DNA from: Cystobacter fuscus
GTDB lineage: Bacteria; Myxococcota; Myxococcia; Myxococcales; Myxococcaceae
Direction: 5' to 3'
NCBI RefSeq assembly: GCF_002305875.1
Contig: NZ_CP022098.1
Span: forward strand, 7,812,001 to 7,876,000
DNA length: 64,000 bases
Below, one piece after another: positions 1 through 64,000 of the stretch (positions are counted from its first letter, which is position 1; the number at the start of each line of letters is the position of its first letter). Under the pieces are notes generated by a model. That model had not been told where the DNA came from. It saw only the letters and a program-made list of their open reading frames with translations, and ran no database searches. Made by a program: the position numbers and the translations under genes.

Positions 1-21173
<21,173 letters not shown>

Positions 21174-21174
21174 G

Positions 21175-24100
21175 TCAGATCTCTTCGCTCAGCGCGGCGA
21201 GCTTCTCCGCGAGGAGCGCCTCGGCCTCTTCGTCCGAGAGTTGCTTGACGTTGTTGACGATCACGGCCTCGAGCGCCGCCGCCTCGTCCAGGGGCTGCTC
21301 GACCTTGTTCGTGATGGGAAGTTGCAGCAGCTCGGCCAGATGCCCGACGAGCGCCGCCACGGTCGGGTAGCGCCATACCAACGTCGCCGGGAGCCGCAGC
21401 CCCAGGCTGGCCTCGAGCCGATTGCGGATCTCCAGGCTCATCAGCGAGTCCAACCCCAGGTTGCCGAGCGGCTCCTGGAGATCGATCCGCGAGGGAGCCA
21501 GCCGGAGCACGTGGCCCACCTGCTCACACAGGTGGGACTCGAGCAACCGCGCTCGCTCCAACCGCTCCGCCGCCCGGAGCGTCTCCACGAAGGCCCCCCG
21601 GTTCGCCGGGCGCTCCCCGCCGCTGGCCTGCTCGCGAGCGAGCCGTGACAGGAACGGCGACTGCGCCGCCGTGAGATAGAACTCGCGCCACTGCCGCAGC
21701 TCGAAGCGCATCACCGCCACACGCGCGTGGGGACCACCGAGGAGCCGGCCCAGCGCCTCGAGGGCTTGCGCGGGCGGCATGCTGTCCACGCCACGCTGCG
21801 CGATGCGCTCGCCGCGGTTGGCCGCCGCGGCCGCGAGCCCCACCCCGGCCCAGGAACCCCAGTCGATGCTCAGCGCGGGCAACCCGAGGCCCCGCCGGTA
21901 CGATGCCAGCGCGTCGAGGAAGACGTTGGCCGCCGCGTAGTTGCCTTGTCCCGGTGAGCCCAGGAGCGCGCCCGCGGCCGCGAAGAGCACGAAGAAGTCG
22001 AGCGGTGCCGCCGCCGTCAACTCATGCAGGTTCCACGCGCCCTGGACCTTGGGCGCCATCACCGCGCGCAGGCGCTCGGAGGTGAGATTGACGAGCACGC
22101 CGTCATCGAGGACCGCCGCCGCGTGGAAGACCCCCCGGAGCGGAGGCATCCCAGCCGCCAGCTCCGCGAACACCCGCTCGAGTTCCGGCCGTGCCGCCAC
22201 GTCGGCCTTGCACACCTGGATCTCGGCACCGGCCGCGCGCAGCGCATCGAGGGTCCGCTGAGCCTCCGCGGATGCGCCTCCGCGGCCCAACAGGGCGAGG
22301 TGGCGGGCACCCCGCGAGACCAACCACTCCGCGAGCTTCAGGCCCAGGCCACCGAGCCCTCCGGTGATGAGGTAGGTGCCGTCGGCGCGAAGCTCCGCCG
22401 GGGGGGCCGTGATGCGCTCCATGCGAGACAACCGCGCCACGAACCTCGCCGGGCCCCGGAGCGCGACCTGCTCCTCCCGCGTCGACGAGAGGAGCTCGTC
22501 GGCGAGCACGCGCGCCTGGGCCTCGTCGAGCGCCCCGAGGTCCACGTTGCAGCACTGGAACTCGGAATGCTCCAGCGAGAGGACCCGTCCGAGTCCCCAG
22601 AGCGGGGCCTGCTCGACGTGGACCGCGCGCTCCGCGGGTTTCACGGCGTGGACTCCCTGCGTCACCAGCCACAGCCGGGGCATGTCACGGAAGCCCGCCG
22701 CCACCAGGGCCTGCGTGAGGTGGAGCGCGCTCCCGACCCCGAGCGACCGTGCCCGCTCCAAGGCCTCCGGCCCCTCCTCGGGCCGCGGCGCGTCGAGGCT
22801 GAAGAGATGCACGACGCCACGGCACACCGGCCGTCCGGAACCGAACTCGGCTTCGAGGATCCGCGCGAAGCCCTCCGTCCGCGACGGATCGACCACGTAG
22901 TGCCCTGGCTCGACGAGACGCGACGCAGCGCCATGGGAAACCAGGACACACGGCTCGCCGCGCTCGCGCAGCACCGCCTGCAACTTCCCGCCGAAGCCCT
23001 GATGATCCGCGAGCACGAGCCAGGCCCCGGGCGCGGACTGCGTGGAGGGCGCGAGCTCCGCGCGCGGCTCTTCCTGCCAGTCGGCCAGGTACATCCACCC
23101 GTCGATCTCATCCGAGGAGCGCCGCCGCACCGCATCCAGGCGCCGGCACATCAGGCCCCTGGCCTCCATCAGGACGCGGCCCTCCCCATCGAGCAAGGTC
23201 ACATCCGCCTCGACCGTGCCCGCCCCACCGCTCGTGCCGGACCGCACGAGGGCGTGTCCCCACAGCACACGGCCAGGCCGCCCGTGGACGCGCAGGCTCT
23301 CGACCGCCACCGGAACGAACGTCTCGCCCCGCCGATCACCCAACCCCGCCCCGTTGATGACCTGGAAGCAGGCATCCAGCAGCGCCGGGTGGACCTGATG
23401 GACCGCCAGCTCCGACGCGACCGCGGAGGGCAGCTCGAGGCGGGCGATCGCCTCCCCCGGCGCCTTCCACAGCTCCTTCAACACGCGGAAGCTCGGACCG
23501 AAGTCGACGCCCCGCTCCTGCATGAGCTGGTAGTGCGTCTCGCCGTCCATGCGCTCCGTGCACCGCCCCCGCGCCTCCTCGAGCGCGAAGGTCGCCGCCT
23601 CGGCGCCTTCACCGAGCCGTCCCTCGGCATGCAGCGTCCAGCTCCCGCCTGCTTCCGCCGGCCGGCTGAAGATCCGGAAGCGCGGCGCTCCGGTCTCGTC
23701 CCGCGTGAAGGTCATCTGCACCGCGAGGGCCTCCTCGCGGGGCAGTACCATCATCTCCTGGAAGATCACATCCTCGAGCGCGCGGCTCGCCGGTCCCAGC
23801 GCCTCCGCCGCCCCCGCGAGCGCCATCTCGAGGTACGCGGCGCCAGGGAGCACGACCTCACCCTGCACGCAATGGTCCTCGAGGTACGCCGGGCCGTCGG
23901 CGGAGAGCTCCGTCAGCCACAGGTGCGAGCCCTCCTGCCCCGCCAGCGTCAGGTGGGCACCGAGCAACGGGTGGTGCCCGGCCCGCCGGGCACGGCGCGC
24001 GCGCGGGGGCTCCTCGACCCAGAAGCGCTCGTGCTGCCACGGGTAGGTGGGCAGCACCACGCGCCGGCCGCGCACCGGATGCTGGCGCTGAAGGTCCACC

Positions 24101-26757
24101 TCGTGGCCCACGGCGTATAGCGCCCCCAGCGAGGACAGCATCGAGCTCCGCTCGTCGTCCTCCCGCCGGAGCGACGGCAGCACCGCGCCCTCGCGTCCGA
24201 GGTGCCGCAGGTGCTGCTCGACGGAGGGCAGGAGGATGGGGTGCGGGCTCAGCTCGATGAAGATGTCATGGCCCTCGGCCGCGAGCCGCTCGATGGCCTT
24301 CGAGAACAACACCGGCTCACGCAGATTGTCGGCCCAGTAGCCGGCGTTGAAGCCCGCGCCATCCGTCATCTCCCCCGTCACCGTCGAGCAGATGGGGACG
24401 CGGGCCGCGCGCGGCGCGATGCCCTGGAGGGCCGCGAGCAGCTCCGGCCTCAGCGGGTCCATCTGAGGGCTGTGTGACGCGACATCCACCTTCACGAAGC
24501 GGCAGAAGACGTCCCGCTGCTTGAGGCGGCCGGAGATCTCCTCGAGCGCGGCTGGCATCCCCGAGAGGACGGTGGAGCGCACGCTGTTGCTCACCGCGAC
24601 GGAGACACGATCCTCGAAGCCCCGCAGGGCCTGCTTCGCCTCCTCCAGCGTCAGATCCACCAGGAGCATGGAGCCCTGGCCACTCACGCCGCGCAGCAGC
24701 CGGCTGCGGCGGCAGATGATCCGCGCCGCGTCCTCGAGGCTCAGCGTACCGGCCACGTGCGCCGCGGCCACCTCGCCCATGCTGTGCCCCACCACCGCGT
24801 CCGGCTCGATGCCCCACGCGCGCCACAGTTCCGCCAGCGCCACCTCCATGGAGAAGAGCACGGGCTGGATGACATCGATCTCCTGGAGGCGGCCGCGGCC
24901 CTCCTCGGCCGCGAGCTCCTCGAGGACGCTGAAGTCCGCACAGGCCCGGATGGCCTCGTCACACCGCACCAGCGCGGCGCGGAACACGGGCTCTTCCTCG
25001 AGCAGCCGCCGGCCCATGCCCAGCCATTGCGAACCCTGGCCGGGGAACACGAAGACGACCCGACGGCGCGCGGACCCCGACTTGCGGCCGATCGCCGCCC
25101 CCGGGACGGGCTCTCCGCGCGAGAACGCTTCCAGCTTCTCCACGAGCTCGGCATGGGTGCGGCCCACGAGCGCGAGGCGGTGGTCATGGTGGGAGCGCGA
25201 CAGGGCCGCCGTGGCACAAGCCTCGCGGAGCGCCACGTCCGGATGCTCCGCGAACCAGCGGGCGTGACTCCCGGCCATCGCCTGGAGCGCTTCGGGGCCG
25301 CGCGCCGAGAGCACGAGCAGTTCCGCGCCCCGCGGTGGTGCCGGCGGGGGCTGGGCAGCCGGCGCGGGTGGCTCCCGGAGGATGACGTGTGCGTTGGTCC
25401 CGCTGATGCCGAACGCGCTCACTCCCGCCAGGCGCGGCTGCTCGCCTCGCGGCCAGGGGCGCGGCTCGGTCGGGACGACCACCGGCGCGCCGTCGAGGAC
25501 GATGTCCGGGTTGAGGCGCTTGAAGTGCAGGTTCGGAGGAATCACCTCCTGGCGCAGCGCGAGCATCGTCTTGAGGACACCGGTGAGCCCGGCTGTCGCC
25601 TCCAGGTGCCCGACGTTCGTCTTGACCGAGCCCACGACGAGGGGGGCCTGCGCGCTCCTCCCCGAGCCCAGCACGCGCGCGAGCGCCTGCAACTCGATGG
25701 GATCGCCCAGCGAGGTCCCCGTCCCGTGTGCCTCGACGAAGGAGATCTGCGAGGGCTCGAGCCCACCGCTCGCCAGCGCCTGCTCGATGACCCGCTCCTG
25801 CGCCGGACCGTTGGGCACCATCAGGCCGCTGCTGGCGCCGTCCTGGTTCACCGCCGAGCCGGCGATGAGCGAGAGGATCTCGTCACCCTGGGCCAGCGCA
25901 TCGGAGAGCCGCTTGAGCACGAGGACGATGCAGCCCTCGGAGCGCACGAAGCCATTGGCGGAGGCATCGAAACTCTTGCAGCGCCCATCGGGCGCGAGAC
26001 CCCGGCTGCTGGACAGGGCGATCGTCGCATCCGGCAGCAACAGGAGGTTGACGCCCGCGGAGAGCGCCAGATCGCACTCGCGGTTGCGCAGGCTCTGACA
26101 GGCCACGTGGAGCGCCACCAGCGACGACGAGCAGGCCGTGTCGATGGACATGCACGGCCCCTGGAGGCCGAGCGTGTAGGAGAGCCTGCCAGCGGCCGCG
26201 TTCAGCGAGGTTCCCGTCACATGGTAGATGTCGGGTGCCCCCGCGAGCTGCCGCGCCTGGAGCTGCGCGTAGTCGCTCCCAATGATGCCCAGGAACACGC
26301 CCGTCCGGCTCCCGGAGAGCTGCTCCGGTGGCTGACCCGCGCGCTCGAGCGCCTCCCACGCCACCTCGAGCAGCAGGCGCTGCTGGGGATCCATCCGGGA
26401 GGCCTCCCGGGGGGAGACCCCGAAGAACGCGGCGTCGAAGCGATCCACGCCGTCGATGAACCCTCCCCAACGCGCGTACGTGCGGCCCGGCTTGTTGGGG
26501 TCGGGATCGAACAGCGCCTCCGCGTCCCACCGATCGCGCGGCACCTCGGTGATGGCGTCCACGCCCTCGTACAGCAGGCGCCAGAACGCCTCCGGCGTCC
26601 GCGCACCGCCGGGCACGCGGCAGGCCGTACCGACGATGGCAATGGGCTCCGAGCGCGTGCGCTTGAGCGCCTCGCTCTCCGCGTGCAGCTCGAGAGCCAA
26701 CAACACGAGCCTCTTGGGAGGGAGGTTCGCGATCTTCTCGTAGAATTCCTTGCTCAT
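21175..26757 (-). CDS. mxaD: Type I PKS module 3 (KS-AT-DH-KR-ACP)
   Basis: Single-module PKS, 1860 residues. N-terminal docking helix (1-30); KS with DTACSSS (Cys ~209) and HGTGTS; AT with GHSMGE (Ser ~659), DVIQP and VASH, a methylmalonyl pattern; DH with HCVQGEVVLP (His ~962), FGPSF and DACFQ; KR with GGLGGLG (~1470), LDD (B-type marker) and Tyr 1607; ACP GLDSLMS (Ser ~1770); C-terminal helical tail with LSDEEAEALLAEKL. Oddity: the catalytic KR Ser, 13 residues before the Tyr, is Ala (codon GCC at 21978-21976, in FAAAGALLG) while Lys, Tyr and Asn are kept. It starts 16 bp after the upstream stop. In the myxalamid scheme it adds the C10-methyl unit and should form the 10E alkene, which needs ketoreduction. 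The symbol is by order and chemistry. Confidence 0.93.
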   Translation of the reverse strand: MSKEFYEKIANLPPKRLVLLALELHAESEALKRTRSEPIAIVGTACRVPGGARTPEAFWRLLYEGVDAITEVPRDRWDAEALFDPDPNKPGRTYARWGGFIDGVDRFDAAFFGVSPREASRMDPQQRLLLEVAWEALERAGQPPEQLSGSRTGVFLGIIGSDYAQLQARQLAGAPDIYHVTGTSLNAAAGRLSYTLGLQGPCMSIDTACSSSLVALHVACQSLRNRECDLALSAGVNLLLLPDATIALSSSRGLAPDGRCKSFDASANGFVRSEGCIVLVLKRLSDALAQGDEILSLIAGSAVNQDGASSGLMVPNGPAQERVIEQALASGGLEPSQISFVEAHGTGTSLGDPIELQALARVLGSGRSAQAPLVVGSVKTNVGHLEATAGLTGVLKTMLALRQEVIPPNLHFKRLNPDIVLDGAPVVVPTEPRPWPRGEQPRLAGVSAFGISGTNAHVILREPPAPAAQPPPAPPRGAELLVLSARGPEALQAMAGSHARWFAEHPDVALREACATAALSRSHHDHRLALVGRTHAELVEKLEAFSRGEPVPGAAIGRKSGSARRRVVFVFPGQGSQWLGMGRRLLEEEPVFRAALVRCDEAIRACADFSVLEELAAEEGRGRLQEIDVIQPVLFSMEVALAELWRAWGIEPDAVVGHSMGEVAAAHVAGTLSLEDAARIICRRSRLLRGVSGQGSMLLVDLTLEEAKQALRGFEDRVSVAVSNSVRSTVLSGMPAALEEISGRLKQRDVFCRFVKVDVASHSPQMDPLRPELLAALQGIAPRAARVPICSTVTGEMTDGAGFNAGYWADNLREPVLFSKAIERLAAEGHDIFIELSPHPILLPSVEQHLRHLGREGAVLPSLRREDDERSSMLSSLGALYAVGHEVDLQRQHPVRGRRVVLPTYPWQHERFWVEEPPRARRARRAGHHPLLGAHLTLAGQEGSHLWLTELSADGPAYLEDHCVQGEVVLPGAAYLEMALAGAAEALGPASRALEDVIFQEMMVLPREEALAVQMTFTRDETGAPRFRIFSRPAEAGGSWTLHAEGRLGEGAEAATFALEEARGRCTERMDGETHYQLMQERGVDFGPSFRVLKELWKAPGEAIARLELPSAVASELAVHQVHPALLDACFQVINGAGLGDRRGETFVPVAVESLRVHGRPGRVLWGHALVRSGTSGGAGTVEADVTLLDGEGRVLMEARGLMCRRLDAVRRRSSDEIDGWMYLADWQEEPRAELAPSTQSAPGAWLVLADHQGFGGKLQAVLRERGEPCVLVSHGAASRLVEPGHYVVDPSRTEGFARILEAEFGSGRPVCRGVVHLFSLDAPRPEEGPEALERARSLGVGSALHLTQALVAAGFRDMPRLWLVTQGVHAVKPAERAVHVEQAPLWGLGRVLSLEHSEFQCCNVDLGALDEAQARVLADELLSSTREEQVALRGPARFVARLSRMERITAPPAELRADGTYLITGGLGGLGLKLAEWLVSRGARHLALLGRGGASAEAQRTLDALRAAGAEIQVCKADVAARPELERVFAELAAGMPPLRGVFHAAAVLDDGVLVNLTSERLRAVMAPKVQGAWNLHELTAAAPLDFFVLFAAAGALLGSPGQGNYAAANVFLDALASYRRGLGLPALSIDWGSWAGVGLAAAAANRGERIAQRGVDSMPPAQALEALGRLLGGPHARVAVMRFELRQWREFYLTAAQSPFLSRLAREQASGGERPANRGAFVETLRAAERLERARLLESHLCEQVGHVLRLAPSRIDLQEPLGNLGLDSLMSLEIRNRLEASLGLRLPATLVWRYPTVAALVGHLAELLQLPITNKVEQPLDEAAALEAVIVNNVKQLSDEEAEALLAEKLAALSEEI

Positions 26758-26773
26758 CGCCGTTGTGCCCGAT

Positions 26774-29700
26774 TCAGCTCAGTTTCTGTGCAATCAACCG
26801 CTCGACCTCTTCGTCGGACAGCTCCGCCACCTGCGACAGGCGCTCGGCGAGATCGCCGATCTCCGCCTGCGCGGTTTGAGGCCGTGACTCCTGGGTGGCC
26901 GCCGCGGTGGGCAGAGGGATCTCCACCGCGTTGACGCTCCCGGCCAGGCGCTTCGCCAGCGCGAGGACCGTGGGGTGATCGAACGCGAGGCTCGCGGGCA
27001 GCTCCTTGTCGAGGCCCCGCTGCAGCACGTTGCGCAGCTCCACGGACATCAGCGAGGTCATGCCCATCTGGAAGAAACCCCGCTCCGTGGGCGGCAGCTC
27101 GGCGGAAGGAAACCCGAGGATCCGCCCCACCTCCCCCTGGATGCGCTGCACCAGCGTGTCGAAGCGGCGGGCCGGCGGCAGCGACTCGAGCTCCGTGAGC
27201 CACCGCGCCCGCGAGGACGTCGCGCCCGGCGTTGGCGAGGACTCGCCCACCTGTCGCAGGAAGGGCCGGCGCCGCCGTGCCTCCCAGATCGGCTTCAACG
27301 CCGACCAGTTCACGGACGCGATGGTCTTGTGGCTCACCCCCGCCCGCAGCACCTGGCCCATCGCCTCGAGCGCCCGCTTCGAGGACATGGGATTGAGTCC
27401 GAAGCGTGCGAAGTCCCGCTCGCCCTCGGCACGCGCCCCTCCGATCTCGTCCCACGTCCCCCAGTGCAGGGTGGTGGCGGGCAGTCCCATCGCCCGGCGG
27501 TGGTGCGCGAGCGCCTCGAGGAACTGGTTGCCCGCCGCGTAGTGCACGAGGCCCGAGGCGCCCCACAGGGTCGACGTCGACGAGAACATCACGAAGAAGT
27601 CGAGCTCGAGCTCGCGTGTCAGCTCGTGCAGCACCCAGGAGCCGAGCACCTTCGGGCGCAGCATCGCCGTCATCGTCGCGAGGTCCATGTCCTCCAGGTG
27701 GCACTCCGTCAGGAGCGCGGCGGCATGGATGACCCCTCGCAGCGGGGGGAGCGTCGCGGCCGTCTCACGCAGGAGCGCCGCCATCCTCGCGCGATCCGCC
27801 ACGTCGGCGGCCAGCGTGGTGACGGACGCACCGAGTGCGCGGAGCGACTCGAGCCCCTCGCGGCGCCGCGCCGAAGCCGCATCCCCCGCGTCGGAGATTC
27901 CACTCCGGCCCAGCAGCACGAGGTGCCGCGCGCCCCGCTCCACCAGCCACCGCGCCACCTTCAGGCCCAGCCCGCCCAGCCCGCCGGTGACGAGGTAGGC
28001 CGCGTCCGAGCGCAGGCGCAGCGGCTCCGCCGGCGCATCCACCCGCCCGCGGACGATGCGGGGCACGAGCGGGCGCTTCTCGCGGAACGCGAGCTGATCC
28101 TCACCATCCCCGCCGGACGCGGAGATCTCGCGAAGCACCGCGGAGTGCTCCTCGGGAGCACCGCCCGGCTCCAGGTCGATGAGGCCACCCCACACGTCCG
28201 GCTGCTCGAGGGACACGCCCCGGCCCAGGCCCCAGAGCGGCGCCTGCGCCAACGACACGCGCTCGGTCCCCGAGCCGGTGACCTGGGCGCCCCGGGTCAC
28301 CACCCAGAGCCGCGCGCGCCCGCGTGCGCCCATGAGTGCCTTCACCAGATGCAGCGCGGCCACGGAGGACTCCGGCGCCTGCCCCTGCTCGTCGAGCACC
28401 GCATCGAGGCCCCACAGGTAGAGGGCGCGGCCCTCGTGCCCGGACGCGGGTGCTGGCAGCTCGCGCAACAGGCGCTCCATGTCCTCGGGCCGCTTCGGGT
28501 CCACCACGAAGCGCCGCGCGTCCAGCCGCTGGAAGGACTCCCCCGCCGTCACGGTGACGCACGGGTGGCCCTGACGGCCAATCGCCTCCACGAGCGCCGT
28601 GCCCCACCCACCCCGATCGAGGAACACCAGCCAATCCGCGGGCCCCGGCTGGGCCGCTCCGACGGGCCTGGGCTCCCACGTCACGTCATGGAACCAGTCT
28701 TGCGAGCGCGCCTCGCCCAGCACCTCGCGCAGCCGCTCGGCCGCCACACGCCGCAGTCGCACACCGCGCGCCGCGGCCACCCGGCGGCCCTCCGCATCCA
28801 ACAACTCCAGCGTGCCCACCCGCTCCTCCGGGTGGGTGACGGGCGCGAGTGACACGTGGGCCCACTTCACGTCCGCCCGGCCCGGAACACACTCGAGCGC
28901 CTCGATGCTCAGGGGCATGAAGAGCGCGGCCCCGTCCGCCTCCGCCGCGAGCGCGAGCGCCAGGGTCTGGAGCCCCGCGTCCAGCAGGGCTGGATGGAGC
29001 TGGTAGCGCGCCGACTCCTGCACCAGCTCCGGCCCGAGCGCGACGAGCCCGAGCGCCTCGCCCGGCCGCCTCCACACCTCGCCGAGCGTCCGCAGCGGAG
29101 CCTCGTACTGGACGTCGCGGCGCTCGAGCTCCTCGTAGAGGACCGGAGCCGGCACCTGCTGCGCGCAGCGCGAGCGCACCGCGTCGAGGACCACCGAGGT
29201 GCCCGAGGGCACGCCCGCAGTCCGCAACTGGCCTCGGCAGTGCTTCACCCACCCCGCCTCGCGCGCCGCTCCGCCCGCCGCGCGGCTGTGGATGTGGAAC
29301 ACGTGCCGCCCACTGGAGCCCGGCGAGACGTGCACCTGCACGACACGCCGCTCCGCCTCCGGCAACACCAGCGCGCGCTCGAACTCCACGTCCGAGAGCT
29401 CGCGAGGCCCCGGACCCAGGGCCTCGGCCGCGGCGCTCAGCCCGAGCTCGACCAGGGCCGAGGCCGGAACCACGGCGAGGCCCGCCAGCCGGTGCGCGCC
29501 GAGCCACGGCAGGGAGGTGCTGCTCAACTCCAGCTCGAAGATCTGACCGTCGACGCCATACGCGACGCTCACGGGCCGGCCGCGCAGCGAGGTCACCTGC
29601 TCGGCGGCGGGGAGGACGGGCGACACCGCCCCGTCGAGCCAGAACCGCTTGTGCTGCCAGGGATACGTCGGCAGCGGGGCCATGCGCCCACCCTCCGGAA

Positions 29701-32359
29701 AGAGCCGGCTCCACTCCACGGGCCAGGCCGCGCGGTACAGCGTGCCGAAGGACTCCAGCATCACCGCCCGCTCGGACTCCTCACGTCGCAGGGACGGGAG
29801 CGTCATGCCCTCGCGGCCCGCGTGCTGCATGCACCGCTCGACGGCGGGCAGCAGGATCGGGTGCGGGCTCATCTCCATGAAGACCGTGTGCCCCCCCTGG
29901 ACGAGCTCGAGCACGGCCGGGGAGAACAGCACCGGATCTCGCAGGTTGCGGACCCAGTACGCGGCATCGAAGCCGGAGCCGTCGCAGGGGGTGGCGGTGA
30001 CGGTCGAGACGATGGGCACGGAGGAGGATCGCGGCCTCACCGAGGAGAGCGCGGCGAGCAACTCCGCGCGCAGCGGATCGACCTGCGGACTATGCGACGC
30101 CACGTCGACCTTCACCCAGCGGCAGAACACATTACGAGCCTCGAGCTCGCCGCGGATCTCCTCGAGCACCGGGGCATCTCCGGACAGCACCGTCGAGGTC
30201 GGGCTGTTGCTCACCGCGATCGCGACACGCTCCTCGCGCCCCAGGAGGGCCTTCTTCGCCTCCGCCAGGGACAGCTCCGTCGCCAGCATCGCGCCCTGGC
30301 CGCTGATGCGCTTGAGCAGCCGGCTCCTGAGGCAGATGATGGCCGCCGCGTCCTCCAGGCCGAGCGCGCCCGCCACGTGCGCCGCGGCGACCTCGCCCAT
30401 GCTGTGGCCCACGACGGCATTGGGCTCGATGCCCCAGGAGCGCCAGAGCGCCGAGAGTGCCACGGCCATGGCGAACAGGACCGGCTGCACGACGTCGATC
30501 TCCTGGAGCCGCGACGACTCGGACGGCGCCCGAAGCACGTCGAGCAGCCGCCACGTCACGTGGGGCCGCATGGCCTCGTCGATGCGCTCGAGAGCCTCGC
30601 GGAAGGCCGGCTCCTGCTCGAGGAGTTGCCGTCCCATTCCGAGCCACTGCGAGCCCTGGCCCGGGAACACGAAGACCACCTTTCGCCGCCCGTCCACGTC
30701 CTTCCGGGCCGGAGTGGGCCCTGCGTCGGCGAACTCCCGGAGCTTCCCGGCGACGACGGCCGGGGACTCTCCCGCGACGGCCAGACGGAACTCATGGTGC
30801 GTCCGCCGAAGCGCCGCCGTGTAGCAGACGTCCCGGAGCGACACGTCCGGCGAGGACCCGAGGTGCTCCGCGTACCTCCGGGCCAGCTCCTGGAGCGCGG
30901 AGGCAGAGCGTGCCGACAGCGGCAGCAGGTGCACACCGGGCGCGGGGGCGGCCGGCGCCACCGGAGCCGCGGGCGGCTCCTCGAGAATCACATGCGCGTT
31001 CGTCCCGCTGATGCCGAACGAGCTGACCGCGCCACGGCGCTTCCTCTCCTCGCGCGCCGGCCACGGGTGGAGGGCCGTCGGGAGGAGGATGGGCGCGCCG
31101 CCGGGATCGATCCGCGGGTTGAGCCGCTGGAAGTGCGCGAGCGGGGGGACGGCCTGGTGCCGCAGGGAGAGCACCATCTTGATGATGCCCGCGATGCCCG
31201 CGGCCGACTCGAGGTGGCCGATGTTGGTCTTCGCCGCGCCCACGACGAGCGGTTGCCCCGCGGAGCGCCCGCTGCCGTAGACCTCCTGGAGTGCCTCCAT
31301 CTCGATGGGATCCCCGAGCGAGGTCCCGGTCCCGTGCGCCTCGACACAATCGATCTCGGAGGGCTCGAGGCCCGCGCTCCCCAGCGCCTGGCGGATGAGC
31401 GCCTTCTGGGCGAGCACGTTGGGCGCGGTCAGCCCCGCCGACTTGCCGTCCTGATTGACGGCCGAGCCCCGCACGAGCGCGAGGATGGGATCCCCCGCCG
31501 CGAGCGCGTCGGACAGGCGCTTGAGGACGACGACGCCGCAGCCCTCGCCCCGCACGAAGCCGTTGGCGCGCGCATCGAAGGTCTTGCAGCGCCCATCCGG
31601 CGCCAGCGCCTGGGCCCGCGACACCCGGCTCGACGAGTGCGGCGAGAGGATGAGATTGACGCCGCACGCCAGCGCCATCGAGCACTCCTGGTTGCGCAGG
31701 CTCTGGGAGGCGAGGTGCAGCGCCACCAGCGACGACGAGCACGCGGTGTCCACCACCAGGCAGGGCCCCTGGAAGTCCAGGAGGTAGGACAGGCGCCCCG
31801 ACACCACGCAGTTGAGCGTCCCCGTCACGCTGCTCGCGTCCCGGGCGGAGGGATTGCCCATCTGCAGCAGCGCGTAGTCATCGCTGTACAGCCCCACGAA
31901 CACACCGGTGCGGCTGCCCGCCAGCCGCGTCATGTCCTGCCCGGCGTGCTCCAGCGCCTCCCACGCCACCTCGAGCAGCAGGCGCTGCTGGGGATCCATC
32001 CGGTGCGCCTCGCGCGGCGAGATGCCGAAGAAGTCCGCGTCGAACCGGTCCACCTGGTCGATGAAGGCCCCCCAGCGCGCCCCCAGCTTCTCCAGGGCCT
32101 CGGAGTCCAGCCGCGCCATGTCCTCACGGGTCCACCGCGAGGCAGGCACCTCGGTGACGGCATCCACGCCGTTGCACAGGAGGTTCCAGTACGACTCCGG
32201 ATCCGTCCCACCGCCGGGGAAGCGGCACCCCATCCCGATGATCGCCACCGGCTCCGAGCGCGCGCCCTCCGCCGCGTCGAGCCGGGACTTGAGATCCATC
32301 GCGAGGAGTGCCAACCGCTTCGGGGAGTACTGAGCGATTTTTTCGGCGAAGCTCGTCAT
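26774..32359 (-). CDS. mxaE: Type I PKS module 2 (KS-AT-DH*-KR-ACP)
   Basis: Single-module PKS, 1861 residues. Docking helix (1-30); KS with DTACSSS (Cys ~207), HGTGTS; AT with GHSMGE (Ser ~653), DVVQP and VASH: methylmalonyl. A DH-like region keeps HRLAGLAVVP (His ~956) and DAGLQ, but the glycine after the motif proline is Ala and the YGPxF motif has become YEAPL, so dehydration is probably lost. KR: GGLGGLG (~1457), Tyr ~1607 with Trp eight residues before it and no LDD, which marks an A-type KR (L-alcohol). The ACP reads GMTSL (Ser ~1769), Thr replacing the usual Asp. C-terminal tail LSDEEVERLIAQKL is a docking helix. The start overlaps the previous stop as ATGA, so translation is coupled. 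A methyl plus free alcohol output matches C12-methyl/C13-OH of myxalamid. Confidence 0.93.
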   Translation of the reverse strand: MTSFAEKIAQYSPKRLALLAMDLKSRLDAAEGARSEPVAIIGMGCRFPGGGTDPESYWNLLCNGVDAVTEVPASRWTREDMARLDSEALEKLGARWGAFIDQVDRFDADFFGISPREAHRMDPQQRLLLEVAWEALEHAGQDMTRLAGSRTGVFVGLYSDDYALLQMGNPSARDASSVTGTLNCVVSGRLSYLLDFQGPCLVVDTACSSSLVALHLASQSLRNQECSMALACGVNLILSPHSSSRVSRAQALAPDGRCKTFDARANGFVRGEGCGVVVLKRLSDALAAGDPILALVRGSAVNQDGKSAGLTAPNVLAQKALIRQALGSAGLEPSEIDCVEAHGTGTSLGDPIEMEALQEVYGSGRSAGQPLVVGAAKTNIGHLESAAGIAGIIKMVLSLRHQAVPPLAHFQRLNPRIDPGGAPILLPTALHPWPAREERKRRGAVSSFGISGTNAHVILEEPPAAPVAPAAPAPGVHLLPLSARSASALQELARRYAEHLGSSPDVSLRDVCYTAALRRTHHEFRLAVAGESPAVVAGKLREFADAGPTPARKDVDGRRKVVFVFPGQGSQWLGMGRQLLEQEPAFREALERIDEAMRPHVTWRLLDVLRAPSESSRLQEIDVVQPVLFAMAVALSALWRSWGIEPNAVVGHSMGEVAAAHVAGALGLEDAAAIICLRSRLLKRISGQGAMLATELSLAEAKKALLGREERVAIAVSNSPTSTVLSGDAPVLEEIRGELEARNVFCRWVKVDVASHSPQVDPLRAELLAALSSVRPRSSSVPIVSTVTATPCDGSGFDAAYWVRNLRDPVLFSPAVLELVQGGHTVFMEMSPHPILLPAVERCMQHAGREGMTLPSLRREESERAVMLESFGTLYRAAWPVEWSRLFPEGGRMAPLPTYPWQHKRFWLDGAVSPVLPAAEQVTSLRGRPVSVAYGVDGQIFELELSSTSLPWLGAHRLAGLAVVPASALVELGLSAAAEALGPGPRELSDVEFERALVLPEAERRVVQVHVSPGSSGRHVFHIHSRAAGGAAREAGWVKHCRGQLRTAGVPSGTSVVLDAVRSRCAQQVPAPVLYEELERRDVQYEAPLRTLGEVWRRPGEALGLVALGPELVQESARYQLHPALLDAGLQTLALALAAEADGAALFMPLSIEALECVPGRADVKWAHVSLAPVTHPEERVGTLELLDAEGRRVAAARGVRLRRVAAERLREVLGEARSQDWFHDVTWEPRPVGAAQPGPADWLVFLDRGGWGTALVEAIGRQGHPCVTVTAGESFQRLDARRFVVDPKRPEDMERLLRELPAPASGHEGRALYLWGLDAVLDEQGQAPESSVAALHLVKALMGARGRARLWVVTRGAQVTGSGTERVSLAQAPLWGLGRGVSLEQPDVWGGLIDLEPGGAPEEHSAVLREISASGGDGEDQLAFREKRPLVPRIVRGRVDAPAEPLRLRSDAAYLVTGGLGGLGLKVARWLVERGARHLVLLGRSGISDAGDAASARRREGLESLRALGASVTTLAADVADRARMAALLRETAATLPPLRGVIHAAALLTECHLEDMDLATMTAMLRPKVLGSWVLHELTRELELDFFVMFSSTSTLWGASGLVHYAAGNQFLEALAHHRRAMGLPATTLHWGTWDEIGGARAEGERDFARFGLNPMSSKRALEAMGQVLRAGVSHKTIASVNWSALKPIWEARRRRPFLRQVGESSPTPGATSSRARWLTELESLPPARRFDTLVQRIQGEVGRILGFPSAELPPTERGFFQMGMTSLMSVELRNVLQRGLDKELPASLAFDHPTVLALAKRLAGSVNAVEIPLPTAAATQESRPQTAQAEIGDLAERLSQVAELSDEEVERLIAQKLS

Positions 32360-35300
32360 TTGCCCTGCACCATCCTCTGAGCGAACAGTCGCTCGACTTC
32401 TTCTTCCGACATCTCGTCGATCTCACTGCCCAGCGCGGCCGGTGAAGGAGCCACCGCCACCGGTGAAGGAGCCACCGTGGCCCGGGGCTCACCGACCTTG
32501 TCCTCGAGTGGGAGTTCCATCTTCTCCGCCAGGTACGGAGTGAGCGCGGCGAGGGTCGGATAGGTCCAGACCAGCGTCGCGCTGAGCTTCAGGCCCAGCG
32601 CCGCCTCCAGGCGGTTGCGGATCTCCATGCTCATCAGCGAGTCGAGACCAAGGCTCCCCAGCGGGGTGCGTGGCTCGATGCGCGCCGGCTCCATCCTCAG
32701 CACTCCGCCGATCTGCTCGCGCAGGTGTTGCTCGAGCAGGGCACGGCGCTCGGAGCCGCGGATGGCCTCGAGCTGCTCGCGGATCCGGCTCCGCCCCTGC
32801 TCCACGGCGGGTCTGCCCGTCCGCTCTCGGGCCAGACGGGTGAAGAAAGGCGACTGCGCCGCGGCCAGGTAGAAGCCCAGCCACTGCCTCGGATCGAGCG
32901 CCATCACGCTCACCTGCGGGCGGCCCTGCCCCAGCAGCATGCCAAGCGCGGTGAGTGCCTTGTCCGGCGGCATCCCCCGCAGGCCACGCGCCTCGAGGCG
33001 CTCTCCGCGGTTGGCCTGCGCCGCCGCGAGGCCCACGTCCGTCCAGGTGCCCCAGTTGATGCTCAGCGCGGGCAGGCCCTCGGCCCGGCGGGTATGGGCC
33101 AGTGCATCCATGAACGCGTTGGCCGCGGAGTAGTTCGCCTGACCTGGGGTGCCCAACAGGGAGGTCGCGCTGGAGAAGAGCACGAAGAGTTCCAGCGGCA
33201 GGTGACGCGTCTGGGCGTGGAGGTTCCAGGTGCCCAGGTCCTTGGGCGCCATCACCGAGGCGAAGCGCTCCTCCGTGAGGTTGAGCAACAGACCGTCCTC
33301 GAGCAGACCCGCCGCGTGGAACACGCCGCGCAGTGGCGGCATCGCCTCGGCCACCCGGGCCAGCGCACGCGCCACGTCTCCCGGAATCGCGACATCGGCC
33401 TGGAAGGGCTCCACCCGGGCGCCCGCCTGACGGAGTTCCGCGAGCGTGCGCTCGGCCTCCGCCGAGGGGCCGCGGCGCCCCAGCACGAGCAGGTGCCGCG
33501 CCCCATGCGTGACGAGCCAGCGCGCCACCTCGAGGCCCAATCCGCCGAGCCCGCCCGTGATGAGGTAGGTGCCGTCGGCGCGGAGGAACGTCGCCGGATC
33601 CCGGGCGACCAGCGCGTCCGCCGCCCGAGAGAGCCGCGCCACGAGACGCGTACCACCGCGCCAGGCGACTTGATCCTCGAACGCCGTGGACGACAGCTCC
33701 CGGAGCAGAGCGTTGGCGCACGCGTCCACGTCTCCCTCGAGATCCACCCGTGTGCAGCCCAGCTCGGACTGCTCCAGGGCGAGCACCTGCCCCAGGCCCC
33801 AGAGCGGAGCCTGGGCCACGTTGACCCGCTCCGGCTCCTTGCCCACGGAGCGCGCGCCCCGCGTGGCCAGCCAGAGCCGGGGCGGATCCCTCCAGCCGGC
33901 CCGCGAGAGCGCCTGCACGAGGTGCAGCACACTGGTGGTACCGAGACGCCGCGCGGCCTCCAGGGTCGACGGCGTGAGCGCGTCATTCGAGGCGCAATCG
34001 AGGCTCCACAGGTGCACCACTCCGCGGCACGGGGGCGCCCCGGACCCCAGCGTGTCCCCGAGCAGCCGGCGCAGGTGCTCCACGTTCCGGGGATCCACCT
34101 CATGGCGCCCCGTGCCGGCGAGCCGGTACGTCTCTCCCGGGGAGACGAGCACGCACGTCTCCCCACGCGCCCGCAGCAACGCGGACAGCCGATGACCCAC
34201 GCCACCGCCATCGCCGAGGATCAACCAGCTCCCTGGAGAGCGCGCCGGCCACGGCGGCTCCGCCGGCAGCGGCTGCGGCTCCCAGTCCACCTGGTAGGTC
34301 CACTCGCCGAGTTCCTTGCGTACCGCGGCGCCCGCCTCGAGCCGGTAGACGCGCAGCCCCTCGAGCTCCATCAGCACCTGGCCTTGATCATCCAGGAGCC
34401 GGATGTCGAAGGAGTGCTCCCGCTCGCTCGCGGACGCCTCGCCCAGGGCCTTCACCCACACCCAGGCCGTACGCCCGGGCCGCTGGAAGAGCCGCATCCG
34501 TCCGAGCCCCACCGGCACATGGGTCCCCACCGTCGTGGGCGCCGCTTCCGGCTCGGAGACCAGCTCCACCGCGACCTGGAGGCAGGCATCCAGCAGCGAG
34601 GGATGGAGCCGATACTCCCCGCTCTCGGAGGACACCTGCGCGGGGAGCTCCAGGCGTCCCAACCCCTCGCGCGCGCTGCGCCAGAGCTGGCGCAGCGACT
34701 GGAACGCGGGGCCGTACGCGAGGCCCTGCTCCTGCCTGCGCTGGTAGTGCACCTCGGAGGAGAGCGCCACCGTCATGCGCTCGCGCGACAACCCGGGCGG
34801 CTCCACGGTGCGCGCCAGGGCCGCGCCCTCCTCCCGGCGCAGTCTCCCCGCCGCGTGCTTGCGCCAGCTCTTGTCTCCCGGGGCGCGGCTGGAGATCTGG
34901 AAGGAGGCCCGGCCCGCGCCCTCCTCGCTCACCACCACCTGCGCGAGCCGCGTCCCTCGCGGCTCGAGCGTGAGCATCTCACTGAGCGAGACGTCCTCGA
35001 GCACGAGCCCCGCCTCGCCCAGCACCTCCGCTCCCGAGGACAGGGCCATCTCCACGTACCCCGCGCCCGGGAAGACGCTCTCCCCCCACACGCGGTGATC
35101 CGCGAGGTACGGGAACGCCTCCGTGCTCAGGGCCCGTTCCCAGAAGTGGGTGCCAGGCTGCACGGACGAGGAGAGCGAAGCGCCGAGGAGAGGATGTCCC
35201 GGACCGCCCTCGCGCACGGCGCTCTCGTGCCGTGAAGCCGCCGTCTCCTCGTCCAACAGCCAGTAGCGCTCGCGTTGCCAGGGGTACATGGGCAGCGCGA

Positions 35301-38300
35301 CGACACGTCCGCCCGAGGGGTGCAGCCGCTTCCAATCGACGGAGCAACCCCGTGCGGACAGCGCCGCGAGCGACTCCAGCAGGCTTCGCCGCTCCCTCGC
35401 CTGCCGCCGCAGCGACGCGAGCGCGAGCCCATCCCGCTTCGACTCGCGCAGCGTCTCCTCGATGGGGGCGAGCAGCACGGGATGCGGGCTCACCTCGAGG
35501 AGCACGCCATGGCCATCCTCCAGGAGCCGCTCGACGGCACCATGGAACAGCACCGGCTCGCGCAGGTTGCTGACCCAGTAGGAGGGATGAAAGTCGCTCC
35601 CATCGCCCGTCCGCCCCGTCACCGTGGAGTAGATGGGCACCGCCGCGCGCACGGGAGAGAGTCCCTCGAGCGCGCGCAGGAGGTCATCCTTCAGCGGCTC
35701 CATCTGGGGGCTGTGGGAGGCGACATTCACCTTCACCCGGCGGCAGAAGATCCCCTGGCCCTCGAGCCGCCGCAGCAGTTCCTCGAGGGCAGCGGGGTCT
35801 CCGGAGAGCACCGTCGAGCGGGCGCTGTTGCTCACGCCGATGGACAGCCGCGTCTCGTAGCCGGCCAGCGCCTCGCGGGCCTGCTCCAGACCGAGTTCCA
35901 CCACGGCCATCGCCCCCTGCCCGCTCAGGCGGCGCAGGAGGAGGCTGCGGCGGCAGATGATCCTCGCCGCGTCCTCGAGGCTCAGCGCGCCGGCCACGTG
36001 TGCCGCGGCCACCTCGCCCATGCTGTGCCCCACCACCGCATCGGGCTCGACGCCCCACGAGCGCCACAGCGCCGCCAGCGCCACCTGCATCGCGAACAGC
36101 ACCGGCTGCACGACATCGATCTCATGCAGGCGCGAGCGCTGCTCATCCGCGCCAAGCTCCTGCGTGAGGGACCAGTCCACGTGGGGGCGCATCGCCCGCT
36201 CGCAGGCCTCGATCGCCGCCCGGAAGACCGGCTCCTCGCGCAAAAGCTCGCGGCCCATGCCGGGCCACTGCGACCCCTGCCCCGGGAAGACGAAAACCAC
36301 CCGGGTTCGCCCCTCGGGACCCACCCGGCCCTGGCTCAAGCCGGGACGGGCCTCGCCCCGTAAGAAGGCCTCCAGCGCCTCGGCCAGCTCCCGCCGCGAG
36401 TCGCCCACCACCGACAGGCGATGGGCATGGTGGCTGCGCCGTACTCCCGCCGTGTAGGTGATGTCCTGGAGCGTCGCCCCATCCAGCGTGCCCCCACCCA
36501 GGAAGTCACGGTAGGCCGTGGCCAGCGAGTTCAGCGCCTCGGGGCTGCGCGCCGACAGGGGCAGCACCCGCACCGGTTGCCCACCGGCGGGCTCACGCCC
36601 CCCTGCCTCCTGCCCTCCCATGAGGACCTGCTGGCCATGGACATACAGGACACCCAGCGTGTCGAGCATCACGCCCCGCTCGTCCTCCTGTCGACGGAGG
36701 GAGGGGACGACGAGCCCCTGCTGGCCGGCGTCCCGCAGGGTCGACTCGATGGAGTGCTTGACGATCGGGTGCGGACCGACCTCCAGGAAGACGCGATGCC
36801 CCTCGCCGAGCGCGTGGGAGAGCGCGCCCGTGAGGAACACGGGCTCCGCGAAGTTCTTCACCCAGTGGGCGGCATCGAAGCGCTCGCCCTCGAGCGGCGA
36901 GGCGGTGACCGTGGAGAAGATGGGGAGGCGTGCCGGGCCGGGGCGCAGTCCCCGCAGGGCCTCGGAGAGCTCGCCGCGCAGCACATCGACCTGGGGGCTG
37001 TGCACCGCCACGTCGGTCTCCACCTGGCGGCAGAACACGCCGCGGTGCCGCAGGGTGGCGAACACCTCGGCGAGCGCGCCCGGCTCACCGGACAGCACCG
37101 TCGAGTCCGCGCCCGCGTCGATGGCGCGGCACAGCCGGCCCGCGTAGCCCGTCAGGAGCTCGGCGGACTGGGCCCACGAGAGCCCCACGAGCCCCATCGC
37201 GCCCTGGCCGCGGAGCCGGCTCAGCAGGCGGCCCTGGGAGCAGATGACGCGCATGGCGTCCTCGAGGCTCAAGCTGCCCGCGACGTGTGCCGCCGAGACC
37301 TCGCCGATGCTGTGACCCACCACCGCGGCGGGTTCGATCCCCCAGGAGCGCCAGAGCGCCGCCAGCGCGATCTCCAGGGCGACGATCGCCGGAAAGGCGA
37401 CATCGATCCGATCCAGCCGCGCCGTCGCGACATCGGCGCTCAACTCGGCCAGCAGCGACCAGCCCAGGTGCTCCCGGATGAGCCGATCGCACTGCTCCAG
37501 TGAGGCCAGGAAGACCGGCTCGGTCCGCAGGAGGGTCCGCCCCATGCCAGGCCACTGCGAGCCCTGTCCCGAGAAGACGAACACCGGCCCCTGAGCGTGC
37601 TCGGACTCCACCCGCCCCGCCGACAACCCCGCCCTCGCCTCACCGCGCAGGAAGCCCGTGAGGTGCTCCCCCAGCTCCTTCCGGGAGCGGACGGTCATCG
37701 CCAGACGATGGGCGGGCCCGCCGACGGGGGCCGCGGTCGAGCGGCCGAGCTCTGACAGGGACACCTGCTCCCCGCCATCGAGGCGCTCGAGCAACCGCCG
37801 CGCCGCCCCTTGGAGGGCCTCCTGCGTCTCGCCCGAGAGGGTCACGAGCTCCGCCCGGGGCGCGCTCGCCTCCTCCACCACGACGTGACAGTTCGTGCCA
37901 CCGAAGCCGAAGGAACTGACTCCCGCGATCAGCGTCCGCTCCGGCTCGGGCCAGGGCCCGAGGGTTCGCTGGACCTCCAGACGCAGTTGCGCGAAGGGGA
38001 TGTGCGGGTTGGGCGTCTCGAAGTGGAGGCTCGGCGGGAGCGCGCGGTGCTTGATGCACAGCGCGACCTTGATCAGCCCCGCGATGCCCGCGGCCGCCTC
38101 CAGGTGCCCGATGTTGCTCTTGCAGGAGCCGATGCGCAGCGGACTGTCGGCGGGCCGCCCCGCGCCGAGCACCTCGCCCAGGGCCCTGGCCTCCATGGGA
38201 TCCCCGAGCTGCGTGCCGGTGCCATGCGCCTCGACGTACTGCACCCTGGACGGCTCGACGCCAGAGCGCGCATAGGCCAGGCGCAGCATCTCCTCCTGGG

Positions 38301-39447
38301 CCTTGGGGTTGGGCGCGGTGAGGCCGTTGCTCCCGCCGTTGTTGTTGATGACGCTGCCGCGGATGACGCAGTAGATGGGATCGCCATCCGCGATGGCCTG
38401 GGAGAGGGGCTTGAGCACGACCACGCCCGCCCCCTCGCCACGCACGTACCCGTTGGCGCGTGCGTCAAAGGAGAAGCAGCGCCCATCCGGCGAGAGGGCA
38501 CCGACCTTGGACATTCCAATCGTGCTGTCGGGCGCGAGGTTCAGGTTCACGCCGCCCGCGAGCGCGAGCGTCGACTCGCCCCTGCGCAGGCTCTCGCAGG
38601 CCAGGTGCACCGCCGCGAGCGAGGAGGAGCACGCCGTGTCGATGGCCAGGCTCGGTCCCCGGAGACCCAGCACATAGGAGACGCGGTTGGCGATGATGCT
38701 GTGGTGGAAGCCCGTCGCCGTGTGCTGGGAGATGCGCCGCACACCGAGCCGCTGCAACCGGGTCTCGTAATCCGTCCAGATCACCCCGAAGCAGACGGCC
38801 GTGGGAGAGCCCTGCAAGCGCTCCGCGGCGATCCCCGCGTCCTCCAATGCCTCCCAGGTCAGCTCCAGCATGAGCCGCTGTTGCGGATCCATGTGGAGCG
38901 CTTCCTTGGGCGAGATGCCGAAGAAGAGGGGATCGAACCCGTCCACCCGATCGAGGAATCCACCCCAGCGGGTGTTCGCCTTGCCGGCCGCGGCGAGGTC
39001 AGGATCATGGAACCGCTCGGCATCCCACCGCTCGGGGGGAACCTCCGTGATGGCATCGCGCCCTCCCGCCAGCAGGCGCCAGAACGCCTCGGGATCCGGC
39101 GCCTTGGGATAGCGGCACGCCAGGCCGACAATCGCGATGGGCTCCTCCCCCGAGTGCGCACGGGAGGGCCGCGGCGCGGGCTCCACCTGTTCTCCGGCGA
39201 GATACCGGGCCAGGGCGTCGAGGGTCGGGTACTCCCAGACAAGCGTGGGGGACAACGAGCGCCCGAGCATCGTGCCGACCTCGGCGATGAAGCCCGTGGC
39301 CTTCAGTGAGTCGAGCCCATACCGGCTGAAGCGCTCGCGCACATCGAGTGTGCGCGCGTCAATCGCCAACCGTTGAGCGAGGGCAGTGATCAGACGCGCC
39401 TGCACCTCGGCCAGCTCATTCTTCAGCAATCCATCTCGCGCCGACAC
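32356..39447 (-). CDS. mxaF: Type I PKS loading module plus module 1 (ACP-KS-AT-AT-DH-KR-ACP)
   Basis: First gene of the operon, 2363 residues; GTG start with AGGGGG four bases upstream. Order: N-terminal ACP (GLDSL, Ser 47); KS about 101-525 (DTACSSS, Cys ~273; HGTGT; GHLE); AT1 (GHSIGE, Ser ~713); AT2 (GHSMGE, Ser ~1142); DH ([10 protein letters not shown], His ~1450; YGPAF; DACLQ); KR (GGLGGLG ~1966, LED, Ser and Tyr ~2105 present, B-type); ACP (GLDSL, Ser ~2268); acidic helical tail. AT1 lacks the Arg that grips an extender carboxylate (CSQG where AT2 has CRRS) and reads VAVH, so it should load a monocarboxylic starter. AT2 has DVVQP and VASH: methylmalonyl. This tandem-AT, ACP-first layout is known from myxobacterial starter modules (myxothiazol, stigmatellin, myxalamid, soraphen lines). 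It fits loading of 2-methylbutyryl/isobutyryl and making the C14-methyl, 14E alkene. Confidence 0.93.
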
Positions 39448-39685
39448 CTGACCCCCTATCCAAACAAGCCGACGACCCCACCGCGGCCCAAGGGCGCAAA
39501 CCCGTACGCAACCGGTTTGTGCTCAACTCGTTCTGACTTGGGAAGTGACGGATAGTCGACAAATCCGTGAAGGAGTGTCCAGTGAAAAATTCCTGGCGAA
39601 TTGTTTTAAAAGTACTTACAGCTTCGTTTCGATAAACCAAATCTGATCTGTCTTCCGTTTATTGGCCCTCCAAGGCTTTATGGGG

Positions 39686-39698
39686 TTGAGACTCTCAA
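39686..39698. promoter_or_regulatory. 13-bp palindrome, possible operator for the PKS operon
   Basis: TTGAGA-C-TCTCAA is a perfect inverted repeat with a 1-nt centre, about 240 bp upstream of the GTG start of the first PKS gene and beside the AT-rich stretch. A dimeric regulator site is an inference; no regulator gene lies next to it. Confidence 0.3.
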
Positions 39699-39826
39699 TC
39701 CGCGAGCAGCACGCGACGGCGTAGCAGGTCGAAGCTGGCGCGGCCTTTGGGCAGCTCACGCAAACACCCAGGCGCCCTGGTTGCATTCACGGCGATGCGG
39801 GGTTCCCACGGCCCAGAAACACGAAC

Positions 39827-39864
39827 GCCCGGAAGCCCCAAGGGGGGGCCACCGGGCGGCTTCC
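39827..39864 (-). terminator. Terminator-like hairpin after the repeat-protein gene
   Basis: Two nested inverted repeats lie just past the stop of the leftward gene at 39887: GGAAGCC at 39831-39837 with GGCTTCC at 39858-39864, and GCCCGG at 39827-39832 with CCGGGC at 39852-39857 as alternative pairing. No U-tract follows on the minus strand, so this would be a weak or Rho-assisted terminator. Confidence 0.35.
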
Positions 39865-39886
39865 TCTCCAACGGGTGAGTCCTACC

Positions 39887-40792
39887 TCACGCCTTGGGAG
39901 TCTCCTGCTGCGTCGGCTCCGCCGGCTTCGCGGGCGACACGAGCGAATCCAGCCGGCTCGTCAGCCGATCCAGCTCGCGGTTGATCGCGCTCACCTGGGA
40001 CTGGCTCGCCACCCCGCCCACCACCTGGATCATCTGGCTGCGCAGCCCGGTCAGGCGCTGACGCACCTCACCGCCCACCCAGCTCGCCTGCTTCTCCAGC
40101 TTCTGCACGGTGGGGTTGGTGCGCAGATCGTTCACGTTCAGCATCCCCAGCACCTCGCGGCGCGACTCCCGGCCGATCGACGCCAGCGTCTGCAGCGCCT
40201 TCTGCGCATCCGCCTCGATCTGCCCCAACTGCTTCTGGGCCTGCTCCAGGCGCCCCTTCACGAAGGACGCCACCTGGCCCGCGGCCTCGGCCACCGCCGT
40301 CTCGGCCTTGACCGCCTCGGCCTTGGCCGCCTCGGCCGCCTTGCCCGCGGCCGCCTCCGCCTTGCCCGCGGCCTCGGCCACCGTCTGGGCCGCCTTCTGC
40401 GCCACGGCCTCCACCTTCTCCGCCGCCTTCTGCGCCACGGCCTCCACCTTCTCCGCCGCCTTCTGCGTCACGGCCTCCGCCTTCTCGACGGCCTTCTGCG
40501 CCGCGGCCTCCACCCGGCCCGCGGCCGTCTGCGCCGCGCTCTCCGCCTTCTCCGCCACCGTCTCGGCCGCCGCCTGCGCCGCGTTCTCCACCACCACGGC
40601 CGCCGTCTGCGCCGCGGCCTCCGCCGCACCGGCCGTCTCACTCACCGTCTGGGCTACCTCACTCGCCGTCTCGGCCACCGTCTGCGCCGCGGCCTCCACC
40701 TTCTCCTCCACGGCATTCACTTCCTGTGCGGGCTCGCCGGCCTGGGGAGCGTGCGACTGATGGGATTTCGAGTGCTTGTGGTGCTTCGCCAT
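39887..40792 (-). CDS. Alanine-rich 11-residue-repeat (LEA/phasin-like) protein
   Basis: 301 residues, ATG start with GGAGG about 10 bp upstream; function unknown. A His/Lys/Ser-rich N-terminus (MAKHHKHSKSHQSH) precedes about 14 consecutive 11-residue units (residues 28-181) in unbroken register, for example VEAVAQKAAEK; a more ordinary helical region (182-280) and a Pro/Glu/Thr-rich tail follow. No signal peptide or membrane segment is seen. Eleven-residue amphipathic repeats occur in group 3 LEA proteins and in lipid- or granule-surface proteins, and phasin-like proteins have similar Ala/Lys/Glu composition, so roles in desiccation or spore protection or granule coating are possible. It is divergent from the peptidase gene to its right and convergent with nothing; the PKS operon lies downstream in the same direction, separated by a hairpin. 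Confidence 0.8.
   Translation of the reverse strand: MAKHHKHSKSHQSHAPQAGEPAQEVNAVEEKVEAAAQTVAETASEVAQTVSETAGAAEAAAQTAAVVVENAAQAAAETVAEKAESAAQTAAGRVEAAAQKAVEKAEAVTQKAAEKVEAVAQKAAEKVEAVAQKAAQTVAEAAGKAEAAAGKAAEAAKAEAVKAETAVAEAAGQVASFVKGRLEQAQKQLGQIEADAQKALQTLASIGRESRREVLGMLNVNDLRTNPTVQKLEKQASWVGGEVRQRLTGLRSQMIQVVGGVASQSQVSAINRELDRLTSRLDSLVSPAKPAEPTQQETPKA
40391..40489. repeat. 33-bp tandem repeat, about three copies
   Basis: Copies at 40391-40423 and 40424-40456 look identical; a third at 40457-40489 differs at several bases. Each encodes one 11-residue unit of the alanine-rich repeat protein. Recent slippage or unequal crossover is the simplest explanation. Confidence 0.8.
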
Positions 40793-40957
40793 GTGTTTGA
40801 AACCTCCGCGAGGGTAAGTACCCCAGTGCTAACGCGTCGCGTCAGGGCCGTCAACCCCCCATGACGCGATGAGACGAGAGTCAGGTGGTTTCCGACACCA
40901 GCGGGCCGGCGTGTTAGCTCTGGTGCCTCCTCTCCCACCCCTCCGGAGACCCCATCC
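40793..40957. promoter_or_regulatory. Divergent promoter region
   Basis: 165 bp between the start of the leftward repeat-protein gene and the rightward M3 peptidase gene, so it must hold both promoters. Ribosome sites are visible (GGAGG for the left gene; GGAG nine bases before the right ATG). No clear sigma-70 boxes were found. Confidence 0.4.
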
Positions 40958-43177
40958 ATGCGTCAGCTCTTCCTCACCGGCGCGGGCATCCTGGTGCTCG
41001 CCTCCGTCGCCTGCACGACGACATCCCACGAGGGGCGTGGGGCCGACCCCACCGTTCCCGCAACCCCCCCATCGCCCACCATGTCTCCTTCCTCGGAAAC
41101 GACGTCGCCCAAGACGAACCCGCTGTTGGATCACTGGTCCGGCCCCTATGGGGGCGTGCCGGCGTTCGATCAAATTCGCATCGAGCACTTCCGGCCCGCG
41201 CTGGAGACCTCGATGAACGAGTACCGCCGTGAGATCGCCGACCTGGCGAACGAGCCGGCGGCGCCGACCTTCGAGAACACGATCGCCGCGTTCGAGCGGC
41301 TCGGGCAGCGCTTCGAGGAGGTGAGCACCCTCTATGGCATCTGGAGCACGTCGCTCAACGGGCCGGAGTTCCAGGCCATCGAGCGGGAGATGGCGCCCCG
41401 GCTCGCGGCGCTCTCCGACGAGGTCATCCAGAACGAGCGGCTGTTCCAGCGCATCGCGGCCGTCTACGAGTCGCCCGAGAAGGCGAAGCTGACGCCCGAG
41501 CAGCAGCGCCTGGTGTGGCACCACTACACGCGCTTCGTGCGCTCGGGGGCCCGGCTCGACGCGGAGAAGAAGAAGCAGTTGTCGGCGCTCAACCAGCGCC
41601 TCGCCTCGCTCTACACGAACTTCGGTCAGAACGTGCTGGCCGACGAGGAGGGCTACGCCGTGGTGCTCGAATCGGAGGCCGAGCTCGACGGCCTGCCCGA
41701 CTCGGTGCGCGCGGGCGCGGCGGCGGCCGCCGCATCGCGGGGGCTCGTGGGCAAGTGGGCCATCACCAACACGCGCTCGTCCATGGAGCCCTTCCTGACG
41801 TACTCGCGCCGCCGGGAGCTGCGCGAGAAGGTCTGGCGCAACTACATCAACCGGGGCGACAACGGGGACACGCACGACAACAACGCGATCATCTCCGAGA
41901 TCCTCCAGCTGCGCGCCGAGCGGGCCGGGCTGCTGGGCTACGCCACCCATGCGCACTGGCGGCTGGAGAACACCATGGCCCGCACGCCCGAGCGCGCCAT
42001 GGCGTTGATGGAGGCCGTGTGGAAGCCCGCCGTCGCGCGCGTGCGCCAGGAGGTCGCCGACATGCAGGCGCTCGCCACGAAGGAGGGCGACAAGATCACC
42101 ATCGAGCCCTGGGACTACCGCTACTACGCCGAGAAGGTGCGCAAGGCGAAGTACGACCTGGACCAGAACGAGGTGAAGCCCTACCTGCAGTTGGAGAAGC
42201 TGCGCGAGGCGATGTTCTGGGTGGCCGGGGAGCTGTTCGGCTTCACCTTCACCCCGGTGAACGACGTGCCCGTGTATCACCCGGACGTGCGCGTCTGGGA
42301 GGTGAAGGACAAGGCCCAGGGCAAGCACGTGGGCCTGTGGTACTTCGATCCCTATGCCCGGCCGGGAAAGCGCTCCGGGGCGTGGATGAACGCCTATCGC
42401 TCGCAGGAGCGCTTCCGGGGGGAGATCACCACCCTCGTCTCCAACAACGCCAACTTCGTGAAGGGCCAGCCGGGCAAGCCCGTCCTCATCAGCTGGAGCG
42501 ACGCGGAGACGCTGTTCCACGAGTTCGGCCATGCGCTGCACGGCCTGAGCTCCGACGTGAACTACCCCGCGCTGTCGGGCACCAACGTGGTGCGTGACTA
42601 CGTGGAGTTCCCCTCGCAGTTGCTCGAGCACTGGCTGGACACGCCCGAGGTGCTCAACACCTACGCCCTGCACTACCAGACGGGCAAGCCCATCCCCTCC
42701 GAGCTCGTCGCGAAGATCGCCAAGGCGGCCACCTTCAACCAGGGCTTCGCCACGGTGGAGTACCTGTCGAGCGCGCTCGTGGACATGAAGCTGCACCTGG
42801 CGGGCACGAAGAAGATCGATCCGGACGCGTTCGAGCGCGACACGCTCCAGGGGCTCGGGATGCCCAGGGAGATCGTCATGCGCCACCGCACGCCCCAGTT
42901 CGGCCACGTCTTCGCGGGGGATGGCTACTCGGCGGGCTACTACAGCTACCTCTGGTCGGACACGCTCACCGCCGATGCCTTCGAGACCTTCACCGAGGCC
43001 AAGGGCCCCTACGATCGGGACGTGGCCAGCCGGCTGAAGAAGCATGTCTTCTCGGTGGGCAACACGGTGGACCCGGCCGAGGGCTACCGCTCCTTCCGCG
43101 GCAAGGACGCGGGCATCGACGCGCTGATGCGCAAGCGTGGCTTCCCCGTGCCGGCGGCGCCCAAGAAGAAGAACTGA
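40958..43177 (+). CDS. M3-family metallopeptidase (peptidyl-dipeptidase Dcp type), lipoprotein
   Basis: 739 residues. Zinc peptidase that cleaves oligopeptides, probably in the periplasm. The N-terminus is a lipoprotein-like signal ending LASVAC (Cys19), followed by a Thr/Pro/Ser-rich linker (to ~52). The M3 catalytic motif HEFGHALH sits at about 521-528, and the C-terminal M3 features (GYSAGYYSYLWSD, about 660-672) are present. Length fits Dcp/oligopeptidase A once the linker is allowed for. A histidine kinase gene starts 18 bp after its stop, so they may be co-transcribed. Confidence 0.93.
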   Translation: MRQLFLTGAGILVLASVACTTTSHEGRGADPTVPATPPSPTMSPSSETTSPKTNPLLDHWSGPYGGVPAFDQIRIEHFRPALETSMNEYRREIADLANEPAAPTFENTIAAFERLGQRFEEVSTLYGIWSTSLNGPEFQAIEREMAPRLAALSDEVIQNERLFQRIAAVYESPEKAKLTPEQQRLVWHHYTRFVRSGARLDAEKKKQLSALNQRLASLYTNFGQNVLADEEGYAVVLESEAELDGLPDSVRAGAAAAAASRGLVGKWAITNTRSSMEPFLTYSRRRELREKVWRNYINRGDNGDTHDNNAIISEILQLRAERAGLLGYATHAHWRLENTMARTPERAMALMEAVWKPAVARVRQEVADMQALATKEGDKITIEPWDYRYYAEKVRKAKYDLDQNEVKPYLQLEKLREAMFWVAGELFGFTFTPVNDVPVYHPDVRVWEVKDKAQGKHVGLWYFDPYARPGKRSGAWMNAYRSQERFRGEITTLVSNNANFVKGQPGKPVLISWSDAETLFHEFGHALHGLSSDVNYPALSGTNVVRDYVEFPSQLLEHWLDTPEVLNTYALHYQTGKPIPSELVAKIAKAATFNQGFATVEYLSSALVDMKLHLAGTKKIDPDAFERDTLQGLGMPREIVMRHRTPQFGHVFAGDGYSAGYYSYLWSDTLTADAFETFTEAKGPYDRDVASRLKKHVFSVGNTVDPAEGYRSFRGKDAGIDALMRKRGFPVPAAPKKKN

Positions 43178-43195
43178 GGACCGTTCCGCCTCCGC

Positions 43196-45046
43196 ATGCT
43201 GCGCCGGCTCCTCCCCACCCTCGCCGCCCTCGTCTGTGGCCTGCTGGCCCTCTTCTGGGGGCTGGTGAGCCTGCAGCGGATCTTCACCCAGGAGCGGGAG
43301 GATGCCCGGGCCCAGCTGCGCACCAGCCGCGAGGCCCTCGAGGAGTATGCCACCCAGGGCCTGCGCCACCGGCTCGCCCAGCGGTTGGAGCACGAGCTGC
43401 CCGCCCTGCATGCCGCCATGGGCAATCCCCTCGCCCCCGGCGAGGGCTACTACCTGCGCTTCCGCGGGCAGCAGTTCCTGCCCCGTGCCACCCACTCGGC
43501 CCCCGGCACGGACACGCCCGCCCGGCGTAATTACCGCGCGCTCGTCCACGCGCTCACCCCGGGCCCCCTGCCCGAGCCCTGGCGCGAGCGGCTGACACGG
43601 CTGCGGGACGTGGAGGCGACACTCGAGCGGAAGCAGAGCCCGCGCGCCAACGCGCTCGTCGAGGAGCTGCTGCGCCATCACGCGGAGCACCCGCTGCCCG
43701 CCGAGCAGGAGCTGCCCTTCGTGCTGCTGCTGATCGAGCGGCTCCAGCGGGGAGCGGACACCCCTCCCCTGGTCCGCGCGCTCCTGCGCGAGGGGCTCCC
43801 CGAGGACTTCGGTGGCATCCAACGCTCCGCGGGTCTCCAGCGGGACCTGCTGCGCGAGCGCGAGCGCTTCACCTCGCCCGACTTCGCCTTCCTGCTCGTG
43901 CGCACCGTGAAGGTGAGCACCGCCCTGGGCGAGCCCACCGACGACTTCCTGGCCCGCGCGCGCGAGGCCGACGCAGGCCTCATCATCCTCCCCGAGGGAC
44001 TCACCGGCCCCACGCTCCTGGGCGAGCGCTGGTACGTGGAGCCCACCCTCCTGCCCCAGCAACAGGACGTGGTCGTGCGTGGCATCGCCGTGGAGCTCGA
44101 GCCGCTGCTCGACGAGCTGGCCACGGAGCTGCGTGCGCGGGGCCACTTCGGCCCGGATGGACGGGTCAGGCTCCAGTCCTCGGACTGGGTGCTGCCCCTG
44201 GACACCCTGCGGCTGGAGGTGTCCGTGCCCCAGTGGCGCGCGGCCGAGGAGGCCATCGAGCAACGCCATGGGCTCAAGACGCTGCTGGTGGCCACCTGCG
44301 GCTCGCTCGCGGTGGCCATCGGGGTGCTCGCCGTGGTGGCCCAGCGCGGGCGCTACCGCTACGTGGAGCTCAAGAGCGACTTCGTGGCCACCGTCTCCCA
44401 TGAGCTGCGCACCCCGCTGGCCTCCATCCGCCTGCTGGCCGAGACGCTCGAGCGCAAGCTCGCCCAGGCCCCGCCCGATACGCGCGCCTACCCCGAGCGC
44501 ATCCTCCAGGCCGCCGACGGCCTGAGCTTCCTCGTGGAGAACATCCTGTCGTTCAACCGCATCGACAAGGGGCGCTGGCGGCCCCGGATCACCCTCGTGA
44601 CGATGGAGGAGCTCGTCGGCATGCTCCGCGCGGACTTGAGGGACTCCGTGTCGGTCCCCGTCCGGCTCACCGCGGACGTGGGCGAGGCCCAGATCGAGGC
44701 GGACCCCTCGCTCATCCGCCTGCTGCTGGCCAACCTCGCGCGCAACGCCTGCGCCTACAACCGCCGCACCCCGGTGGAGTTGACCCTGAGCGCCTACCCT
44801 TCCGGGCACAACGGCTGCGTGGTGATGTTCTCCGACAATGGCATCGGCATTCCCCCGAGCGAGTGGGAGAACGTCTTCCGCGACTTCCACCGGTTGGAGT
44901 CCAACGGTCCCGAGGTGCATGGCAGTGGCCTCGGGCTCGCGCTGTGCCGCAAGATCATGCTCCTGCACGGAGGCCGCATCACCGTGGAGAACTCCAGCCC
45001 CGAGGGCACGACGTTCTGTCTGCTCTTCCCCGAGACGCGAGAATGA
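43196..45046 (+). CDS. Membrane sensor histidine kinase
   Basis: 616 residues. Membrane segment at about 8-26, a roughly 330-residue extracytoplasmic sensor of no family I recognise, second membrane segment at about 361-382, then HisKA (VSHELRTPLAS, His ~402) and HATPase (N-box LLANLARNACAYN; G1 SDNGIGIP; G2 GSGLGLAL). All catalytic boxes look intact. Its stop overlaps the start of the response regulator gene (ATGA), so the two form a coupled pair. The signal is unknown; the long acidic/Arg-rich sensor is not a PAS or HAMP domain by eye. Confidence 0.93.
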   Translation: MLRRLLPTLAALVCGLLALFWGLVSLQRIFTQEREDARAQLRTSREALEEYATQGLRHRLAQRLEHELPALHAAMGNPLAPGEGYYLRFRGQQFLPRATHSAPGTDTPARRNYRALVHALTPGPLPEPWRERLTRLRDVEATLERKQSPRANALVEELLRHHAEHPLPAEQELPFVLLLIERLQRGADTPPLVRALLREGLPEDFGGIQRSAGLQRDLLRERERFTSPDFAFLLVRTVKVSTALGEPTDDFLARAREADAGLIILPEGLTGPTLLGERWYVEPTLLPQQQDVVVRGIAVELEPLLDELATELRARGHFGPDGRVRLQSSDWVLPLDTLRLEVSVPQWRAAEEAIEQRHGLKTLLVATCGSLAVAIGVLAVVAQRGRYRYVELKSDFVATVSHELRTPLASIRLLAETLERKLAQAPPDTRAYPERILQAADGLSFLVENILSFNRIDKGRWRPRITLVTMEELVGMLRADLRDSVSVPVRLTADVGEAQIEADPSLIRLLLANLARNACAYNRRTPVELTLSAYPSGHNGCVVMFSDNGIGIPPSEWENVFRDFHRLESNGPEVHGSGLGLALCRKIMLLHGGRITVENSSPEGTTFCLLFPETRE

Positions 45047-45741
45047 AACCCCCTTCCGTGCTCATCGTCGAGGACGACGCGAACCTGCGGCTTGGCCTGT
45101 GTGACAACCTCCGGGACGAGGGCTACGAGGTGGTGGTGGCCACGAGCGCCCGCGAGGCCGAGCCGCTGCTGAGCGCGCGCTCCTTCGAACTCGTCCTGCT
45201 CGACGTCATGCTCCCGGGCGAGGACGGCTATGCCTTCTGCCGGCGCCTGCGCGCGAACGGGGTGAGCACCCCGGTGATGATGCTGACGGCGCGCTCGCTG
45301 GAGGACGACATCGTGCGGGGCTTCGAGGTGGGTGCCCAGGACTACCTCACCAAGCCCTACCGCCTGCGCGAGCTGCTCGCGCGCGTGGGCGCCCTGGTGC
45401 GGCGCTCCGGCGGCGAGCCTCCCCAGGTCCTCTCCTTCGCGGGCTTCCACCTGGACCTGGGCAAGCGCTCGCTGCGCCGCGCGGAGGGCGGGGAGATCGA
45501 GCTGACGCGCACCGAGTTCGATCTGCTCGCCTTCCTGCTCAAGCACCGCGATCGGGCGCTCACCCGGACGGAGATCCTCGATGCCGTGTGGGGCGACGTC
45601 GTGGTGGACCCGCGCACCGTGGACAACTTCGTCTCCAGCCTGAAGAAGAAGCTCGGCTGGACGAGCACCTCCGCCTTCACCATCCACACCCTCCGGGGAG
45701 TGGGCTACCGGCTGGAGCTGGAAACCATGACGAAACCATGA
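45043..45741 (+). CDS. OmpR/PhoB-family response regulator
   Basis: 232 residues. Receiver domain with the acidic pair EDD near residue 10, phosphoacceptor Asp in LLDVMLPGEDG (~53), and Lys in TKPY (~103); a winged-helix DNA-binding domain follows (LTRTEFDLLAFLL to GVGYRLE). The ATG at 45043 is chosen because it overlaps the kinase stop and gives the usual length; the frame is open further upstream but only inside the kinase gene. It should be phosphorylated by the kinase encoded just before it. An 11-bp direct repeat (GAAACCATGAC) lies across the stop codon. Confidence 0.95.
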   Translation: MKPPSVLIVEDDANLRLGLCDNLRDEGYEVVVATSAREAEPLLSARSFELVLLDVMLPGEDGYAFCRRLRANGVSTPVMMLTARSLEDDIVRGFEVGAQDYLTKPYRLRELLARVGALVRRSGGEPPQVLSFAGFHLDLGKRSLRRAEGGEIELTRTEFDLLAFLLKHRDRALTRTEILDAVWGDVVVDPRTVDNFVSSLKKKLGWTSTSAFTIHTLRGVGYRLELETMTKP

Positions 45742-45819
45742 CGAAGACATGGACGGCCCAAGGCCACGCCGTCCGCGCGACTCCGTAGGTTGTGAGGTGT
45801 CAGCCACGGAGGGCGTCAC

Positions 45820-46590
45820 ATGTTCCAGTCGGTCATCCAGCAGTCGGCAGCGGGCAGGGGTCGGTTCGGCACGGGCATCTGGGTTTCCCTGTTGGTGCAC
45901 GCGGGAGTGCTCGGCGGCGCGCTGCTCCTGTCGAAAGCCAACCACGAGGCCGCTCCCCCGAAGGAGCCGGACGTCTTGATCTTTCAACACCACCCCTCGG
46001 GCCCACCGCGGCCACAGACGGCTTCCCCTCGACCCGAGCAGAAGTCCGCCTCGCCCAAGGTGGCCGACAAGAAGCCCCCGACGCCCCGGAAGACGTTGCG
46101 CCAGCCCACGCTCATCCCACCCCCTCCCCCGCTCGAGCCGCAGCCGGTGGAGCCCGAGCCGGCGGAGCCCACGCCCTCGGACGCGGAAGCGAGCAGCGAG
46201 CCCACGGCTTCGCCCCTGGGAAGCGCCATCGGCGAGGTGATTGGGGACACCGCGTGCCGGAATTGCCCCGTGGGGCCCGCGAACCAGGGCACGGGCGAGG
46301 AAGTGATTCCCTTCGGCGCCGGCATGACGCCCCCGCAACTGCTCTCCGAGGGCGTGCCCGTGCGCTACACGTCCGATGCGCTCCAGGCGGGGGTGCGTGG
46401 GCTGCTCATCGCCAAGTGCATCATCACCAGTAACGGACAGGTGGACGACTGCCACGTCATCAAGGGCCTGCCCTTCATGGATCAGGCGGTACTCGAGTCG
46501 CTCGAGAGCCGCCGCTACCGCCCGGTGACCTTCCAGGGCAAGCCGGTCAACGCGCTCTACACCTTCAACGTGAAGCTCCAGATGCAGTAG
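45820..46590 (+). CDS. TonB-family energy transducer
   Basis: 256 residues. One N-terminal membrane helix (about 20-40), a long Pro/Glu/Lys-rich periplasm-spanning region (about 45-130), a short Cys-containing stretch (CRNCP, ~147-151), then a TonB C-terminal domain (about 185-256: GLLIAKCIITSNGQVDDC... and YRPVTFQGKPV). Such proteins pass proton-motive force to outer-membrane receptors. No ExbB/ExbD or receptor gene is adjacent in the window, so its partner is unknown. It stands alone, converging on the next gene. Confidence 0.85.
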   Translation: MFQSVIQQSAAGRGRFGTGIWVSLLVHAGVLGGALLLSKANHEAAPPKEPDVLIFQHHPSGPPRPQTASPRPEQKSASPKVADKKPPTPRKTLRQPTLIPPPPPLEPQPVEPEPAEPTPSDAEASSEPTASPLGSAIGEVIGDTACRNCPVGPANQGTGEEVIPFGAGMTPPQLLSEGVPVRYTSDALQAGVRGLLIAKCIITSNGQVDDCHVIKGLPFMDQAVLESLESRRYRPVTFQGKPVNALYTFNVKLQMQ

Positions 46591-46606
46591 TCCCCGAGGC
46601 CTGGCC

Positions 46607-47092
46607 CTACGGGGGGCCCTTGTCGGCCCGCGACCCTTGCTTCGCATCCGCCATGGTGGGCCCCACGGCCTGCGCCGGGTCCACCGTCACCGGGACGGAG
46701 ACGACGCGCTGGTTGCCCGCGAAGTCCGCGGCGCGCAGGTACAGGGAATGGCCGCCGCCCTTCACGGCGGAGAGATCGTGACGACCCTTGTAGGTCATCG
46801 TCTCCTTCTCCAGCTTCAGCGGCGTCCAGACCCCCAAGGAGGAGTCGAGCTGGTACTCCACCCGGCGCACCCCCGCGCCCGTGGGGCCATCATTCGCCTG
46901 GACGGCGATCTCCAGGTACCCCTGGAGCGCATCACCCGTGGGATGGAGGACCGTGACATTCGGTGCCGAGGAGTACAGACCCAGCATGGCGGCCAGGAGG
47001 TGTGCGCCGACCACGCACAGAACACCCATCGACGGGGCCCACGTCGTCCAGACGGCCGGCCTGACATGACTGTGCTTGGAGGTGGTTGCCAT
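46607..47092 (-). CDS. Membrane-anchored Ig-like domain protein
   Basis: 161 residues from the ATG at 47092, which has GGGGAAGGG just upstream; a TTG four codons earlier is less likely. One membrane helix (about 18-38), then a single beta-rich domain resembling bacterial Ig-like or fibronectin-like modules (VRRVEYQLDSSLGVWTPL; LYLRAADFAGNQ), then a short charged tail. No catalytic motif. It probably sits outside the inner membrane; its role is unknown. It converges with the TonB-like gene, 16 bp between stops. Confidence 0.65.
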   Translation of the reverse strand: MATTSKHSHVRPAVWTTWAPSMGVLCVVGAHLLAAMLGLYSSAPNVTVLHPTGDALQGYLEIAVQANDGPTGAGVRRVEYQLDSSLGVWTPLKLEKETMTYKGRHDLSAVKGGGHSLYLRAADFAGNQRVVSVPVTVDPAQAVGPTMADAKQGSRADKGPP

Positions 47093-47463
47093 GCCCTTCC
47101 CCAAAGCCAGAAGCGTGCCGGACCCGGTTCGCCCGCGCCCTCGTGAGCGCCTCTTGCCGAGCCCCTCCTTTCTTTCGGGAAAACAGAGGGTTGCCCGGTC
47201 TGTCCGGGTTGAAGACTCCCCGCGTCAATCCACCCCCCCGGAGTCTCCCGGAGCGACGCGGAACTTCTTACCGGGACACTCCCGAACAGTCTGGAAGAAA
47301 CTCCATCATCCCCCCCGCCGGAGGCACGTTCCCGCCCCCTCGGGCCCGGGGGAGCGCGACGCGGGAGAAGCGAGGGACAGTGTGGGGTCCGAGACGGTCG
47401 AAAACCGGGGCCTTGACGGCCACTCGCGGATAAGACGTCCGGACCCCGGGAACGAGAGGACGC
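47093..47463. other. Intergenic region before modB
   Basis: 371 bp between the divergent Ig-like protein and modB genes. Open frames here are shadows of high-GC sequence without ribosome sites. No molybdate-binding-protein gene and no recognisable ModE site were found; promoters for both flanking genes must lie here. Confidence 0.5.
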
Positions 47464-48141
47464 GTGGACCCGACCGCCCTGCTGTTGAGCCTGCGCCTCG
47501 CGGGCTGGACGACGATGCTGCTGCTTCCGCTGGGGTTGCCCATCGCCTGGTGGCTCGCCCGTTCTCGGTGGCGGTGGAAGTTCCTGCTCGAGGCCCTGGT
47601 CGCGCTCCCGCTGGTGCTACCCCCCACGGTGCTCGGCTTCTACCTGCTGCGGGCCATGGGCCCCCGGGGTCCGCTGGGACCCGCCTTCGAGGCGCTCTCC
47701 GGACACCCCCTGCCCTTCAGCTTCGAGGGCCTGCTGCTCGCCTCGGTGCTCTCCAGCCTGCCCTTCTCCGTCCAGCCCTTCACGGCCGCGCTCGCGGGCG
47801 TGGATCCCCGCCTCATCGAGGCCTCGTGGTGCCTGGGCGTGTCCCGCGCGCGCACCTTCTTCCGGGTGGTACTGCCCCTGGCGGCCACGGGCATCCTCTC
47901 CGGCATGGTGCTCACGTTCGCGCACGCGCTGGGGGAGTTCGGCGTGGTGCTGATGGTGGGCGGCAACCTCCCGGGCCACACGCGCACGGCCTCCATCGCC
48001 ATCTACGACGCGGTGCAGGCGCTGGACTATGACGCGGCGGGGAGGATGTCGCTCGTGCTGCTCGTCGTGTCGTTCGTCGTGCTGGCCCTCACCCAGGGGC
48101 TGCGCCGTGGGAGGGAGGGCGCATGGACGCGGCGCTCCTGA
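47464..48141 (+). CDS. modB: Molybdate ABC transporter permease
   Basis: 225 residues, GTG start. Forms the membrane channel of the molybdate importer. Five or so hydrophobic helices and the ModB-characteristic loop ALGEFGVVLMVGGNLPGHT (about 158-176), which contacts the ATPase, are present. Its stop lies 19 bp inside the next gene (modC), so they are coupled. The periplasmic binding protein gene modA that usually precedes modB is missing from this locus. Confidence 0.92.
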   Translation: MDPTALLLSLRLAGWTTMLLLPLGLPIAWWLARSRWRWKFLLEALVALPLVLPPTVLGFYLLRAMGPRGPLGPAFEALSGHPLPFSFEGLLLASVLSSLPFSVQPFTAALAGVDPRLIEASWCLGVSRARTFFRVVLPLAATGILSGMVLTFAHALGEFGVVLMVGGNLPGHTRTASIAIYDAVQALDYDAAGRMSLVLLVVSFVVLALTQGLRRGREGAWTRRS

Positions 48142-49211
48142 TCGACTTCGAGCAGCGCTTCCAGGAAGGCCCCACCATCCAGGCCCACCTGACGCTGCCC
48201 GCCACGCCGGGCCGGGTCGCGGTGCTCTTCGGCCCCTCGGGCGCGGGGAAGACCACGGTGCTGCGCGCCCTGGCGGGGCTGGCCAGGCCCGAGCACGGCC
48301 GCATCCTCTTCCACGGGGAGACGTGGTGTGACTCGAGCGCCCGCGTCTTCCTGCCCCCCCAGGCGCGGCGCATCGGCTTTCTCTTCCAGGACTACGCGCT
48401 CTTCCCCCACCTCACCGCGGAGCAGAACGTGCAATTCGGCCTCGCGCACCTGCCCGTGGCCGAGCGCCAGGAGCGCTCGCGCGTCCTCTTCTCGCTGCTG
48501 CACCTGGAGGGACTGGAGCGCCGGGGCGCGCGCGAGCTGTCCGGAGGCCAGCAGCAACGGGTGGCCCTGGCGCGGGCGCTCGCCATCCGCCCGCGCCTGC
48601 TCTTGCTGGACGAGCCCCTGTCGGCGCTGGACGCGCCCTCGCGCGAGGGGCTCCGGGGCGAGCTGCGGCGGCTGCTGCGCGAGCTGGGCGTGCCCACCGT
48701 GGTGGTGACGCATGATCGGCTCGAGGCGCTCGCGCTGGGAGACGATCTCGTCGCCATGGAGCAGGGCCGGGTCTGCCAGGTGGGGCCGGTGGCCGACGTG
48801 TTCAACCACCCGGCCGAGCTCGCGGTGGCGCGGATGACGGGGATTGAAACCGTGCTGCCGGGCCGGGTGGTGCGGCGCGAGGCGGGGCTGGCCACGGTGG
48901 AGGTGGGCCCCCACTCCCTGCTCGCCCTGGAGTCCACGCCCGGTGGGGACGCCGTCTTCGTCTGCCTGCGCGCGGAGGACGTCACCCTCGGCCCGCCCGA
49001 GGCCACGCCCACCAGCGCGCGCAACCGGCTGGCGTGCACCGTGGTCTCGCTCGTGCCCGAGGGTGCCCTGGTGCGCGTGGCGCTCGACGCGGGCGTGCCC
49101 CTGGTGGCCCGGGTGACACGGCTGTCCCGCGAGGAGCTGGGGCTCGCCGAGGGACGCGCCGTCACCGCTTCCTTCAAGGCGCCCGCCGTGCGGCTCGTTC
49201 CCCGCCCGTGA
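48123..49211 (+). CDS. modC: Molybdate ABC transporter ATP-binding protein
   Basis: 362 residues. Walker A GPSGAGKTT (~38-46), signature LSGGQQQR (~139-146), Walker B LLLLDEPLSALD, and the switch His in VVTHDR; a C-terminal TOBE/Mop-like domain (about 250-362) is the molybdate-sensing regulatory part. Powers uptake through the ModB channel. It overlaps modB by 19 bp and converges with the next gene. Confidence 0.92.
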   Translation: MDAALLIDFEQRFQEGPTIQAHLTLPATPGRVAVLFGPSGAGKTTVLRALAGLARPEHGRILFHGETWCDSSARVFLPPQARRIGFLFQDYALFPHLTAEQNVQFGLAHLPVAERQERSRVLFSLLHLEGLERRGARELSGGQQQRVALARALAIRPRLLLLDEPLSALDAPSREGLRGELRRLLRELGVPTVVVTHDRLEALALGDDLVAMEQGRVCQVGPVADVFNHPAELAVARMTGIETVLPGRVVRREAGLATVEVGPHSLLALESTPGGDAVFVCLRAEDVTLGPPEATPTSARNRLACTVVSLVPEGALVRVALDAGVPLVARVTRLSREELGLAEGRAVTASFKAPAVRLVPRP

Positions 49212-49235
49212 GCGCCCCCCAGCGCCCGGCCACGC

Positions 49236-50027
49236 TCAAGTGGCGCGTGCGTGGGCGAGCACCCGCTGGAACGCCAGCCGCTGGAGCAGCCACCGCCACG
49301 GCGAGCGCAACGCACCGCGGGCACGCGCCCCGCCGCGCCCGTCCAGCAAGGACTCCATGGCCGAGCCCACTCCCAGCAGCACCGCCCCGTGCAGCCGCTG
49401 GGCCGCGTGCTGGCAGAACAGCTCCTGCTTGGGCGTGTCCATGGACACCCACACCAGATCGGGCCGCGTGAGCTCGATGCGATCGATCAAGGTGTCCACC
49501 CACGGCCCCCGGCCATCCTCCGGCACGTCCGGCGCGGCCACGCCCACCGCCAGCAGCCCATACCGGTCGCGCAGCGCACCCGCCGCCCACTCCGAGAGCT
49601 TCGGACGCTCGGCCACCACGACGACGCGCCAGGCCCGCTCCCGCGCCAGGGCCGCCAGCGGCGGCAACCACTGCGCGCCCGCTCGCGGCTCCAGGGAGAG
49701 CGCGGGCACCCCCAGGCGCCCGGCGGCGCGGATCATCGCGGGGCCTCCCGCCAGCGACAACTCCGCGGTGGTGAGCGCCGAGCGCAACACCTCGTCGCGC
49801 TCGGCGCGCACCACCTGCTCCACGTCCGGCAGGAGGATACGTCCCCCCTGGCCGCCTGTGACGAGTCCCTCGATGGCTCGGAGCACTTCATCCAACCGGC
49901 CCAGGTCCAGGGGGACGTGTCCGATGCGCACCCGCGGCAAGCCGCCCGCGGGGCTCTTGTCGAACCGCCAGGGCCTGGACGGAACGAGTCCAGCCCGTGC
50001 CGTCACCAGCCTCATCACCCCACGCAT
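49236..50027 (-). CDS. WecG/TagA/CpsF-family glycosyltransferase, divergent
   Basis: 263 residues from the ATG at 50027, chosen because GGAGGAGG sits 6-7 bp upstream; an upstream TTG (50054) has no such site. The family transfers N-acetylmannosaminuronate, ManNAc or similar sugars onto lipid-linked acceptors during polysaccharide assembly. Family traits seen: the fold-wide pattern from VRIGHVPLD onward, and TPKQELF late in the protein. The usual DG dipeptide holding the catalytic Asp reads GG (in AELSLAGGPA) and the preceding Asn motif reads LPDVEQ, so activity is doubtful. No polysaccharide genes are next to it. Confidence 0.75.
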   Translation of the reverse strand: MRGVMRLVTARAGLVPSRPWRFDKSPAGGLPRVRIGHVPLDLGRLDEVLRAIEGLVTGGQGGRILLPDVEQVVRAERDEVLRSALTTAELSLAGGPAMIRAAGRLGVPALSLEPRAGAQWLPPLAALARERAWRVVVVAERPKLSEWAAGALRDRYGLLAVGVAAPDVPEDGRGPWVDTLIDRIELTRPDLVWVSMDTPKQELFCQHAAQRLHGAVLLGVGSAMESLLDGRGGARARGALRSPWRWLLQRLAFQRVLAHARAT

Positions 50028-50166
50028 GACCCGCCTCCTCCTGACGCCCTCCAAGGGGACGACACAGTGGTGTCGCGCACCCTGATCTGCCAGGGGAGTC
50101 TGACGTTCTCGGTTCCAGGGGCTGACAAGTGTGTGACGAGTTCGCCCCGGCCGGATTCGTCCAACG

Positions 50167-50856
50167 CTACAGATCCGGCGGCGGCCGGACGCCCAGGTGG
50201 CAGGCGCGCAGCGCGAGCTGGGTACGGTTCTCCGCGCCCAGCTTCCGGTAGAGCTGGGTCACGTGGGACTTCACCGTGCGCTCGGCGATCTGCAGGTGCG
50301 CGGCGATCTTCAGGTTGTCCGCGCCTCCGGCCACGTAGGCGAGCACCTCGCGCTCACGCTGCGTGAGCGTGAGCAGCACGCTCGCGGTGGCGTTGGTCAC
50401 GGGAGAATGCTCGAAGTCGTTGCGCAGCAGTTGCACCGGAAAGAGCCGCTCCCCGCGCACCAGGGCGTTGACGGCCGTGCACACCGCGTTGGACGTGAGG
50501 CTCTGCCGGAAGAGATAACCCGAGGCCCCTTCATCGAAGCACTGGGAGATGAAGTCCTGGGCGTTGGCCGAGGACAACACCAGCATCCGCACCTCCAGCC
50601 GGCGCTTGCGCGCCTCGCGCAGGAGGTTGAGCCCCTCCATGCTCGAGCAACCCATGCCCGAGTCTCCACCGGGCTCCACGTCCAGGATGGCCACCTGCGG
50701 AGGATCCGTGCCGATCCCATCCAGGAGCGTGCGCGCGTCGCGCGTCACCCACAGCAGGTTGAGACCTTCACCCTTCAACCCGTCGGCCAGGCCCTGCCAG
50801 GCCGCCCAGGGTCCTTCCAACAAGCCAACGCGCACATCCGCTTGATTCGCTGCCAT
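50167..50856 (-). CDS. NarL/LuxR-type regulator with degenerate receiver
   Basis: 229 residues. C-terminal LuxR helix-turn-helix domain (about 160-222: LTQREREVLAYVAGG and KSHVTQLYRKL) for DNA binding. The N-terminal receiver keeps the phosphoacceptor-like Asp (AILDVEP, ~60), but the acidic pair near residue 10 is absent (GLLEGPW) and the conserved Lys is Arg (GYLFRQ). Phosphorylation-independent or ligand-type control is therefore possible. No kinase gene is adjacent. Confidence 0.88.
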   Translation of the reverse strand: MAANQADVRVGLLEGPWAAWQGLADGLKGEGLNLLWVTRDARTLLDGIGTDPPQVAILDVEPGGDSGMGCSSMEGLNLLREARKRRLEVRMLVLSSANAQDFISQCFDEGASGYLFRQSLTSNAVCTAVNALVRGERLFPVQLLRNDFEHSPVTNATASVLLTLTQREREVLAYVAGGADNLKIAAHLQIAERTVKSHVTQLYRKLGAENRTQLALRACHLGVRPPPDL

Positions 50857-51331
50857 GTGAGGGCCCCCCAGCCATCATGGCGTACTGCCCATTTTTTTTA
50901 GTGAAACCAACCCACCTCTGGGTCCGGCCCGCATCCCACGCGATCTCGAGATGAATCGTGCGCGTTGTGGCTCGCGAGGATGCCCGACCCGACCGTCGAC
51001 TGCTACTGCGTGCTGCGTACCTCCGTCGTCCATTGGACGACTTCACTCCCAAACTACCACCCGGATGAAACCACCACCCGGAAGACCGCGATACGACCGT
51101 GGTCCTCAAGAACCAGCGGCATGACGAATGGCCATCCCTCGTCCCGCTGTCCAGCCACGGCGACGTGCCCGTGCCGCGCGACTGTGCACGGGCGAACCCA
51201 TGGGCCTGGGTAGATGTTGGGCGGCGGGCACTGGCCCCCTTCCCCGGAGCGTGTCCGAACAGGACAGCCCTCCGTTCCCGGGGAACGAGAAGCCACGCCG
51301 GCGTGGCCATTCCGAGTAGTCTTCCCAACAC
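50857..51331. other. Intergenic region between regulator and RDD genes
   Basis: 475 bp between divergent genes. Holds an eight-T run near 50892-50899, a direct repeat of ACCACCCGGA (around 51055-51082), and two palindromes near the RDD gene start. Small open frames (e.g. 51128-51319) lack ribosome sites and domains; nothing else recognised. Confidence 0.5.
51274..51307. promoter_or_regulatory. Two adjacent palindromes upstream of the RDD gene
   Basis: GTTCCC-G-GGGAAC (51274-51286) and GCCACGCCGGCGTGGC (51292-51307) are both perfect and lie 25-58 bp before the ATG at 51332. They could be an operator pair or 5'-UTR hairpins. Confidence 0.35.
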
Positions 51332-52096
51332 ATGAGCTCCCCCGCCTCCCCCAGCCTGGACGTCGCCACGCCCGAGCGCGTGTCGCTCTCCCTCCCCGTG
51401 GCCGGCATCGGCTATCGGTGTCTGGCGTACCTGGTGGACCTGGCCCTGCTCTTCTCCTTCTGGGTGCTCGCCTACTTCGTCTTCACCCTGCTGGTGAGTG
51501 ACGTCGTCGGCTTCTTCCAGGGCCTGTCCGGCCTGGTGCGCACACTGATGGTGTTGGGCGTGTTCGCCACCCAGTGGGTGTACTGGACGCTGTGCGAGGT
51601 GCTGATGGGGGGCCAGACGCCCGGCAAGCGGCTCGTCGGCATCCGCGTGGTGCGCGTGGATGGCTCGCCCGTGGGCGTGCTGGAGAGCGCGGTGCGCAAC
51701 CTCCTGCGCGTGGTGGACTCCTTCCCGCTCATCTACGCCGTCGGGTGTCTGAGCGTGCTGCTCACGCGCCAGCACCGGCGGCTGGGAGACCTGCTCGCCG
51801 GCACCCTGCTGGTGCGCGAGGAGCGCATCGACCTGGACAAGTACACCGCCACGGCCGCGCCCTCCGTCGCGCTCCCGCCCGCCGGCGCCACGGCGAGACT
51901 CACCTCGGGGGACGTGGAGCTCATCCTGTCCTTCCTCGCGCGGGCGCCCTGGCTCGAGCCGGCCGCGCGCACCCGCCTGGGCACGCGCCTGGTGGAGCGC
52001 TATGGCGGGCTCGACGCGCAACAACGCGCCACGCTGCTCGCCGCACCTGGGGGCGCCGAGTCCTTCCTGCGCGCGCGCGTCCAGGCGGAGCGCTGA
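51332..52096 (+). CDS. RDD-family membrane protein
   Basis: 254 residues. RDD domain (about 25-165) with several membrane helices, the Arg-Asp pair in GYRCLAYLVDLALLF, the GQTPGKRLVGIRVVR motif, and a second Arg/Asp site near RRLGDLLAG. A cytoplasmic tail (about 185-254) is Ala/Arg-rich. Function of the family is poorly defined (transport suggested in some cases). The next gene starts 1 bp after its stop, and RDD/SpoIIM-like pairs recur in bacteria, so they may act together. Confidence 0.85.
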   Translation: MSSPASPSLDVATPERVSLSLPVAGIGYRCLAYLVDLALLFSFWVLAYFVFTLLVSDVVGFFQGLSGLVRTLMVLGVFATQWVYWTLCEVLMGGQTPGKRLVGIRVVRVDGSPVGVLESAVRNLLRVVDSFPLIYAVGCLSVLLTRQHRRLGDLLAGTLLVREERIDLDKYTATAAPSVALPPAGATARLTSGDVELILSFLARAPWLEPAARTRLGTRLVERYGGLDAQQRATLLAAPGGAESFLRARVQAER

Positions 52097-52097
52097 C

Positions 52098-53078
52098 GTG
52101 GCCTCCTCACTGCCCGCCTTCGTCGCCCGCCGCCGTCCGGACTGGCAATCGCTCGAGGCGCTGCTCACCCGACAGCGCGCGGGCACCCTGCGCCTGGAGG
52201 AGTTGCGCACGCTCGACGTGCTCTACCGGCGGGCGGCGGCGGACCTCGCCCACGCGCAGACCTTCCACCCGGGCACCGACGTCCACCGCTTCCTCAACCA
52301 GTTGTGCGCCCGGGCCTATGCCGCCATCTACCAGCCTCCGCGCGAGCGCTGGGCGGCCCTGCTCGCCTTCTTCCGCCGGGACTTCCCGCGCACCCTGCGC
52401 GCCCACGGCGCCTTCGTGGCCGCGAGCGCCGGCCTGTTCGTGCTCGGCATCCTCCTGGGCGCGGTGGTGGTGCTGCTCGAGCCCCGGGGCGCGGAGCTGC
52501 TCGTCCCCGAGAACCTGCGCGACTACATCTCGCGCAAGCAGCTGTGGACCGACGGCCTCTTGTCGGTGACCCCACCGGGCGCGGTGGCCTCGGGCATCGC
52601 CACCAACAACCTCACCGTCACCATCGTCACCTTCGCCTCGGGGCTGCTGCTCGGCCTGGGCACGGTGTTCGTGCTCCTCAACAACGGCGTGCACCTGGGC
52701 TCGGTGGCCGCCCTGTGCGTGCACGAGGGGCTGGGCGCCAAACTGTTCGACTTCATCGCCGCCCATGGGCCCGTGGAGCTGTCCATCATCGTCATCGCCG
52801 GGGGCGCGGGGCTGCGCGTGGGTCAGACGCTCATCGATCCCGGCGAGCTGCCCCGGGGCCAGGCCCTGGTGCTGCGCGGGCGCGAGTCCGTCAAGCTCGT
52901 GCTCGGGTGCGCCCCCTTCCTCGCCCTCATCGCCGTGGTGGAGGGCTTCATCTCCCCGGGCGACTTCTTCCCCGGGTGGGTGAAGGCCTCCCTGGGGCTC
53001 GCGCTGGGGGCGCTCTTCTGGGGCTACCTGCTGCGCGCCGGCAACGCCGGGCCCCGCGCGGGCACCGAGGCCGGCTGA
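52098..53078 (+). CDS. SpoIIM-like (stage II sporulation protein M / DUF95) membrane protein
   Basis: 326 residues from the GTG at 52098, chosen because it follows the RDD stop by 1 bp; the frame is open further upstream within the RDD gene. N-terminal soluble helical region (1-90), then several membrane helices (for example about 110-130, 170-200, 225-245, 270-310) with the family motif around TNNLTVTIVTFASGLLLGLG. In Bacillus SpoIIM works in engulfment; outside Firmicutes the role of these homologues is unknown. Its 3' end overlaps the convergent J-domain gene by 55 bp. Confidence 0.85.
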   Translation: MASSLPAFVARRRPDWQSLEALLTRQRAGTLRLEELRTLDVLYRRAAADLAHAQTFHPGTDVHRFLNQLCARAYAAIYQPPRERWAALLAFFRRDFPRTLRAHGAFVAASAGLFVLGILLGAVVVLLEPRGAELLVPENLRDYISRKQLWTDGLLSVTPPGAVASGIATNNLTVTIVTFASGLLLGLGTVFVLLNNGVHLGSVAALCVHEGLGAKLFDFIAAHGPVELSIIVIAGGAGLRVGQTLIDPGELPRGQALVLRGRESVKLVLGCAPFLALIAVVEGFISPGDFFPGWVKASLGLALGALFWGYLLRAGNAGPRAGTEAG

Positions 53079-53542
53079 CGCACCGGCGTGCGCGCGCGCT
53101 GGCGGTGGCCGAGGATCTTCTCGTACGCCACGTTCAACTCCCGCATCTTCGCCTCGCAGCCGCCCCGGTCCGGGTGCTGCGCCAGCGCCAGCTCGCGGAA
53201 GCGCGCCCGCACCACCTCGATGGAGTCCGTCGGCGACACGCCCAGCACCTGGTGCGGATCCTGCTCGTCCAGCGCCGCCAGCCACGCCTCCAGCTTGTTC
53301 TTGGCCGCCAGGAAGCGCGCGTCCGCGTCCGTCTTGTCCTTCACCGGGTGGGTGCGCATCTTCGCGTCCGCGCGGAACACGTCCGTGTAGGTACTCGACA
53401 CCCAGCGGTGGCACGAGCCGCAGCGGAAGTACTTGATGCTCGGTCCCTCGTGACGCGCCATGCGCACCCCACAATAGGTGCACTCGACTTCCACGTTTTC
53501 CAGGGTCCGCCAGTTCCAGCTCGTCCCAACCGCCGCGCTCAT
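53024..53542 (-). CDS. Zinc-finger / J-domain protein
   Basis: 172 residues. ATG at 53542; the frame is open well upstream but that part lies opposite proC and is not coding. N-terminal zinc-ribbon-like pairs CTYC (~21-24) and CGSC (~43-46), then a J domain (about 95-145) with the HPD tripeptide in LALAQHPDRGG and the VLGVSPTDS start. Acts as a DnaK co-chaperone or a specialised adaptor. The basic tail is encoded in the 55-bp overlap with the convergent SpoIIM-like gene. Confidence 0.85.
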   Translation of the reverse strand: MSAAVGTSWNWRTLENVEVECTYCGVRMARHEGPSIKYFRCGSCHRWVSSTYTDVFRADAKMRTHPVKDKTDADARFLAAKNKLEAWLAALDEQDPHQVLGVSPTDSIEVVRARFRELALAQHPDRGGCEAKMRELNVAYEKILGHRQRARTPVRQPASVPARGPALPARSR

Positions 53543-53704
53543 GGGTGCATCCACCTCGGTGTGTGTCCAGGCGCTACAGGTTCGTAGCGGGCGGCAAGGT
53601 CTCACGATCGGATCCCCTGTCAAAAAAATGAGCGGGGGGCGAGGTGGAAAAATCCGCTCACACCCGGCGTCCGTCGGGGGCCATTCCGCGCTAGAACCCG
53701 GCGG

Positions 53705-54532
53705 ATGCTCGAACGGACCATCGCCTTCATCGGCGCCGGCAACATGGCCGAGGCGCTCATCAAGGGGCTGTTGCGCGCCGGCACCGCGCGGCCCGACTCC
53801 ATCATCGCCACCGGACGCCGCGGGGAGCGGCTGGACACCCTGCAGCGCACCTACGGGGTGCGCACCACCCTGGACAACGTCGCCGCGGTGCGCGAGGCGG
53901 ACGTGGTGGTGCTCGCCGTCAAGCCCCAGGCGCTCGACAAGGTGCTCATCCAGGTGGCGCCCGCGGCGGACCAGAAGAAGCTCTTCATCTCCGTGGCGGC
54001 CGGCGTGCCCATCTCCGTGATGGAGCGGCGGCTGGGCCAGGGCGTGCGCGTCATCCGCACCATGCCCAACACCCCCTCGCTGGTGGGCATGGGCGCCTGC
54101 GCGCTCGCCCCCGGGGAACACGCGAGCGAGGAGGACATGGCCGTGGCCAGCCGCGTCTTCCAGTCCGTGGGCATCACCACCGTGGTGGAGGAGAACCTCC
54201 TGGACGCCGTCACCGGCCTGTCCGGCAGCGGCCCCGCCTACATCTTCCTCGTCATCGAGGCGCTCTCGGACGCGGGCGTGAAGGTGGGCCTGCCGCGCTA
54301 CACCGCCCAGAAGCTCGCCGCGCAGACGGTGCTCGGCAGTGCCCAGCTGCTCATCGAGACCAACGCCCACCCCGGCCAGCTCAAGGATCAGGTGACGAGC
54401 CCCGGCGGCACGGCGATCGCCGGCCTGCATACCCTGGAGGCAGGCGGGCTGCGCACCACGCTCATCAACGCCGTGGAGGCGGCCACGCGCCGCTCCCGGG
54501 AGCTGGGGGAGCAGTTCCTGGAGAAGTCCTAG
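53705..54532 (+). CDS. proC: Pyrroline-5-carboxylate reductase
   Basis: 275 residues. Last step of proline synthesis: reduces pyrroline-5-carboxylate with NAD(P)H. N-terminal Rossmann motif FIGAGNMAEA (~8-17), the MPNTPSLVG motif (~120-128), and the C-terminal signature region TGLSGSGPAYIF and VTSPGGTAIAGLHTLE are all present; length is typical. The DivIVA gene follows 21 bp downstream, likely the same transcript. Confidence 0.96.
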   Translation: MLERTIAFIGAGNMAEALIKGLLRAGTARPDSIIATGRRGERLDTLQRTYGVRTTLDNVAAVREADVVVLAVKPQALDKVLIQVAPAADQKKLFISVAAGVPISVMERRLGQGVRVIRTMPNTPSLVGMGACALAPGEHASEEDMAVASRVFQSVGITTVVEENLLDAVTGLSGSGPAYIFLVIEALSDAGVKVGLPRYTAQKLAAQTVLGSAQLLIETNAHPGQLKDQVTSPGGTAIAGLHTLEAGGLRTTLINAVEAATRRSRELGEQFLEKS

Positions 54533-54553
54533 GGCTGGCCTATACTCGGGGTC

Positions 54554-55081
54554 ATGAAGCTCACCCCGCTCGACATCCGGCAGAAGCGCTTCGAGGCCGC
54601 CCTGCGCGGCTTCTCCAAGCGAGAGGTGGAGGCCTTCCTGGAGCTCATCGCGGGTGAGTTCGAGGAGGTGGTCAAGGAGAACATCGGCCTGAAGGAGGAG
54701 CTCAAGCGCACCCAGCTGCGGCTGGAGCAGCACCTCGAGCGCGAGCGCACCCTCCAGGAGACGATGGTCACCGCCCAGCGCATCAGCGAGGACATGAAGG
54801 CCGCGGCCAAGAAGGAAGCGGAGATCATCCTCGCGGACGCCGAGCACCAGGCGGAGAAGATCGTCCACGGCGCGCACCAGCGGCTGGTGCAGGTGGTGGA
54901 GGACATCAACGAGCTCAAGCGCCAGCGCACCCAGTTCGAGTCCCAGGTGAAGTCCGTGGTGGAGGCGCACCAGAAGCTGCTCGAGACGTTCAGCGGGCGC
55001 ACCTTCGCGGACAAGGACTACGCGCGCGTCGAGGACAACGTGGCCTATCTCACCCAGAAGAAGGCGCAGAGCGGCGAGTAG
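54554..55081 (+). CDS. DivIVA-domain protein
   Basis: 175 residues. N-terminal DivIVA membrane-targeting motif (MKLTPLDIRQKRF; FSKREVEAFL), then a continuous coiled coil (about 35-150). DivIVA-like proteins mark curved membrane at poles and division sites and organise growth or division machinery; a deltaproteobacterial version is likely a scaffold. proC-divIVA adjacency is also common in Gram-positive bacteria, so the linkage looks conserved. Confidence 0.93.
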   Translation: MKLTPLDIRQKRFEAALRGFSKREVEAFLELIAGEFEEVVKENIGLKEELKRTQLRLEQHLERERTLQETMVTAQRISEDMKAAAKKEAEIILADAEHQAEKIVHGAHQRLVQVVEDINELKRQRTQFESQVKSVVEAHQKLLETFSGRTFADKDYARVEDNVAYLTQKKAQSGE

Positions 55082-55179
55082 TCCCCCATGTGACGCCGCG
55101 CGTCGCGAGCGCGGACGGCACGGAGCTTGGCGCGGCGCGGGCCCAGGCTGCTATGTCTTCGGGCACGTGAGGCCCGCCC

Positions 55180-56337
55180 ATGCGCCACCTGCTCCTGCTC
55201 CTGTTGCTGTTGCTCCCGCCCCGGGTGTGGGCCCAGGAAGAGGTCGTCGGTCCGCGGCTTGAAGCGGGCCATGCCCAGGGCCACGTGGAGCCCGCCCTGG
55301 TGCCCACGGCCCCGCCCAGGCTGGTGGTGGGCGCGGTGGACACGCCCCGCTTCCACATCCTCTACACCGCCCGCTCCCAGGAGTCCGCGCGCCAGCTCGC
55401 CAGCGGCATCGAGTCCATCCGCGACGCCTTCGTGAGCGTGCTGGGGCGCGACTGGCCCGGGACGACGGAGGTGCGCGTGGGCATGGGACGCGAGGAGTTC
55501 GAGGCGCTCGCGCTGCCCGGGGGCGAGCCGCCGGGCTGGGCGGTGGCGCTCGCCTACCCCTCCCACCGCATCATCCTGCTCAACGCGCAGACGCTCGCGG
55601 GGCCCGAGGGCCAGGTGACGCTGCGGCACGAGCTGGCGCACGTGGCGCTCGGGCAGCTCGCGCCGAGCTGGCCGCGCTGGTTCCAGGAAGGGCTCGCGCA
55701 GCACCTCACCGGGGAGAACCTGTCCATGACGCACTACGCGGCCCTCTTCAGCGCGGTGGCGCAGGAGAAGGTGTTCCGCTTCGAGCACCTGGCCGAGGAG
55801 TGGCCGGATCTCCCCTCGGACGTGGAGATCGCCTACGCGCAGAGCGCGGCCTTCGTGGCGTGGCTCGCGTCGCACTACGGCCCCGAGGGCATGGGCCGGC
55901 TGGTGGACGAGGTCGCCACGGGCCAGCCCTTCGAGCAGGCCTTCGGCAAGGCCTTCCACACCTCGCTGTGGGTGGAGGAGCAGGCGTGGCGCGAGGGACT
56001 GGCGGCCCGCTACGGCTGGCTCCCGCTCACCACGAGCACCTCCCTGTTGTGGCTGCTCATCATCGTGCTCAGCGCGGGGGCGTACCTGCGGCTGCGCGCC
56101 ATCAAGGAGCAGCGGCTCATCGAGATGGACGCGCGCGAGGCCGCCGAGGAAGCCGCCATGCGCGAGGCGCTCGAGGCGGAGCTCGCCCAGCAGCGCGCCG
56201 CCCTGGTGCCCCCGGACCTGGCCTCCACTCCGAGCGCGCCCGAGACGCTGGAAATCCCCGAGTGGTACGAGCCCGGCAACGAGCGCGACGAGGACGAGGA
56301 CACGGCTCCCCGTCCGGCGAAGCCCACCGTGCACTGA
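55180..56337 (+). CDS. Membrane-anchored peptidase (MA-like metallopeptidase)
   Basis: 385 residues. Cleavable signal (LLLLLLLLLPPRVWA|Q, ~1-18), an extracytoplasmic zinc peptidase domain with HELAH (~149-153) and a downstream Glu in WFQEGLAQHL (~167-176), then a membrane helix (about 288-308) and a cytoplasmic acidic/Ala-rich tail. The pattern fits the peptidase MA superfamily; substrate unknown. It likely sits in the inner membrane facing the periplasm. Confidence 0.85.
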   Translation: MRHLLLLLLLLLPPRVWAQEEVVGPRLEAGHAQGHVEPALVPTAPPRLVVGAVDTPRFHILYTARSQESARQLASGIESIRDAFVSVLGRDWPGTTEVRVGMGREEFEALALPGGEPPGWAVALAYPSHRIILLNAQTLAGPEGQVTLRHELAHVALGQLAPSWPRWFQEGLAQHLTGENLSMTHYAALFSAVAQEKVFRFEHLAEEWPDLPSDVEIAYAQSAAFVAWLASHYGPEGMGRLVDEVATGQPFEQAFGKAFHTSLWVEEQAWREGLAARYGWLPLTTSTSLLWLLIIVLSAGAYLRLRAIKEQRLIEMDAREAAEEAAMREALEAELAQQRAALVPPDLASTPSAPETLEIPEWYEPGNERDEDEDTAPRPAKPTVH

Positions 56338-56490
56338 GTTCCCCCCTCCACGGGTAGAATCTACAGAGCCGGGCGCGGCGGCACCCCGGTGCTCCACGCC
56401 AAGTGGCTGAATTCATTGTCCATCGGCCGTGCGAAGCCGTTGGCCAGCGCCTTGCTTAAGCCCCGGACATCAGTGGGGAGGAGAGGCGTC

Positions 56491-57009
56491 ATGGCGGAGC
56501 ACGCACGGCGAAGGGCAGGGGTGGCGAGGGTGTTCGTGGGGCAGCCCGAGCGGCTCGCGGCGGCATGGCGCCGGATGCGCTTCGCGGAGGCCCGCAAGGA
56601 CGGCTCTCCTCCCCGCAACCAATTGGAGAGCGTGGTGGAGCCCTTCATCCGCGAGGTGGGCCGCACGCTGGAGGGCGTGGGGGGCAGTGCCTGGAGCCGG
56701 ACGCGCGCGGTGCTGCGGCTGTCGTCCCGGCGCGGCTCGCGGGTGCTGAATGACGAGTTCACGGCGCTGCGCCGCTGCATGCTGGACGCGGTGGAGACGC
56801 TCGGCGGAGGAGACGCGGAGCGCGCGGTGGTGAACCAGGCGCTGGACGAGGCGGTCCGCTCGACGCAGGAGCTGGTGGAGCACCTGGCCAATCCGTTCGC
56901 GCCCGAGCCGCGGGTGCCGTTCGCGGGGCTCGTCGTGCAGTGCTTCGAGAAGCCCGCCCGGGCGCGCGAGAAGACGCACCCCGGGGAGAAGCACGCACCG
57001 GTGCATTGA
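56491..57009 (+). CDS. Hypothetical protein
   Basis: 172 residues. The ATG at 56491 has GGGGAGGAGAGG just upstream, so it is preferred to the in-frame ATG at 56389. Soluble, helical, Arg/Ala-rich, with a Glu/Leu-rich middle (about 45-140) and a Lys/His-rich end (REKTHPGEKHAPVH). No domain recognised. Codon use is like its neighbours, so it is probably real. Confidence 0.65.
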   Translation: MAEHARRRAGVARVFVGQPERLAAAWRRMRFAEARKDGSPPRNQLESVVEPFIREVGRTLEGVGGSAWSRTRAVLRLSSRRGSRVLNDEFTALRRCMLDAVETLGGGDAERAVVNQALDEAVRSTQELVEHLANPFAPEPRVPFAGLVVQCFEKPARAREKTHPGEKHAPVH

Positions 57010-57063
57010 GTTTTTTTCGAGGGTTTTGTCGAGGGGTTGGTCGACCCGTCCGGCTTGACGCCT

Positions 57064-57136
57064 CCCCCGCTCGGGGGGCGGTGTCCGGGGCCGGCGGTTG
57101 AAGGGGGCTGCGCCGACGGGCCCATGGGGGGGCCCG
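57064..57136. terminator. GC hairpins between convergent genes
   Basis: CCCCCG/CGGGGG (57064-57077) and CGGGCCC/GGGCCCG (57117-57136, 6-nt loop) lie between the stops of the hypothetical gene (57009) and polA (57277). No T-tract follows either hairpin; a T-run occurs earlier, just after 57009. Probable bidirectional termination region. Confidence 0.35.
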
Positions 57137-57276
57137 AGGCGCTCACGGGGCGCGTTCCCGTACGGGGGTTCGGCGAGCGCGCACGGTATGGCCGCTGAAA
57201 GCCGCGGAGGCGGGGGTCTCCGCGAGCCTTTCTGACGGCCGGGCGGGTCGACTCTTTTTCCGGGCGGGCGCGTGCG

Positions 57277-59952
57277 TCAGTGCGCGTCCGCCCACGTGTT
57301 TCCGGCCCCCACTTCCACCTTGAGCGGCACCTTGAGCGTCATCACCGCGCCCATGCACCGGCGCGACAGCTCCTTCACGGCCTCCACCTCGTCGTCGGGC
57401 GCCTCGAAGAGCAGTTCGTCGTGCACCTGCAGCAGCATCCGCGTGCGCAGCTTCTTGCGGGCCAGCTCCGCGTCCACCTCCAGCATCGCCTTCTTCATGA
57501 GGTCGGCCGCCGTGCCTTGAATCGGCATGTTGATGGCGGCGCGCTCGGCGGCCTGCACCACCTGGCGGTTCTTCGCGCTCAGGTCCCCCATGGGCCGACG
57601 CCGTCCGAAGAGCGTCTCCACGTAGCCCCGCTCGCGCGCCACCCGCACCGTCTCGTCCAGGTAGCGCTTGATGCCGGCGTAGCGCGTGAAGTAGCGCTCG
57701 ATGATGTCGCGCGCCTCCTCCTCGGGGATGTTCAGGCGCGTGGACAGGCCGTAGGGCGACAGGCCGTAGGCGATGCCGAAGTTGACCATCTTCGCCACCC
57801 GGCGCTGCTCCTTCGTCACCTCCGCCTGCGGCACGCCGAAGACCTCCGCCGCGGTGCGGCTGTGGATGTCCTCGTCCCGGGAGAAGGCGTCCAGCAACAC
57901 CTCGTCCTCGGCGATGTGCGCGAGCAGCCGCAGCTCGATCTGGCTGTAGTCCGCGGAGACGAGCTGGTGGCCCTCGTCGGCGATGAAGGCGCGGCGGATC
58001 TCCATGCCCAGCTCGGTGCGGATGGGGATGTTCTGCAGGTTCGGATCCGACGAGGACAGGCGCCCCGTGGCCGTGGCCGCCTGGTGGAAGGTGGTGTGCA
58101 GGCGCCCGTCCCTCGTCACCAGCTCCGGCAGCGTGTCCAGGTAGGTGCTCTTGAGCTTGGACAGCGAGCGGTACTCGATGATGGCGCGCGGCAGCGCGTG
58201 CTTCTCGGCGAGCTTCTCCAGCACCTCCTGGTCCGTGGACGGGCCCGTCTTGCCGCGCTTGAGCACCGGCAGCTCCAGCTTCTTGTAGAGCACCTCCGCG
58301 AGCTGGGGGTTGGAGCCCACGTTGAACTCGGTGCCCGCGAGCTGGTGGATCTCCTTCACCTTGGCGTCGCACTCGGTGCCCACCTTCTCGGAGATCTTCC
58401 GCAGCGTCGCCACGTCCACCTTCACGCCCCGCTCCTCCATGCGCGCGAGGATGGGCACGAGCGGCACCTCCAGCTCCCTGGCGAGCCGGTTGAGGCCCAG
58501 GGGCTCCAGCTCCTCCTGGAGCCCGGGCACGAGCCGCCGCGCCACGTCCGCGCGCACCGCGTACGCCACGGCCACCTCCCCGGGCGAGAAGTCCTTCAGG
58601 GGCCGCGGCTTGCGTCCGCCCGTGGCGGGCAGCTCGGGCAGGTCCACCTGCATCCGCTCGCGGGCGAGGAACTCCAGGGAGTGGTCGCGCCGCGACGCAT
58701 CCAGCAGGTAGCTCAACAGCTCGACGTCGTCCTCCCCTCCCCGCAGGTGGATGCCCTCGCGCGAGAGCAGGAGCCACAGCGCCTTGAGGCCGTGCCCGCC
58801 CTTCTTCACCCCCTCGTCCTCCAGCACATCCGCGAGCGCGCGCTTGAAGTCCGCGGGCTTCGCCTGCTCCACGCCCAGCCCCTCGTGGCGCAGGGGCACG
58901 TAGCGCGTGGTGCCGTCCGGCAGCGCCACCCCGAGCCCCACCAGCGTGGCGGACAGGGGCAGACCCTCGTAGGCGGGAAAGAGCGTCACCCGCCCCGCCT
59001 GACGGATGGCCGCGGCGAGCGCCTCGAGCGCCTCCTTCGTGGTGACCTGCTCCGTCTCCATCTGGAGCTTCGTGGGCTCGCGGGCGGGCAGCTCCTTGAG
59101 CAGCGCGGAGAACTCCAGCTCGGTGAAGAGCGGGCGCAGGAGCTCCTCGCGCAGGGGCTGGCGCACGAGCTGGGGGATGCTCGCGTCCAGCTTCAGGTCC
59201 GTGCGGAACGTCACCAGGTCGCGCGCGAGCAGCAGGCTGTCGCGGTGCGCCTCCAGGGCCGCGCGCATCTTCGGCTTCTTCACCTCGGTGAGCCGCGAGA
59301 GCAACGCGTCCACGCCGCCAAACTGGGTGAGCAGCTCCACCGCGCTCTTCGGGCCGATGCCCGGCACCTTGGGCACGTTGTCGATGGCATCCCCGATGAG
59401 CGCCAGGTAGTCGCGCATCTGCGCGGGCTCGATGCCCAGGCGCTCCTTCACCTCGGCGGGATCCGTGTAGCGCTCGTTCTGCGGATCATAGAGGTGCACG
59501 TGCTCGGAGACGATCTGCACGAAGTCCTTGTCCCCGGTGACGACGAGCACGTCGAAGCCCTCGGCCACGGCGCGCTGGGCCAGGGTGCCGATGACGTCGT
59601 CCGCCTCCCAGCCGGCCACCTCGAGGATGGGCAGCGCGAGCCCCTCCACCACCCGGCGGATGTAGGGGAACTGCTGGGCCAGGTCCTCGGGCATCGCCTT
59701 GCGGTTGGCCTTGTAGTTGGGATCGATCTTCTGGCGCTCGGCGCGGCTCTCCTTGTCGAAGGCGAGCGCCACGTGGGTGGGCTCGAGCTCCCGGAGCGCC
59801 TTGAGCACCTGGCGGGTGAAGCCCAGGGTGGCATTGGTGGGAATCCCCTGGCGGGTCGTCAGGGGGGGAATGGCGTGATAGGCGCGGAAGATGAAGCTGG
59901 AGGCGTCGATCAGGACGAGGCGGGGCGCGCCATTCGAAGGAGGGGGGACCAT
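57277..59952 (-). CDS. polA: DNA polymerase I
   Basis: 891 residues from the ATG at 59952, which has AAGG eight bases upstream; an in-frame GTG at 59976 adds eight residues. Repair and Okazaki-fragment enzyme. Order: 5'-3' exonuclease (about 10-290; ALAFDKESRAERQ, VVTGDKDFVQ, GIGPKSA); 3'-5' exonuclease-like domain (about 310-470); polymerase (about 490-891) with SADYSQIELRLLAH, RRVAKMVNFGIAYG and LLQVHDELLFEA. The DxE that carries the proofreading metal ligands in E. coli Pol I is FPAYEG here, so proofreading is probably absent, as in Taq and Bacillus enzymes. Confidence 0.97.
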   Translation of the reverse strand: MVPPPSNGAPRLVLIDASSFIFRAYHAIPPLTTRQGIPTNATLGFTRQVLKALRELEPTHVALAFDKESRAERQKIDPNYKANRKAMPEDLAQQFPYIRRVVEGLALPILEVAGWEADDVIGTLAQRAVAEGFDVLVVTGDKDFVQIVSEHVHLYDPQNERYTDPAEVKERLGIEPAQMRDYLALIGDAIDNVPKVPGIGPKSAVELLTQFGGVDALLSRLTEVKKPKMRAALEAHRDSLLLARDLVTFRTDLKLDASIPQLVRQPLREELLRPLFTELEFSALLKELPAREPTKLQMETEQVTTKEALEALAAAIRQAGRVTLFPAYEGLPLSATLVGLGVALPDGTTRYVPLRHEGLGVEQAKPADFKRALADVLEDEGVKKGGHGLKALWLLLSREGIHLRGGEDDVELLSYLLDASRRDHSLEFLARERMQVDLPELPATGGRKPRPLKDFSPGEVAVAYAVRADVARRLVPGLQEELEPLGLNRLARELEVPLVPILARMEERGVKVDVATLRKISEKVGTECDAKVKEIHQLAGTEFNVGSNPQLAEVLYKKLELPVLKRGKTGPSTDQEVLEKLAEKHALPRAIIEYRSLSKLKSTYLDTLPELVTRDGRLHTTFHQAATATGRLSSSDPNLQNIPIRTELGMEIRRAFIADEGHQLVSADYSQIELRLLAHIAEDEVLLDAFSRDEDIHSRTAAEVFGVPQAEVTKEQRRVAKMVNFGIAYGLSPYGLSTRLNIPEEEARDIIERYFTRYAGIKRYLDETVRVARERGYVETLFGRRRPMGDLSAKNRQVVQAAERAAINMPIQGTAADLMKKAMLEVDAELARKKLRTRMLLQVHDELLFEAPDDEVEAVKELSRRCMGAVMTLKVPLKVEVGAGNTWADAH

Positions 59953-60017
59953 GGGCTCGGCCTTAACCGAGCCCACGGCCCTCTGTCCACGTTGGTAGGA
60001 AGCTCAGACGCTACCCG

Positions 60018-62234
60018 TCAACACCCGCTCTGCTTCTTCTGCTCGGCGACCTTCTCCGCCATGCCGTCGTTGGGCACGGCGTATTCCAGGACGAGGTCCA
60101 GCTCCTGGCACGACTGGGCGGACTTGAAGGCCTTGAGGGCGCGCGTGGAGCACCGGCCCACGTCCGAGTTGAGATCCGTGTTGCCCGCGTAGAAGCTGAA
60201 GCCCAGCTTCCAGATGCGGCAGGCCCGGCGCCCGTCTCCGCGCTCGTCCCAGTACTTGCCGCGGGTGATGGCCTTGGCGGCCATGTCCTGCTGGATGTTG
60301 CGGCGATAGAAGGACGGACGCGACTCGAACAGGTTGTCCATCAGCCGCTTGTCCACGCCCAGCGCCTCCTGGAGCGACTCGGCGGCCTTCTCCACGTCCT
60401 CGCTCTGCAGGTGGCCCTGGCCGATCTTGAAGAGCTGATCCACGTTGTTCACGTCCGCGATCATCTTGTCCGCGTCCGCGTGGTACTGGGCCATCTCGTA
60501 GTTGTTGCGCAGCCGCTGCAGCGTGGCGACGGCCTCGTTGCCGCGTCCGCCCCAGTAGTCCAGCATCGCCTCGTACATGAACTTGTTGGAGAAGCGCTGC
60601 TTGAAGGCCTCCTCCACCACCTTGCGGGGATTGGGCGCCGCGTCGTCATCCATGAAGATGTCCGACACGGGGCAGTGCCAGGGCTCGGCGTTGGGATCCA
60701 ACCTCTGCCGGGCGTTGAGGAAGTCCACGTAGAGCTTGTTCTTCGGCCGCCACTCGGTGCGGCCCAGGCGCCGGCGCGAGTCGATCACGAGGGTGAAACC
60801 GATGGGCGGCTCCAGCTCCTCGCGCGCCATCTTCTGGCAGGCGAATCCCATGTAGCGCTCGCACCGGGGCACCGCCGCGCTCCACTGGGCGTCGCGCACG
60901 TAGCGCTTGCAGTCGTCCTCGGAGCGCTTCATCACCTGGAGCACCGCCTCCTGCACCTTGGGCTTGGCCCGGCGGAAGTAGGTGCTCTCCTTGGGAATCT
61001 TCTTGAAGAGATCCAGCGCCTCCTCGTCCTTGCCGCGCTGGAGCGCCTTGATGCCCTGGGCGAAGTGCTCCGAGGCGGGCTTCTCCAGCGTGATGCGCTT
61101 CATGAGGGAGACGGCCTCGGAGTTGATGGGGTCGAGGTTCAGCACCTTCGAACAGGCCGCCTCCGCCCGGCCCCAATCCGGCTCGCCGCCCATCTCCATG
61201 GAGGAGTAGGAACGGCACTGGCTGAGCAACTCCTGGATCTGCTCGGAGGGATCCGCGGCGGGCGCGCTCCCGGAGGCCAGGGCCCTCGAGCCACCCTCCT
61301 CCGAGCCTCCCGTGGTGCTCTTGATGATTCCCGCCACCAGCAGCACGCCCACCACACTGGCGGCCACGACGAGCAACCGCTTGCGCGAGGCCGCCGCGGG
61401 TGCCACCTCCGAGCCAGCCTCGGCGCGCGAGGCGCGGCCCTTCCTGGCTGGCGCGGAGCCGGTGCGCTCGACCACCACCTCCACCATGCCGAAGGTGATG
61501 ACGTCGCCGGGTTGCAGCTCCATGGGCTCGTGGGGGCTCACCCGCTCGCCATTGAGCAGCGTGCCGTTGGCACTGCCCAGGTCGCGCAGCACCGGACCGT
61601 CTGGAGTGAGCTCCACCTCGGCGTGCCGGCGGCTCACCGAGTCGTCGTCGAGCAACACCGTGGCGGGCGCCTGCCGGCCCGCGACCAGCTTGCTCTGGAG
61701 CGGGAACTTCTGGTTGGCCCAGGGACCCGTGAGGCCCTTGAGCACGAACCCGCCCTCGTCCTCCTTCTCCCCGTCCGCGTTGTCCTCCGGGGCAGGCGCC
61801 GCGGCGGACGCGGGCCGCCGGGCGAGCGCCGAGGGAGGTCGCTTTCCGGCGGGGATCGACCGGGTGGGCGCGGGCCTCGCGCCACCGGGCGCCGCGCCTG
61901 CCTCGCCCGCGGGCTTCGCGCTCCGGCGTGCCCCGGCGGGCCGGGCGGGCGCCTTGAGCCGCAGGGCGTAGTCGCCCAGCACCACCTCCGACGTGGGCGT
62001 GAGGGCCGTGGCGCCGGTGATGCGCTGGCCATCCACGAAGGTGCCATTGGCGCTTCCCACGTCCTCCACCATCACCGAGCCGTCTTCCTCGAAGAAGCGG
62101 GCGTGGCGACGCGACACACCGCCCTCGGCGAGGACCAGATCGTTGGTGCCGTCCTGGCGGCCGACCCTCAGCTCGCCAGACAGTTCATGCTCGCTCTCGC
62201 TGCCGTCGGGATGACGGATGACCAGGGTAGGCAT
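60018..62234 (-). CDS. Double-FHA, membrane-spanning protein with TPR-like region
   Basis: 738 residues. FHA1 (about 3-95; GRQ, VSRRHA, SANGTFV) and FHA2 (about 165-255; GRQ, VSRRHA, SANGTLLN), phosphothreonine-binding modules, separated by a Pro/Ala linker; a membrane helix (about 288-305); then an about 430-residue extracytoplasmic, helical, TPR-like region with paired Cys residues. It starts 7 bp after the FHA-CpaF gene, so the two are co-transcribed. It may gather phosphorylated partners around a secretion or pilus machine; this is inference. Confidence 0.85.
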   Translation of the reverse strand: MPTLVIRHPDGSESEHELSGELRVGRQDGTNDLVLAEGGVSRRHARFFEEDGSVMVEDVGSANGTFVDGQRITGATALTPTSEVVLGDYALRLKAPARPAGARRSAKPAGEAGAAPGGARPAPTRSIPAGKRPPSALARRPASAAAPAPEDNADGEKEDEGGFVLKGLTGPWANQKFPLQSKLVAGRQAPATVLLDDDSVSRRHAEVELTPDGPVLRDLGSANGTLLNGERVSPHEPMELQPGDVITFGMVEVVVERTGSAPARKGRASRAEAGSEVAPAAASRKRLLVVAASVVGVLLVAGIIKSTTGGSEEGGSRALASGSAPAADPSEQIQELLSQCRSYSSMEMGGEPDWGRAEAACSKVLNLDPINSEAVSLMKRITLEKPASEHFAQGIKALQRGKDEEALDLFKKIPKESTYFRRAKPKVQEAVLQVMKRSEDDCKRYVRDAQWSAAVPRCERYMGFACQKMAREELEPPIGFTLVIDSRRRLGRTEWRPKNKLYVDFLNARQRLDPNAEPWHCPVSDIFMDDDAAPNPRKVVEEAFKQRFSNKFMYEAMLDYWGGRGNEAVATLQRLRNNYEMAQYHADADKMIADVNNVDQLFKIGQGHLQSEDVEKAAESLQEALGVDKRLMDNLFESRPSFYRRNIQQDMAAKAITRGKYWDERGDGRRACRIWKLGFSFYAGNTDLNSDVGRCSTRALKAFKSAQSCQELDLVLEYAVPNDGMAEKVAEQKKQSGC

Positions 62235-62241
62235 GATGGGG

Positions 62242-63984
62242 TCAGTCCTCGCGGAAGATGCTCATGTTGACGGGGATGCCCTTGCGCTGCAGGTCGTCAT
62301 AGAACTTGGGCACGAAGCCGCTCGCCACGTACCGGCCGCGCACCTTGCCCTCGTCCGTGAAGCCTTCCTGCTTGTAATAGAAGATGTCCTGGAGGGTGAC
62401 GATGTCCACCTCCATGCCGGCGATCTCCGTGATGAAGCAGATCTTGCGCGTGCCGTCGGAGAAGCGCGTCTGCTGCACGATGATGTGCACCGCGCTGGCG
62501 ATCTGCTCGCGGATGGCCTTCACCGGCAGCTCCATGCCGCTCATGAGCACCATCGTCTCCAGCCGGGCGATGGCGTCGCGTGGCGTGTTGGCGTGCAGCG
62601 TGGTGAGCGAGCCGTCGTGGCCCGTGTTCATCGCCTGGAGCATGTCCAGCGTCTCGCCCGCGCGGCACTCGCCCACCACGATGCGGTCGGGCCGCATGCG
62701 CAGGCAGTTCTTCACCAGATCGCGGATGGTGATGGCGCCCTTGCCTTCCAGGTTGGGTGGACGGCTCTCCAGTTGCACCCAGTGATCCTGCGGCAGTTGC
62801 AGCTCGGCGGCGTCCTCCACCGTGACGATGCGCTCGTCCTCGGGGATGAAGGAGCTGATGATGTTGAGCGTCGTCGTCTTGCCCGAGCCCGTGCCGCCCG
62901 AGATGACGATGTTCTTGCGCGCCTTGACGCACATCTCCAGGAACTCGGCCATCTGCGCCGTGACGGTCTTGAACTTGATGAGATCCTGGATCTTCAGCGA
63001 GTCCTTCTTGAACTTGCGGATGGTGATGCAGGGGCCCTTGAGCGCCAGCGGCGGGATGATGGCGTTGACGCGGCTGCCGTCCTTGAGGCGCGCGTCCACC
63101 AGGGGGCTGGACTCGTCGATGCGCCGGCCGATGGGCGCCACGATCCGCTCGATGACCCCGAGCACCGCCTGGTTCGAGCTGAACGTCTTCTCGCTCAGCA
63201 CGAGCTTGCCCTTGCGCTCGATGTAGATCTGGTTGGCGTGGTTGACCATGATCTCGCTGATCTCATCCGACGCGAGGAACGCCTCCAGGGGCCCCAGGCC
63301 CAGCGCCTCGTTGATGACGTCGGTGAGCAGCTCCTCGCGGTCCACCTCGGGCGGCAGCTCTCCGTCCGCCTCCATCTGATCGATGATGTCGCTGATGGCC
63401 TTCTCGGTGCGCCGCCACAGCTCGTCGTCCCCGAGCCTGTCCATGTCCATGCGGCGCAGGTCGAGGTACTCGATGAGCCGATCGTGGATCTCCTTCTGAA
63501 GCCGGGTGTAGGCCTCCACCCGGGGATCAATCCGCTTCCTGTTCTTGGCGAGCGCCGAGGCGAGCGAGGCGGGCATGCGCGCGTTGGCTTCCTGCTGCGC
63601 GGGCGGCTCCTCCTCGTAGGGCTCTTCCTCGACGGGCTCCTCGTCGTAGTACTCCTCCTCGGGAGGCGCCGTGCGCGTCTGGGAGGCCTCCTCCTCGAGC
63701 GCCTCCACGTTGAGGATGTAGTCGCCGATGGAGATCTGATCGGTCGGCTTGACCACCTGCGGCCCGGCGATCTTCTTGCCGTTCACGAAGGTGCCGTTGG
63801 TGGACTTCATGTCCACGACGATGAACTTGCCGTCCTTGGCGATGATCTTCGAGTGGTACTTGGAGACATTGCCCTTGGCGAGGCGGATGTCGTTGCCATC
63901 CAGGCGACCGATGGTGATCTCGTTCTTCTCGAACTCGATCTGCTCGGTGCCGCCACCCTTCTCCTCGAGCGTAATCAGAAACAT
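62242..63984 (-). CDS. FHA-domain CpaF/TadA-type secretion ATPase
   Basis: 580 residues; upstream gene of the pair. N-terminal FHA (about 5-95; IGRLDGNDI, VSKYHS, STNGTFVN), an acidic linker (about 100-135), then a CpaF ATPase (about 160-575) with Walker A GGTGSGKTT (~365-373), Asp box and RMRPDRIVVGECRAGE with the downstream His box (LTTLHANTPRDAIARLE). CpaF-class ATPases drive type IV Tad pili or type II/IV secretion. An FHA on such an ATPase suggests control by a Ser/Thr kinase, common in myxobacteria. No other tad genes appear in the window; upstream sequence is cut off. Confidence 0.92.
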   Translation of the reverse strand: MFLITLEEKGGGTEQIEFEKNEITIGRLDGNDIRLAKGNVSKYHSKIIAKDGKFIVVDMKSTNGTFVNGKKIAGPQVVKPTDQISIGDYILNVEALEEEASQTRTAPPEEEYYDEEPVEEEPYEEEPPAQQEANARMPASLASALAKNRKRIDPRVEAYTRLQKEIHDRLIEYLDLRRMDMDRLGDDELWRRTEKAISDIIDQMEADGELPPEVDREELLTDVINEALGLGPLEAFLASDEISEIMVNHANQIYIERKGKLVLSEKTFSSNQAVLGVIERIVAPIGRRIDESSPLVDARLKDGSRVNAIIPPLALKGPCITIRKFKKDSLKIQDLIKFKTVTAQMAEFLEMCVKARKNIVISGGTGSGKTTTLNIISSFIPEDERIVTVEDAAELQLPQDHWVQLESRPPNLEGKGAITIRDLVKNCLRMRPDRIVVGECRAGETLDMLQAMNTGHDGSLTTLHANTPRDAIARLETMVLMSGMELPVKAIREQIASAVHIIVQQTRFSDGTRKICFITEIAGMEVDIVTLQDIFYYKQEGFTDEGKVRGRYVASGFVPKFYDDLQRKGIPVNMSIFRED

Positions 63985-64000
63985 GGGCGCGGATGCTACC

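Follow-up and report, generated by a model that had tools for sequence, protein, structure and literature searches.

The ketoreductase of module 3 (KR3) in a myxalamid-type assembly line has an alanine where the catalytic serine is nearly always found. We judge it probable, at roughly three chances in four, that KR3 is an active ketoreductase of the B type and that it already worked without this serine before the divergence of the 18 clusters found to share the change. The change is common to every related cluster found, and KR3 therefore looks like an old, working variant rather than a damaged one. The window, the whole stretch of 64,000 nucleotides that was analysed (G000:C1:7812001-7876000), carries a type I polyketide synthase (PKS) line on its minus strand (Table 1). 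Acyltransferase (AT) motifs along the line are VASH in modules 1, 2, 3 and 7, YAFH or HAFH in modules 5 and 6, and VPSH in module 4. An xASH motif denotes methylmalonyl and HAFH malonyl; by these rules the motifs fit the methyl pattern of myxalamid. Seven modules in order, this AT pattern and a terminal C-A-PCP-reductase NRPS, encoded in locus L001 and adjoining the PKS line outside the window, agree with the arrangement of the myxalamid (mxa) PKS/NRPS; the VPSH of module 4 is atypical, and the likeness is one of gene content.

Reading and translation of the minus strand place Ala1594 of the module 3 protein at codon GCC (21978-21976), 13 residues before Tyr1607, a position occupied in sibling KRs by the second Ser of FSS. 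The stretch up to the tyrosine is F-A-A-A-G-A-L-L-G-S-P-G-Q-G-N-Y, within the sequence FAAAGALLGSPGQGNY. From the canonical Lys-Ser-Tyr-Asn set KR3 keeps Lys1570, Tyr1607 and Asn1611, and only the Ser 13 residues before Tyr is missing. It also keeps the NADPH loop TGGLGGLG and the LDD motif that marks B-type KRs. Loss of Tyr, Lys or the NADPH loop defines the redox-inactive C1 and C2 KRs; KR3 shows no such loss, the first residue of the loop varying in 2 of 18 orthologues. The domain covers positions 1-179 of the 180 in the Pfam KR model and scores 229.8 bits, the cut-off being 22.6. An AlphaFold2 model of the KR3 region (42 sequences) has a mean pLDDT of 78.4, and a Foldseek search with it returned EryKR1 and other PKS KRs as best matches, with 6w7s at the top (E 3.4e-25). 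The original prediction had described a serine-to-alanine change thirteen residues before Tyr1607, with Lys, Tyr and Asn retained and an apparently intact dehydratase (DH) downstream, and each of these points is borne out; DH3, whose HxxxGxxxxP motif is intact, precedes KR3 in the same module. Across the orthologues DH3 keeps its His, Pro, Asp and Gln in 18/18 and the motif Gly in 17/18.

Table 1. Features of the assembly line and of KR3, in window coordinates
Feature	Position	Strand	Basis
Module 7, KS-AT-DH-ER-KR..., runs past window edge	1..5550	-	translation; domain search
Modules 4-6, three-module protein, module 5 without detected DH	5547..21173	-	translation; domain search
Module 3 PKS protein (MxaD-like by position), KS-AT-DH-KR-ACP, 1860 aa	21175..26757	-	translation; Pfam
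KR3 domain (Pfam KR, residues 1460-1637)	21847..22380	-	PF08659, 229.8 bits
Catalytic Asn1611	21925..21927	-	18/18 orthologues
Catalytic Tyr1607	21937..21939	-	18/18 orthologues
Ala1594 codon GCC replacing catalytic Ser	21976..21978	-	Ala in 18/18 orthologues
Catalytic Lys1570	22048..22050	-	18/18 orthologues
LDD motif of B-type KRs, residues 1550-1552	22102..22110	-	translation; 18/18 orthologues
NADPH-binding motif TGGLGGLG, residues 1465-1472	22342..22365	-	sequence read; 18 orthologues
DH3 domain, active-site His at residue 962 (HCVQGEVVLP)	23125..23973	-	motif and Pfam
Module 2 protein, KS-AT-DH-KR-ACP, KR without LDD (A-type-like), DH motif intact	26774..32359	-	translation; Pfam
Loading part and module 1, ACP-KS-AT-AT-DH-KR-ACP	32356..39447	-	translation; Pfam

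Searches with the KR3 region against 96 genomes of the family and against 195 Myxococcota genomes gave the same 18 clusters, the window included. The 17 other genomes span, together with the window, four genus labels (g1, g8, g15 and g23), and their KR3 domains are 69-92% identical to that of the window; among the named loci are Archangium lansinium MIWBW (L005) and Myxococcus strain AM401 (L006). An alignment with the same KR in other mxa clusters, the check proposed with the original prediction, gives Ala at the 1594 position in 18/18, together with Lys, Tyr, Asn and LDD in all 18. The loop TGGLGGLG is invariant save for its first position (T in 16, S in one, A in one); the two exceptions are the KR3 loops of L122 and L120, where the first Thr is Ala (G088) or Ser (G110). 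The residue preceding Ala1594 is Ala in 13 orthologues (FAAAG) and Ser in five (FSAAG). By contrast, all 108 sibling KRs in these clusters carry Ser at this position (90/90 for KR1, KR2, KR4, KR5 and KR6, and 18/18 for KR7, as SS). When KR3 is set against the 90 siblings, column 1594 is the only one among the columns listed at which KR3 has one residue throughout and the siblings another. This distribution means that Ala1594 is neither chance nor error. A one-base step from a Ser codon would suffice for a sequencing or assembly error at 21976-21978, but the 17 other genomes have Ala as well, all by the synonymous codon GCG where the window has GCC, which refutes an error and leaves it practically no probability.

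In a tree of 99 chosen KRs, the KR3 domains form one clade (support 100/100), within which the five FSAAG members are sister to the 13 FAAAG members, and the distribution of Ala over the whole tree requires four changes. By parsimony, the Ala is older than the most recent ancestor shared by the 18 clusters found. Judged from these alignments, KR3 with its Ala1594 is a genuine variant of a known domain, fixed throughout the lineage, and neither an artefact nor a recent loss. The original statement that KR3 "has lost" its serine thus stands as to the absence of the residue, while the fresh defect that it implied does not agree with an Ala in 18/18 and a change older than the common ancestor.

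Over all loci read, these clusters included, the column was legible in 333 distinct KRs, of which 312 have Ser and 21 have Ala, a frequency that is a rough rate since the sample was gathered by similarity; domains with a gap at the column were dropped. A count over fewer loci, from which four such domains were dropped, gives 246 Ser and 21 Ala among 267. Loci other than those fetched for mxa clusters account for three Ala and 207 Ser, the latter possibly counting some siblings of mxa KR3 in L001, L005 and L006. Of the three Ala-KRs outside mxa KR3, one is from a Streptomyces (L072), one from a Goodfellowiella (L076) and one from an Anaerolineae MAG (L052). Lys, Tyr and Asn are kept by 21/21 Ala-KRs. 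No known natural KR lacking the serine was found in the papers searched. Two candidate replacements within the domain were tried and rejected. A change from HAAG to HAAA is not a specific compensation, as 14 of the 246 Ser-KRs share HAAA (13 of them mxa KR2 orthologues) and so does EryKR1. The neighbouring Ser at Tyr minus 14 occurs in only 5 of the 18 orthologues (FSAAG) and is absent in 13.

From the structure of myxalamid and its mass, we take C10=C11 to be the module 3 alkene. The calculated m/z for C26H41NO3 is 416.3159, and for the ketone left by an unreduced module 3 it is 432.3108. In Myxococcus xanthus DK1622, deletion of a 92-kb myxalamid region leads to loss of myxalamid A (m/z 416.31), according to PMC5559782, which also gives seven guide-RNA targets for the region, 17-4 to 17-10. 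All seven match genome G109 without mismatch. They lie on a single contig and the same strand, follow each other as numbered and span 86 kb (17-4 at 47654, 17-10 at 133599), and the KR3 of the orthologous cluster so located (88986-90104) sits between 17-6 and 17-7. Given seven exact targets out of seven flanking KR3, G109 is very probably of the species of DK1622, M. xanthus. G111, a neighbour of G109, has three of the seven exactly (17-5, 17-6 and 17-10), and the targets 17-4 and 17-9, searched in seven genomes, are exact in G109 only. KR3 of G109 (L116) reads FAAAG. If KR3 were dead and nothing replaced it, the clusters would make an 11-keto relative of myxalamid. The missing Ser is in keeping with this, and the product evidence comes from DK1622 rather than from the window's own genome. 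However, DK1622 yields myxalamid A at m/z 416.31 against 432.31 for the keto product, and Ala also stands at this position in the orthologue that very probably belongs to M. xanthus, so that we hold an 11-keto product to be very unlikely. The original prediction would have been refuted, in its own terms, by an identical Ala in orthologues that are characterised and active. At the level of the pathway such evidence now exists, through the very probable M. xanthus orthologue within the myxalamid A cluster; at the level of the domain it does not, the literature searched having yielded no assay of KR3.

The pathway could also be served if KR3 were catalytically dead and kept for structure, with a sibling KR of the same line reducing the module 3 ketone in trans. 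A trans-acting KR has been proposed for a KR-less module in lasonolide, and the absence of the serine from 18/18 orthologues accords with a dead domain. Against this, none of the 18 departs from Tyr, Lys, Asn or LDD, nor from the NADPH loop save at its first residue, and no stand-alone KR-family gene was found near the cluster. A PF08659 search at E 0.001 or better from 7,723,767 to 8,066,987 returned only the seven module KRs (150 of 177 candidates scored), and on the same 150 scored candidates the nearest other KR-family matches in the genome are at 7,723,435-7,723,767 and 8,066,987-8,067,472. A trans-acting KR would therefore most simply be a sibling module.

Constraint on the domains also argues against a dead KR3. 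Over the 18 clusters, KR3 has a dN/dS of 0.231 and a mean identity of 79.8%, compared with 0.215 and 79.2% for KR1, 0.232 and 79.3% for KR2, 0.198 and 83.4% for KR4, 0.224 and 80.5% for KR5, and 0.193 and 81.0% for KR6. Constraint on KR3 is inside the range of KR1-6, near its upper end; KR7 (0.159 and 82.9%) is more constrained than KR3. KR3 differs in this from the enoylreductase of module 7 (ER7), which has a dN/dS of 0.343 (112 pairs) and 61.5% identity over 17 clusters, one short match having been dropped. ER7 activity is presumably unneeded for myxalamid, and its poor conservation is as expected of an unused domain, which ER7 apparently is. It is a loose yardstick, since every DH domain of the line also changes more quickly than the KRs do (dN/dS 0.25-0.50; DH1 read in 16 of 18 clusters, two short matches dropped). 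Moreover, DH2 keeps its His, Gly, Pro, Asp and Gln in 17/17 read (one short match dropped) at a dN/dS of 0.28, close to the 0.25 of DH3, and yet its activity too is, we assume, unneeded for myxalamid. A motif can thus persist in a domain that the product would not need, which favours the trans reading to that extent, and constraint alone is no proof of catalysis. Taking both sides together, we consider reduction by a sibling KR unlikely. The original prediction had offered two options, a KR that works without Ser or another KR acting in trans; the pair was rightly drawn, and the evidence favours the first.

We infer that KR3 itself does the reduction, and the mechanism that follows is likewise inferred. 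In a working KR3, hydride would come from NADPH and a proton from Tyr1607, aided by Lys1570 and Asn1611 as a proton relay. The hydrogen bond that Ser normally gives to the ketone oxygen would be dispensable, or would be given by water or by the substrate. DH3 would then remove water from the product to yield the module 3 alkene. One form of a working KR3 would be assisted by its substrate: the hydroxyl made by KR2 sits delta to the ketone on which KR3 acts, and the two might be bridged by a hydrogen bond closing a six-membered ring, which would so replace Ser. By the structure of myxalamid, module 3 alone in this line has a beta-keto substrate with a delta-hydroxyl, and we assume from the same product that module 2 leaves the hydroxyl that KR3 meets. 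L076, the only Ala-KR outside mxa with a readable previous module, follows a KS-AT-KR-ACP module, which leaves a hydroxyl. This is a single outside case, however, and it is no test, since 36 of the 81 Ser-KRs with a readable previous module likewise follow a module with KR but without DH. Furthermore, the module before mxa KR3 has KR and DH in 18/18, with the DH motif intact; by domain content module 2 is thus a KR+DH module, and its hydroxyl is deduced from the product. Substrate assistance seems to us quite unlikely on this balance. We speculate further that KR3 might be a natural, ancient KR in which substrate assistance replaced Ser and which would reduce only chains correctly handled by the preceding module, acting as a proofreading gate, an idea that we regard as improbable.

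Several other features of these clusters are recorded here in their own right. The KR of module 4 (P0002, residue 1470 on) has IAD in place of LDD in 18/18 orthologues and keeps FSS. Module 5 (5547-21173) has no detected DH, yet myxalamid has a 6Z alkene, which we place at this module; a neighbouring DH may act for it. Among the orthologous clusters, ER7 is 43-73% identical to that of the window (1-5550; P0005 residues about 1459-1772), against 75-94% for KR7 of the same proteins. In the Archangium lansinium genome G060, the module 2 frame shifts inside DH2 (L139:5691-6772, matches in frames 3 and 2), which is either a genuine break or an error of assembly. One member of the FSAAG clade, G105 (L203 with L152), has an extra ACP-KS-AT-DH-ER-KR-ACP upstream of module 1 and a shorter module 1 frame (1951 vs 2388 aa); this fully reducing extra module might build a branched starter unit in place. 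In G094, G100, G102 and G104 an extra KR match lies upstream, the match being all that was seen.

Structure prediction from sequence commonly calls KRs with incomplete catalytic residues inactive, as in the lasonolide paper. The 18 clusters described here lack the serine and retain the remainder of the active site, and the known product of their pathway cannot be made without this reduction. Should KR3 prove active, the serine would be an unsafe marker of KR activity, and the mxa line would offer a natural system for asking what the serine is for.

The closest experimental parallel is the KR of mouse fatty acid synthase (FAS). According to PMC12856111, reductive elongation survives in both single mutants, S2014A and Y2027F, and is abolished only when the two changes are combined; the authors ascribe to the serine mainly the alignment of the substrate. 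S2014A is a Ser-to-Ala change at the equivalent position with the Tyr kept, as in KR3; it is, however, engineered and impaired, whereas the Ala of KR3 occurs naturally and is shared by all 18 clusters. The FAS changes were taken from a PKS KR knockout design, which shows that such changes are usually thought damaging. The B-type EryKR1 (PDB 2fr0/6w7s) is the best match to KR3 by fold and among the best by sequence, and shares its NADPH loop, Lys, Tyr, Asn and LDD, as well as HAAA before LDD, but has FSS where KR3 has FAA. The C1 and C2 KRs, a redox-inactive class according to PMC10301374 and PMC6155766, resemble KR3 in having a changed catalytic residue and differ from it in that KR3 keeps Tyr, Lys, Asn and the NADPH loop.
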